From: Rhodospirillum centenum SW
Lineage (GTDB): Bacteria; Pseudomonadota; Alphaproteobacteria; Azospirillales; Azospirillaceae
Assembly: GCF_000016185.1 (NCBI RefSeq)
Contig: NC_011420.2
Span: 2,314,501-2,378,500, forward strand
Direction: 5' to 3'
DNA: 64,000 bases
This document shows positions 1 to 64,000 of the stretch, one piece after another. How positions within the stretch are numbered: position 1 is the stretch's first letter; every line of letters starts with the position of its first letter. The position numbers and the translations under genes are program-made. The notes below the pieces were generated by a model. That model ran no database searches. It had not been told where the DNA came from and was given only the letters and a program-made list of their open reading frames with translations.

Positions 1-270
1 GGCACCGAGCAGGAGGCTGGCCCAGAGCGCGCTGTCGGCATGGCGGTCGTCCAGATCGCGCCGCTGCACCAGGGCGTCGTGGAACAGCATCTCCGCCACC
101 AGGTACAGCACCTGGACGATGGAGAGGGCGAGGCCGGCCAGCCCGAACTCGGCCGGGCCGATCAGCCGGGCCAGCACCAGGAGCGTCGCCAGCGACAGCA
201 GCGAGACACCGCCGCTCTCCAGCACGACCCAGACGACGCCGCGCGCGGCGGCAAGGCGGCTGCCGCTCAT
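1..270 (-). CDS. Polysaccharide flippase (Wzx/MOP type), N-terminal part only
   Basis: This gene runs off the left edge; only its first 90 codons are present, starting at the ATG complementary to 268-270. The visible protein begins MSGSRLAAARGVVWVV and continues with long hydrophobic stretches typical of the first two or three membrane segments of polysaccharide/oligosaccharide flippases, including LVLARLIGPAEFGLAGLALS and a later QVLYLVAEMLFHDALVQR. The pattern of arginine-poor helices followed by a conserved LGPAEFG-like turn is characteristic of the MOP superfamily, which moves lipid-linked sugars across the inner membrane. The exact subfamily cannot be judged from the N-terminus. The start is chosen because the protein-like character begins there; upstream extension reaches a stop within the same four bases (ATGA). 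Confidence 0.7.
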   Translation of the reverse strand, partial: MSGSRLAAARGVVWVVLESGGVSLLSLATLLVLARLIGPAEFGLAGLALSIVQVLYLVAEMLFHDALVQRRDLDDRHADSALWASLLLGA

Positions 271-404
271 CGGACGCCCCCGGGGATCGGGAGGCCGCGG
301 ACGGACGGAAGGGGTTCGGTCATGGCGGATCGCACGGCTGCGGGAACGGACGGCGTATAACGCCCGGCGGTCCCCGGCCGGCACGGCGCGGTCCGGCTAG
401 CCCC

Positions 405-436
405 GAAGAGCAGGCGCGCGGAAGAACAGGCACGCG
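405..436. repeat. 16-bp tandem duplication
   Basis: Two adjacent 16-bp units, GAAGAGCAGGCGCGCG and GAAGAACAGGCACGCG, differ at two positions. They are noncoding and lie upstream of map. Confidence 0.8.
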
Positions 437-453
437 GACAGCGGGAGGCACCC

Positions 454-481
454 CCGGTGACTCCCGGCCGGTGACTCCCGG
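454..481. repeat. 14-bp perfect tandem duplication
   Basis: The unit CCGGTGACTCCCGG occurs twice head to tail with no mismatch. It is noncoding and lies about 100 bases before the map start. Confidence 0.85.
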
Positions 482-582
482 ATTGCATCGGCCGGTCGAT
501 GGCGGCATGTTCACCCCATCATTCTGTCGCCTGCACCGCTGCGGCCCCTGCCCCTGCCGGATCAGGCGCGGGAGAGAGACAG

Positions 583-1395
583 ATGCGTCAGTCGCGCCAG
601 ACCGACCAGCATGGCCGGCCGATCACCCTCTACGGGGCCGAGGACTGGCCCGCGCTGCGCCGCGCCGGGCGTCTGGCCGCGGAGGCGCTGGACCATGTCG
701 CCGGCCTGATCCGTCCGGGCATCAGCACCGCCGAGCTGGACCGCCAGTGCGAAGCCTGGATGCGGGAGCGCGGGGCGGTGCCCGCCACCCTGGGCTATCA
801 CGGCTACCGCCATGCGAGCTGCATCTCCATCAACCATGTCGTCACCCACGGCGTACCGTCGGAGGACAAGCGGCTGGTCGAGGGCGATATCGTCAATGTC
901 GATCTCTCCCCGATCCTGGACGGCTGGTTCGGGGACAGCAGCCGCACCTACTTCGTCGGCGAGCCCTCGCCGCTGGCACGGCGGCTGACCCGCACGGCCT
1001 GGCGGGCGATGTGGGCGGGAATCGAGGCGGTGCGCCCCGGCGCGCGCATGGGCGATGTCGGCCACGCCATCGAAGCCGCGGCCCGCGCCGAGGGTTTCAC
1101 CGTCGTGCGCGACTTCTGCGGCCACGGCATCGGCCGCGTCTTCCACGATGCGCCGGAGGTGCTGAACTTCGGCCGCCCGGGCACCGGCGTGCTGCTGGAA
1201 CCGGGCATGGTCTTCACCATCGAGCCGATGGTGAACGCCGGCGGTGCGGCCGTGAAGGTGATGGCCGACAAGTGGACGACCGTGACCCGCGACCGGTCCC
1301 TCTCCGCCCAGTTCGAGCACATGGTGGGCGTGACCGAGACGGGGGTGGAGGTCTTCACCCGCTCCCCCGCGGGACTGGACGGCGAGCCGGCCTGA
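583..1395 (+). CDS. map: Methionine aminopeptidase, type I
   Basis: This enzyme removes the initiator methionine from nascent proteins in the cytoplasm. The 270-residue product has the usual length for type I MetAP. All five metal ligands are visible: D107 in NVDLSP, D118 in GWFGDSS, H181 in HGIGRVFH, E214 in FTIEPM and E245 in QFEH; the substrate-binding H89 lies in VVTHGVPS. I chose the ATG at 583 because it follows a purine-rich GGGAGAGAGA and the family starts about here; a longer frame opens at 499 but adds a non-conserved 28 residues. The gene is convergent with the lipid kinase downstream, 25 bases away. There is no N-terminal SH3 or zinc extension, as expected for bacteria. Confidence 0.96.
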   Translation: MRQSRQTDQHGRPITLYGAEDWPALRRAGRLAAEALDHVAGLIRPGISTAELDRQCEAWMRERGAVPATLGYHGYRHASCISINHVVTHGVPSEDKRLVEGDIVNVDLSPILDGWFGDSSRTYFVGEPSPLARRLTRTAWRAMWAGIEAVRPGARMGDVGHAIEAAARAEGFTVVRDFCGHGIGRVFHDAPEVLNFGRPGTGVLLEPGMVFTIEPMVNAGGAAVKVMADKWTTVTRDRSLSAQFEHMVGVTETGVEVFTRSPAGLDGEPA

Positions 1396-1420
1396 TCCCC
1401 TACGCCGCCGCAGCCCCCCG

Positions 1421-2374
1421 TCAGCGGGCGGGCGGCGGCGGTGCGATCACCGGCAGGCCGGACGGGGCCAGCGCGATCTCCACCGGCAGACGGGCGATCA
1501 CGTCGCCGTCGCCCTGCACCGGCTCCCCGGCCGGGCCGTCGATGCCCACGCGCACGGCCGGCAGGACCCGGAAGCCGGGCAGGCGCTCCAGCAACCCCAG
1601 CACCATCCCGGCCGAATAGGCGAGCGCCGCCGCCCGGCCGCCGCATTCGAACAGGCAGGCGTGGAGCTGCGGCCGCTCCAGATCGGCCTGGGGGGCCAGC
1701 ACGAACCGGCCGCCGTAGAAGTGCCCCTTGGCGACGATGCAGGAGGCGGCCCGGACCCGCTCCACCCCGCCTGCGGCATCCTCAACCGTCACGGTGTAGA
1801 CCGGCCGCGGCCCGGCCAGAAGCTGCCCGAGCGTCTCCACCACATAGGCACCCTTGCCGGTCAGCCGCTTGAGCCGGGGGTTCACCCGCTCCACCACCGC
1901 CGCATCCAGCCCGGCACCGGCCATCATGGTGAAAAAGCGGCCGCCGGCGCGGCCCGGATGGATCAGCCGCACCGGCCCCGTCGCCAGAAGCGCCGCCAGC
2001 GCCGCCGGCCGCTCCGGCAGGCCCAGCTCCCCGGCCAGCACGTTGGCCGTGCCCAGGGGGATCACCCCCAACGGCAGTGGCGCCGGCCGCGCCCCCAGGC
2101 CGTTCACCACCTCGTTGACGGTGCCGTCCCCGCCCGCGGCGACCACGGCGTCCACGTCCGCCGCCTCCCGGGCGAAGCGTTCGGCGTCGCCGCGGGCGGC
2201 GGTCTCCCGCAGCTCCAGCCGGCAGCCGGAGTCGCGCAGGGCCTGGACGGTCCGGCGCAGGAATCCGGGGCGGCGGAACCCGGCGGTCGGATTGTGGATC
2301 AGCAGCAGGCGCCGGCCGGCCCCCGGCAGGGTAGGGGGCAGGCCCGGCAAGGAGGGAACAACGACGGTCACCAC
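1421..2374 (-). CDS. Diacylglycerol kinase-like lipid kinase (YegS/DagK family)
   Basis: The 317-residue protein carries the DAG-kinase catalytic domain. LLLIHNPTAGFRR at about residues 23-35 is the N-terminal nucleotide-binding strand, GGDGTVNEVVNGL starting at residue 81 is the signature ATP-binding loop, and PLGTANVLAGELGLP at about 106-120 is the second conserved motif. Family members phosphorylate diacylglycerol, sphingoid bases or phosphatidylglycerol at the inner membrane; the substrate cannot be read from the sequence. The C-terminal half is the beta-sandwich domain typical of YegS. It lies alone on the minus strand, divergent from the LpxH-like gene across a 201-base AT-richer spacer that probably holds both promoters. 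The first methionine is used because the domain starts soon after; a start some residues later is possible. Confidence 0.9.
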   Translation of the reverse strand: MVTVVVPSLPGLPPTLPGAGRRLLLIHNPTAGFRRPGFLRRTVQALRDSGCRLELRETAARGDAERFAREAADVDAVVAAGGDGTVNEVVNGLGARPAPLPLGVIPLGTANVLAGELGLPERPAALAALLATGPVRLIHPGRAGGRFFTMMAGAGLDAAVVERVNPRLKRLTGKGAYVVETLGQLLAGPRPVYTVTVEDAAGGVERVRAASCIVAKGHFYGGRFVLAPQADLERPQLHACLFECGGRAAALAYSAGMVLGLLERLPGFRVLPAVRVGIDGPAGEPVQGDGDVIARLPVEIALAPSGLPVIAPPPPAR

Positions 2375-2478
2375 GACTCCATGTTACGGTAATGTGAAAA
2401 ATAAATGAAATACCAAAGTCATCATCATGAAGGCTTGAAGAAATCTGCAAGAGGAATGTGACAACACGAATCAAGCCT

Positions 2479-2507
2479 TTGTCTTCGGATATATCTAGAT
2501 GTATACC
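2479..2507 (+). promoter_or_regulatory. Putative sigma-70 promoter of the phosphoesterase-glycosyltransferase pair
   Basis: TTGTCT at 2479-2484 and TATACC at 2502-2507 are separated by 17 bases, each matching the consensus hexamer at four positions. The motif lies in the most AT-rich stretch nearby and ends 68 bases before the ATG at 2576. It is a prediction from sequence only. Confidence 0.4.
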
Positions 2508-2575
2508 GCCGTCAACTTTACAAGCACCAGCCGTTCCATCCCTGGTCACGGACCATCTGCAAAGGGAGCCGCGCC

Positions 2576-3361
2576 ATGCAGGCCGAGGAGACCGCCAGAC
2601 AGTACCGGAGCATCTGGCTGTCGGACATCCATCTGGGCACCCGCGGGTGTCAGGCCGACTTCCTTCTGGATTTCCTGCGCCACAACGAGTCCGAGTACCT
2701 GTACCTGGTCGGCGACATCGTGGACGGCTGGCGCCTGCGCAAATCCTGGTACTGGCCGCAGAGCCACAACGACGTGGTGCAGAAGATCCTGCGCCGGGCC
2801 CGCAAGGGGGCGAAGGTCTTCCTGATCCCGGGCAACCATGACGAGGCGTTCCGGGAGTTCATCGGGCTCCAGTTCGGCGGCGTGGCGATCCAGGAGGACA
2901 CGGTCCATGTCACCGCCGACGGCCGCCGCCTGCTGGTGATCCACGGCGACCAGTTCGACGCGGTGGTGCGCTACGCCAAGTGGCTTGCGCATGTGGGGGA
3001 CACTGCCTACGTCCTGCTCCTGGGCATCAACACGGGCTTCAACTGGGTCCGGCGGAAGCTCGGGTTCCCGTACTGGTCCATCAGCGCCTACCTGAAGCAC
3101 CGGACCAAGAAGGCGGTCGAGTTCATCGGGGACTTCGAGAAGGCGCTGGCCGACGAGGCCCGTCGCCGGCAGGTGGACGGGGTGATCTGCGGCCACATCC
3201 ACCATGCCGAGATGCGGGACATGGACGGGGTGCTCTACTGCAACGACGGGGACTGGGTCGAGTCATGCACCGCCTTGGTGGAGCACGAGAACGGAAAGCT
3301 CGAAATCATCAACTGGGCCGAGGCTATCCGGGCGCGGGCGGCGATGAAGGTCGCGGCGTGA
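2576..3361 (+). CDS. Metallophosphoesterase of the UDP-2,3-diacylglucosamine diphosphatase (LpxH-like) family
   Basis: This is a 261-residue calcineurin-like phosphoesterase. The metal-binding signature is complete: D17 and H19 in LSDIHLG, D47 in VGDIVDGW, N87-H88 in PGNHDE, H123 in VIHGDQFD, and H207/H209 in CGHIHH. The long insert with WSISAYLKHRTKKAVEFIG resembles the helical cap of LpxH-type enzymes, which cleave UDP-2,3-diacylglucosamine in lipid A synthesis. Many alphaproteobacteria use LpxI for that step, so the real substrate could be another pyrophosphate lipid. The stop codon overlaps the GTG of the downstream glycosyltransferase by three bases, so the two are translationally coupled and probably act on the same envelope lipid. 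Confidence 0.85.
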   Translation: MQAEETARQYRSIWLSDIHLGTRGCQADFLLDFLRHNESEYLYLVGDIVDGWRLRKSWYWPQSHNDVVQKILRRARKGAKVFLIPGNHDEAFREFIGLQFGGVAIQEDTVHVTADGRRLLVIHGDQFDAVVRYAKWLAHVGDTAYVLLLGINTGFNWVRRKLGFPYWSISAYLKHRTKKAVEFIGDFEKALADEARRRQVDGVICGHIHHAEMRDMDGVLYCNDGDWVESCTALVEHENGKLEIINWAEAIRARAAMKVAA

Positions 3362-4401
3362 AGATCCTGATCGTCACCGATGCCTGGTTTCCGCAGGTCA
3401 ACGGTGTGGTGCGGACCCTGGCGACGACCCGGACCGAGCTGGAGAAGATGGGGCACACCGTGGAGGTGATCGCCCCCGACCGCTTCCGCACCCTGCCGCT
3501 GCCCACCTATCCCGAGATCCGGGTGGCGATCCGGCCGGGCCGCCGGCTGGCGCGGATGATCGAGGAGGCGCGCCCCGACGCGATCCATATCGCCACGGAA
3601 GGGCCGCTGGGCTTCGCCGCGCGGCGCTTCTGCCTGCGCTACCGCATCCCCTTCACCACCGCCTACCACACCCGCTTCCCCGAATATGTCCGCGACCGGG
3701 CGCCGATCCCGCTGGCGCTGACCTACGCCATCGTGCGCCGGTTCCATGCCCCGGCGCATTCCGTGATGGTCGCCACCCCCTCCATCGAGCAGGACCTGCG
3801 GGCGCGCGGCTTCCGCAACATCCGGCGCTGGACCCGCGGCGTGGACACGGAGCTGTTCCGGCCGCGGCCGGAGGTGCGGGGAGCGGCCCTGCTGGACCTG
3901 CCGCGCCCGGTCTTCCTCTATGTCGGCCGCGTGGCAGTGGAAAAGAACATCGAGGCGTTCCTGAAGCTGGACCTGCCCGGCAGCAAGGTCGTGGTCGGCG
4001 ACGGGCCGCAGCGGGCCGAGTTGCAGGCGCGCTACCCCAAGGTCCACTTCGCCGGGGCGCAGCATGGCGAGGATCTGGCCCGGCACTATGCGGCGGCGGA
4101 CGTCTTCGTCTTCCCCTCGCGCACCGACACCTTCGGGCTGGTGCTGCTGGAGGCGCTGGCCAGCGGCCTGCCGGTGGCGGCCTATCCGGTGGCCGGCCCG
4201 GTGGACGTGCTGGGTCCCGCGGCCGAGGGGCCGGACCGGGTCGGCGTGCTGGACGCCGATCTGGGCCGGGCGGCGCTGGCCGCGCTGGAGATCGACCCGG
4301 TGCGCTGCCGCGACTTCGCCATGCACTATTCCTGGCAGGCCTCGGCGCAGCAGTTCGTCAACAACCTGCGCCCGCTGACCGAGGAAGTGCGCGCGGCCTG
4401 A
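3358..4401 (+). CDS. GT4-family glycosyltransferase (lipid/mannosyl type), copy 1
   Basis: This 347-residue GT-B glycosyltransferase starts at a GTG overlapping the stop of the phosphoesterase (GTGA), giving VKILIVTDAWFPQVNGVV. The N-terminal acceptor domain contains the NGVVRT loop and the donor domain contains VGRVAVEKNIEAFL, the KVVVGDGP loop and SRTDTFGLVLLEALASG, the EX7E region that binds the nucleotide sugar. Members near this branch glycosylate diacylglycerol or phosphatidylinositol at the inner membrane; the sugar is unknown. A clear paralogue lies at 61742-62779 beside sqdB. The frame stays open upstream within the phosphoesterase gene, but the coupled GTG is the natural start. A strong terminator-like palindrome follows at 4406. 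Confidence 0.88.
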   Translation: MKILIVTDAWFPQVNGVVRTLATTRTELEKMGHTVEVIAPDRFRTLPLPTYPEIRVAIRPGRRLARMIEEARPDAIHIATEGPLGFAARRFCLRYRIPFTTAYHTRFPEYVRDRAPIPLALTYAIVRRFHAPAHSVMVATPSIEQDLRARGFRNIRRWTRGVDTELFRPRPEVRGAALLDLPRPVFLYVGRVAVEKNIEAFLKLDLPGSKVVVGDGPQRAELQARYPKVHFAGAQHGEDLARHYAAADVFVFPSRTDTFGLVLLEALASGLPVAAYPVAGPVDVLGPAAEGPDRVGVLDADLGRAALAALEIDPVRCRDFAMHYSWQASAQQFVNNLRPLTEEVRAA

Positions 4402-4405
4402 GCGG

Positions 4406-4427
4406 AGAAGCCCGGCCGGGCTTCTTT
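4406..4427 (+). terminator. Intrinsic terminator-like palindrome after the glycosyltransferase gene
   Basis: The 20 bases AGAAGCCCGGCCGGGCTTCT form a perfect inverted repeat followed by TT. It starts four bases after the stop codon. The T-run is short, so termination strength is uncertain. Confidence 0.6.
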
Positions 4428-4476
4428 CCGGGCCGGTTGACCCGGCAGGCCCTTTCTCCGGGCCGGTTGACCCGGC
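4428..4476. repeat. Direct repeat with 30-bp period
   Basis: The 19-mer CCGGGCCGGTTGACCCGGC occurs at 4428-4446 and again unchanged at 4458-4476. Each copy can form a CCGGG/CCCGG stem. The array follows the terminator directly and precedes the dinB-family gene. Confidence 0.85.
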
Positions 4477-4530
4477 CTGGGGGGCCGGCGCAGGCTGGAG
4501 GGAACCCCCATTCTCCGGGAGAGGCCCGCC

Positions 4531-5049
4531 ATGCCCGCCGCCATGATCACGCCGGCCTATGTCCGCACCATGGCCGCCTACAATGCGGAGATGAACCGCC
4601 GCATCTACGCCGCCGCCGGGCGGCTGGGCGAGGCGGAGCGGCGGCGCGACCGCGGCGCCTTCTGGGGCTCGATCCACGGCACCCTCAGCCATCTGCTCTG
4701 GGGCGACCGGATGTGGATGTCGCGTTTCGACGGCTGGGAGAAGCCGACCCAGCCCCTGAAGCAGAGCGGCGGGCTGCATGACGACTTCGCCGCGCTCACA
4801 CAGGCCCGCGCGGCGGCCGACGAGGCCCTGTGCGACTGGGCCGGACGGCTGGAGGCCGACTGGCTGGCGGGGGAACAGCGCTGGTACAGCGGTGCCGCCG
4901 GTCGGGAGATGGCGGCGCCGCGGGGCTTCCTGCTGGCCCATATGTTCAACCACCAGACCCACCACCGCGGTCAGGTCCATGTCCTGCTGACCCAGGCGGG
5001 GCAGGACCCCGGCGACACCGACCTGTTCCTGCTGCCCCCGCTCGACTGA
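4531..5049 (+). CDS. DinB-family metal-dependent protein
   Basis: The 172-residue protein is a DinB/YfiT-type four-helix bundle. The likely metal ligands are H54 in TLSHLLWGD and the pair H141 and H145 in NHQTHHRGQ. Family members include thiol-dependent transferases and many of unknown role; nothing here defines a substrate. GAGAGG lies about ten bases before the ATG. Its last 79 bases overlap the 3' end of the convergent P-loop gene on the other strand, which is unusual but compatible with both being real. Confidence 0.85.
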   Translation: MPAAMITPAYVRTMAAYNAEMNRRIYAAAGRLGEAERRRDRGAFWGSIHGTLSHLLWGDRMWMSRFDGWEKPTQPLKQSGGLHDDFAALTQARAAADEALCDWAGRLEADWLAGEQRWYSGAAGREMAAPRGFLLAHMFNHQTHHRGQVHVLLTQAGQDPGDTDLFLLPPLD

Positions 5050-5702
5050 TCCCCTCCCCCGCCGCCGGCCGTTACGCCCGCGCGGGAGGCGCTGGCCCGC
5101 CAGGGAGCCACCCCCAGCAGGACCAGTGCCCGGTCCAGGGCCACATCGAACGGCAGCGCCTCCACCGTCGCCCGGGACCGCAGCGCCTCGCAGGCGCGCA
5201 GCAGGGCTGCCCGCTCCGCCTCGACCTTCGCCGCCAGCCTTGCCGCCAGCGCCCCGCCGGCCCCGCTCCCGGCGCGGCGACGGGACAGGAGATTCTGCAC
5301 GCAGCGGTCGGGCGGGGTGTCGAGCCGCAGCACATGCAGCGGATGCCGCGCCGCCAGCGCGGCACTGAGCCGTCCGTCCGCGCTCAGCGCCAGCCCCTCC
5401 AGCAGCACGTCGTCCCCGGCCGTGGCCCGCTCCGCCGCCAGCAACAGGGCCGCCGGCAGTCCGCCGTCGCGGGCCGGGATGGTGTCGCAGCCGCCGCAGG
5501 TCCCCCCGTACTGGCCCAGCACCACGAGCGGCCGGCCGCCGGCCGGGTGTGCCAGCCGGTAGGCGAAGGGCCGTGTCCGGCCGGGGCGGAACAGCGGTTC
5601 GGCCCGGCCCGGCCCCTGCCAGTCATAGGCGGCGAGGACACGGCGGACGATCTCGGTCTTGCCCGACCCGGCGGTGCCCCGCGGATTGACGATCAGGCCC
5701 AT
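4971..5702 (-). CDS. P-loop NTPase, small kinase-like
   Basis: The 243-residue protein opens with MGLIVNPRGTAGSGKTEIV, a Walker A loop at residues 9-16 placed right at the N-terminus as in nucleotide and polynucleotide kinases. A central VLGQYGGTCGGCDTIP motif and LLEGLALSAD (a Walker B-like position) recall, from memory, a family of short P-loop proteins common in phages. The function is unknown. The start at 5702 is supported by GGGAGG upstream; an upstream methionine at 5759 adds 19 non-conserved residues. The C-terminal ~26 residues lie antisense to the end of the dinB-family gene and look non-conserved, so the stop codon may simply have drifted. Confidence 0.75.
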   Translation of the reverse strand: MGLIVNPRGTAGSGKTEIVRRVLAAYDWQGPGRAEPLFRPGRTRPFAYRLAHPAGGRPLVVLGQYGGTCGGCDTIPARDGGLPAALLLAAERATAGDDVLLEGLALSADGRLSAALAARHPLHVLRLDTPPDRCVQNLLSRRRAGSGAGGALAARLAAKVEAERAALLRACEALRSRATVEALPFDVALDRALVLLGVAPWRASASRAGVTAGGGGGDQSSGGSRNRSVSPGSCPAWVSRTWT

Positions 5703-5838
5703 GCGGCTCCCTCCCGTGCTGGCGTCGCAGGGGGACAGTGGACCACCGATCCAGGGCACGGTGAACGCCGATCGCAGGCGGCGGCGGGAAAATCCCGGGC
5801 AGGCCGGAGACTTGCGGCGGACAGGCCCGCCGCCGGGA

Positions 5839-8085
5839 TCAGAGGAAGCTGTAGGGGTCGATGTCCACCTGGACCCGGACGCCGGCGGGGATCTCCACCG
5901 CTGCCAGCCAGTCGGCGACGACCGGCTGCAACGCCAGCCCCTTGGGTCCGCGCAGCAGCAGCCGGCGGCGGTGCCGGCCGCGCAGGATCGCCAGCGGCGC
6001 CGGCGCCGGCCCCAGCACCGTCAGCTCCGGCCGGTCGTGCGGGGCGGCGCGGCCCAGGCGCAGGGCCGCCTGCTCCACCGTCCGCTCGTCCTCGCCCGAG
6101 ACGATCAGGGCCGCCAGCCGGCCGTAGGGGGGCATCTCCGTCTGCCGCCGGGCCTCGGCCTCGTGCGCCAGGAAGGCGTCGCGGTCGTGCGCCGCCAGCG
6201 CCCGCATCACCGGGGTGTCCGGCATGTGGGTCTGGAGGAAGACCCGGCCCGGCCGGCTCTCGCGCCCGGCGCGGCCGGCGACCTGATGCAGAAGCTGGAA
6301 GGTCCGCTCCCCCGCCCGCAGGTCGCCGCCGGAAAGGCCGAGATCGGCATCCACCACCCCGACCAGGGTCAGCAGCGGGAAATGGTGGCCCTTGGCCATC
6401 ACCTGGGTGCCGATCAGCAGGTCGATCTCGTGCGCCTTGACCCGCTCCACCGTCTCCTGCATCGCCCGCGGCCCCAGCAGCGTGTCGGAGGTCAGGACGG
6501 CGACGCGGGCGTCGGGGAACAGCTCCGTCACCTCCTCCGCCACCCGCTCCACCCCCGGCCCGCAGGCGACGAAGGACCCTTCGGCCCCGCACTGCGGGCA
6601 TTCGTCGGGCAGCCGGGCGGTGTAGCCGCAATGATGGCACTGCAGGCGCCGGCTCAGCCGGTGCTCCACCAGCCAGGCGGTGCAGTTCGGGCACTGCAGC
6701 CGGTGGCCGCAGGCGCGGCACAGGGTCAGGGGCGCATAGCCGCGGCGGTTCAGGAACAGCATCGCCTGCTCCCCCGCCGCCAGCGTCTCCGTCAGGGCGT
6801 CGCGCAGGACGGGCGAGAGCCAGTGCCGCGGCGGTGGCGCCGCGTCGGGCCGGCGCAGGTCGATCAGGGTGACCTCCGGCAGTTCGGCGCCGCCGTGCCG
6901 GTCAGGCAGGTCGATGCGGCCGTAGCGCCCGGCCTCGGCATTCGCCAGCGTCTCCAGCGAGGGCGTGGCGGAGACCAGCACGATGGGGATGCGCCCCAGA
7001 TGCGCCCGCGCCACCGCCATGTCGCGGGCATGGTAGACGACCCCCTCCTCCTGCTTGAAGGCGGGCTCGTGCTCCTCGTCCACGATGATCAGGCCAAGGT
7101 CCGGATAGGGCAGGAACAGGGCGGAGCGGGCGCCGACCACCACCCGCACCTCGCCCGAGGCGACCGCCCGCCAGGTGTTCCGGCGCAAGGGCGGCGGCAG
7201 GTCGGAATGCCATTCCGCCGGCCGCGCGCCGAAGCGGCGGGCAAAGCGGTCGAGCGACTGGGGCGACAGCGCGATCTCCGGCAGCAGCACCAGGGCCTGC
7301 CGCCCGGCCCGCAGCGCCGCGGCGATGGCCTCGAAATAGACCTCCGTCTTGCCCGAGCCGGTGACCCCGTCCAGCAGCGTGGCGGAATAGGCCCCGGCCG
7401 CCACCTTCTCCCGCAGCGTCTCCGCCGCGGCCGCCTGCGGGGGTGAGAGGGTGGGGCCGGGCAGCGCCCCGTCCGGCACGGCGAAGCGCGGCCCGCTGCG
7501 CAGCGGCACCGGCAGCAGCACGCCGGCATCGGCCATGGCGCGCACCACCGCGGGCGTGCAGCCGGCCTCGGCCGCCAGTTCCGCCGCCGGCCGCGGCGGC
7601 CCGTCCGCCAGCAGGTCCAGGATGCGCCGGCGCTGCGGCGACAGCTTGAAGCCGTCCGGCAGGTCGCCGTCCGCCCGCCCGTAGGCGGTCAGCACCCGCG
7701 GCCCCTCCAGCGCGGCGGAGACGCTGACGGCCATGCGCAGCACGTTGCCCGGCGGCGTCATGGTGTAGGCCGCGACCCAGTCCACGAACCGGCGCGACAC
7801 CTCCGGCATCGGCGGCAGGTCGAACCGGCGCAGCACGGGCTTCAGCTTCGCGTCCGGCACCGCACCGGGGGCCGCGGGATCGCCCTCCCCCCAGACGACG
7901 CCGAAGACCCGGCGGGGCCCCAGCGGCACCTCGACATAGCTGCCGGGCGGCAGGTCCAGGCCGGGCGGGGCGCCGTAGTCGAAGGGTTCCGGAAACGGCA
8001 GCGGCAGCAGCACGCGCACGCGCCGCGCCGCCGGCGCGGGACGCGCGTCCTCCGCCTCCAGCCTGAACTCCGCCGCCTCCGGCAC
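5839..8085 (-). CDS. priA: Primosomal protein N' (replication restart helicase PriA)
   Basis: This 748-residue SF2 helicase reloads the replisome at stalled forks. The N-terminal DNA-binding domain (about residues 20-120) holds the [10 protein letters not shown] motif. Helicase motif I is [11 protein letters not shown] (GSGKT at 243-247), motif II is [12 protein letters not shown], and motif III is LVSATPSLE. The zinc-binding module [13 protein letters not shown] ... CHHCGY ... CPQCG sits in the middle of the helicase core as in all PriA. It ends in the usual [11 protein letters not shown]. Length and motifs are normal. It is the last gene on the minus strand before the toxin-antitoxin insert that separates it from fsa. 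Confidence 0.97.
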
Positions 8086-8182
8086 CCCGACCTCCGCACC
8101 CGCGATGCCCCGGTGTTAGCACCCCGGCGCCGGAGAGCGGAAGTGGCAGCCGGCGGGGGCAGGGGAGACGGGGGCCGCCGTT

Positions 8183-8563
8183 TTACTCGGCAGCGTCCGG
8201 GGCGGCAGCGCGGGCGAAGGCGCGGCGGGTGCCGTCCGGGTCCTGCCCGATCACCTTGAGGTAGGCGCGGGCGGGGCCGTCGGGTTCCGCCGTCCCCTGT
8301 TCCCACTGCCGCAGGGTCCAGACGCTGAGGCCGTAGGCGCGAGCGAAGGCCGTCTGGCTCAGACCGAGCCGGGCGCGCAGGACCTTCAGGTCGGGATAGG
8401 CCCGCCGCACGGCGAAGCCGGCCAGGTCCGCATCGCCGAGGTCGGGAGCGGTATCCGGGTCGTCGGCGATCTGCCGGCGGATGTCCGTATCGTCGGTCGC
8501 GTCCATCCGGGCGCGGTCGTCGGGCTCCACCCGGAGCGCATCCTCAAGGGAAAAACGCGGCAT
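8183..8563 (-). CDS. HTH (XRE-type) antitoxin of a BrnT-like toxin
   Basis: The 126-residue protein has an acidic N-terminal half (residues 1-50, many D/E) and a C-terminal helix-turn-helix at about 58-105 (VLRARLGLSQTAFARAYGLS then WTLRQWEQG). The acidic arm is expected to wrap the toxin and the HTH to bind the operon operator. The start at 8563 has an excellent ribosome site, AAAGGAGG. It begins 20 bases inside the upstream toxin gene, so the two are translationally coupled. Classical BrnA antitoxins have a different (ribbon-helix-helix type) DNA-binding fold as I recall it, so this is a variant partner. The antitoxin role is inferred from context. Confidence 0.8.
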   Translation of the reverse strand: MPRFSLEDALRVEPDDRARMDATDDTDIRRQIADDPDTAPDLGDADLAGFAVRRAYPDLKVLRARLGLSQTAFARAYGLSVWTLRQWEQGTAEPDGPARAYLKVIGQDPDGTRRAFARAAAPDAAE

Positions 8564-8834
8564 AGAGCCTCCTTTCCTTCCGGCTGGCCATCCGGGCGGA
8601 GATGATCCACCGGAACGGTCCGGCATCGGCATCGGACCGCCATGTGTAGACGACAGCCAGGGTATCGGCGCCGACGCGACCCAGCGCCACCAGACGCTCC
8701 TCGCCATACTCGAAGCGCCGGTCCGCCCTCTCGATCGTATGGCCGGCGAAGATGCGGGCGGCATACAGAAAACCGAAGCCCCGCTCCCGCCTTGTCTTCT
8801 CGTCCTTCGCCGGATCGAAGTCGAACAACGCCAT
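8544..8834 (-). CDS. brnT: BrnT-family ribonuclease toxin
   Basis: The 96-residue protein matches the BrnT pattern: an N-terminal FDFDPAKDEKTRRERGFGF, a middle EYGEERLVALGRVG, and a basic C-terminal IISARMASRKERRLY. BrnT toxins are RelE-fold ribonucleases that stop translation and are neutralised by the partner encoded just downstream. The start at 8834 is chosen because the family begins MxxFDFDPAK; the frame is open further upstream to 8927 without conservation. The 3' end overlaps the antitoxin start by 20 bases. A -10-like element ends only six bases before the ATG, so the transcript may be leaderless. Confidence 0.85.
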   Translation of the reverse strand: MALFDFDPAKDEKTRRERGFGFLYAARIFAGHTIERADRRFEYGEERLVALGRVGADTLAVVYTWRSDADAGPFRWIISARMASRKERRLYAAFFP

Positions 8835-9186
8835 GGAGCGAGGATAGCCGGCCCCCCGCCCCTGCACAAGGAAGCGTAGCGTTACAACCCACACGCCCTC
8901 CGGTCGGGGCTGTCGCCGGCGGGCCACAGGGATGCGGCGACGCTGCCGCGGCGGTGGCGGGCGCGGGGCGGCTCGGCTATGGTGCTGCCCGGCGGCGGTC
9001 CCGGCAGCGGGGCCGCCGTCGCGGTCCGGATGCCGGGGCAGCGCGCCACGCCGACCGGAGGGGGGAGGCAGGATGCCGGCGGCCGATGGCTGCCGGACGG
9101 AACCAGGACCGCGCCAGGATCAGGACCACGCCGGGATCAGAACCGTCTGAAGGTCGGAACCGCGCAAACCGCAGGACAGCGCCACC
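8835..9186. other. Divergent spacer between brnT and fsa
   Basis: These 352 bases contain no gene I can support. Near 8841-8869 lies the probable toxin promoter. At 9102-9152 there is an imperfect tandem repeat with a period of about 17 bases (units ACCAGGACCGCGCCAGG, ATCAGGACCACGCCGGG, then a decayed third). No clear promoter for fsa was found. Confidence 0.55.
8841..8869 (-). promoter_or_regulatory. Putative promoter of the brnT-antitoxin operon
   Basis: Read on the minus strand, TTGTGC and TATCCT are separated by 17 bases, and TATCCT ends six bases before the ATG of brnT. Transcription would begin at or next to the start codon. The -35 element is weak. Confidence 0.4.
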
Positions 9187-9882
9187 ATGAAGTTCTTCGT
9201 CGATACCGCCGACCTTGCCGAAATCCGGGATCTGGCCGCCACCGGCCTGCTGGACGGGGTGACCACCAACCCCAGCCTGGTCGCCAGGACCGGCCGCCCC
9301 TTCGTGGATCTGGTGGCGGAGATCTGCGACGTGGTCAGCGGCCCGGTGAGCGCCGAGGTCGCCGCCACCGACGCCGAGACCATGCTGAAGGAAGGCCGCC
9401 ATCTGGCGCGCATCGCGCCGAACGTGGCGGTGAAGGTGCCGCTCACGCCGGCCGGGCTGAAGGTCTGCCGCACGCTGGCGAACGAGGGCACGATGGTGAA
9501 CGTCACCCTCTGCTTCTCGGCGGCGCAGGCGATCCTGGCGGCCAAGGCCGGGGCGGCCTTCGTCTCCCCCTTCGTCGGGCGGCTGGACGACATCGGCCAG
9601 ACCGGCCTGAACCTGATCGCCGAGATCGTGGAGATCTACGACCGCTATCCCGCCTTCACCACCGAGGTGCTGGTCGCCAGCATCCGCAACCCGACGCACG
9701 TCACCGAATCGGCCCGCCTGGGCGCCCATGTGGCGACCATGCCGCCGGCGGTGATCCGCCAGCTCTTCGCCCATCCGCTGACCGACAAGGGGCTCTCCCA
9801 GTTCGTCGCCGACTGGCAGAAGACCGGGCAGAACATCCTGGAGCAGGCGATCCCCGACCGCAGCGGCCAGGACAGGGCGTGA
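9187..9882 (+). CDS. fsa: Fructose-6-phosphate aldolase / TalC-type transaldolase
   Basis: The 231-residue protein belongs to the short transaldolase family. It has [13 protein letters not shown] at the N-terminus, the TTNPS motif at 26-30, and the Schiff-base lysine K83 in [12 protein letters not shown]. Members either transfer dihydroxyacetone in the pentose phosphate pathway or cleave fructose 6-phosphate; the two activities cannot be separated by eye. It heads a rightward set fsa - DUF484 - xerC that sits beside priA, an arrangement I recall as typical of alphaproteobacteria. A modest GGACAG precedes the ATG. Confidence 0.93.
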
Positions 9883-9935
9883 CCGCAGCGACCGGAACCG
9901 GCAGAGGCTGAACAGGGCAGGGTGAGGACGCGCGC

Positions 9936-10646
9936 ATGGGCCGAGAGCACATCACCCGCCCGCTGGGCGAGGACCTGACGGCCGAGGATGTGGCCGCCTA
10001 TCTGCGTGAGCACCCGGACTTCCTGGTGCAGCATCCGGACCTGATCGGACACCTGACCCCGCCCGCGCTCCACCGCGGCGACGGCGTGGCCGACATGCAG
10101 TTCTTCATGCTGCAACGGCTGCGCGGCGAGGTGGGCCGGCTGTCCGACCAGCAGCGGGAACTGATCGCCACCACCCGCGCCAACCTGAACAACCAGAACC
10201 GGGTGCATGCGGCGGCGCTGTTCCTGCTGGATGCCTCCAGCTTCGAGCATCTGATCCAGACCATCACGACCGATCTGGCCGTGCTGCTGGACCTGGACGT
10301 CGCCGCCCTGGCCGTGGAATCGCAGGTGCCGGAGATCGGCCTCGCCGCACGCACCGGCCTGAAGCTGCTGGAAGCCGGCGACATCGGCACCATCCTGGGC
10401 CGGCGCGACGTGCTGCTGCGCGACAATGTCGTGGGCGCGCCGGAGATCTATGGCCCGGCCGCCGCCCTGGTGCGGTCGGAGGCGCTGGTCCGGCTGCGCC
10501 TCTCCGGCGACGGACCGCAGGGCCTGCTCGCCTTCGGCAGCCGCGAGCCGGACATGTTCCACCCCGGCCAGGGGACGGAGCTTCTCACCTTCCTGGCCCG
10601 GGTGATGGAGCGCTGCATCCGCTCCTGGCTGGACCTGCCCCGGTAG
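9936..10646 (+). CDS. DUF484-family GAF-like protein
   Basis: The 236-residue protein is a DUF484 member. It shows the start motif DVAAYLREHPDFLVQHPDL at about residues 18-36, a coiled helix (residues ~60-90, QRLRGEVGRLSDQQRELI) and a GAF-like domain behind it. The family is nearly always found directly upstream of xerC in proteobacteria, as here (four bases before xerC), but its biochemical role is not established. AGGGTGAGGA gives a good ribosome site for the ATG at 9936. Confidence 0.9.
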   Translation: MGREHITRPLGEDLTAEDVAAYLREHPDFLVQHPDLIGHLTPPALHRGDGVADMQFFMLQRLRGEVGRLSDQQRELIATTRANLNNQNRVHAAALFLLDASSFEHLIQTITTDLAVLLDLDVAALAVESQVPEIGLAARTGLKLLEAGDIGTILGRRDVLLRDNVVGAPEIYGPAAALVRSEALVRLRLSGDGPQGLLAFGSREPDMFHPGQGTELLTFLARVMERCIRSWLDLPR

Positions 10647-10650
10647 CGCC

Positions 10651-11676
10651 ATGACGGGCGGCGTCCCCAGCCTGGGTTTCGCCTGCCAGCCGGACGCGGC
10701 CGAGGCGCTGGAGCGCTGGGGCCGCTGGCTGGAGCATGAGCGCGGCGCCTCCACCCACACGCTGCGCAGCTACCGTGCCGATCTGGCCGGGTTCCTGGCC
10801 TTCGTCGCGGAACACCGCGGAAGACCGCCCGGGCTGAACGACCTGGGCGCGCTGGACCTCGGCGCTTTCCGCGCCTGGCTGGCCGCCCGCGCCGCCGACG
10901 GGGCCGGGGCGGCGACCCGCTCGCGCGGGGTGTCCGGCGTACGCAGCTTCTTCCGCTGGGCCGACCGCAGCGGCCTGCTGCACAACCCCGCCATCGCCCT
11001 GCTGACGGCGCCCAAGGCGCAGCGCCCCCTGCCCCGCCCGCTGGCGGCGGACGATGCCGCCCTGCTGCTGGAAGAGGCCGCCGCCGTGCCGGAGGCGCCC
11101 TGGATCGGGCTGCGCGACCGGGCCCTGTTCACCCTGCTCTACGGCTGCGGCCTGCGCATCTCCGAGGCGATCGGGCTGAACCGCAGCGACCTGCCGGCCG
11201 GGGCCGCCAGCGTCCGCGTCCTGGGCAAGGGGGGCAAGCAGCGCGACGTGCCGGTGCTGCCGGCGGTGCGGGAGGCCGTGGCCGCCTATCTGGCCGCCGT
11301 TCCCTGGGGCGGCGGACGCGCGGCGCCCCTGTTCGTCGGCGCCAAGGGCGACCGGCTGAGCCCCGACGTGGCGCGCCGGCAGATGCGGCACCTGCGGGCG
11401 CTGCTGGGCCTGCCCGACAGCACCACGCCGCACGCGCTCCGCCACAGCTTCGCCACCCACCTGCTGGGCGGCGGGGCGGACCTGCGCGCCATCCAGGACC
11501 TGCTGGGCCATGCCAGCCTGAGCACGACCCAGCGCTACACCGACGTGGATGCGGAGCACCTGCTGTCCGTCTACGAAACCGCCCATCCGCGTGCGCGGCG
11601 GCAGGGCCATCAGACGGTCAGGTCTGTATGCGATGCCCTTCCCCCCCGGCTTCGCAACCAGGAATCTGAGCGCTAA
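10651..11676 (+). CDS. xerC: Site-specific tyrosine recombinase XerC
   Basis: XerC, with XerD, resolves chromosome dimers at dif. The 341-residue product has the N-terminal SAM-like core-binding domain (about 15-120) and the catalytic domain. All catalytic residues are present: R169 in GCGLRISE, K193 in LGKGGKQR, H261 and R264 in HALRHSFATH, H287 in LLGHASL and the nucleophile Y296. Their spacing is as in E. coli XerC shifted by 21. The protein extends about 24 residues beyond the usual ending near HPRARR, with no similarity I recognise. XerC rather than XerD is chosen from the DUF484 linkage. The dif site is not in the window as far as I can see. Confidence 0.93.
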   Translation: MTGGVPSLGFACQPDAAEALERWGRWLEHERGASTHTLRSYRADLAGFLAFVAEHRGRPPGLNDLGALDLGAFRAWLAARAADGAGAATRSRGVSGVRSFFRWADRSGLLHNPAIALLTAPKAQRPLPRPLAADDAALLLEEAAAVPEAPWIGLRDRALFTLLYGCGLRISEAIGLNRSDLPAGAASVRVLGKGGKQRDVPVLPAVREAVAAYLAAVPWGGGRAAPLFVGAKGDRLSPDVARRQMRHLRALLGLPDSTTPHALRHSFATHLLGGGADLRAIQDLLGHASLSTTQRYTDVDAEHLLSVYETAHPRARRQGHQTVRSVCDALPPRLRNQESER

Positions 11677-11732
11677 GGTGGAAGCATGCATCTTTTCCGC
11701 ACGCTTCGCGCACCTTGGCCCGAGCCTCGCCG

Positions 11733-12233
11733 ATGACGGATTCCAACGGGCCGGAGTCGTCAGAGCTTGATGCAGGTATGCATAATGCGTACTTTCATGG
11801 GGTCTGGTCGATCCGGATCGTCATTGAGGCCGATGACTTCTTCGACCAGGGGCAGCACCCGGGAACCTTCGTCTTCTACGTGGACCTCTGGAAGGAAGGA
11901 CAGCTCTGGGGACGGCTGGACGTCATAACGACCCCGCTTGTCCAGGGCAGTGAGGTCCGGCTGCTGGATACCCATGTGCATGGGCTTTCCAGGGGTGGGC
12001 TGGGCCGTGACGGTATAAACGCCATCTGCTGGGCAATCCTGGAGGATTTCGGCTGTGACTCGCTTGTCGTTGAAGGAGGCGTACGCACGACGGGAGCCAA
12101 TCCAGGGCATCGCCCAGAACCCTTCCGGTTCCCCCATGGCCCTGGTTCTGCGATGCGTCGGGCCGGTTTCCGAGCCCGTCACGCTGGCCCGGCTGCTTGT
12201 CCGGAACGGCCTGCGCCTGACCAAGGCGCATGA
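11733..12233 (+). CDS. Unknown protein, overlaps an HTH gene
   Basis: The frame encodes about 166 residues from the ATG at 11733, or 151 from a second ATG at 11778. The sequence looks protein-like up to roughly GGVRTTGANPGHRPEPFRF: alternating aromatic/hydrophobic strands (VWSIRIVIEADDFF, GTFVFYVDLW, GQLWGRLDVI), then a helix and the VRTTGANPG motif, which I vaguely recognise from small unknown proteins of alphaproteobacteria. After that the composition becomes shadow-like, and the last 179 bases overlap the downstream HTH gene in another frame. Either the two genes overlap extensively or this one is frameshifted near its end. I cannot name a function; a toxin role is possible from its position. 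Confidence 0.5.
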   Translation: MTDSNGPESSELDAGMHNAYFHGVWSIRIVIEADDFFDQGQHPGTFVFYVDLWKEGQLWGRLDVITTPLVQGSEVRLLDTHVHGLSRGGLGRDGINAICWAILEDFGCDSLVVEGGVRTTGANPGHRPEPFRFPHGPGSAMRRAGFRARHAGPAACPERPAPDQGA

Positions 12234-12567
12234 GGTGCTGAACAGCGTCACGGCCGGTCGGACGGTGGCAGTCGAACTGCCCCGCGTCGAGGATGCCGCG
12301 GCCCTCGTGGACTCCCTGCGGGGACTGGGTGTCGCCGCGGTCCGACGCACGGCCCCTCCTGCCCCCGATGTACGGCGGGTCCGCGAAAGGCTGGGCCTGA
12401 CCCAGCGGGAATTCGCGGCGACCTTCGGGATCGAGCTTGGCACCCTGCGGAACTGGGAGCAGAACCGCAATCCTCCGGACGCGCCCGGACGCCTGCTGCT
12501 GCGCGTCCTGGAGCGTCATCCCGAAATCGTCGCGGAAGCAGCGGAAGAGACGGCGGCCGACGCCTGA
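12055..12567 (+). CDS. HTH (XRE-type) regulator with a ribosomal L7/L12 C-domain-like N-terminal region
   Basis: The 170-residue protein ends in a helix-turn-helix (about residues 108-150: VRRVRERLGLTQREFAATFG then LGTLRNWEQNRNPPDAP), close in style to HigA/NadS-type antitoxins. The preceding segment, about residues 36-98, with LVRNGLRLTKAHEVLNSV and VEDAAALVDSLRGLGVAAV, has the pattern of the bL12 C-terminal domain (helix with LKEAKELV, then a helix ending G-A-x-V). The start is uncertain: GTG at 12055 has GGAGG nine bases upstream and is chosen, while the ATG at 12136 lacks a ribosome site. Its promoter-proximal partner overlaps it by 179 bases. Confidence 0.72.
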   Translation: MTRLSLKEAYARREPIQGIAQNPSGSPMALVLRCVGPVSEPVTLARLLVRNGLRLTKAHEVLNSVTAGRTVAVELPRVEDAAALVDSLRGLGVAAVRRTAPPAPDVRRVRERLGLTQREFAATFGIELGTLRNWEQNRNPPDAPGRLLLRVLERHPEIVAEAAEETAADA

Positions 12568-12597
12568 CGCGCGACCGCCGCCTGAGGCTTCCCGTCC

Positions 12598-14007
12598 TCA
12601 GATGTGGATGGGACGGCCGTCCACGGCGAGGCAGGCTTCCTTGATCGCCTCGGTCAGGGTCGGGTGGGCGTGGCTGGTGCGGGCCACGTCTTCGCTGCTG
12701 GCACCGAATTCGAGGGCCAGGGCCAGTTCCTCGATCATGTCGCCGGCGTTGGCGCCGATGATGTGGGCGCCCAGCAGCGTGTCGGTCCTGGCGTCGGCCA
12801 GCACCTTCACGAAGCCCTCGGTCACCTGCATGGCGCGGGCGCGGCCGTTGGCGGTGAAGGGGAACTTGCCGACCTTGTAGGCGATGCCGGCCTCCTTGAG
12901 CTGCTCCTCCGTCCGGCCGACGGCGGCGATCTCCGGCCAGGTGTAGACCACGCCCGGGATGGCGTCGTAGTTGATGTGGCCGGACTGGCCCGCCATCACC
13001 TCGGCGGCGACCACGCCCTCCTCCTCCGCCTTGTGGGCCAGCATCGGGCCGGCGATGACATCGCCGATGGCCCAGATGCCGGGCACGTTGGTGCGGAAAT
13101 GGTGGTCGGTGACGATGCGCCCGCGGCTGTCCAGCGCCACGCCGACCGTCTCCAGCCCCAGCCCCTCCGTGTAGGGACGGCGGCCGATGGCGACCAGCAC
13201 GATGTCCGCCTCCAGCGTCGTCTCGCCGCCGCCCTTGGCCGGCTCCAGCGTCAGGGTCACGCTCTCCGCGTTCATCCGGGCGCCGGTCACCTTGGTCCCC
13301 AGCTTGAAGGACAGGCCCTGCTTGCCCAGGATGCGCTGCGCGTGCTTGGACACCTCCGCGTCCATGCCGGGCAGGATGCGGTCCAGGAACTCCACCACCG
13401 TGACCTGGGCGCCCAGGCGCTGCCAGACGGACCCCAGCTCCAGCCCGATGACGCCGCCGCCGATGACGACCAGCCGGCCGGGCACCTTGTCCAGGTCCAG
13501 CGCCCCGGTGGAGCTGACGATCCGCTTCTCGTCGATCGTGACGCCGGGCAGCGGCATCACGTCGGAGCCGGTGGCGATCAGGATGTTCTTCGTCGTCAGC
13601 GTCTCGGCGGCGCCGTCCGGCTTCACCACCTTCACCACGCCCGGCGCGTCGATGACGCCGCGGCCGTGGAAGCGCGCGACCTTGTTCTTCTTGAACAGGA
13701 ACTGCACGCCTTCGACGTTCGACTGCACGACCCTGGTCTTGTGCGCCATCATCGCGGGGAGGTCCAGCTCCACCCCGGTGACCTTGACGCCGAAGCCGCC
13801 CAGGCCGTGCTTCGCCTCCTCGTACTTCTCGCTGGCGGTCAGCAGCGCCTTGGAGGGGATGCAGCCGATGTTCAGGCAGGTGCCGCCCAGGGTGTCCCGC
13901 ATCTCCACGCAGGCGGTCTTCAGGCCGAGCTGGGCCGCGCGGATGGCGGCGACGTAGCCACCGGGACCGCTGCCGATGACGACGAGGTCGAACTGCATGT
14001 CAGCCAT
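12598..14007 (-). CDS. lpdA: Dihydrolipoyl dehydrogenase (E3)
   Basis: E3 reoxidises the dihydrolipoyl arms of 2-oxoacid dehydrogenases with NAD. The 469-residue protein has the FAD loop [10 protein letters not shown] from residue 12, the redox pair C44/C49 in [13 protein letters not shown], the NAD-binding [13 protein letters not shown], and the C-terminal catalytic HAHPTLTE. Length is normal. The start at 14007 follows AAGGA. It is surely the E3 of the complex encoded by sucA-odhB at 18.4-22.6 kb, but a chemoreceptor and a histidine kinase gene lie between, and it has its own likely promoter at 14130-14158. Confidence 0.97.
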
Positions 14008-14129
14008 GGGGATCGTCCTTGGGGTCGGGTAAACGGGGGGGTCGGGGAAACGGGAGGATCGGGAGAGATGGATCCCGGCCGCCGCTGCGGACGGGCGGGC
14101 GCGGGAGGACGTGGAAAGAAACGGCGACC

Positions 14130-14158
14130 TTTATCGCAAGGCCGGGTACGGCTGTCCA
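14130..14158 (-). promoter_or_regulatory. Putative sigma-70 promoter of lpdA
   Basis: On the minus strand TGGACA (five of six consensus bases) and GATAAA (four of six) are 17 bases apart. Transcription would start near 14123, giving a leader of about 115 bases. Confidence 0.45.
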
Positions 14159-14416
14159 CCGCCCGGCCCGGCCGGTGCCGGTCCGAAAGGACAGGGTGCG
14201 GTCGCGCGCGGGGCCGGACAGACCCCCACGGAAGGGTAGTGATACTTAAGGATGAGATTGCCCCTTCCGTTCCCCCTGTACATATCAGCACAATCTGCAG
14301 CAGCATGGCCGGAGCCGGTCCGTCCACCGGCGGGCGGCGGTGGACAGGTGTGGTCGGGTGCAAGGGGCTAACGGATGGTAAACCGCTGCGCGGCTACCGT
14401 CCGCACAAGGAAACAC

Positions 14417-14446
14417 TCCGGACCGGGCGCGCGCGCCCGGTCCGGA
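14417..14446. promoter_or_regulatory. Perfect 30-bp palindrome in the chemoreceptor leader
   Basis: The half-site TCCGGACCGGGCGCG is followed directly by its exact reverse complement with no loop. The palindrome ends 15 bases before the ATG at 14462, and the ribosome site GGAGG lies between. It could be a dimer operator or, as RNA, a very stable stem next to the ribosome site. It is not followed by a T-run, so it is not a standard terminator. Confidence 0.7.
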
Positions 14447-14461
14447 CGGGCGGAGGGCCGG

Positions 14462-15910
14462 ATGGCGTATGACGGGCAGACACCGCCGACAGCGCGGCAG
14501 GGGGCGGACGGCGTGGCCGGCGGACCGGGCAGCCGCGTGGGCGGGGCGGTCGCGGAGATCGCGCGCGACGTGGGGTCCCTGGGTGTCTCCATCGCCGACA
14601 TCGCGGGCCATGTCGATGACGTCACCGCCCGGGTGGAGGAGCAGGACCGCGTCTTCCGGGAGCTGCGGGGCGAGGCGCACGGCATGTCCGAGCGCAACCG
14701 GCGGGTGACGGAATCGACGCAGACGGCCCGCGCCGTCGCCGCCCGCGCCCGCAGCGAGGTGGAGAGCAGCCGCGACCAGGTGGAGCGCGCCCTGGCCGAC
14801 ATCCGCGCCCTGACCGAGGCGGTGGCCGGGATCGAAAGCCAGCTCGCAGGACTGGAGGGCGCGCTGGAGCGGGTCGGGCGCGTGGCCCAGGGCATCAACG
14901 CCATCGCCAAGCAGACCAACCTGCTGGCGCTCAACGCCACCATTGAGGCGGCCCGCGCCGGGGCCGCGGGCAAGGGCTTCGCCGTCGTGGCCGGAGAGGT
15001 CAAGGCCCTGGCCACCAAGACGACGGAGGCGACGCAGGAGATCGACGCCACCCTGCGCCAGCTCACGGCGGAGGCGCGGGCGCTGATCACCCGCAGCGGC
15101 GACAGCGTGCAGCGCGCGGCGTCGGTCCGCAACGACACCAACCGGATCGGCGAGGTGATGCGCACCGTGGCCGACGCCATGGCCGAGGTGGACCGCGAGC
15201 AGGACCGCATCGACAGCGCCGCCCGCGCCATCGGCGACAGCATCGCCGCGGTGGAAGGGCGCATCGACGGGCTGGCCGGCGGCGTCAGCCAGACGGCAGC
15301 CAACCTGACCGGCGCGCGCGACCGGCTGAACGGCCTGCTGTCGGCCGGGGAACGCCTGATCGGCGCCACCGCCGAACTGGGGGTGGAGACGGTGGACACC
15401 CCCTATATCCGCGCAGCCCAGGAGACGGCCGCGCGCATCGCCCGCGCCTTCGAGGCCGAACTGGCGCGCGGCAGCCTGAGCGAGGCCGACCTGTTCGACC
15501 GCGACTACCGCCCCGTCGCCGGCACAGACCCGCAGCAGGTGATGACCCGCTTCACCGCCCTGACCGACCGTCTGCTGCCCGATATCCAGGAGCCGGTGCT
15601 GTCCCTGTCCGACCGGGTGGTGTTCTGCGCCGCGGTGGACAGCAACGGCTACCTGCCCACCCACAACCGGCGCTTCAGCCAGCCGCAACGGCCGGGCGAG
15701 CGCGCCTGGAACATGGCCAACAGCCGCAACCGCCGCATCTTCAACGACCGCGTCGGGCTGGCGGCGGGCCGCAACACGCGGCCTTTCCTGGTCCAGGCCT
15801 ACCGCCGCGACATGGGCGGCGGCGCGTTCGCCCTGATGAAGGACGTCTCCGCCCCCATCCTGGTCAACGGCCGTCACTGGGGCGGCCTGCGCATCGCCTA
15901 CAAGGTCTGA
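14462..15910 (+). CDS. Soluble methyl-accepting chemotaxis protein with C-terminal sensor-like domain
   Basis: The 482-residue protein has an MCP signalling domain: long coiled coil (about 30-300) with the conserved hairpin tip at about 143-175 ([20 protein letters not shown], then [15 protein letters not shown]), which binds CheA/CheW. There is no transmembrane segment or signal peptide, so it should be cytoplasmic. The C-terminal part (about 320-482) is a separate domain containing [30 protein letters not shown] and a final [13 protein letters not shown] recall similar tails in alphaproteobacterial receptors, and it is likely the ligand-sensing part. The ATG at 14462 is chosen for its GGAGG and because upstream codons are non-conserved. 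The gene converges with the histidine kinase. Confidence 0.9.
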
Positions 15911-15943
15911 CGCAGCGCCCGGCGGGGCGCCGCGCCAGGAAAC

Positions 15944-18169
15944 TCAGCCGGTCAGGGTGGTGGCCGGCCGCGGCAGTGTCGCCAGGACGCCGTCCAGGGT
16001 GGCGAGCAGCTCCTCGACGAACGGGTCCAGGTGCAGCGAAGCCCCGACCTCCGCCGCCTCCTCCAGGCGGCGGGCCGCCCCCGCCGCATCCGCCAGCCCC
16101 ATGACGTCCAGCGTGCCGGCCAGACGGTGGGCGATCTCCACCACCCGGCGGCGGGCCCGCCGGTCCCAGGCCGCGGCCAGAGCCGCGCGGCCCTCGGTCA
16201 GCGATTCACGGGCCCGGGTCAGCATCGTGTCCACCGCCGCGTCCCCCAGTTCCCGGCGCAGAGCCTCCAGCCGGCCGGCCGGAAGGGCGGGCGGCGACTG
16301 CGGAGCCCCCCGCCGCCCCGCTGCGGCCGGGCTGCCGTCCCCGGCGGACGGCGGGATCACCTCGGCCAGCTTGTGCAGCAGCACGTCGATGCGGATGGGC
16401 TTGGAGACGAAACCCTGCATCCCCGCCTCCCGGCAGCGCGACACGGTTTCCGTCAGCACGCTGGCGGTCAGGGCCACGATCGGCGTCGTTGCCGCCGGTC
16501 CGTCCATGGCACGGATGCGGGCCGCCACCTCCAGCCCGTCCATGCCGGGCATGCCGAGATCCATCAGGATGATGTCCACCCGCTCGCGCGCCAGAAGCTC
16601 CAGGGCCTGGGGGCCGCTCTCGACCTGGACCACGCGGAAGCCGTGGCGCTCCAGGATCTGGCTGGCGACGAAACGGTTCACCGCCTCGTCCTCGACCAGC
16701 AGCACGGTGGGCGGTGCCGTCCAGACCGGCAGCGCCTCCTCCACCGGGCCGCTGCCGCCGGCCGGCACGCCGGGGGCGAAGGGGATCTCCACATGGAAGC
16801 GGCTGCCGCGGCCGGGCTCCGACTCCGCCTCGATGCGGCCGTCCATCAGGGCGGCCAGCCGGCGGCAGATGGTCAGGCCCAGGCCGGCGCCGCCGAAACG
16901 GCGGGAGATCGACCCGTCCGCCTGGGAGAACGCCTCGAAGATCGCGGCCAGCCGCTCGGCCGGAATGCCGATGCCGGTATCGGCCACCGTGAGCCGCACC
17001 AGGGTCCGGCCGTCGGCGTCCGTGCCGGTCGGAGCGGCGGTCACGGTGATGCTGCCGCGCTCGGTGAACTTGATGGCGTTGCCGATCAGGTTCAGCAGGA
17101 TCTGGCGCAGCCGGACCGGATCGCCAAGCACATGCCGCGGCACGCCGGGAGCGATCTCCAGCCCGATGCTGAGCCCCTTCTCCACCGCCGGGGGCGTCAT
17201 CAGTTCCACGACGTCGCGCAGCCGGCGGTGCAGATCGAAGTCCGCGGTTTCCAGCGTCAGCCGCCCCGCCTCGATCCGGGTCATGTCCAGAATGTCGTCC
17301 AGCAGCGCCAGCAGCGACTGCCCGGCGCTGTCCATCACCGAGATGCAGCGGGTCTGGTGCTCGTCCAGCGCGGTCGTGCCCAGGATGTCCAGACTGCCCA
17401 GGATGGCGTTCACCGGGGTGCGGATCTCATGGCTGACCGTGGCGAAGAACTCGCTCTTGGCCCGGGTGGCGAGCTGCGTCTCCTCGATGGAGCGTTCCAG
17501 GGCACGCGCCTGCTCGCTCATCCGCTCCAGCAGGCGCAGGCAGGTCACCAGCACCCCGCTCATGGCGAACAGCGTGAAGGTGACGGGCACGGCGATGGCC
17601 AGCCATTCCTGACCCGTAAGGTCGAACTCGCGCACATAGGCGGGGCGTTCGACCAGCATCGACAGGGCGTAGGCGGCATTCAGCAGGGCGATCATCGTCA
17701 CCGACACCGCCTGCATCACCTCGCCGGCATTGCGCCGGCCCTGCACCCAGAGCCGGGCGGTGGCGGGAACCAGCAGCACCGCGACCGAGACCGCGGACAT
17801 CACCTCCTGCAGGGCCGGGCTGCCCCGGGCCATCGCCACCCAGCCGATGCCGACGGCGGTGGACGCCCCCAGGAGCCAGTAGCGCGACAGCGCCGGCCGG
17901 CCGAAATAGCGGGCCGTGCCCAGCGCGAACAGCCAGTAGCCGATCAGGAAGCAGAGATCGGCGACCATCCCGGTCAGGATGAAGAGGATGCCCTCCTGCG
18001 GCCGGGCGACGACCCCCAGAGCCCAGCCGACGGCCGACAGGATCAGCGTCGCCGACCAGAACAGGGCATAGCGTTCCGGGCGGCAGTACCACCAGATCAG
18101 GGCGAGCAGAACGCCGGCACCGAGCAGTGTCGAGCTGTTGATCGCAATGACGATGTCGACCAGGCCCAT
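15944..18169 (-). CDS. Hybrid sensor histidine kinase with receiver and HPt domains
   Basis: The 741-residue protein has an N-terminal block of about seven hydrophobic helices (residues 1-222), a HisKA domain with phospho-accepting H247 in FFATVSHEIRTP, an HATPase domain with N box LNLIGNAIKF and G boxes DTGIGIP and GGAGLGL, a receiver at about 498-605 with D537 in IILMDLGMPGMDG and K590, and a C-terminal HPt with H681 in EIAHRLAGTLD. It therefore holds the first three steps of a His-Asp-His phosphorelay; the final response regulator is not adjacent. The membrane block lacks a periplasmic loop of any size, so the signal is probably sensed within or at the membrane. It lies between lpdA and odhB but is separated from odhB by a terminator. 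Confidence 0.94.
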   Translation of the reverse strand: MGLVDIVIAINSSTLLGAGVLLALIWWYCRPERYALFWSATLILSAVGWALGVVARPQEGILFILTGMVADLCFLIGYWLFALGTARYFGRPALSRYWLLGASTAVGIGWVAMARGSPALQEVMSAVSVAVLLVPATARLWVQGRRNAGEVMQAVSVTMIALLNAAYALSMLVERPAYVREFDLTGQEWLAIAVPVTFTLFAMSGVLVTCLRLLERMSEQARALERSIEETQLATRAKSEFFATVSHEIRTPVNAILGSLDILGTTALDEHQTRCISVMDSAGQSLLALLDDILDMTRIEAGRLTLETADFDLHRRLRDVVELMTPPAVEKGLSIGLEIAPGVPRHVLGDPVRLRQILLNLIGNAIKFTERGSITVTAAPTGTDADGRTLVRLTVADTGIGIPAERLAAIFEAFSQADGSISRRFGGAGLGLTICRRLAALMDGRIEAESEPGRGSRFHVEIPFAPGVPAGGSGPVEEALPVWTAPPTVLLVEDEAVNRFVASQILERHGFRVVQVESGPQALELLARERVDIILMDLGMPGMDGLEVAARIRAMDGPAATTPIVALTASVLTETVSRCREAGMQGFVSKPIRIDVLLHKLAEVIPPSAGDGSPAAAGRRGAPQSPPALPAGRLEALRRELGDAAVDTMLTRARESLTEGRAALAAAWDRRARRRVVEIAHRLAGTLDVMGLADAAGAARRLEEAAEVGASLHLDPFVEELLATLDGVLATLPRPATTLTG

Positions 18170-18313
18170 CCGGGTCCCCGCTGCACGTACAGGCAGGAAA
18201 AGAGTAATCCGACCGCGCAGCCCCGTCAGCCCCTGTCCCGCGCCTGACAGCCCGGCGGACTGTTTCAGCGCGGCGGACCGGGCGGTCCCGCGGATCGTCG
18301 GAACGGCCCCGAC

Positions 18314-18345
18314 GAAGAAACGCCCCGCCGATGACCGGCGGGGCG
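18314..18345 (-). terminator. Intrinsic terminator downstream of odhB
   Basis: CGCCCCGCCG (18321-18330) and CGGCGGGGCG (18336-18345) form a perfect 10-bp stem with loop ATGAC. Read on the minus strand it is followed by TTTCTTCG. It lies about 38 bases after the odhB stop and isolates sucA-odhB from the histidine kinase gene. Confidence 0.8.
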
Positions 18346-18382
18346 CGGAAACTCTACAGCGCTGACAGAAGAGCGTCGTCCG

Positions 18383-19615
<1,233 letters not shown>

Positions 19616-19665
19616 GGAACTGGCCTTCGATCCGTTTCTAGGTTGGTTGTCGTCCTGCGGCACTG

Positions 19666-22593
<2,928 letters not shown>

Positions 22594-22948
22594 TGGCTGA
22601 CCGCTTGTGAGGGCCGCGACCGGAGCGGCGGCCGGAAGGGTATGTCGGTTTTACGTCAAGCCTCGGGGGGCTTCAATACGCCGCAGCCCCCGGCAAGGGG
22701 CGGAACGGCAACGCTTATGGTCAGGTAGACAAGAAACCGCCTCCCGGAGCCGGTCCGGCATCCTCCCACAGATGGGCACGCCCGGCCCGTCCTCCAACTT
22801 TTCAAACACGACTCTGTCCTGAGGGGACCCTGCCCCGACATGACTCCGGTCCCTTCCGCGGCGCCGTGCTGGACAGCGGGCCCGGCCTGGCTGTCATCTT
22901 GCCGGGGCGGGCCGTCCGTCCGCCAGCCTTTCCGAGGACCCGTCCATC
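22594..22948. other. Divergent spacer between sucA and the cyclophilin gene
   Basis: The 355-base region holds the likely sucA promoter at 22648-22676 and an AT-richer segment at about 22790-22820. No gene-like frame is present. No distinct promoter for the rightward gene was recognised. Confidence 0.55.
22648..22676 (-). promoter_or_regulatory. Putative sigma-70 promoter of sucA-odhB
   Basis: On the minus strand TTGAAG and TAAAAC, each four of six to consensus, are separated by 17 bases. The predicted start near 22641 gives a leader of about 48 bases. An overlapping TTGACG lies within the spacer, so the true -35 may differ. Confidence 0.45.
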
Positions 22949-23911
22949 ATGCCGCGCCTCCCGCTTCCGCCCGCCCCGACGATCCGGCCCGCCGCGCGCC
23001 TGTCCGCTGCCCTTCTCCCCGCTGCCCTGCTGTCCGCCCTGCTGCTGTCCGCCGCCGCAGCCGCCGAGGCGCCGGCCCGGGGCCCCACGGTGTCGGAGGT
23101 GATCGCCGCCGCCGCTCCCGACGACTGGCGCGGCATCGACCCCGACAGCACCCTGGTGATGGAGCTGGCCTCCGGCCCCGTGATCCTGGAACTGGCGCCG
23201 GCGCTGGCGCCGCAGCATGTGGCGAACATCCGCGCCCTGGTGCGGGAGGGCTATTTCGACGGGCTGACGGTGGTGCGCGTGCAGGACAACTACGTCGCCC
23301 AGTGGGGCGACCCGGAGGAGGAGGACGGCAGCGGCTCCCGCCCGATCCGCACCGCCAAGGCCGCGCTGCCGCCGGAATTCGTCGTCCGGGACGGCGCCGC
23401 CCTGCGCTTCGACGCGATCCCGGGACCGGACGCCTATGCGCCGGAAACGGGCTTCGTCGGCGGCTTCCCGGCGGCGCGGAACCCCCGGACGGGCGAGGTC
23501 TGGGGCGCGCACTGCTACGGCACCGTCGGCGTCTCCCGCGGGGACCCGGACAGCGGCAGCGGTGCGGGGCTCTATGCCGTGATCGGCCATGCGCCGCGCC
23601 ACCTGGACCGCAACATCACCGTCGTCGGGCGGGTGCTGGAGGGGATCGAGCGCCTGAGTTCGCTGCCGCGCGGCACCGGCCGGCTGGGCTTCTACGAGAC
23701 CGCAGCCGAGCGTGCGCCGATCCTGCGCGTCCGCCTGGTCGCGGACATGCCGGCAGCCGAGCAGCCGGCGCTCCAGGTGCTGAAGACCGGCACGCCGACC
23801 TGGGACGCCTATGTCGATGCCCGGCGCAACCGGCGCGACCCCTGGTTCGTGGAGCCGGCGGGCGCGGCCGATGTCTGCAACACCCTGCCGCCGGTGCGCC
23901 GCGCGCCCTGA
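22949..23911 (+). CDS. Periplasmic cyclophilin-type peptidyl-prolyl isomerase
   Basis: The 320-residue protein has a signal peptide of about 39 residues (arginine, then an Ala/Leu core [20 protein letters not shown], cleavage near AEA). The mature part is a divergent cyclophilin: VIELAP-like [30 protein letters not shown] near residues 75-105 is the conserved first strand-helix, and [17 protein letters not shown] near the C-terminal third is the usual late motif. A large insertion separates these halves, as in a group of proteobacterial secreted isomerases. The catalytic arginine of classical cyclophilins is not obvious, so activity is uncertain. It precedes cdd by 93 bases. Confidence 0.85.
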
Positions 23912-24004
23912 CCGAGCCCGGGAGAACGGAACGGGCTGGCGGGCGGCGGCAGCGCGACCTATGCTCGCCCTCCGTTTCCCGTTCCCGATGATGTCCGACA
24001 CGCC

Positions 24005-24415
24005 ATGCCGACCCCTGCCGATCTGTTCGAGGCTGCGGCCGCTGCCCGCGCCCGTTCCTACAGCCCCTATTCCCGCTTCAAGGTGGGCGCCGCCATCCGG
24101 GCCGAGGACGGCACCGTCCATGCCGGCTGCAACGTCGAGAACGCGGCCTATCCGCAGGGCCAGTGCGCCGAGGCGACCGCCATCGGCGCCATGGTGATGG
24201 CCGGGGCGAAACGGATCGTGGAGATCGCCGTGGTCGGCGGCGACGCCGGGTCGGGCCTGCTCTGCACGCCCTGCGGCGGCTGCCGCCAGCGCATCCGGGA
24301 GTTCGCCGGCCCCGACACGCCGATCCATGTCTTCGATGCGGGCGGGGCGGGCCGCAGCTTCACCCTGGGGGAGCTGCTGCCGCACTCCTTCGGGCCGGAC
24401 AATCTGGGCTTCTGA
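24005..24415 (+). CDS. cdd: Cytidine deaminase
   Basis: The 136-residue protein is a homotetrameric-type cytidine deaminase that converts (deoxy)cytidine to (deoxy)uridine. Zinc ligands C54, C87 and C90 and the catalytic E56 are visible in QCAEATAIG and LLCTPCGGC; SPYSRFKVGAA and GCNVENAAYP form the substrate pocket. It lies 14 bases before deoC, forming a nucleoside salvage pair; deoA is 10 kb away on the other strand. Confidence 0.96.
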   Translation: MPTPADLFEAAAAARARSYSPYSRFKVGAAIRAEDGTVHAGCNVENAAYPQGQCAEATAIGAMVMAGAKRIVEIAVVGGDAGSGLLCTPCGGCRQRIREFAGPDTPIHVFDAGGAGRSFTLGELLPHSFGPDNLGF

Positions 24416-24429
24416 CCGGGGACCACGCC

Positions 24430-25236
24430 ATGACCGACAGCACCCGCCTCCCCCCCGCCGCCGGCCCCTCCCCGGACGACGATGCGGCGGTCGCCGCCCG
24501 CGCCCTGCCGCTGCTGGACCTGACCAGCCTGAACGACGGCGACGATGCCGATACCGTCGTCCGCCTCTGCGACCGGGCGCAGAGTGCCGCCGGTCCGGTG
24601 GCCGCCGTCTGCATCTGGCCGCTCTGGGTCGCCATTGCGAAATCCAACCTGCGCGGCACCGGCATCCGGGTCGCCACCGTGGTGAACTTCCCCGGCGGCA
24701 GCTTCCCCCGCGAGCGGGTGCTGTACGAGATCGGCGAGGCGCTCGCCGACGGGGCGGACGAAATCGACGTGGTGATGAACTACGCCGACGTGATCAATGG
24801 CAGCGGCGCCCGCGCCGCGGCGGATCTGGCCGCCTGCCGCGAGGCCTGCGGCGACGCGACGATGAAGGTGATCCTGGAGACGGGATCGCTCGCCAAGCCG
24901 GTCCTGATCGCCAAGGCCGCGGGCATCGCCGTGGAGGCGGGGGCCGACTTCCTGAAGACCTCGACCGGCAAGGTGCCGGTCGGCGCCACCCCCGGCGCCG
25001 CCCGCATCCTGCTGGAAGCCTGCCGCGATGCCGGCCGCCCGGTCGGCTTCAAGGCGTCCGGCGGGGTGCGCGACATCGCCGGGGCGCGGGAGTATCTGGC
25101 GCTGGCGGACGCCATCTGCGGGCCGGACTGGGCCGGTCCCGCGACCTTCCGCTTCGGCGCGTCGGGCCTGCTGGACGCGCTGCTGGCCACGCTGGGCAAG
25201 GGTCCGGCCGGGCCGCGGTCCGGTTCCGGATACTGA
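24430..25236 (+). CDS. deoC: Deoxyribose-phosphate aldolase
   Basis: DeoC splits 2-deoxyribose 5-phosphate into acetaldehyde and glyceraldehyde 3-phosphate. The 268-residue protein has the Schiff-base K176 in ADFLKTSTGKVPVGAT and the second catalytic lysine K208 in PVGFKASGGVRD, with CIWPLWVAIAK and VVNFPGG near the phosphate site. The ATG at 24430 is selected because residues match from about 20 onward; the frame is open well upstream inside cdd without conservation. It ends six bases from the stop of convergent treY, so there is no room for a separate terminator. Confidence 0.96.
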   Translation: MTDSTRLPPAAGPSPDDDAAVAARALPLLDLTSLNDGDDADTVVRLCDRAQSAAGPVAAVCIWPLWVAIAKSNLRGTGIRVATVVNFPGGSFPRERVLYEIGEALADGADEIDVVMNYADVINGSGARAAADLAACREACGDATMKVILETGSLAKPVLIAKAAGIAVEAGADFLKTSTGKVPVGATPGAARILLEACRDAGRPVGFKASGGVRDIAGAREYLALADAICGPDWAGPATFRFGASGLLDALLATLGKGPAGPRSGSGY

Positions 25237-25242
25237 CCCCGC

Positions 25243-28137
25243 TCAGCCGCCGACCAGCAGCGCCACCGGCAGGGGTGCCAGCAGCCGGCCCACGGGCAGG
25301 CGGCCGTCGCCCGGCAGCGGCAGGGTCGCCCCGGTCAGCAGGTCGCGCAGCGCCGTGATCCCGCCCGGGTCGGGCAGGACCAGCGCGGTGTCCGCCCACG
25401 CCTCCGCCGGAACGGCCGGCCGCTCCGCCCCCGGACCCAGCAGCGGCAGCACCAGCCGCGGCGCCACCGTGAGGGCGAGGCGCCCCTCCCGCCGGCGCAG
25501 GAAGGCCATGACCCGGTCGGCCTGCGGGCCGACGGTCTCCACCGGCAGATAGTCGCCCAGGGCGAACAGGGCCGGGTCGTCGCAGCGCAGGCGCAGGCCC
25601 GTGGCCCAGACATGCTGCTTGATGCGGCCGTCGCGCCAGTGCGCCAGGAGTTCCTCCGCGGGAACCTCGGCGCGCAGGGAGGCGGCCAGCGCCGCCCAGT
25701 CCGGATCGCGCCGGTTGTCCGGATCGACCAGGGAGAAGTCCCAGTATTCCGTGCCCTGGTAGAGGTCCGGCACGCCCGGGCTGGTCAGGGTCAGCAGCAC
25801 CTGCGACAGCCCGTTGACGGCGCCGGCCGGGGCGATCAGGGCGACGAACCCGGCCATGTCCTCCAGGAACGCCGCCGAGCGTTCCGGGTCCAGGATCGCG
25901 CGGACGAAGCGTTCCAGCGCCTCCTCGTACCCGGTGTCGGGCATGGCCCAGTTGGAGCGGTACTTGGACTCGCGCACCGCCTTCAGCATGTAGCCGTGCA
26001 CGCGGTCGGCCAGCGCGGCCAGCCCGTCCGCGTCGGCCGGGTCCAGGTGCAGCGGCCAGGCCCCGGCCAGAGTCTGGTACAGCAGGTACTCGTCATTGCG
26101 GCCGGGCGCGGGACGCCCCTCGATCTCCCGCTTCTTCAGGCGGTTCATGCGGGACCAGCGGACCACCCGCCGGCCCCATTCCTCCGGCAGTTCGGACAGC
26201 ACGTCGATCCGCACCCGCGTGTCCGCGCCGCGCTTGTGGTCGTGGGTCGCCAGGGTGACGAGCTGGTGCGGCCAGCGCCGCAGCCGCTCCTGGTTGGCGC
26301 GGTGGAAGGCGGCCGGGCTGACGCCGAAACGGTCGGGATCGCCCCCCACCTCGTTCAGGGAGACCAGCCGGGCGTAGCGGTAGAACAAGGTGTCCTCCAC
26401 CGACTTCGCCATCACCGGGCCGGTGAGCTGCTGCGCCTTCATGGCGAAGCGGGCCACGTCCTCCGCCCGGTAGCCGGGGCGGCCGTCGCGGACAAGGTCG
26501 GTGGTCAGCGCCGCGGCCACGAAGTCGTAGACGGACAGGTCCACGGCCGCGGCGGCCGCCTTGCGGGCGCGGCCGACCGCCCAGTCGATGTAGCGCCGGT
26601 CCTCGTCCGCCACCTGCTCCCCGGTGACATAGGTGCGGTAGACCTGGAACTGGGCCACGATGTCGGTCAGGGCGCGGCGGATGCCGGTCAGGGTATGGTC
26701 GCGGCTGGCCCAGCTCTGCTGGGCGATGCCGTGCAGCTCCCGCGCCAGCACGTTCAGTTCGGCCGAGAGATTGCGCGCCAGGATCAGCCGCTTCGCCTCC
26801 AGCAGCATCTCCTCATAGGGTGCTTCACGCCCGAGGAACTGCTCGTAGGTCTCCGTCAGGGCCGCCTCGGCCGCGGGATCGACGTAGAGCCCGGCGGCCA
26901 TCACCATGAACTCGTAGCCGGTGGTGCCGGCCACCGGCCATTCCTCCCGCAGGTGCTCGTGGCGGGCCAGGATCTTCTCCACCACCACGTAGAGCGGTTC
27001 GGACAGGCGCGCCGCCCCGGAACCGGCCGGGGCCGCGGCGCCGGGCCGGTCGGTCAGGTAGGCGGCGCGGGTCTGGAGCTGCTCGCAGTAGGCGCGGGGA
27101 TCGTAGAGCCCGTCGATATGGTCGATGCGCAGGCCCTGGAGCTTGCCCTCCCCGATCAGCCGGAAGACGAGCTGGTGGCTCAGCTCGAACAGGTCGGGCC
27201 GCTCCATGCGCAGCCCGGCCAGTTCGTTGACGTCGAAGAAGCGGCGGTAGTTGATCTCGTCCGCCGCCACCCGCCAGAAGGCGACGCGGTAGGACTGCCG
27301 CTCCAGCAGCCCGTGCAGATCCTGGAAGCTGGCCGGATCGTCCGGGCGGCCGTTGATCTGCGCGATCATGCCCTCGATGGCGGCGCGGACGGGGGCGCTC
27401 TCCTCCACCAGCCGGGCGAGGCGGGACTTCAGCTCGTCCGCCTCCCGCCGCAGCAGGGCCTGACGCTGCACGGTGGAGCCGCCCGGGTCGAGCGCGGCGA
27501 AGGCGGTCGCCAGCCCGCCCAGGCGCTGGCGGTCGTCGCCGGCCTCCACCGTTTCCGCCGCAAGGCGCAGCAGGCGCGGATACTCCTTGAGGCAGAGCGG
27601 GAAGCGGTGCGCGAAATAGCGCACGCTGAAGGCCCCCTCGGCCAGCGAGAGCACCAGCTCGCCGCGCTCCAGCACGGCACCGTACTGGTCGCCCAGCACG
27701 GGCAGCAGCAGCCGTCCGTCGGCCCCGGCCTCCCAGTTGATGTCGAAGAAGGGGGCGTAGGGGCTGGCCCGACCCCACTCCAGCACGTCCAGCCACCAGG
27801 GATTGTCGTCGCCGCCCACCCCCATGTGGTTGGGCACGAAGTCCAGGATCAGCCCCAGGCCGTGCGCGTGCAGGGCCGCGACCAGGGCGTCGAAGGCGGC
27901 CTCGTCCCCGATTTCCGGGTTCAGGGCGGCGTGGTCGATGATGTCGTAGCCGTGCGCCGAGCCGGAGCGGGCGCGCAGGAAGGGGGAGGCGTAGACATGG
28001 CTGATCCCCAGCGCCGCGAAATAGGGAACCAGGGCGCGCACGGCGTCGAAGCCGAAGCCGGCGCGCAGTTGCAGCCGCACCGTGGCGCGCGGCACGGCGG
28101 GAATGGGCGGCGGGGTCTGCGCGTCGGCCGTGGTCAT
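25243..28137 (-). CDS. treY: Maltooligosyl trehalose synthase
   Basis: TreY isomerises the reducing end of maltooligosaccharides to a trehalose linkage. The 964-residue GH13 enzyme shows TYRLQL-like ATVRLQLRAGFGFDAVR at the start, YASPFLRARSGSAHGYDI, ILDFVPNHMG, the nucleophile aspartate in LRIDHIDGLYDPRAY and the acid/base glutamate in VVVEKILARHE, plus the long helical inserts unique to TreY. GGAGG is five bases before the ATG. It is the last gene of glgX - receiver-like gene - treY. The partner hydrolase TreZ, which releases trehalose, is not in the window. Confidence 0.96.
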   Translation of the reverse strand: MTTADAQTPPPIPAVPRATVRLQLRAGFGFDAVRALVPYFAALGISHVYASPFLRARSGSAHGYDIIDHAALNPEIGDEAAFDALVAALHAHGLGLILDFVPNHMGVGGDDNPWWLDVLEWGRASPYAPFFDINWEAGADGRLLLPVLGDQYGAVLERGELVLSLAEGAFSVRYFAHRFPLCLKEYPRLLRLAAETVEAGDDRQRLGGLATAFAALDPGGSTVQRQALLRREADELKSRLARLVEESAPVRAAIEGMIAQINGRPDDPASFQDLHGLLERQSYRVAFWRVAADEINYRRFFDVNELAGLRMERPDLFELSHQLVFRLIGEGKLQGLRIDHIDGLYDPRAYCEQLQTRAAYLTDRPGAAAPAGSGAARLSEPLYVVVEKILARHEHLREEWPVAGTTGYEFMVMAAGLYVDPAAEAALTETYEQFLGREAPYEEMLLEAKRLILARNLSAELNVLARELHGIAQQSWASRDHTLTGIRRALTDIVAQFQVYRTYVTGEQVADEDRRYIDWAVGRARKAAAAAVDLSVYDFVAAALTTDLVRDGRPGYRAEDVARFAMKAQQLTGPVMAKSVEDTLFYRYARLVSLNEVGGDPDRFGVSPAAFHRANQERLRRWPHQLVTLATHDHKRGADTRVRIDVLSELPEEWGRRVVRWSRMNRLKKREIEGRPAPGRNDEYLLYQTLAGAWPLHLDPADADGLAALADRVHGYMLKAVRESKYRSNWAMPDTGYEEALERFVRAILDPERSAAFLEDMAGFVALIAPAGAVNGLSQVLLTLTSPGVPDLYQGTEYWDFSLVDPDNRRDPDWAALAASLRAEVPAEELLAHWRDGRIKQHVWATGLRLRCDDPALFALGDYLPVETVGPQADRVMAFLRRREGRLALTVAPRLVLPLLGPGAERPAVPAEAWADTALVLPDPGGITALRDLLTGATLPLPGDGRLPVGRLLAPLPVALLVGG

Positions 28138-28245
28138 GTTGCCTCCGGGGGCGTCGGGTCGGTTCAGGAAACGCCGGAGCCGCCGGAAAGGTCGCCCGCC
28201 GCGGACGGGGATTCGGGAGCGGTGCGGGACCGCCCCGGACAGGTC

Positions 28246-29244
28246 TCAGGACGCGGCAGGATCGCCGGGCGGCGGTCCCTGCGACTCGGCCTTGGCCTGT
28301 GCCATCTGTTCGAGCCGGCTGCGGTAGCCGGTAACAGCGGCCTGGACCTCCTGTTCCAGCGCCGCCATGTCGCTGCGCCGGGCGGTCAGGGCCGCCACGC
28401 CCATGGCGGCGCGGCGCAGCGCCGTGGGGTTGTCGTAAGCCCGGCCGGGATTCGCCTTGAGCCGGTCCAGATGCGCGTGCAGGGCGCGCACGAAGGTCTC
28501 CACATGCGGGCGCATGTCCGGGTCGTGGACCCGGCGCAGCAGGTCGTCCGCCACCGGCCCGACCCGGGCCAGATGCTCCACCGCCATCCTGTCGGGCGGC
28601 TCCTGCGCCAGTCCGGGCAGGGCGAAGTCCACCAGGAAGGCGATGTGGAAACCGTGACGCAGCACCTTCTGCGCGTCGATCGCCTCCAGCGCCGTCGCCA
28701 TCTGGGCGGCGAGGTCGGTCCGCTCATGGCCGGCCAGCGCCTTCAGCCGCAGGGTGTTCGGCACCTCGATCAGGGGGTTGGCCGGCCCGTCGCGGGGGGT
28801 CTTGCGGCGGTCGGGACCGATATAGTCGCTGGTGACGACGAAGCTCTTGCGGGCATGGACCAGTCCGTACACCCGGTCCAGCACCTGCTTGGTGGAGAAG
28901 GGCTTCACCATCAGGTCGTCGGCGCCCGAGGCGGTGAAGCGCAGCAGCACCTGCTGCGTCGCCTGCCAGGTGGTGGCGACGACGCAGACGAAGGGGTTGG
29001 TGGCGAACTGGCCGTGCCGCAGGTGGCTGACGAAGCGCAGCGTCTCCCCCTCCGGATGGTCGGCCTCGATGAAGATCAGATCCGGCGTCGTCGAAGCCAT
29101 GGCCGCCACCAGTTCGGCGACGGTGGAGAATTCCTGGATCTTGTCGATCCCCGCCCGGGCCAGGATGCTGCGCAGGATGCGCCGCGTGTTCATCTCGCGG
29201 TCGACCAGGAAGCAGTTGACCGGGTGGAGATCGATCTCAGCCAT
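28246..29244 (-). CDS. Degenerate receiver-domain protein with helical C-terminus
   Basis: The 332-residue protein begins with a receiver-like fold (about 8-125): CFLVDREMNTRRILRSIL, PDLIFIEADHPEGETL and DDLMVKPFS with the conserved K114. The phospho-accepting aspartate position is occupied by E60 (strand IFIE where IFLD is normal), and the acidic pair at the first strand is reduced to D15, so it should not be phosphorylated in the usual way; glutamate may mimic the active state. Residues ~150-330 are mostly helical and unknown. The ATG lies inside the last eight bases of glgX, so its translation depends on glgX. Its link with glgX and treY suggests a regulatory or scaffold role in storage-sugar metabolism. 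Confidence 0.8.
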   Translation of the reverse strand: MAEIDLHPVNCFLVDREMNTRRILRSILARAGIDKIQEFSTVAELVAAMASTTPDLIFIEADHPEGETLRFVSHLRHGQFATNPFVCVVATTWQATQQVLLRFTASGADDLMVKPFSTKQVLDRVYGLVHARKSFVVTSDYIGPDRRKTPRDGPANPLIEVPNTLRLKALAGHERTDLAAQMATALEAIDAQKVLRHGFHIAFLVDFALPGLAQEPPDRMAVEHLARVGPVADDLLRRVHDPDMRPHVETFVRALHAHLDRLKANPGRAYDNPTALRRAAMGVAALTARRSDMAALEQEVQAAVTGYRSRLEQMAQAKAESQGPPPGDPAAS

Positions 29245-31693
29245 GGCGGTCCACCGCTCCGCTCCCGCCGCCGGTCCCCTCCCCCTCTTCCCCGGTCGCG
29301 GCCTCCGTCACGGGGACCGTCTCCGGCGGCGCCACCGGATCAGCGGCGGCCGAGAGCGGATCGGCAGGCGGTGTCCGGGGGGGCGGCCCTTCGCCCGGTG
29401 GCCCCGCCTGGGACGGCATCTCCGGCGTGGCGGCGTCATCCGCCGCGTCTGCCGGGGACGCGGGTCCGGTCTCCTCCGGGGGCTCCGGCGGGGTTTCCGC
29501 TGGCGGGGGCTCCGCGGGGGCCGGGAGAACCGTCTGGAAATGCGCCGGCGGCTCCACCAGCTCCATCAGCAGGGTCGTCCGCGCCGGCACCTCCATCTCG
29601 CGGCCGCTCTCCTGGAAGCCGGGCGGCGGCAGGCCAACCGGATCGCCGGTGTCCAGCAGCGCCCGCCAGGCGGTGCCCCCCGGCACCTGCGGCAGGCGGA
29701 AGAAGACGGCCTCGGTGTGGGCGTTGACGATCAGCAGCAGCACGCTGTCCATGGCATGGCTGCCGTCGGGGTTCAGATACCGCCCGGCGCGGCCGTTCAG
29801 CAGCAGCCCCAGGCAGCGGGCGTGGGTGTCGCGCCATTCATCGGGGGTCTTCTCCAGACCCCGGGGGGTCACCCAGGTGATGTCCCTGACCCCGTCGGGA
29901 GAGCGTTCCTCACCGTGCAGGAAGCGGCCGCGGCGCAGGACCGGATGCGTCCGGCGCAAGGTGGTGAGCCGGCGGACGAAGGCGGTCATGTCGCGCGCCT
30001 CCGGGCCGGCGCCGGTGCCGGCCCAGTCCACCCAGCTCACGCCGTTGTCCTGGCAGTAGGCATTGTTGTTGCCGCCCTGGGTGCGCAGGATCTCGTCCCC
30101 GCCCAGCAGCATCGGCGTTCCCTGCGACAGGAACAGGGTCGCCAGCATGTTGCGCGCCTGACGCAGGCGCAGGGCGCGCACCCCGGCGATCTCGGTCGGG
30201 CCTTCAAGGCCGTAGGCGGAGGAATAGTTGGCGTCGTGGCCGTCGCGGTTGCCCTCGCCGTTCGCCTCGTTGTGCTTGCGCGTGTAGGAGACGACGTCGT
30301 TCAGCGTGAAGCCGTCATGGCTGGTGACGAAGTTGATGCTGGACCAGGACCGGCGGGCACCGCGCTCGAACAGGTCGGCCGACGCGGTCAGCCGGGCCGC
30401 CAGTTCCGGCAGCATGCCCTCGTCCCCGCGCCAGTAGCGGCGCACGGTGTCGCGGAAGCGGTCGTTCCATTCCGCCCAGCCGGCCGGGAACTGGCCGACC
30501 CGGTAGCCGCCGGGGCCGACGTCCCAGGGCTCTGCGATCAGTTTCACCCGCGACAGCACCGGGTCCTGGCGCACGGCGTCCAGGAAGCCGCTGCCGGGGT
30601 CGAAGCCGTTCGCCTCGCGCGCCAGCGCGGTGGCCAGGTCGAAGCGGAACCCGTCCACATGCATGTCCGTGACCCAGTAGCGCAGGCTGTCCATCACCAT
30701 CTGCAACACGCGGGGATGGGTCAGGTTCAGCGTGTTCCCGGTGCCGGTGTAGTCCGTATAGTAGCGCGGATCGCCGCTGTTCAGCAGATAGTAGCTGGCG
30801 TTGTCGATGCCACGGAAGCTGATCGTGGGGCCGAGATGGTTGCCCTCGCCCGTGTGGTTGTAGACCACGTCCAGGATCACCTCGATCCCGGCATCGTGCA
30901 GCCGGGCCACCATGGTCTTGAATTCCTTGGTGGAGGTGCCGCACATGTAGCTCGGCTCGGGGGCGAAGAAGCCGAAGGTCGCATACCCCCAGTAGTTGCG
31001 CAGCGACTTCTCCAGCAGGTGCCGGTCGTCGCTGAAGGCCTGCACCGGCAGCAGTTCGACCGCGGTGACGCCCAGGGCGCGCAGATGCTCGATCAGGCCG
31101 GGGGTGGCAAGGCCGGCGAAGGTGCCGCGCTGGCCCGGCGGCACCTGCGGGTGGCGCATGGTCAGACCGCGGACATGCGCCTCGTAGATCACCGTGTCGG
31201 TCCAGGGCACCGACGGCGCCCGCTCCGCCCCCCAGGTGAAGGCCGGGTCGATCACCCGGCACTTCGGCATGCCGCGGGCGTTGTCGCGCCGGTCGAAGGA
31301 CAGGTCCTGCCGGCTGGAGCCGACCCGGTAGCCGAAATGCGCGTCCGACCAGCGGATGCCCCCCACCAGCGACTTGGCATAGGGGTCCAGCACCAGCTTG
31401 TTCGGGTTGAAGCGGTGGCCGCGGGCGGGATCGTAGGGACCGTAGACGCGGTAGCCGTAGAGCAGGCCCGGCCGGGCCTGCGGCAGATAGCCGTGCCAGA
31501 TCTCGTCTGTGTATTCGGGCAGGACGACGCGGTCCATCTCCCGCGTGCCGCTTTCGTCAAAGAGGCAGAGTTCCACCCTCTCCGCATTGGCGGAGAACAG
31601 GGCGAAGTTGACGCCTGAGCCGTCCCAGGTCGCCCCGAGCGGAAAGGGGCGCCCCGGCCAGACCGTGGTGCGGGCGGCACCGTTTGTTAGCAT
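29237..31693 (-). CDS. glgX: Glycogen debranching enzyme GlgX with long acidic/proline tail
   Basis: GlgX hydrolyses alpha-1,6 branches of phosphorylase-limited glycogen. The 818-residue protein has an N-terminal CBM48-like domain (PLGATWDGSGVNFALFSANA) and a GH13 catalytic domain with ILDVVYNHTGEG, the nucleophile in GFRFDLATAL, the acid/base glutamate in LIAEPWDVGPGGY and the transition-state stabiliser in VTSHDGFTLND. The last ~95 residues (encoded by about 29237-29524) are low-complexity Pro/Ala/Glu/Thr and lie outside the enzyme fold, an unusual addition. It is the first gene of a three-gene operon; GAGGA precedes the ATG. Confidence 0.96.
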   Translation of the reverse strand: MLTNGAARTTVWPGRPFPLGATWDGSGVNFALFSANAERVELCLFDESGTREMDRVVLPEYTDEIWHGYLPQARPGLLYGYRVYGPYDPARGHRFNPNKLVLDPYAKSLVGGIRWSDAHFGYRVGSSRQDLSFDRRDNARGMPKCRVIDPAFTWGAERAPSVPWTDTVIYEAHVRGLTMRHPQVPPGQRGTFAGLATPGLIEHLRALGVTAVELLPVQAFSDDRHLLEKSLRNYWGYATFGFFAPEPSYMCGTSTKEFKTMVARLHDAGIEVILDVVYNHTGEGNHLGPTISFRGIDNASYYLLNSGDPRYYTDYTGTGNTLNLTHPRVLQMVMDSLRYWVTDMHVDGFRFDLATALAREANGFDPGSGFLDAVRQDPVLSRVKLIAEPWDVGPGGYRVGQFPAGWAEWNDRFRDTVRRYWRGDEGMLPELAARLTASADLFERGARRSWSSINFVTSHDGFTLNDVVSYTRKHNEANGEGNRDGHDANYSSAYGLEGPTEIAGVRALRLRQARNMLATLFLSQGTPMLLGGDEILRTQGGNNNAYCQDNGVSWVDWAGTGAGPEARDMTAFVRRLTTLRRTHPVLRRGRFLHGEERSPDGVRDITWVTPRGLEKTPDEWRDTHARCLGLLLNGRAGRYLNPDGSHAMDSVLLLIVNAHTEAVFFRLPQVPGGTAWRALLDTGDPVGLPPPGFQESGREMEVPARTTLLMELVEPPAHFQTVLPAPAEPPPAETPPEPPEETGPASPADAADDAATPEMPSQAGPPGEGPPPRTPPADPLSAAADPVAPPETVPVTEAATGEEGEGTGGGSGAVDRHG

Positions 31694-31767
31694 GCGTCCT
31701 CAGGCTATACTTTCGGGAGGCGCCCCACCATGCCAAGGGAAAGCGGTTCCGCCAAGCCCCGTGGCAG

Positions 31768-32661
31768 TCAGCGCCCCCTGCGCGCCAACAATGCCTCGCG
31801 GTGGAGGATGTAGAGACCGCTGCCGATGACGATGGCGCCGCCGATCCAGATGGCAGGGTCGGGCACCTCTCCGAAGAAGGTGAACCCGAAGAACACCGCC
31901 CAGATCATGCCGGTATACTCGAACGGAGCGACGGCCGAGGGCGGGGCCCGGCGGAAGGCCAGGGTCATGAGTATCTGACCGAACCCGCCGAGGATGCCGG
32001 TGGCCACCAGCAGCGTCCAGTCCAGCGCCGTGTCCGGGGTGCGCCAGTCCGGCAGCATCATGACGGCGGACAGCACGCACAGGAGCAGCACGAAGTAGAA
32101 GACGATGGCGGCCGTCGTCTCCGTCCGCGCCAGACGGCGCACATAGATCATCAGCAGCGCATAGAAGAAGGCCCCCGCCAGCGCGACGAGCGCGACCGGG
32201 GTTCCCAGCCCTTCGCCCGGCCGCAGCATGATCAGGACGCCGACGAATCCGACCAGCACCGCCGTCCAGCGCCGCCAGCCGACATGCTCGCCCAGCAGCG
32301 GCACCGACAGGGCCGTGATCATCAGCGGGGTGGCGAAGGCGATGGCGTAGACATCGGCCAGGGGCATGTGGCCGTAGCTGTAGAAGAAGCAGAAGGCCGT
32401 GGCGATGCCGACCAGCCCGCGCAGCAGGTGGGAGACCGGCCGTTCGGTGCGCAGCGCCGCGATGCCGCCGCTCTGCGCCACCAGGACGGCGATCGGCAGC
32501 AGCGAGAACAGGCCACGGAAGAACATGATCTGCCAGGTGCCGTAACGGGCGGACAGATCCTTGACCATCGCGTCCATCACGCTGAAGCAGAAGACGGTGG
32601 CGATGAACAGCAGGATGCCAGCCAGGGTCGAAGTCCTGGCCATCGGAACAGTCGCGGTCAC
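31768..32661 (-). CDS. EamA/DMT-family transporter, copy 2
   Basis: The 297-residue protein has about ten hydrophobic helices in two EamA repeats; PLADVYAIAFATPLMITALSV ends the first repeat, followed by the conserved LLGEHVGWRRWTAVLVGFVGV. Such proteins export or exchange small metabolites (amino acids, nucleosides, riboflavin); the substrate is unknown. The start is a GTG at 32661 with AAAGG upstream. It lies 83 bases after a clear paralogue, so this is a tandem duplication that has diverged. Confidence 0.88.
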   Translation of the reverse strand: MTATVPMARTSTLAGILLFIATVFCFSVMDAMVKDLSARYGTWQIMFFRGLFSLLPIAVLVAQSGGIAALRTERPVSHLLRGLVGIATAFCFFYSYGHMPLADVYAIAFATPLMITALSVPLLGEHVGWRRWTAVLVGFVGVLIMLRPGEGLGTPVALVALAGAFFYALLMIYVRRLARTETTAAIVFYFVLLLCVLSAVMMLPDWRTPDTALDWTLLVATGILGGFGQILMTLAFRRAPPSAVAPFEYTGMIWAVFFGFTFFGEVPDPAIWIGGAIVIGSGLYILHREALLARRGR

Positions 32662-32744
32662 GTCGGAACCTTTGTCGGGAACGGGAGAAGGGATCCCGGC
32701 CGTCCGGGATCACAGGGCTGCGGAAGCTGCGGGAACCGCGGGCG

Positions 32745-33656
32745 CTACGGTACGGTGCGCCGGGTCTCGCGGTGCAGGATGTAGAGGCCGCTGCCGATCA
32801 CGATGCCCCCGCCCAGGAAGAGCCAGGCATCGGGCAGGTGCCCGAAGATGACCCAGCCATAGAACACTCCCCACAGAAGCTGGGTATACTGGAACGGCGC
32901 CACCACGGCGGTGGGCGCCTGCCGGAAAGCCGTCAGCAGGATCACCAGGGCGGCACCGCCCAGCGTCCCGCCCAGGGCCGACAGGCCCAGGTCGGCCAGG
33001 GTCGGGGTCTGCCAGAAGAACGGCAGCATCCCGGCCGTCACGGCCATCGCCGCGGCGGCGGAATAGAAGGCGAAGCTGACGCTCGTCTCCGTCCCCCGCA
33101 TCAGGCGGGAGATGATCATACCCGAGGAATAGAAGAAGGCGCCAGCCAAGGCTGCCAGGGCGCCGACATCGACCATCCCGCCGCCGGGCCGCAGCATCAG
33201 CAGCACGCCGCCGAAGCCCACCGCCACCGCCGTCCAGCGCCGCCAGCCCACCTGTTCCTTCAGCACCGGCACGGACAGCGCCGTCATGATCATCGGGGCC
33301 GCGAAGGCCAGGGCGTAGACATCGGCGATGGGCATCCGGCTGTAGGCGAAGAAGGTGCAGAAACCGGAGCAGACGCCGCAGAGCGCGCGCAGCCCGTGCA
33401 GCCGCAGCCGCCGCGTCCGCAGGCTGGCCAGCACCCCGCCGCGGACCGCGGCATAGGCCAGCACCGGCCCCAGGGAGAAGACGGCGTTCAGGAAGATCAC
33501 CTGCGGCAGGGCGTAGCGCGCCGTCAGCAGCTTGACGATGACGTCCAGACCGCTGAACAGCGCGAACGCGGTCACCGCCAGCGCGATGCCGCGGGCGACC
33601 GTCTCGGGCGGAACGGTTCCGGGCAGGCCGGGACCGGCGGGGGTGGGAACGGCCAT
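32745..33656 (-). CDS. EamA/DMT-family transporter, copy 1
   Basis: The 303-residue protein has the same two-repeat, ten-helix layout as its neighbour. The segment MPIADVYALAFAAPMIMTAL followed by VPVLKEQVGWRRWTAVAVGFGGVLLMLRPGGG aligns with the corresponding stretch of the downstream copy with few changes, proving common origin. The N-terminus has a Pro/Gly-rich extension of about 15 residues. It follows panD by 59 bases on the same strand, so panD and both transporters could be co-transcribed; a link to beta-alanine or pantothenate export would be speculation. Confidence 0.88.
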   Translation of the reverse strand: MAVPTPAGPGLPGTVPPETVARGIALAVTAFALFSGLDVIVKLLTARYALPQVIFLNAVFSLGPVLAYAAVRGGVLASLRTRRLRLHGLRALCGVCSGFCTFFAYSRMPIADVYALAFAAPMIMTALSVPVLKEQVGWRRWTAVAVGFGGVLLMLRPGGGMVDVGALAALAGAFFYSSGMIISRLMRGTETSVSFAFYSAAAAMAVTAGMLPFFWQTPTLADLGLSALGGTLGGAALVILLTAFRQAPTAVVAPFQYTQLLWGVFYGWVIFGHLPDAWLFLGGGIVIGSGLYILHRETRRTVP

Positions 33657-33715
33657 GCGCGGGGCGTCCGGGGTTGCGTCTCGGGCAGGCGGCGGAGAAG
33701 AAGGCGGGGACGCGG

Positions 33716-34174
33716 TCAGTCCAGGATGGGCACCGGCTCCAGCGCCGCCGCATCCTCGCCCGCGGTGATGTCCAGGGTGCGGAAGTCGAACGCCCGGTCG
33801 GGTCCCTTGAACACGTCGTAGCGCAGCACCCGGTCCACCCGGTTTCCGGCGGTGAAGGTCAGGATGCGCGGCTTCAGCGTGTAGAGCCGGTCGGGCGTCG
33901 TGTACTCGCTGGCCGCGATGATGATGACGTCGCCCCGCTGGCAGGTGCGGGCGGCGGCCCCGTTCAGGATGCAGCAGCCCGACCCCGGTTCACCGAAGAT
34001 CACATAGGTGGAGATACGGGCGCCCGAATTGCGGTTCCAGATCTCCACGAACTCCATCGGATAGATCCCGGCCTGGGCGCAGATCTCCGGATCGAGCGTG
34101 ATGGACCCGTGGTAGTTCAGGTCCGCCCCGGTCACCGTGATGCCGTGCAGCTTTGCGCGGACGACCTTGATCAT
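33716..34174 (-). CDS. panD: Aspartate 1-decarboxylase (pyruvoyl enzyme)
   Basis: PanD makes beta-alanine for pantothenate and CoA. The proenzyme cleaves itself between G23 and S24 in NYHGSITLD, turning the serine into the pyruvoyl cofactor. [21 protein letters not shown] at the start, [32 protein letters not shown] and the YTTPD region all match the family. At 152 residues it is about 25 longer than E. coli PanD, the excess being a C-terminal tail after the conserved core. The ATG at 34174 has GGAAGG upstream; an earlier methionine adds 11 non-conserved residues. Confidence 0.93.
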
Positions 34175-34335
34175 GGGGGAGAAGCCTTCCGTGAGCGGCG
34201 GCGGCAAGGCCGCGGGGCCGGACGTTGCGGACGGGCCTGATGTAAGTCATCCGCGCCCGCGGCCCAAGCCCCGAATGGCCCGGCTGCCCGGACAAGGGTG
34301 GGGATCACCCATGTCCGGCCCGCCCTGCCGAACCG

Positions 34336-35682
34336 CTATGCCCGCTCGGAGACCCGGCCCAGCAGCACGGGCGTCGGCGCCGGCGGGGCGCTGTCCAGGT
34401 GGAAGGCGGCGCGCACCCGGTCGGCCAGGGCCGCCGCCGTCTCCGCGTCCGCGGCGTGCAGCCGGCACAGCGGGGTGCCGCCCGGCCCGACCTGCGTGCC
34501 GACGGCGGCCACCCCGGTCAGGCCGACGCGGTGGTCCACGCCGTCGGTCGGCCGGGTCCGGCCGCCGCCCAGCGCCACCACCACGAGCCCCAGCCCGCGC
34601 ACGTCCTGGCCGGCGACATAGCCGTCCTCCGCGGCGTGGACATCGACCGTCACGGGAGCTTCGGGCAGATGGCGCTCCGGCCGCTCCAGCAGGTCGGCGG
34701 GGCCGCCCAGCAGCGCCACCATGCGGGCGAACCGCTCGGCCGCCGCCCCGCCGGCCAGCGCCTCCTCCACCCGCGCCCGCGCCTCCGGCAGGGTCGCGGC
34801 CAGCCCGCCCAGCAGCAGCATCTCCGCACACAGTTCCCGCGTCACCTCGCGCAGGCGGGAATCGCCGCGCTCGCCGCGCAGCATGGCGATGGCCTCGCGC
34901 AGTTCGACCGCATTCCCGGCCGTCGCACCCAGCACCTGGTCCATGTCCGTCAGCAGCGCCACGGTGGGCAGCTCCGCCCCTTCCGCCACCGAGACGATGG
35001 CCCGGGCCAGGGCGTCGGCCCGCTCGCGCTCGGGCATGAAGGCGCCGGAGCCGGTCTTCACGTCCATCACCAGGCCCTGGAGCCCGGCCGCCAGCTTCTT
35101 GGAGAGGATGGAGGCGACGATCAGGTCCAGGCTCTCCACCGTCGCCGTGACGTCGCGGATGGCATAGAGCCGGCGGTCGGCCGGGGCGATGTCGCCGGTG
35201 GCGCCGACGATGGCGCAGCCGGCCTCCCGCACCACGCCGCGCAGGCGGGCGAGGTCCGGCTGGCTGACATAGCCGGGGATGGCGTCCATCTTGTCCAGCG
35301 TGCCGCCGGTGTGGCCCAGCCCGCGCCCCGAGACCATGGGCACGAAGCCGCCGCAGGCGGCGATGACCGGCGCCAGCACGAGGCTCACCTTGTCGCCGAC
35401 GCCGCCGGTCGAATGCTTGTCCAGCACAGGCCCGGGCAGCCGCTCGCCGGTCCAGTCCAGCACCGTGCCGGAGCGGGTCATGGCGCGGGTCAGCGCCACC
35501 CGCTCCGCCCCGTCCAGGCCGCGGAACAGCACGGCCATGGCGAAGGCGGCGGCCTGTCCGTCGCCGACGCTGCCGTCCGTCAGGCCGGCGACGAAGGCCG
35601 CGATCTCGGCATCGGCCAGCGTGCCGCCGTCGCGCTTCTTGCGGATGATCTCCTGGGGGAGGAAAGGCTGTCCGCCGGACAT
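34336..35682 (-). CDS. deoA: Thymidine phosphorylase
   Basis: DeoA cleaves thymidine (and deoxyuridine) with phosphate to the base and deoxyribose 1-phosphate, feeding DeoC through DeoB. The 448-residue protein starts with LPQEIIRKKRDGGTLADAEI, carries the phosphate loop DKHSTGGVGDKVSLVLAP and the family signature SGRGLGHTGGTLDKMDAIPG, and ends with the usual alpha/beta domain. GAGGTT lies before the ATG. Cdd and DeoC are encoded 10 kb away on the opposite strand, so the salvage genes are near but not in one operon. A 14-bp tandem array lies just upstream of its start. Confidence 0.96.
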   Translation of the reverse strand: MSGGQPFLPQEIIRKKRDGGTLADAEIAAFVAGLTDGSVGDGQAAAFAMAVLFRGLDGAERVALTRAMTRSGTVLDWTGERLPGPVLDKHSTGGVGDKVSLVLAPVIAACGGFVPMVSGRGLGHTGGTLDKMDAIPGYVSQPDLARLRGVVREAGCAIVGATGDIAPADRRLYAIRDVTATVESLDLIVASILSKKLAAGLQGLVMDVKTGSGAFMPERERADALARAIVSVAEGAELPTVALLTDMDQVLGATAGNAVELREAIAMLRGERGDSRLREVTRELCAEMLLLGGLAATLPEARARVEEALAGGAAAERFARMVALLGGPADLLERPERHLPEAPVTVDVHAAEDGYVAGQDVRGLGLVVVALGGGRTRPTDGVDHRVGLTGVAAVGTQVGPGGTPLCRLHAADAETAAALADRVRAAFHLDSAPPAPTPVLLGRVSERA

Positions 35683-35763
35683 GGAACCTCGCGCGTCAGA
35701 TCAACGGGAATCGAAGGGAGCGACCGGAAGGATCGCTGATCCCTGCACAACGCATGACGCCCG

Positions 35764-35830
35764 GGACAAGGGGCTCAGGACAAGGGGCCCAGGGCAAAGT
35801 GCCCAGGACAAAGTGCCCAGGGCAAAGTGA
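35764..35830. repeat. 14-bp tandem array, about five units
   Basis: Units GGACAAGGGGCTCA, GGACAAGGGGCCCA, GGGCAAAGTGCCCA, GGACAAAGTGCCCA and a partial GGGCAAAGTGA follow one another without gaps. They lie between the start of deoA and the stop of the TAXI gene and are noncoding. The pattern of shared changes suggests stepwise unit duplication. Confidence 0.9.
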
Positions 35831-35862
35831 ATGAGCAAGGGCCGACGCGGCCGCAGGGCCCG

Positions 35863-36915
35863 TCAGCGCGCCTCCGGGCAGGGCATCGGGCTGGCGCCCG
35901 GATGCCGGCTCGTGGCGGCGGGATGCAGCGGGGCCGCGAGGCGCCCCGGCCGGAAGGCGTCCGCATCCACCGGGAACAGGGCCACCGGGAACAGGGCCAC
36001 CGGCTCCGCCGTCAGCAGGGCGCGGTTGGCCGGGTTCTCCACCGCCCCGGACAGCTCCGCCGCCAGCCCGGTCGGCAGGCCCGGACCGGCGATCCAGAGC
36101 ACGGGCTGCGCCAGGGTCTGCACCTCCCCGGCCTCTCCGTAGGTGCCGCCGGGGATGCGCGCCGCGCCGGAGAACGGCGCCAGTTCCAGCAGCCGCTGGC
36201 GCGCGTCCCCTTCGACCGGGACCAGCACCACGGCGCCGGCGGCGGCCAGCCCGGCGACGGCGGGATCGGGCACGGCGGCGATGCGGAAGACGGCATCCAC
36301 CTTTCCCTCCGCCAGCGCGGCGAGTGCTGCGTCCCCCGCCAGCTCGACCATGCGGATGTCGCGCCGGCGCAGCTCGTGCGCCATCAGGATGCGGTCGGCC
36401 AGCCGCCGGTCCTCGCTACCGGCCGCGCCGACCGCCACCCGCTTGCCGCGCAGGTCGGGCACGGCCGCGATGCCCGATCCGGGCAGGGCCAGGACGTGCA
36501 GCGCCTCCGCATAGGCGTCGCCCAGGACGGTGACGTCCAGCGCCGGGGTGCGTCCCTCCGGGCAGCGGGCGCCGAAGACGATGTTCGCGGGGGCCAGCCC
36601 GGTGTCGATCTGTCCGGTGGCGACGGCGGCGACGATGGCTTCCGGCTCCGGCAGGCTCTGCGCCAGGGCGATGACGCCGGGCACGCCGCAGGGCCGGCCC
36701 TCGTCGCAGGGCGGCAGGCCGGGCGGGCGGGTCAGGGCGTTCGCCAGCGTCGTCGCCCCCTGGAAGCCCAGGCTGGTCGCCGGACCCGCGGCGATGCGCA
36801 CGTAGCGCACCTCTGCCGCCGGCACGTCCGGCACGCGCCAGAGCGCGACCGCCGCGACCGCGAAGGCAAGGAACGGGGCGGAACGCCAGACGAGGCGCGA
36901 AAGGAGCGGGACCAT
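35863..36915 (-). CDS. TAXI-family TRAP transporter solute-binding protein
   Basis: The 350-residue exported protein has a signal peptide of about 34 residues (APFLAFAVAAVALWRV, cleavage near VPAAEV). The mature part begins YVRIAAGPATSLGFQGATTLANAL, the TAXI signature for the phosphate/substrate loop, and continues with LPGSGIAAVPDLRGKRVAVGAAGSE and LAEGKVDAVFRIA, all typical. TAXI proteins deliver dicarboxylate- or glutamate-like ligands to a fused TRAP permease; no permease gene is adjacent, so it is an orphan. Near the C-terminus a 15-bp in-frame tandem duplication gives VALFPVALFP. Confidence 0.85.
   Translation of the reverse strand: MVPLLSRLVWRSAPFLAFAVAAVALWRVPDVPAAEVRYVRIAAGPATSLGFQGATTLANALTRPPGLPPCDEGRPCGVPGVIALAQSLPEPEAIVAAVATGQIDTGLAPANIVFGARCPEGRTPALDVTVLGDAYAEALHVLALPGSGIAAVPDLRGKRVAVGAAGSEDRRLADRILMAHELRRRDIRMVELAGDAALAALAEGKVDAVFRIAAVPDPAVAGLAAAGAVVLVPVEGDARQRLLELAPFSGAARIPGGTYGEAGEVQTLAQPVLWIAGPGLPTGLAAELSGAVENPANRALLTAEPVALFPVALFPVDADAFRPGRLAAPLHPAATSRHPGASPMPCPEAR
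35967..35996. repeat. 15-bp in-frame tandem duplication within the TAXI gene
   Basis: CCACCGGGAACAGGG occurs twice back to back without mismatch. It duplicates five residues (VALFP) near the C-terminus of the binding protein and keeps the frame. Confidence 0.9.
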
Positions 36916-37151
36916 GGGTGTGGCCGCCTTATCCGGGGAGCGGAACTACATCGCGTCAATAGAACAGCATTGGCGAACGATATCTGGCAGCCCCCCGGGC
37001 CCTTTTGTGCGAATCATGCACGCATGTTGCCGCCGCGCCTCACCCGGACGGAGGGGGTGTGGCGCGACCGGAACCGGCCGGCGCGATCCGCAGGGGAATC
37101 TCAGGGGGTATCCGAGGGGAACGGCGTTCCGGGGGGGGACCCGGAGCCGCG

Positions 37152-37493
37152 CTACCGGGCGCAGATCGCGGCCATGTTCCCTTCCGCCCGGCAGACCAGG
37201 CCGTTGGAGGAGCGGAAGCTGCCGTCCCGGTCGCGCCGCACCGCCATGCCGTTGCTGAACTGCACCCAGCCGGCACTGCCCCAATGGGTGGTGATGCCGT
37301 TGGAGAAGGCCAGAGTCCCGTCCATCAGCCGCAGCACCTCGACCCCGTTGTCGAACTCGATGTTGCCCTGCCCGTTGCGGCTGGCGACATAGCCGTTCGT
37401 GCAGGAGACCCGGTTCATCTGCAACTGGCAGACGAAGGGGTCGCCGCTCCCGGCCAGGGCCAGAGCGAAGACCGCGATCTCAAGCGCGTTCAT
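37152..37493 (-). CDS. Small secreted protein with repeated NG-turn motifs, unknown
   Basis: The 113-residue product has a short signal peptide (about 1-16, MNALEIAVFALALAGS) and four cysteines (two near residues 22-31 and two at the end), suggesting two disulphides outside the cytoplasm. Between them lie repeated strand-turn units ending in NG: IEFDNG, LAFSNG, VQFSNG and FRSSNG, spaced by about 17-19 residues, like a small beta-repeat sheet. I do not recognise the family. GGGAGAGG before the ATG supports the start. It stands alone between the TAXI gene and a small membrane protein. Confidence 0.7.
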   Translation of the reverse strand: MNALEIAVFALALAGSGDPFVCQLQMNRVSCTNGYVASRNGQGNIEFDNGVEVLRLMDGTLAFSNGITTHWGSAGWVQFSNGMAVRRDRDGSFRSSNGLVCRAEGNMAAICAR

Positions 37494-37644
37494 CCGTGCC
37501 TCTCCCGTGACTCAGCCGCCCGGCCTGCGCGCCCGCAGGGCCGGCGGTGTCCGCCCAGAAGATCAGGGTAGCCCAAGCAGACGCACCTGTCCGCTCCGCC
37601 GGTGGGGGCGGGGACGGATGTCGCAGGAGACGCGCGGGAACGTC

Positions 37645-37866
37645 TCAGCGGGCGCGGCCGTCGGACCGCTTGGGCTCATGACCGGCAGGGCGGTCGTGCA
37701 CGGGGGCGAAGGAAAGGGCCAGCAGCCCGGCGGCATAGATCAGGGCCATGATCTTGCCGGCGATGGCGAGGTGCAGGGGCAGGGTGCCGAGGAACGGCAT
37801 GGCCAGCGCCGAGGCGACAAAGACGCCGGACAGGGCCAACGGCCCCCCGTGGAGCGTGCGCTTCAT
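37645..37866 (-). CDS. Small membrane protein, unknown
   Basis: The 73-residue product has two hydrophobic helices (about 9-27 and 31-50), then a charged tail HDRPAGHEPKRSDGRAR. The frame is open far upstream, but the ATG at 37866 has a strong GGAGG at good distance, so the short form is preferred. No family is recognised. It follows the methyltransferase gene tam on the same strand by about 120 bases. Confidence 0.6.
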   Translation of the reverse strand: MKRTLHGGPLALSGVFVASALAMPFLGTLPLHLAIAGKIMALIYAAGLLALSFAPVHDRPAGHEPKRSDGRAR

Positions 37867-37987
37867 GCAAAGCCTCCGGATCGGGTCGGTCGATGGGACC
37901 CCTGCCATGTGGGGTGAGGGTACGGAATCGCAAGCCGCGATCCGCCCTTGGCCGCTGCGGCAGGGCGTCTCTCCGGCCCGCCCCTCC

Positions 37988-47512: not shown

Positions 47513-48430
47513 ATGAGCACCCCCTCCCCCGCCGCCGCGCCCAGCCGCGAGGAATGGCTCGCCAAGGCCCGCACCCTGTCCGAGGCGCTGCCCTTCATGC
47601 GCCGCTACGCGGGCCGGACGGTCGTCGTGAAGTACGGCGGCCACGCCATGGGCGACGAGAGCCTGGGGCGCCGCTTCGCCAATGACATCGTGCTGATGAA
47701 GCAGATGGGCATCAGCCCCGTCGTCGTGCATGGCGGCGGCCCCCAGATCGGCCAGATGCTGGAGCGGCTGAAGATCAAGTCGGAGTTCGTGGACGGGCTG
47801 CGCGTCACCGACAAGGAGACGGTGGAGATCGCGGAGATGGTCCTCTCCGGCTCCATCAACAAGCAGATCGTGGCCCTGATCAACGATGCCGGCGGCGACG
47901 CCGTCGGCCTGTCGGGCAAGGACGACGACCTGATCGAAGCCCGCAAGGTCACCCGCAGCAAGCGCGACCCCGACAGCAACATCGAGAAGGTCATCGACCT
48001 GGGCTTCGTCGGCGATCCGTTCCGCGTCAATCCGGGCCTGCTGCACAAGCTGCAACAGGCGGACATCATCCCCGTCATCGCCCCCATCGGCATCGGGGAG
48101 GACGGCCAGACCTACAACATCAACGCGGATACGGCGGCCGGCGCCATCGCCGCGGCGGTGAACGCGACGCGCCTGCTGCTGCTGACCGACGTGGCCGGCG
48201 TGCTGGACAAGCAGAAGCGCCTGATCCCCGAGATGTCGGTGGAGGCGGCGCAGCGCGCCATCGACGACGGCACCGCCACCGGCGGCATGATCCCGAAGAT
48301 CGAGACCTGCCTGCGCGCCGTGAACGGCGGGGTGGAGGCGGCGGTGATCCTGGACGGCCGCGTGCCCCACGCGATCGTGCTGGAGCTGTTCACCGAAGGC
48401 GGCGCCGGCACGCTGATCGGGCGCAAGTGA
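47513..48430 (+). CDS. argB: Acetylglutamate kinase
   Basis: ArgB phosphorylates N-acetylglutamate, the second step of arginine synthesis. The 305-residue protein has the amino-acid-kinase fold: [55 protein letters not shown] and the C-terminal [27 protein letters not shown]. The N-terminal helix of about 30 residues is the kind found in arginine-inhibited hexameric enzymes. The ATG at 47513 is the first fitting start. It is convergent with the DUF2336 gene across a strong hairpin at 48456. Confidence 0.97.
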
Positions 48431-48455
48431 CGCGGCCCGGGTGATCCGGTCCCGG

Positions 48456-48481
48456 CCGTCGGCGGGGCGTTCCGCCGACGG
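48456..48481. terminator. Hairpin between convergent argB and DUF2336 genes
   Basis: CCGTCGGCGG and CCGCCGACGG form a perfect 10-bp stem with a six-base loop, extended by one further pair. There is no T-run on either side, so if it terminates it does so weakly or with Rho. Confidence 0.5.
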
Positions 48482-48502
48482 CGGGCCGTCACACCGCGCC
48501 CC

Positions 48503-49804
48503 TCACGCCTTCACCCCGAAGAACTCAAGCTGCCATTTCATCTCGGCCTCGGTCATCGGGTAGTCCGTGCCGTCCTTGGCGTTCATCACGGCCGAGGGCG
48601 GGATCATGGCGAGGCGGAGCTGCACCTGCCGGGCGAAGCGCATGCCCAGCTTCGCCCGCCAGCACAGGGCCGTGACTCCGCGCGGGCTCTGCCCGCCGAC
48701 GATCTTGTCCACCGTGTCCGGCGGAATGCCGGCGCGCAGCGACAGAGCCGTCAGCACGAAGCCGCGGTCGCCCGTGGACAGGGCGTCGGAGATCACCTCC
48801 TCGTCCAGCGCACCGGCGGCGTGCAGGCGGCGGGCACGGTCGCCCGGCCGCTCCTTCGGCTCCGCCTCCTCCTCGGCGTCGGGCGCCTCCGGCGTCCCGG
48901 CCCGCGCCGGCGCGGCCGGAGCGGACAGGCCCGGCAGACGGCGGCGCACCGCCTCGCTGACCGCAGCGCGCGTCTCCGCCGGCAGATCCGGGCGGGCCTG
49001 GAGGACCTTCAGGAGCTGATCGTTGACGAAGCCGGCGATGCGCGCCGCCGCCCGCGGCGGCAGGGTCGGGCGCCGCACCAGGGGGCCGTGCCAGGGCTCG
49101 TGCCGCGGCGCCATCTCGATGATCCGGTCCAGCGTCTCCTCCCGGATCTGGGCGGAGTGGTTCGCCAGCAGCGCCGCCACGGCCCCTTCGCTGTCGGTCC
49201 GGGCCACGGCGTCGGCCACATCGCCGGACAGGCCGGCGCGCTCCGCGATGGCGACAAGCTGGCCGTCCAGCGGCTGGGACCGGATGATCTGGAGCAGATC
49301 CTCGTCGGTCAGGATGGGGGAGTGCCGCAGCACCGGCCCGCTGACGGACAGTTCCAGGTCGCGGGCAAGCTGCTGCACCACCTGCGCCGGGGCGCCGGGC
49401 TGGTCCTTCAGCGTCTCCGCCAGCACCCGGCGCACGGTCACCGCCTGGTCGCGGGCCAGCGTCTCCAGCACCTCCAGGGTCAGCTTCTCAAGCTGCCCGA
49501 CCTTTTCGGCCGGCAGGTGCGGGACCAGGGACGCGATCTTGGCGGCGAGGCCGGAGCGCACCTCCTCGTCCGGGTCGGCGGCCAGCAGCAGGTCGGCCTG
49601 CCGCGGCGTGCTGGTGTTGCGGGCGATCTCCCGCCGCACCTCCGCACTCTGGTCGGCGGCCAGGAAGTACAGAATCTCCGGCCGCGTCTCCGCCCGGCCG
49701 GCGACGAAGCGCCGTTCCACCGCGTCCGGACTGGTCGCCAGCCGCTTCGCCGTGTCGTAATCGACACCGCCGAGGGGACGGTCCTGGGGTCCGTTCGTGC
49801 TCAC
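48503..49804 (-). CDS. DUF2336 helical-repeat protein
   Basis: The 433-residue protein is a DUF2336 member: tandem helical pairs such as DAVERRFVAGRAETRPEILY, AEVRREIARNTSTPRQADLL and EEVRSGLAAKIASLVPHLP resemble HEAT-type solenoid repeats, and the C-terminal block TALCWRAKLGMRFARQVQLR with WQLEFFGVKA is the usual ending. DUF2336 proteins are common in alphaproteobacteria with many signalling genes; the function is unknown. A GTG at 49804 with GGAGAG upstream is chosen; it is four bases after the stop of the diguanylate cyclase gene, so the two form one operon. Confidence 0.85.
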   Translation of the reverse strand: MSTNGPQDRPLGGVDYDTAKRLATSPDAVERRFVAGRAETRPEILYFLAADQSAEVRREIARNTSTPRQADLLLAADPDEEVRSGLAAKIASLVPHLPAEKVGQLEKLTLEVLETLARDQAVTVRRVLAETLKDQPGAPAQVVQQLARDLELSVSGPVLRHSPILTDEDLLQIIRSQPLDGQLVAIAERAGLSGDVADAVARTDSEGAVAALLANHSAQIREETLDRIIEMAPRHEPWHGPLVRRPTLPPRAAARIAGFVNDQLLKVLQARPDLPAETRAAVSEAVRRRLPGLSAPAAPARAGTPEAPDAEEEAEPKERPGDRARRLHAAGALDEEVISDALSTGDRGFVLTALSLRAGIPPDTVDKIVGGQSPRGVTALCWRAKLGMRFARQVQLRLAMIPPSAVMNAKDGTDYPMTEAEMKWQLEFFGVKA

Positions 49805-49808
49805 AGTC

Positions 49809-51521
49809 TCACTCTCCAACCGTACCGCCGGCCGGGGCGTCGCCGCCGGCCCTTCCGCTTGCGATCGCCGCCGCGGGCGCCAGGGCGCGGTTGCCCTTGC
49901 CCTGGCGCTTGGCGGCATACATGGCATGGTCGCCGCGGTCCAGCAGCCCCTGGGCCGGCTCACCGCCGCCGCCGGCATAGAGCGCCACGCCGATGGAAAC
50001 GCCCAGCGGCCGGTCCGGCGCGGCCGAGAGGGGGCGCAGGAACTCCGCCGCCTCGCGCAGCAGCCGGTCGGCCACCCGCAGGGCCTGGGCCTCGTCCACC
50101 CGCTCGATCCAGAGCACGAACTCGTCGCCGCCCAGCCGCGCCGTCAGGTCGCCCGGCCGGGCCAGCCGCACCAGCAGCGTGCCCACCGCCTGCAGCACCC
50201 CGTCGCCCGCCGTGTGGCCGAGCAGGTCGTTGACCGCCTTGAAGTTGTCCAGGTCGAAATAGAGCAGGGCGGAGGAACCGCCGCGGTGCCGCTCCAGCCG
50301 TTGCTCCAGCAGCTCCATGAAGGTGCGCCGGTTGTAGAGCCCGGTCAGCCCGTCGCGCTCGGACAGGGTCTTCAGCCGCTCCTGGTAGCGGGCCTGGGCG
50401 ACGGCGACGCCGACATGGTCGGCGATGGCCGACACCATGGAGATGTCGTCCGCGCTCCACGCCTCGGCGGCCGGGCGCCAGGCCAGGACCGCGCCGTTCA
50501 CCTCGTTGCGGAACAGGGTGCGCGCGGCCAGCAGGCGCACCGGCCCGGCCACCGCCTCGCAGCCCCCGGCACTCTCCGCTGCGGCGGCCAGCAGGGCCGG
50601 CAGCGCGTCCGCCGCCTCCGGCGGCAGCGTGCCCTGCCGCGCCGCGGGTCCGTAGCCCTCCCCCGCCCGGGCGAAGACCAGGACGCCGGCCGCGCCGGTG
50701 GCGTTCACCGCGACGCCGGCCGCGATCTCCAGCGTGCGGGTGGGGTCCACGTCGTCGCGGGTGGAGGAGACGATGAAGCCCAGATACTTCTCGCGCAGCC
50801 GGACCCGGGACAGCTCCATGCCGCGCAGGCGGGCGTCGGTGATGTCGCGGCAGGCGCCGCGCGCGCCCAGCCATTCCCCGCCCGGCCCGGTCAGCGGCAC
50901 GGCGGAGGAGATCAGGCAGGCCGGCTCGCCCGAGCGGTCGCGCAGCCAGACCTCCGTCCGCTCGATCGGCACCCGCGTGTCGAAGGGCAGCGGCTGGTCG
51001 GCGAACTCGGGCAGCACGAGGTCCGCGGGGTGCCGGCCCAGCAGCTCCTCCGCCCGGTAGCCGATGGCCCCGGCGGGGGAGACGAAGGCGAAGCGCCCGT
51101 CCGGCCCCGTCTCCCAGGCGAAGTCGGAGGAGATGTCCACCAGGTCCTTGTAGCGCTGGCGGGATTCGGTCAGGGCGTGGCGCAGCCGGCGCTCCAGCGT
51201 CACGTCGCGCCCCAGCAGCAGCACCTCGCCGTCCGGCAGGGGGACGGCCGCGAACTCCACGACGCCGGGACCGGAGCCGGTCGCCACCGGCACGGAGCGG
51301 GCGCTGTCCAGCAGCGGCCCGTCGCTGGCGACCCACCAGGACAGGTCCTCGCGCCAGGCGCCCCCGTCCGCGTCCAGCGGGGCGCAGCGGGCGTTGGCGG
51401 CGCGCACGGCACCGTCGGCCGCCAGCCGCAGGGCGGGGCCGGGCCAGCCGGCCAGGATGGCCGCCGCCTCAGTCCCCTCCAGGGGGGGCGGCGGGGCGGT
51501 CGGTACGGATTCTGTTTCCAC
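49809..51521 (-). CDS. PAS-GAF diguanylate cyclase
   Basis: The 570-residue cytoplasmic protein joins a degenerate N-terminal PAS-like region (1-110), a PAS domain (about 125-240, ISSDFAWETGPDGRFAFVSP), a GAF domain (about 265-395) and a GGDEF domain (about 396-550). The active site is intact as RLGGDEF at 462-468, with DLDNFKAVND for metal binding and an inhibitory site R455-x-x-D458 placed five residues before GGDEF, so it should make c-di-GMP and be product-inhibited. There is no membrane segment or EAL domain. Its signal is unknown. It is co-transcribed with a DUF2336 protein. Confidence 0.94.
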   Translation of the reverse strand: METESVPTAPPPPLEGTEAAAILAGWPGPALRLAADGAVRAANARCAPLDADGGAWREDLSWWVASDGPLLDSARSVPVATGSGPGVVEFAAVPLPDGEVLLLGRDVTLERRLRHALTESRQRYKDLVDISSDFAWETGPDGRFAFVSPAGAIGYRAEELLGRHPADLVLPEFADQPLPFDTRVPIERTEVWLRDRSGEPACLISSAVPLTGPGGEWLGARGACRDITDARLRGMELSRVRLREKYLGFIVSSTRDDVDPTRTLEIAAGVAVNATGAAGVLVFARAGEGYGPAARQGTLPPEAADALPALLAAAAESAGGCEAVAGPVRLLAARTLFRNEVNGAVLAWRPAAEAWSADDISMVSAIADHVGVAVAQARYQERLKTLSERDGLTGLYNRRTFMELLEQRLERHRGGSSALLYFDLDNFKAVNDLLGHTAGDGVLQAVGTLLVRLARPGDLTARLGGDEFVLWIERVDEAQALRVADRLLREAAEFLRPLSAAPDRPLGVSIGVALYAGGGGEPAQGLLDRGDHAMYAAKRQGKGNRALAPAAAIASGRAGGDAPAGGTVGE

Positions 51522-51688
51522 GCCGGCGGCTCCGCTCCGGATCGCACTCCCACTCGGGCATCAGGACTAGCCCAGCCGGCCCCTCGCGTCCACCTGACCG
51601 GGAGGCAGGGCCGACCCGCAGGGCGGCGGGGCCGGACGGGTCGCGCGCGGGCTTGCCCCGCGGGGCGGCCGCGCCCATTCTCCCCGCC

Positions 51689-52459
51689 ATGACGATACAA
51701 GCCCCTCCCGTCCGGCCCGCCGGACAAGCCTCCCCCGTCCGGCCCGCCGGACACGCCTCGCCCGCCCGGCCCGCCGGGGCCCGGAGCCTGTCCGGCGTCG
51801 ATACCTGGGTGTTCGACCTGGACAACACCCTCTATCCGTCGAGCTGCAACCTGTTTGCCCAGGTGGACCGCCGCATCGGTGAGTTCATCGCGGAGTATTT
51901 CGGCCTGCCCTACGAAGAGGCGCGGGCGAAGCAGAAGAAGTATTTCCGCGAGCACGGCACCAGCCTGCGCGGCCTGATGGTCGAGCACGACATCGACCCG
52001 GTGCCGTTCCTGGAATATGTCCATGACATCGACGTGACGCCGGTGGAACCGTCGGAACGGCTGGCCCGCGCGCTGGACGCCCTGCCCGGCCGCAAGCTGG
52101 TCTACACCAACGGCTCCGTCCGCCATGCCGAGAACATCCTGGCCCGGCTGGGCGTCGAGGGCCGCTTCGAGGCTGTGTTCGACATCGTGGCCGCGGGCTA
52201 CGTGCCGAAGCCCGACCCGCGGCCCTACCGCACCCTGGTCGAGCGCCACGGGGTGGAGCCGACCCGCGCCGTGATGGTGGAGGACATCGCCCGCAACCTG
52301 GCCCCGGCCGCGGCGCTGGGCATGACGACGGTGTGGCTGCGCACGGATGCCGACTGGTCCCGCCCCGACGGCGGCGGCGTCGGGCATGGCGACCACATCC
52401 ACCATGTCGTGGACGACCTGATCGACTGGCTGGAAGCCGGCGCACCGCCGGTCCTGTGA
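51689..52459 (+). CDS. HAD phosphatase, pyrimidine 5'-nucleotidase-like
   Basis: The 256-residue protein is a HAD hydrolase of the pyrimidine 5'-nucleotidase (SDT1-like) group: motif [18 protein letters not shown] with nucleophile and acid/base aspartates, motif II LVYTNGS, motif III lysine and motif [20 protein letters not shown]. The cap domain with [13 protein letters not shown] and [14 protein letters not shown] is typical. Unusually, residues 5-31 are three copies of a nine-residue unit (ASPVRPAGH-like) encoded by a 27-bp tandem repeat; no start codon lies between them and the domain, so they are probably translated. It is divergent from the diguanylate cyclase gene. Confidence 0.9.
51701..51781. 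repeat. 27-bp tandem repeat, three units, coding
   Basis: Three adjacent 27-base units encode [18 protein letters not shown] and ASPARPAGA at the N-terminus of the HAD phosphatase. They differ by a few bases and preserve the frame. Confidence 0.85.
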
Positions 52460-52518
52460 TCCTGCCGGCGGGACGCGGGACTGTCGTGACGGCGGAGTGC
52501 CTCCGGGAGTGCCTTCGA

Positions 52519-52547
52519 TTGACAGGGCGGGCCGGCTGTCCCATCGT
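52519..52547 (+). promoter_or_regulatory. Putative promoter of dapD
   Basis: A perfect TTGACA at 52519-52524 is followed after 17 bases by CATCGT at 52542-52547, which matches TATAAT at three positions. It ends 48 bases before the dapD start. Confidence 0.45.
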
Positions 52548-52595
52548 CCCGGCGCGCCCGCCGTCCCCTTCGACGCGACCATCCGGACCCCCGCC

Positions 52596-53474
52596 ATGAG
52601 CACCGCCCCCGACCGCCTCGCCCGCACCATCGACCAGGCCTGGGAGGTGCGCGACGGCCTCACCCCCGCGACCACCGGCCCCGTCCGCGCGGCGGTGGAG
52701 GAGGCGCTGGGGCTGCTGGATGCCGGCATCCTGCGCGTGGCCGAGCCGGTGGACGGCGGCAGCCAGGGCGGCGGCTGGCGGGTGAACCAGTGGCTGAAGA
52801 AGGCGGTGCTGCTGTCCTTCCGGCTGAACGACAACGCCGTCATCCCCGGCGGTCCCGGCCTGCCCGGCGGCGACAGCGCCACCTGGTTCGACAAGGTGCC
52901 GTCCAAGTTCGCCGGCTGGGACGAGGTGCGCTGGAAGGCCGCCGGCTTCCGCGCCGTGCCCGGCGCCATCGTCCGCCACAGCGCCCATGTGGCGCCGGGC
53001 GTCGTGCTGATGCCCAGCTTCGTCAATCTGGGCGCCCATGTGGACCGCGGCACCATGGTGGACACCTGGGTGACGGTCGGTTCCTGCGCCCAGATCGGCC
53101 GCAACGTGCATCTCTCCGGCGGCGTCGGCATCGGCGGCGTGCTGGAGCCGTTGCAGGCCAACCCCGTCATCATCGAGGATGACTGCTTCATCGGCGCCCG
53201 CTCGGAGGTGGTGGAGGGGGTCATCGTGGAGCGCGGCAGCGTGCTCTCCATGGGCGTCTTCATCAGCGCCTCGACCCGGATCATCGACCGCGCCACGGGC
53301 GAGGTCTTCATCGGCCGCGTGCCGGCCTGGTCCGTCGTCGTGCCCGGCACCCTGCCCGGCCGGCCGCTGCTCGACGGCAGCCCCGGCCCCGGCCTCTCCT
53401 GCGCCGTCATCGTCAAGCGGGTGGACGAGAAGACCCGCGCCAAGACCAGCATCAACGACCTGCTGCGGGACTGA
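52596..53474 (+). CDS. dapD: Tetrahydrodipicolinate N-succinyltransferase
   Basis: DapD succinylates tetrahydrodipicolinate in the lysine/diaminopimelate pathway. The 292-residue protein has an N-terminal helical domain ([19 protein letters not shown]), the [19 protein letters not shown] motif, and a left-handed beta-helix of hexapeptide repeats ([20 protein letters not shown] onward) with the catalytic region [25 protein letters not shown]. The ATG at 52596 matches the family start. It precedes dapE by five bases. Confidence 0.97.
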
Positions 53475-53479
53475 CCGAC

Positions 53480-54640
53480 GTGGCCCCTGATCCCATCGCC
53501 CTCGCCCGCGACCTGATCCGCTGCCCCAGCGTCACCCCGGCCGATGCCGGGGCGCTGGACCGGGTGCAGTCGGTGCTGGAGGGGCTCGGCTTCACCTGCC
53601 ACCGGCTGCCGTTCCAGGAACCGGGCACGGAGCGGGTGGACAATCTCTATGCCCGGCTGGGCGACAAAGGCCCGAACTTCTGCTTCGCCGGCCACACGGA
53701 TGTCGTGCCGGCCGGGGATGCCGCGGCCTGGACCGTCGATCCTTTCGGAGGCGAAATAATCGACGGACGGCTCTATGGCCGCGGGGCTGCGGACATGAAA
53801 GGCGGCGTCGCCGCCTTCATCGCCGCCGTCGGATCGTTCCTGGAGCGTAACGGTCCGCCGGCGGGCAGCATCAGCCTGCTGATCACGGGGGACGAGGAAG
53901 GCCCGGCCGTGAACGGCACCCGCAAGGTGCTGGACTGGATGGCGGCGGCCGGGGAGCGCATCGACGCCTGTCTGGTGGGGGAGCCGACCAATCCCCGCGC
54001 CCTGGGCGACATGATCAAGGTCGGCCGCCGCGGCAGCCTGACGGCGACGCTGACGGCGCTGGGGGCGCAGGGCCACACGGCCTATCCGCATCTGGCGGAC
54101 AACCCGCTGCCGCGGCTGGCGGAGGCGCTGCACCTGCTGGCGTCCAGCCCGCTGGACATGGGCACGCCGCACTTCCAGCCCTCGACCCTGGCCCTGACCA
54201 GCATCGACGTAGGCAATCCGGCAAGCAACGTGATCCCGGCCCGCGGCACGGCCCGCTTCAACATCCGCTTCAACGACCTGCACACGCCGGAGAGCCTGGA
54301 GGCGCACATCCGCGACGTGCTGGAGGAGGTCGGCGGTGCCTGGGAGCTGGCGCTGCAGACCAGCGGCGTCGCCTTCCTGACGCCGCCGGGCGCCCTGTCC
54401 GACATCGTGGCCGCGGCGGTGGAGGCGCACACCGGCCGCACGCCGGAGCTGAGCACCTCGGGCGGCACGTCGGATGCCCGCTTCATCAAGGACCATTGCC
54501 CGGTGGTGGAGTTCGGGCTGGTCGGCGCCAGCATGCACAAGGTGGACGAGAACGTGGCCGTGGCGGACCTGCTGGAGCTGACGGCGATCTACCGCACGGT
54601 GCTGGAACGCTGGTTCGCCGGCGCGGAACCCCGGACATGA
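53480..54640 (+). CDS. dapE: Succinyl-diaminopimelate desuccinylase
   Basis: DapE removes succinate from N-succinyl-LL-diaminopimelate. The 386-residue di-zinc M20 peptidase shows [16 protein letters not shown], the first metal histidine in [28 protein letters not shown], the acid/base glutamate in [12 protein letters not shown] and the late [12 protein letters not shown]. The start is a GTG five bases after the dapD stop, so coupling is likely. Its stop overlaps the ATG of the membrane protein gene that follows. Confidence 0.97.
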
Positions 54641-55218
54641 GCTTCGCGCGCGACGCGCTCTACGGTCTTTACGGCGCCTGGCGCCTGGCCCGTTTCGACG
54701 CCGCGGCCGCGGCCTGGTACGACGCCACGCCGGAAGCGGCGCTGGCCAGCTTCCGCGCCCTCTGGCTGGTGCTGCCGGGCTTCATGCTGCTGCTGCTGTT
54801 CCAGCTCGGCGGCGGTTTCCCGCCGGTGATGCTGGCGGGCCGGCTGGTGCTGGAATCCATGGGGCTGGTGGTCGGCATCCTGGCCTACCTGCTGGTCGCC
54901 TTCCATGTGCTGGAACTGGCGGGGAAGCAGCAGGAGTTCGGCCGCTATGCCGCGGCCTACAACTGGTCCTACGTGGTCCAGGTCGCGCTGCTGCTGGGCG
55001 TCCATGCGCTGGACAGCAGCGGGCTGCTGGGCGAGGAGGCGGCGGAACTGATGCTGTTCGTCGCCACCGTCTGGGTGCTGACCTACCAGTGGTTCATCGC
55101 CCGCGCCACCGCCGGGGTCGGCGGCCTGGGCGCGCTGGGGCTGGTGGCGGTGGACATCTTCATCAGCATCATGGTCAAGAACGTGACCGACGCCATGGTC
55201 GGCCTCCCGGCCGCCTGA
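54637..55218 (+). CDS. Membrane protein of unknown function in the dap operon
   Basis: The 193-residue protein begins with a short cytoplasmic part ([20 protein letters not shown]) and has about four hydrophobic helices: [55 protein letters not shown], and a final stretch with [22 protein letters not shown] and [12 protein letters not shown]. Its ATG overlaps the dapE stop (ATGA), so it is part of that operon. I recall similar small proteins after dapE in related genomes but no known function. It ends 11 bases from truA, which is convergent. Confidence 0.85.
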
Positions 55219-55229
55219 CCCGGCGGGGC

Positions 55230-55967
55230 TCAGTACCATGCCTCGGTGAAGTAGAGCCCGGCCGCCGGGGCGGTCGGACCGGCTGCGGAACGGTTGCGCG
55301 CCGCCAGCGCCCGGCTCACATCGTCGGCGGTCCAGCGCCCCTCCCCCACCAGCTTCAGGGTGCCGACCATGTTGCGCACCTGATGGTGCAGGAAGGAGCG
55401 GGCGCGGGCGACGATCCGCACCTCCTCCCCCACCCGCGCGACCGACAGGTCCGAGAGCGTCTTGACCGGCGACTTCGCCTGACAGAGCGAGGCGCGGAAG
55501 CTGCTGAAATCGTGCTGCCCGACCAGACGCTGCGCCGCCTCGTGCATCGCTTCCGCGTCCAGCCCGCCCTGAACGTGCCAGACCCGCCCCGCCTCCAGCG
55601 CCGCCGGGGCGCGGCGGTTCAGGATGCGGTAGAGATAGGCCCGGCCCAGGCAGGAGAAGCGGGCATGGAAGTCGGGCGCCACCGGCTCGACCCGCAGCAC
55701 GGCGACCGGATGCGGCTTCAGGTGGAAGTTCAGCGCGGCCTGAACCTTGTCCGCCGTCGCCTCGCGGGCCAGATCGACGCTGGCCACCATGGCCAGGGCA
55801 TGCACCCCGGCATCCGTGCGCCCCGCGCAGAAGACCGTGACCGTTTCCTGGGTGAAACGATAGATCGCCTCCTCCAGCGCCTGCTGGACGGAGGGACCGT
55901 TGTCCTGCCGCTGCCAGCCGACGAAGGGCCGGCCGTCATATTCCAGGGTCAGCTTCCAGCGCTGCAT
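55230..55967 (-). CDS. truA: tRNA pseudouridine(38-40) synthase
   Basis: TruA isomerises uridines 38-40 in the anticodon arm of tRNAs. The 245-residue protein starts [18 protein letters not shown], has the catalytic D52 in [14 protein letters not shown], and later [16 protein letters not shown] and [19 protein letters not shown]. The length is standard. It follows fmt by 20 bases and is the last gene of def - small unknown - fmt - truA. Confidence 0.97.
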
Positions 55968-55987
55968 CCGCCCACCTCCGGGCCGGC

Positions 55988-56917
55988 TCAGGCCACGATC
56001 CGGGCGCCCGGCGCGTGCGGGAAGCCGCGCAGGAAGGCGGCACCGTCCACCGGCGCCTTGCCGGGCCGCTGCACCGTCAGCAGGCGCAGCGCGCCCTCGC
56101 CGCAGGCCACCGTCAGCCCGCCGGGCAGCAGCGTGCCGGGCTCGCCCCGGCCCGACACCGGCTCGGCCGCCAGCACCTTGAGGCGCTCCCCCGTCACCGC
56201 CTCGAACCAGCAGCCGGGCCAGGGCGTGAAGGCCCGCACCTGCCGGTCGAGCGTGGCGGCGTCGAGCGCGAAGTCCAGCCGCCCCTCCTCCTTCGCCAGC
56301 TTGGCGGCGTAGGTGACGCCTTCCTCCGGCTGCGGTTCGGCCGTCAGCCGACCGGCGGCCAGGCCGTCCAGCGCCGCCACGATCAGCCGCGCCCCCTGCT
56401 CGGAGAGGGCGTCGTGCAGGGCCTGCGCACCCGTGCGCGGGCCGATCGGCACCTCGCCCTTCAGCAGCATGGGGCCGGTATCCAGCCCCGCCTCCATGCG
56501 CATGATGGTGACGCCGCTCACCGCGTCGCCGGCCTGGATGGCGCGCTGGATCGGGGCGGCACCGCGCCAGCGCGGCAGCAGCGAGGCATGGACGTTGATG
56601 CAGCCCAGCCGCGGCGCGTCCAGCACCGGCTGCGGCAGGATCAGGCCGTAGGCGGCGACGACGGCGCAGTCCAGCCCCAGGGCCGCGAACTCCGCCTGCG
56701 CCTCGGCCCCGCGCAGCGACTTCGGATGGCGCACGGGGATGCCCAGTGCCTCGGCCCGGCGATGCACGGGCGAGGGCTGGAGCTGGTGGCCGCGGCCGGC
56801 CGGGCGCGGCGGCTGGGTATAGACGCAGACGACCCGGTGCCCGGCCCCGGCCAGGGCGTCGAGGATGGGAACGGAGAAGTCGGGCGTGCCCATGAAGGCG
56901 AGCGTCAGGCCGGCCAT
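55988..56917 (-). CDS. fmt: Methionyl-tRNA formyltransferase
   Basis: Fmt formylates initiator Met-tRNA with 10-formyltetrahydrofolate. The 309-residue protein has [17 protein letters not shown] at the start, the catalytic triad N108, H110 and D146 in [19 protein letters not shown] and [11 protein letters not shown], and the C-terminal OB-like tRNA-binding domain with [13 protein letters not shown]. Its product is undone later by Def, encoded in the same operon. Confidence 0.98.
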
Positions 56918-56951
56918 GGCGGTATCCTGGAAGCGAAGGGTCGGGGCGGGT

Positions 56952-57155
56952 TCAGCCCTGGACTTCGACCACCACCACCGACCGGCGGCCCGCGTTCAGC
57001 GTGCGCGCGATCCGGGTGGCCTCGGCCAGGGTGTCGAAGCGCTTGGCCAGACCCGCCTTGCGGCTCCAGGTGTAGCCGACCCAGATCGGCGACGCCAGCC
57101 AGCCCTCGAATTCGGGGTGCGTCTCGTCGCGGGCGTCACGGATCAGATAGGGCAA
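56952..57155 (-). CDS. Small protein between def and fmt, unknown
   Basis: The 67-residue product begins [20 protein letters not shown] and ends [17 protein letters not shown]. It looks like a compact alpha/beta fold: two strands, a helix with [17 protein letters not shown] and a final strand. I do not recognise the family. The 28- and 34-base gaps to its neighbours on the same strand place it in the operon with def, fmt and truA, which supports it being real. Confidence 0.7.
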
Positions 57156-57183
57156 GGAGGGGGGTCCTGTGACGGCCGGGGGG

Positions 57184-57705
57184 TCAGCCCGCGGCCTTGT
57201 TGCGCTGCATCTTCTGCAAGCGGCGCAGCAGCATGCTGCGCTTGAGCGCGGAGAGGTAGTCCACGAACAGCACGCCGTTCAGATGGTCGATCTCGTGCTG
57301 CACGCAGGTCGCCGTCAGCCCGTCCGCGTCCAGCTCCCGCACTTCGCCGTCCCGGTCCACATAGCGGACACGGACCTGCCGCGGGCGGGTCACGTCGGCA
57401 TAGATGTCCGGGATGGACAGGCAGCCTTCCTGCGCCGTCGCCAGCTCGTCGGAGCGGGCGATGATCTCCGGATTCGCCATCAGGATGGGGGTCGGCGCCT
57501 CGGTCTTGCGCTCGGCGATGTCCATGACGATCACCCGTTCCAGCACGCCGACCTGCGGCGCCGCAAGCCCGATGCCGGGCGCCTTGTACATGGTCTCCAG
57601 CATGTCGTCCATCAGGCGGGCGACACGGCCGTCCACGTTGGCGACGGGTTCGGCCGTCTGGCGCAGCCGCGCATCGGGGACGATCAGGATGTTCAGCAGC
57701 GACAT
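57184..57705 (-). CDS. def: Peptide deformylase
   Basis: Def removes the formyl group from nascent proteins using Fe2+. The 173-residue protein has all three motifs: GIGLAAPQ at 45-52, EGCLS with metal ligand C95 and HEIDH with H137, E138 and H141. It starts SLLNILIVPDARLR as usual. It opens the def-fmt-truA operon, with a probable promoter at 57763-57791 behind it. The frame is open far upstream but without conservation. Confidence 0.98.
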   Translation of the reverse strand: MSLLNILIVPDARLRQTAEPVANVDGRVARLMDDMLETMYKAPGIGLAAPQVGVLERVIVMDIAERKTEAPTPILMANPEIIARSDELATAQEGCLSIPDIYADVTRPRQVRVRYVDRDGEVRELDADGLTATCVQHEIDHLNGVLFVDYLSALKRSMLLRRLQKMQRNKAAG

Positions 57706-57762
57706 GGACGGCGGATCCGGCGAAAGGTGATCTGGATTTGTGCAATACCCACTATGGCCAGC

Positions 57763-57791
57763 CAGATAGGTCCCTGTGAAGGGCGCGTCAA
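57763..57791 (-). promoter_or_regulatory. Putative promoter of the def-fmt-truA operon
   Basis: On the minus strand TTGACG (five of six) is followed after 17 bases by TATCTG (three of six). It lies between the stop of rmuC and the start of def and would give a leader of about 50 bases. Confidence 0.5.
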
Positions 57792-57818
57792 GCGAGCGGC
57801 CGTCCGGCGCCGCCGGGA

Positions 57819-59393
57819 TCAGCCCTGCGCCCCGGGCAGGCCCCCGGGCACGTCCCCGGGTACGTCCCTGGGCAGGTCCCAGAGGACAGGCGCCTGCGGC
57901 GGACCAGGGTCGGGCGCCTGCGGCGGGCGCGGGCTCTGGTCCAGCGGCAGCAGCTCCACCATCTCCGCATTGTCCGGCGTGGCCTTCAGTTCCTTGAAGC
58001 GGCGGGCGGTGACCAGCACCCGGCTCTCCAGCGAGCTGACGGCCTTGTTGTAGCACTCGACCGCCCCGCCCAGCCCCTTGCCCAGGCGCTGCATGTGCTC
58101 GGCCATGACGCCCAGCCGGTCGTACATCTCGCGCCCCAGAACGCTGATCTCCCGCGCGTTGTGGGCCAGCTTCTCCTGCCGCCAGCCGTAGGAGACGGCG
58201 CGCAGCAGGGCGATCAGGGTGGTCGGCGTGGCCGGGATGACGGACTGGTCGATGCCGGCCTCGATCAGGGCCGGGTCCTGTTCCAGCGCGGCGGAGAAGA
58301 AGTTCTCCCCCGGCAGGAAGAGCACGACGAACTCCGGCGCCGGCTCGAACTGGCTCCAGTACCGCTTCTCGCCCAGCGCCTTCATGTGGTCGCGGATGTG
58401 GCGGGCGTGCCGCGCCATGTGCGCCGCACGCATCGCGTCGTCCGTCGTGCCGACGGCATCCAGGAACGCTTCCAGCGGGGCCTTGGCGTCCACCACGATG
58501 GTCTTGCCGCCGGGCAGCCGGACCAGCAGGTCCGGGCGCAGGCGCCCCTGCTCGGCATCGTGGCTGACCTGTTCGTGGAAGTCGCAATGGTCCAGCATGC
58601 CCGCCATCTCGACCACGCGGCGGAGCTGGATCTCCCCCCAGCGGCCGCGGGTCGCCGGGCTGCGCAGGGCACGGACCAGGTTGGCCGTCTCGCTGCGGAG
58701 CTGGCCCTGCGTCTCGATCAGGCTGGCGACCTGGGTCTTCAGTTCGGCATAGGCGCCGGCCCGGGCCTGTTCGAGCTGGTGGATGGCGCTGTCGAACTTG
58801 TCCAGCTTCTCCCGCACGGGGCCGACCAGTTCCCCGATCGCCTGCTGGCGCCGGTCCAGATCGCCCCGGGCGCTCTCCTGCACCTTCTCAAGCTGCGCCT
58901 GGGCCAGCTCCAGGAAGCGCTGGTTGTTGGCCGACAGGGCCTCGTGCGACAGCGCCTGGAAGGTCTCGCGGAAGCGCGCCTCGGCCCCGGACAGCAGGGT
59001 CCGGTTCTCCTCCAGCCGCTGGCGCAGCGCCTCCTCCGCCATGGACAGGCGCTCGACCCGCTGCCGCTCCAGGCCCAGTTCGGCGGCCAGATCCTCCAGG
59101 CGCCGCTCCAGATCGGGCACGCGGGCGGCGGCCGTCTCCGCGCTGGCGCGGGCGGCGGCCAGTTCGGCCTGCTGGTCGTGCAGATCGATGATCAGGCGGT
59201 CGCGCTCGATCGCCTCGTCCTTCATCGCCTCAAGCTGGCGCAGCGCGAAGTCGCGCTCGGCCAGCAGGCCGGCGGCACGGGATTCGGCGGCCAGGACCGA
59301 CCGCGCCACCGACAGGCGCACCAGCACATAGACCAGGATCGCGGCGACGGCGGCGCCGATGCCCAGCGACTGCGGCTCGATCGTGAACGGCAT
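57819..59393 (-). CDS. rmuC: DNA recombination protein RmuC
   Basis: RmuC limits inversions at short repeats and has a restriction-nuclease-like core. The 524-residue protein has an N-terminal membrane helix ([19 protein letters not shown]), a coiled coil (about 35-235, rich in E/R/A/L) and the RmuC domain with [40 protein letters not shown] and [16 protein letters not shown], where D and K form the nuclease-like site. The last ~40 residues are Pro/Gly/Asp-rich and partly encoded by 12-bp tandem repeats; the family normally lacks them. Confidence 0.94.
57842..57877. repeat. 12-bp tandem repeat, three units, at the 3' end of rmuC
   Basis: Units CCCCGGGCACGT, CCCCGGGTACGT and CCCTGGGCAGGT follow one another in frame and encode a Pro-Gly-Asp-Val-like tail. 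Confidence 0.85.
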
Positions 59394-59462
59394 GGGTCCC
59401 CCGGGGAAACAGACCGGGGGAGACTAGACGAGCGCGGCCGGCATGGGAACGGGAAGTGAACG

Positions 59463-59909
59463 TCAGCCGCCGGCGCGCCCCTGCCCACCCTCCGGCGCGC
59501 CCAGCAGGGCCGCCCGCACCACCGCCTCGGCCGCGATCAGCTCCCCCAGCCAGCCGCGCAGCTCGTCCAGGGTGGGGATGCCCTCGGGCTCGTCGAGGAA
59601 GGCCGTCGGATACCGGAAGGCCGAGGCGAAGGCCGTGAACCGGATGAAGGGACGCAGCAGGGCGGCGAGACCGTCGCCCTCCGGCAGCAGCGCGAGCAGA
59701 GCGGCGATGCTGTGGGTGCGGGGCGGGTCGATGCCCTGGTGGACCAGCACGGTCTTCACCAGCTTCTCCGCCGCCTGCTGACAGTGATAGGCCGCGGATT
59801 CAGGCGAGGGCTCCGGCCCGTCGATGTTGTTGCGCACGGATTTCAGGTCGGACCGGACCGTCCGGAGCCAGAGGCGGACGACGTCGCCGGCCACGGCATC
59901 ACCGCTCAT
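59463..59909 (-). CDS. HEPN-domain protein, partner of an MNT nucleotidyltransferase
   Basis: The 148-residue protein is a HEPN domain: helix with DVVRLWLRTVRSDLKSVRNNI, then AYHCQQAAEKLVKTVLVHQG, and the PRTHSIAALLALLPEG motif typical of this group. HEPN proteins in such pairs act as RNase toxins or as partners modified by the MNT enzyme. Its ATG lies 11 bases inside the upstream MNT gene, giving tight coupling. The classical Rx4-6H catalytic motif is not clear, so RNase activity is unproven; the pair may instead be a regulated, inactive-type module. Confidence 0.85.
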   Translation of the reverse strand: MSGDAVAGDVVRLWLRTVRSDLKSVRNNIDGPEPSPESAAYHCQQAAEKLVKTVLVHQGIDPPRTHSIAALLALLPEGDGLAALLRPFIRFTAFASAFRYPTAFLDEPEGIPTLDELRGWLGELIAAEAVVRAALLGAPEGGQGRAGG

Positions 59910-60246
59910 ACACCACCCGGCCCCGGGTCGCCGCGGTGTGGCTGAGCGTGCCGACCGCGCCCCGCGCCCGCTCGAACGATCCCTGACGGCAGGGGAAGAC
60001 ATCGGCCGGCACGGGCAGGGTCAGCACCGTTTCCGACAGCCAGACGGGGCTCAGCCGCTCCGCCGGGGTGTCGTCGGGAACGACGACCAGCAGGTCGTAG
60101 TCGCTGCCCGCATCGGCGGTGCCGGCGGCGCGGCTGCCGAACAGATAGACCCGCTCCGGTTCGTAGGCGGCCACGATCCGGTCGAGCAGGCGCCGCAGGT
60201 CGGGGTCGCGGGCGCCGGGGTCATTCGGTGCGAGGGCATCCGGCAT
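59899..60246 (-). CDS. MNT-type minimal nucleotidyltransferase
   Basis: The 115-residue protein has the polymerase-beta nucleotidyltransferase core: YLFGSRAAGTADAGSDYDLLV with the GS motif and the first two metal aspartates, followed by the third acidic strand near VPADVFP. Such MNT proteins AMPylate or otherwise modify HEPN partners and silence them. It is the first gene of the pair, and the HEPN start overlaps its end by 11 bases. A TGCTAGGAT element ends six bases before its ATG, suggesting a leaderless transcript. Confidence 0.88.
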   Translation of the reverse strand: MPDALAPNDPGARDPDLRRLLDRIVAAYEPERVYLFGSRAAGTADAGSDYDLLVVVPDDTPAERLSPVWLSETVLTLPVPADVFPCRQGSFERARGAVGTLSHTAATRGRVVYER

Positions 60247-60252
60247 GGCCGC

Positions 60253-60261
60253 ATCCTAGCA
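60253..60261 (-). promoter_or_regulatory. Putative extended -10 promoter of the MNT-HEPN pair
   Basis: On the minus strand TGCTAGGAT (extended -10 TGn plus TAGGAT, four of six) ends six bases before the MNT ATG. No clear -35 is present. Confidence 0.35.
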
Positions 60262-60290
60262 CGGCGGGGCCGCGGGCCGGGAGGGGGCGG

Positions 60291-61502
60291 TTATTCCGCC
60301 GCCGCGCGGGACGGGTCGCCGCCCCGGCCCGGGGTCCGGTCCTTCACCCAGCGGCTGGTGCAGACGATCTTCGACGTGTCGCAGCGATGGGCGTAGCGCC
60401 GCGCCACGGCGATCACCTCGTGCATCAGCCCGTCGCTGAGCCGGGTCGGCGTCAGGCCCAGGCCGACCAGACCCGCATTCGCCACGTCCAGGTCGTTATC
60501 CGGTGCCTCCTTGCGCGGGTTCTCCTGCTGCGCGACGGGCACCCCGGTCATGCCGGACACCATCTCCGCCAGATCGCGGACCCGGTGGCACTCGGTCATC
60601 TGGTTCAGGATGCGCACCCGCTCGCCCCGCGTCGGCGGGCTGAGCGCCGCCAGCTCGATGCAGCGCACGGTGTCGCGGATATGGATGAAGGCGCGGGTCT
60701 GGCCGCCGGTGCCGTGGACGGTCAGCGGGTGGCCGACGGCCGCCTGCATCAGGAAGCGGTTCAGCACCGTGCCGTAGTCGCCGTCATAGTCGAAGCGGTT
60801 GATCAGCCGTTCGTCCAGGTCCGTCTCCGGGGTGGAGGTGCCCCAGACGATGCCCTGGTGCAGATCGGTGATGCGCAGCCCGTCGTTCTTCGCGTAATAG
60901 TAGAAAAGAAGCTGATCCAGCGTCTTGGTCATGTGGTAGATGCTGCCCGGATCGGCGGGATACAGGATCTCCACGTCCGCCGCGGCCCCGCCGGACTTCA
61001 GCGTCGCCTCGATGTAGCCCTCCGGGATGCGCAGGCCGCGGGCCTTGCCGTAGCCATAGACGCCCATGGTGCCCAGATGCAGCAGATGCGCGTCCGGACA
61101 GGCCTCCACCATGGCGCAGAGCACGTTGTTGGTGGCGTTGATGTTGTTGTCCACGGTGTAGCGCTTGTGCCGGGGCGACTTCATGGAATAGGGCGCGGCG
61201 CGCTGTTCGGCGAAATGGACGATGGCGTCGGGCCGCTCCTGGGCGAAGGCGGCCTCCAGCGCGTCGTAGTCGCGCGCCACGTCCAGCGCGCGGAACCCGA
61301 TGCGGTGGCCGCTGCGTTCCGTCCAGGCCGCCAGCCGCTCGTCCAGCGGCCGGATCGGGGTCAGGCTCTCGGCCCCCAGCTCCCCGTCCGTGGCGCGGCG
61401 TGCGAAACTGTCGATGATGGTGACCTGGTGGCCGCGGGCGGAAAGGTGAAGCGACGTGGGCCAGCCGCAGAAACCATCACCGCCGAGGATCAGGACCTTC
61501 AT
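60291..61502 (-). CDS. sqdB: UDP-sulfoquinovose synthase
   Basis: SqdB makes UDP-sulfoquinovose from UDP-glucose and sulfite, the committed step of sulfolipid synthesis. The 403-residue extended SDR protein has the NAD loop VLILGGDGFCGWPTSLHLS, DSFARRATDGELGAESLTPI, LGTMGVYGYG and the YHMTK catalytic pair (Tyr and Lys) in PGSIYHMTKTLDQ, all diagnostic for the SQD1/SqdB family. AAGGAAA precedes the ATG at 61502. Its divergent neighbour is a GT4 glycosyltransferase that could transfer sulfoquinovose to diacylglycerol (SqdX-like role). Confidence 0.95.
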   Translation of the reverse strand: MKVLILGGDGFCGWPTSLHLSARGHQVTIIDSFARRATDGELGAESLTPIRPLDERLAAWTERSGHRIGFRALDVARDYDALEAAFAQERPDAIVHFAEQRAAPYSMKSPRHKRYTVDNNINATNNVLCAMVEACPDAHLLHLGTMGVYGYGKARGLRIPEGYIEATLKSGGAAADVEILYPADPGSIYHMTKTLDQLLFYYYAKNDGLRITDLHQGIVWGTSTPETDLDERLINRFDYDGDYGTVLNRFLMQAAVGHPLTVHGTGGQTRAFIHIRDTVRCIELAALSPPTRGERVRILNQMTECHRVRDLAEMVSGMTGVPVAQQENPRKEAPDNDLDVANAGLVGLGLTPTRLSDGLMHEVIAVARRYAHRCDTSKIVCTSRWVKDRTPGRGGDPSRAAAE

Positions 61503-61741
61503 GCCGCGTTTCCTTCCCTTTGTCCTTGTCTGGAGATTGTCCTTGACTGAAGACGACATGATCCGGGGAAAACGGTCCGGACCGCCGGAGTGCTGCCGGT
61601 GATCTTGCGCCGTTCCGCCGAACTCTGCTTGCCCGGACAGGCGGACTAGACAGGAATTGCCCATCCCCGGCAATACCACCATCCGCCTGTCACGGAACCT
61701 TCACCGCCCCGTTCCGGCTTAACCGAAAGGCTGCCGACCGC

Positions 61742-62779
61742 ATGCGCATCCTGCTCGCCACCGACGCCTGGGTCCCGCAGATCAACGGGGTCGTCCGCGC
61801 GCTCTCCACCACGGTCCGGGAGCTTGAGGCCCTGGGTCACCGGGTCGAGGTGATCGGCCCCGACCGCTTCCGCACCGTTCCCGCCCCCAGCTATCCGGAG
61901 GTCCGGCTGGCCCTGGCACCGGGCCGCGCCCTCGCCCGCATGGTGGACGCATTCGCCCCCGATGCCGTTCACATCCCGGTGGAGGGGCCGATCGGGCTGG
62001 CCGCGCGGCGGCTCTGCCTGAAGCGCGGCTGGCCCTTCACGACCAGCTTCCACACCCGCTTCGGCGACTATTTCGCCCGCAAGTTCCGCATCTCCGCCGA
62101 CATCCCCTTCGCCCTGCAACGCTGGTTCCATAACGCCGGCAGCGGCTTCATGGTCCAGACCGACACGTTGGAGCGCGAACTGCGCGGCCGGGGATTCCGC
62201 AACATCCGGCGCTGGGGCCGGGCGGTGGACACAGGCCTGTTCCGCCCCTTCGACGGGGATCCCGGCTTCGACCGCGACTTCCTGGGGCTGCCGCGGCCGG
62301 TCTTCCTGAATGTCGGCCGCGTCTCCGCCGAGAAGAACCTGGAGGATTTCCTCCGCCTGGACCTGCCCGGCAGCAAGGTGGTGGTGGGCGACGGGCCGCA
62401 ACTGGCGGACTACCGGGCGCGCTACCCGGGGGTGCATTTCCTGGGTTACCGCACGGGCGACGATCTGGCGCGGCACTTCGCCGCGGCGGACGTCTTCGTC
62501 TTCCCGTCCCGCTTCGAGACCTTCGGGCTGGTGGCGCTGGAGAGTCTGGCCTGCGGCACGCCCGTCGCGGCCTATCCGGTGCCGGGACCGCTGGACGTGA
62601 TCGGCGACCGCCCGGTGGGCGCGCTGGACGAGGACCTGCGCACGGCCGCCCTGCGCTGCCTGGAGATCGACCGCGCGGCCTGCCGCGCCTTTGCGGAGGG
62701 CTTCTCCTGGCGCCGCTGCACGGAGGAGTTCGTCGCCAACCTCGCCCCCATCCCGTCCGTCCGGGCGCTGGCGGCATAG
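61742..62779 (+). CDS. GT4-family glycosyltransferase, copy 2, beside sqdB
   Basis: The 345-residue GT-B enzyme begins MRILLATDAWVPQINGVVRA and has the donor-site motifs VGRVSAEKNLEDFLRLDLPG, KVVVGDGPQLADYRARYPG and SRFETFGLVALESLACG. It is strongly similar along its whole length to the protein at 3358-4401, so the two are paralogues. Its position, divergent from sqdB, makes a sulfoquinovosyl- or other diacylglycerol glycosyltransferase plausible, but specificity cannot be read. The 239-base spacer to sqdB should hold both promoters. Confidence 0.88.
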   Translation: MRILLATDAWVPQINGVVRALSTTVRELEALGHRVEVIGPDRFRTVPAPSYPEVRLALAPGRALARMVDAFAPDAVHIPVEGPIGLAARRLCLKRGWPFTTSFHTRFGDYFARKFRISADIPFALQRWFHNAGSGFMVQTDTLERELRGRGFRNIRRWGRAVDTGLFRPFDGDPGFDRDFLGLPRPVFLNVGRVSAEKNLEDFLRLDLPGSKVVVGDGPQLADYRARYPGVHFLGYRTGDDLARHFAAADVFVFPSRFETFGLVALESLACGTPVAAYPVPGPLDVIGDRPVGALDEDLRTAALRCLEIDRAACRAFAEGFSWRRCTEEFVANLAPIPSVRALAA

Positions 62780-62806
62780 GGGGGCCGGGTTGGCGGTCCG
62801 CCCGCC

Positions 62807-63412
62807 CTACAGGCTCCGCCGCGCCCGCAGGGCCGCGGTCAGGGTGCCGTCGTCGAGGTAGTCCAGTTCGCCGCCCACCGGCACCCCGTGCGCGAGGCGG
62901 GAAATGCGGACCTCGCAGCCCTCCAGCCGGTCGGCGAGATAGTGCGCCGTCGTCTGGCCGCCGACGGTGGCGTTCAGGGCCAGGATCACCTCCGTGACCT
63001 CCGGCCGGCTGGCCCGTTCCAGCAGCTTCGGCACGTTCAGGTCGTCCGGCCCGACGCCCTCCAGCGCCGAGAGCGTGCCGCCCAGCACATGGTAGAGGCC
63101 GCGGTAGGCGCCCGTGCGCTCCAGCGCCCAGAGATCGCCCACCTCCTCCACCACGCAGAGGGTGGTGCGGTCGCGGCCGCCGGGGCGCTCGCCGTCGCGG
63201 CAGACATGGCAGGGATCGCCGGTATCGAGGTTGCCGCAGACCGAGCAGGTGCGGATGCCCGCCGCCGCCGCCGCCATCGCCTCGGCCAGCGGCTCCATCA
63301 GCGAGTCGCGCTTCTTGATGAGGTGCAGCGCCGCCCGCCGCGCGGAACGGGGGCCGAGCCCCGGCAGCTTGGCCAGGAGCTGGATGAGGCGGTCGATCTC
63401 GGGTCCGATCAT
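62807..63412 (-). CDS. recR: Recombination mediator RecR
   Basis: RecR works with RecO (and RecF) to load RecA at gaps. The 201-residue protein has the helix-hairpin-helix [19 protein letters not shown], a four-cysteine zinc finger [16 protein letters not shown], and the TOPRIM domain with [17 protein letters not shown] and [16 protein letters not shown]. The length is normal. It completes the dnaX - ybaB - recR order. Confidence 0.98.
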
Positions 63413-63563
63413 GGGGCCCAGAATACGGCGGTGTTCGCGCCTTGTTCCAGCGGAATGTCGGCGGCCCGAGCGACCGCCCGGATCACGGGCCGTCGGGCCG
63501 CGCCCGGCAGGGGCGCGGCCGGCAGCGGGCGTCGCCGGCGGGACGCGGCCGGCGCGTCCCGGC

Positions 63564-63887
63564 TCAGAACGGCAGCTTGAAGCCCGGCGGCAGCTTCAGC
63601 CCGCCCATCAGCTTCGCCGTCTCCTCGGCCATGTGGGCCTCGACCTTGTTCTTGGCGTCGTTGAAGGCGGCGACGATCAGGTCCTCCAGCACCTCGACGT
63701 CCTCGGGATCGACGACGGACTTGTCGAGCTTGATCTGCTTCAGCTCGCCCTTGCCGTTCAGCAGGATGCTGACCATGCCGCCGGCGGACACGCCGTTGAC
63801 CTCGACCTCCGCCAGCTTGCTCTGCATCTCCTGCATGCGGGCCTGCATCTGCTGGGCCTGCTTCATCATGTTGCCGAGGTTCTTCAT
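63564..63887 (-). CDS. ybaB: YbaB/EbfC-family nucleoid-associated protein
   Basis: The 107-residue protein binds DNA as a dimer. It starts [20 protein letters not shown], then shows the strand [20 protein letters not shown] and the helix [20 protein letters not shown], and ends [13 protein letters not shown], the conserved finish. Its start lies three bases after the stop of the gene upstream (dnaX). Confidence 0.97.
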
Positions 63888-63890
63888 GAC

Positions 63891-64000
63891 TCAGAAATCT
63901 CCTTCCCAATCGCCATCGTCCATGGACGGCGGAGCGTCGAAATAAGGGTTGTCGGGCGGCATGTCACCATCGTCGCCGCCGGCATCGTCCTCCGGCGGGG
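63891..64000 (-). CDS. dnaX: C-terminus of DNA polymerase III gamma/tau (partial)
   Basis: Only the last 35 codons are visible; the gene continues off the right edge. The tail is acidic and ends PYFDAPPSMDDGDWEGDF, resembling the end of alphaproteobacterial DnaX. The identity rests mainly on its position directly upstream of ybaB and recR, a conserved arrangement. Confidence 0.75.
   Translation of the reverse strand, partial: PPEDDAGGDDGDMPPDNPYFDAPPSMDDGDWEGDF

Follow-up and report, generated by a model that had tools for sequence, protein, structure and literature searches.

A receiver-fold protein with a conserved YxGPDRR linker is encoded beside glycogen and trehalose genes in Rhodospirillum centenum and its family

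Introduction

Why should a protein with a receiver fold be encoded between two enzymes of glycogen and trehalose metabolism? The question is raised by a stretch of 64,000 nucleotides of the Rhodospirillum centenum SW genome (contig NC_011420.2, positions 2,314,501 to 2,378,500), here called the window, in which a gene that we name X lies between glgX and treY. A sequence-only reading of this locus had taken the product of X for a pseudo-receiver in which glutamate replaces the phosphorylated aspartate, and had proposed a switch or scaffold that is permanently 'on-like' or senses something other than phosphate. A literature search of PMC, judged by titles and the beginnings of abstracts and with subscription papers mostly outside its scope, did not find the X protein described. 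Our preferred explanation, held tentatively and at somewhat less than even probability, is that X is a receiver-fold adaptor controlled mainly by c-di-GMP, not by phosphorylation, and recruited to glycogen/trehalose enzymes.

Results

Gene X, its locus and its orthologues

On the minus strand of the window, glgX is followed by X and then by treY, all three as open frames (Table 1), and the family scores of the two enzymes lie well above the respective cut-offs. The start codon of X does lie inside the 3' end of glgX, with an overlap of 8 nt, and treY is found 108 nt downstream of X.

Table 1. Features of the glgX-X-treY locus (positions in the window)
Feature	Position	Strand	Basis
glgX, glycogen debranching enzyme	29237..31693	-	TIGR02100 1047 bits, cut-off 640.9
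Gene X (receiver, YxGPDRR linker, helical C-terminal domain; 332 aa)	28246..29244	-	Open reading frame; PF00072 42.4 bits
Receiver domain, residues 12-125 of X	28870..29211	-	PF00072; VIA-align to CheY 3rvm
E60 codon, phospho-acceptor position of X	29065..29067	-	Asp 77, Glu 2, Ser 1 among 80 orthologues
YIGPDRR motif, residues 141-147 of X	28804..28824	-	GPDRR identical in 80/80; aligns with first half of CleD peptide 6sft
PNTLRLK, residues 162-168 of X, at the place of the second Cle half	28741..28761	-	P162 in 80/80, and in 51/51 rows of wider alignment
Helical C-terminal domain, residues 178-321 of X	28282..28713	-	AlphaFold2; no Pfam family
treY, malto-oligosyltrehalose synthase	25243..28137	-	TIGR02401 967 bits, cut-off 498.65

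When X was searched against 82 genomes of the GTDB family Azospirillaceae, 81 of them had a match at E ≤ 1e-5. We retained 80 orthologous loci, including that of the window genome and one truncated row of 196 aa (G048), and left out one genome with no match (G047) and one with divergent copies only (G053). For comparison beyond the family we built an alignment of 51 rows. Its 32 family rows comprise the window X and 31 of the 79 other orthologues, chosen at a mutual identity below 78% and a length of at least 280 aa; its 19 wider rows, picked from 21 called relatives for having the linker motif, are 18 members of other families and a second copy found in one family genome (G077).

The receiver domain and its phosphorylation site

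In a profile search the receiver family matches X at 42.4 bits (cut-off 30.2 bits) with an E of 8.8e-11, so the likeness is not due to chance. The AlphaFold2 model of X (mean pLDDT 94.9) consists of a receiver fold, a short hairpin (135-137/142-144), a short helix (164-169) and six helices between residues 178 and 321, and its receiver part can be superposed on CheY (3rvm) with a VIA-align Z of 16.4 and an rmsd of 2.0 over 128 aligned residues. The family score and the structural match together confirm that X has a receiver fold. It shares this fold with canonical receivers such as CheY, KdpE and PhoB, and differs from them by an incomplete phosphorylation site and by a linker and a helical domain that lie outside Pfam families.

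The functional residues of the phosphorylation site in CheY include D13, T87 and K109. D13 is a Mg ligand, and we take position 16 of X to be its counterpart. In the window protein the corresponding residues are D15, R16, E60, T92 and K114, with both switch residues, T92 and K114, in place. Only one of the two acidic first-strand residues is left, as had been claimed, and this extends to the whole family: position 15 is D/E in 80/80 orthologues, and position 16, the second Mg-binding acid, is acidic in 0/80. The replacement of the phosphorylated aspartate by glutamate, in contrast, is true of the window protein and not of the family. Glu is found in the window genome and in one other (G067), and since Asp occupies the position in 77/80 orthologues, the window X is a local Asp-to-Glu variant. 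A phosphorylatable Asp at exactly this position is thus nearly universal among the orthologues, which comes close to the observation that had been named beforehand as telling against a pseudo-receiver. As judged from these residues, the 'always on' idea would apply to at most two of the 80 genomes, and it is not supported as a general rule.

A different reading of the same site is that X is an orphan response regulator, phosphorylated at Asp60 in most species and acting through a helical output, with the window Glu as a natural phospho-mimic. The lysine at 114 is kept in 80/80 orthologues and T/S at 92 in 73/80, and D109, K114 and P115 are identical in 80/80; with Asp60 in 77/80 and K114 throughout, most orthologues would in principle be phosphorylatable, with an incomplete metal site. 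Among the wider rows, Asp60 is present in 13 of 19. Against this, the counterpart of CheY D13 is acidic in none of the orthologues, and the wider rows keep K114 in 15 and T/S92 in 10. The full phosphorylation set (both acids, Asp, T/S and Lys) occurs in 0/32 family rows and in 0/19 wider rows. In favour of phosphorylation, ten of the 32 family rows combine Asp60, Lys, T/S and the acid at 15 with an acid at position 17. The receiver residues R76, G107, D109 and P115 are invariant in 51/51 rows, the 19 wider ones being motif-preselected. We consider a phosphorylated regulator improbable.

The remaining form of the original proposal, in which a pseudo-receiver always in an on-like state serves as a scaffold tethering GlgX to TreY, accords with E60, with the missing second acid of the window protein and with the position of X between glgX and treY. 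It has to contend with the two occurrences of Glu among the 80 orthologues, with treY lying directly downstream in one locus of 80, and with an invariant linker that it leaves unexplained; we regard it as very improbable. A plain phospho-dead scaffold was likewise rated low, because Asp stands at position 60 in 77/80 orthologues.

A conserved linker that resembles the Cle motif

Directly after the receiver, the proteins of the family carry a linker with the consensus FVVTxDYxGPDRRK...VPNTLRxKA. Its residues G143, P144, D145, R146, R147, R151 and P162 are identical in 80/80 orthologues, and G143, P144, R146, R147 and P162 are invariant in 51/51 rows of the wider alignment, with the reservation that the 19 wider rows were selected for the motif. 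In an unselected count made outside the family but within the class, a YxGPDRR-type motif occurs in 23 of 25 loci (L075-L099), and the other two deviate by one residue each: YIGPDRH (L077, the same site as L162) and YIGPCRR (L090, the same site as L175). The acid pair, incomplete in 80/80, and the highly conserved YxGPDRR together lend support to the suggestion that X senses something other than phosphate.

When the 38-residue linker of X was compared with the sequences of the PDB, a single chain was found at E ≤ 10, the CleD peptide of 6sft, with an E of 0.21 that is not significant by itself. The alignment pairs YIGPDRRK of X with YVGPDRRR of CleD. According to Nesper et al. (2017; PMC5677366), the Cle proteins of Caulobacter are CheY-like receivers that are activated by c-di-GMP on a C-terminal arginine-rich peptide, and their motif, [Y/F]XGP[D/E][R/K]R in tandem, was defined experimentally. 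The same paper reports that c-di-GMP binding by CleD is strongly reduced or abolished by R156A and about 5-fold lower with R169A; that both CleA and CleD need an Arg in alpha4 in order to localise, and that CleD needs it in order to function whereas CleA depends on it in part; and that Cle activity is independent of the phospho-site, where the allele cleD E70A implies that CleD has Glu (PMC5677366). By our reading of the 13-residue spacing in 6sft, R156 would belong to the first half of the motif, and its counterpart would be R147 of X.

Caulobacter Cle proteins and X thus share a receiver followed directly by YxGPDRR, an alpha4 Arg at similar spacing and, in CleD, Glu at the phospho-site. The arginine in question, R102 of X, is R/K in 80/80 orthologues and lies 42 residues past position 60, against 43-44 for the Cle residue, a match by spacing only. 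X has no YxGP element to match the second half of the CleD peptide, DYKGPRKRK, which lies 13 residues further on; the window protein and 51/51 aligned rows hold a single copy of the motif, and PNxL, with P162 located 18 residues past P144, replaces the second half. X is further set apart from Cle by the VPNTLRxK stretch at that place, by a helical domain some 145 residues long and by sugar-enzyme neighbours. On these sequence features X is close to Cle in principle, yet for want of the tandem motif we do not count it among the Cle proteins. The single motif copy in 51/51 rows, the 6sft match at E 0.21, an alpha4 Arg in only 10 of the 19 wider rows and a receiver clade apart from the tandem-motif proteins (described below) are observations that speak against a c-di-GMP reading.

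Short proteins with a tandem motif exist as well. We fetched 20 short CheY-like relatives from Alphaproteobacteria (frames of 165-250 aa), of which 18 have the first motif half; by eye, 16 of these 18 also have a second, YxGxxRR-like half. The two proteins without the strict motif were left out of this count and of the tree. The window genome encodes one short protein of the tandem type (L184). As in X, the receiver of the short proteins leads into a linker of the type FVRTxxYFGPDRRR; unlike X, they carry a second motif copy in 16/18 cases, are without the helical domain and form a separate receiver clade. In a tree of the receiver domains from which the motif was excluded, 17 long forms group into a clade of their own (100/99), 19 short forms into another (80/89), and X-type receivers are not nested among the tandem-motif proteins. 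Support is weak (71/69) for the branch that unites the long forms, the short forms and two other receivers, in a tree that does not include the Caulobacter Cle receivers.

The helical C-terminal domain

The second domain of X had been described as helical and unknown, a description with which our searches agree. Residues 155-332 modelled alone gave an AlphaFold2 pLDDT of 93.9. A Pfam scan of 51 members assigned no family to this domain, apart from one weak stray match to GlnR_1st in one member (E 0.0021). A Foldseek search of the PDB with the C-terminal model alone returned no match at E ≤ 0.001, the best having an E of 0.18, and VIA-align gave Z values of at most 11.0 (rmsd 2.4, 102 aligned), in the range usual for generic helical bundles. 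The likeness of the model to histidine-phosphotransfer bundles was confined to Foldseek E values of 0.6 and weaker. A sequence search of solved structures with the alignment of the C-terminal domain recovered helical proteins, by name mostly designed or coiled, of which 8qae (sc-apCC-6-SLLA) was the best at E 2.3e-4; we took these for matches of composition.

Neighbourhood of X within Azospirillaceae

The coupling of X to glgX is conserved in the family. The glgX gene lies directly upstream of X on the same strand in 67/80 loci and in 9 of 13 genera. Directly downstream we found malQ in 46 loci, treZ in 11 and treY in one, together 58/80, and an alpha-glucan enzyme gene (glgX upstream, or malQ, treZ or treY downstream) adjoins X in 72/80. 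A frequent order in Azospirillum-type genomes is treS/maltokinase-glgB-glgX-X-malQ-bfr, and elsewhere glgX-X-treZ-(malQ)-(treY). In five genomes, four of genus g4 and one of g8, malQ alone stands directly beside X, an arrangement that we count against the link. Among 14 loci from genera g1, g6, g7 and g12, 12 retain the 8-nt overlap of glgX and X; distances of -1029, -1074, -85 and -85 in this survey are artefacts. X and treY are direct neighbours in the window only (1/80). The downstream partner varies between malQ, treZ and treY, yet belongs to the same pathway, which favours an adaptor.

Eight of the 80 loci are without glycogen/trehalose neighbours. In seven genomes of genus g11, X follows deoA, and each genome has one lower-scoring glgX match elsewhere; a further genome (G057) has X and no glgX match at E ≤ 1e-150. 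The position next to deoA and the genome lacking a glgX match are observations against an enzyme adaptor.

Relatives outside the family

We took 20 regions of 3.9-20 kb from 19 genomes of other families and searched them for GlgX, TreY, TreZ, MalQ, GlgB and TreS, among called genes and by tblastn at E ≤ 1e-5; none of the six was found in any of them. Gene calls are poor in two of these regions (L170, L173), and in three (L170, L173, L174) the uncalled X homologue was located by its coordinates. Ten neighbouring proteins named by Pfam, nine of them from the 20 regions, belong to different families, two of them sugar-related (PfkB kinase, triosephosphate isomerase). With 0/20 regions outside the family having such a neighbour, the link to glycogen/trehalose genes characterises a single family. 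The expectation that homologues have sugar-metabolism neighbours is therefore contradicted outside Azospirillaceae and in 8/80 loci within, and borne out in the other 72. Azospirillaceae probably recruited a signalling protein of earlier origin to their glycogen/trehalose genes.

These distributions bear on another explanation, namely that X serves c-di-GMP signalling or motility in the cell at large, as Cle proteins do, the adjacency to glgX being inherited synteny without a functional link. The loci of X without sugar genes in g11 (seven genomes) and g9 (one), and the relatives in other families that lie beside other genes, fit such a role. Simple synteny, however, is at odds with the extent of the glgX-X pair, which spans 9/13 genera, whereas EamA1 adjoins glgX in four only (g1, g6, g7 and g12), and with the changes of the downstream enzyme. 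Taken with the motility data given below, we think a cell-wide role unlikely, though deserving of attention.

Association with c-di-GMP signalling and motility

The window genome has 14 GGDEF matches. We made an even draw of 385 Alphaproteobacteria, in which 50 genomes have the long form of X, defined at E ≤ 1e-30 and by eye, with at most five candidates scored per genome; GGDEF and FliM status of the long-form genomes was likewise assigned by eye. GGDEF proteins are present in 50/50 long-form genomes, compared with 276/385 overall (hypergeometric 1.5e-8, confounded by kinship and genome size). FliM is present in 44/50, compared with 211/385 overall (hypergeometric 1.0e-7, ignoring kinship and genome size), and this strong association keeps a motility role live. 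In six long-form genomes, including five with a listed completeness of 98% or more, no match to FliM was obtained at E ≤ 1e-8, which argues against a purely motor-bound role of X.

Control of glycogen debranching by c-di-GMP has a precedent. In Streptomyces, c-di-GMP acts directly on GlgX, through the ExR(X)6R residues E47, R49 and R56 (PMC9530166). Read by hand from the alignment, the window GlgX has V, P and W at these three places, while R438 and R579, which also contact c-di-GMP in Streptomyces, align with Arg by hand count. Direct binding of c-di-GMP by the window GlgX in the Streptomyces manner therefore seems unlikely, and since the ExR(X)6R residues are absent, control by c-di-GMP would here need another receptor. 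The c-di-GMP-activated GlgX of Streptomyces venezuelae (7u39) has its output, glycogen debranching, in common with our proposal for X; it differs in that the enzyme itself binds the messenger, a task for which X is the proposed receptor in the window.

Discussion

The c-di-GMP-controlled adaptor that we prefer could work as follows. Binding of c-di-GMP by the YxGPDRR linker, to which the PNxLxxK stretch may add the missing part, would alter the alpha4-beta5-alpha5 face of the receiver and the packing of the helical domain. The helical domain would then contact an enzyme of the cluster, with GlgX as the first candidate and MalQ or TreZ next, and this contact would tune the breakdown of glycogen in the direction of trehalose. 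With E60 and R16, the receiver of the window species may be kept close to an active shape, which would leave c-di-GMP as the sole input. What the data establish is the gene, its receiver fold, its invariant linker and its association with glycogen/trehalose genes in the family; both the binding of c-di-GMP and the action on an enzyme are inferred. X may act on these enzymes as a scaffold or switch, as had been suggested.

A bolder version of this proposal would make X the founding member of a class of c-di-GMP receptors, built from a receiver, an arginine motif that is half of the Cle type and has PNxLxxK as its complement, and a new helical effector that in the Azospirillum family binds and switches GlgX, MalQ or TreZ. 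Control of glycogen breakdown by c-di-GMP would then have been invented a second time, independently, and would work via an adaptor and not via the enzyme. We hold this version to be possible, if doubtful.

If the adaptor proposal is true, the messenger that governs the choice between motile and sessile life would also control how stored sugar is used and how the protectant trehalose is made. This would be relevant to Azospirillum and its kin, a family with members that encyst and colonise roots. X would be an example of a receiver domain that has traded phosphate for a nucleotide ligand, and a function would be at hand for an uncharacterised protein family that is spread over the Alphaproteobacteria.

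Genomic context of the receiver-domain protein

The treZ match of the window genome falls within an open frame of 1866 aa, which by its length would be sufficient to encode a fusion protein. The window also holds a frame with a GGDEF domain, and by this domain the frame is a putative synthase of c-di-GMP, the proposed ligand of the receiver-domain protein X, at a distance of ~20 kb from X.

Coordinates of the treZ match and the GGDEF-domain frame
Feature	Coordinates	Strand	Remarks
treZ (trehalose pathway)	window genome 2182968-2184605	+	outside the window, ~160 kb away
GGDEF-domain frame, 570 aa	window 49809-51521	-	GGDEF genome match at 2364393-2364857

In genus g11 (loci L055, L056 and L141-L145), X is preceded by deoA, and glgX is absent from the regions around X. 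The next gene after X in L055 and L056 belongs to one shared cluster, whose L055 member is a cation-efflux protein.

In five loci (L007, L010, L012, L013 and L014), glgB and glgX are separated by two small genes. Those of L013 match the MntA antitoxin family (below the cut-off) and a HepT-like ribonuclease, so that insertion of a toxin–antitoxin pair into the glycogen operon seems the likely reading.

Divergence and duplication of the long form

Within genus g5, genome G052 has the gene order glgX-X-treZ-malQ-treY. A search of genome G053 with X found no close orthologue; five divergent matches to the long form (receiver, YxGPDRR linker and helical C-terminal domain) were recovered there, in L069 and on other contigs. 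Outside the window's family, three regions (L163, L172 and L179) carry the long-form protein duplicated in tandem. This suggests diversification of the long form, and the duplicated proteins possibly pair with each other.
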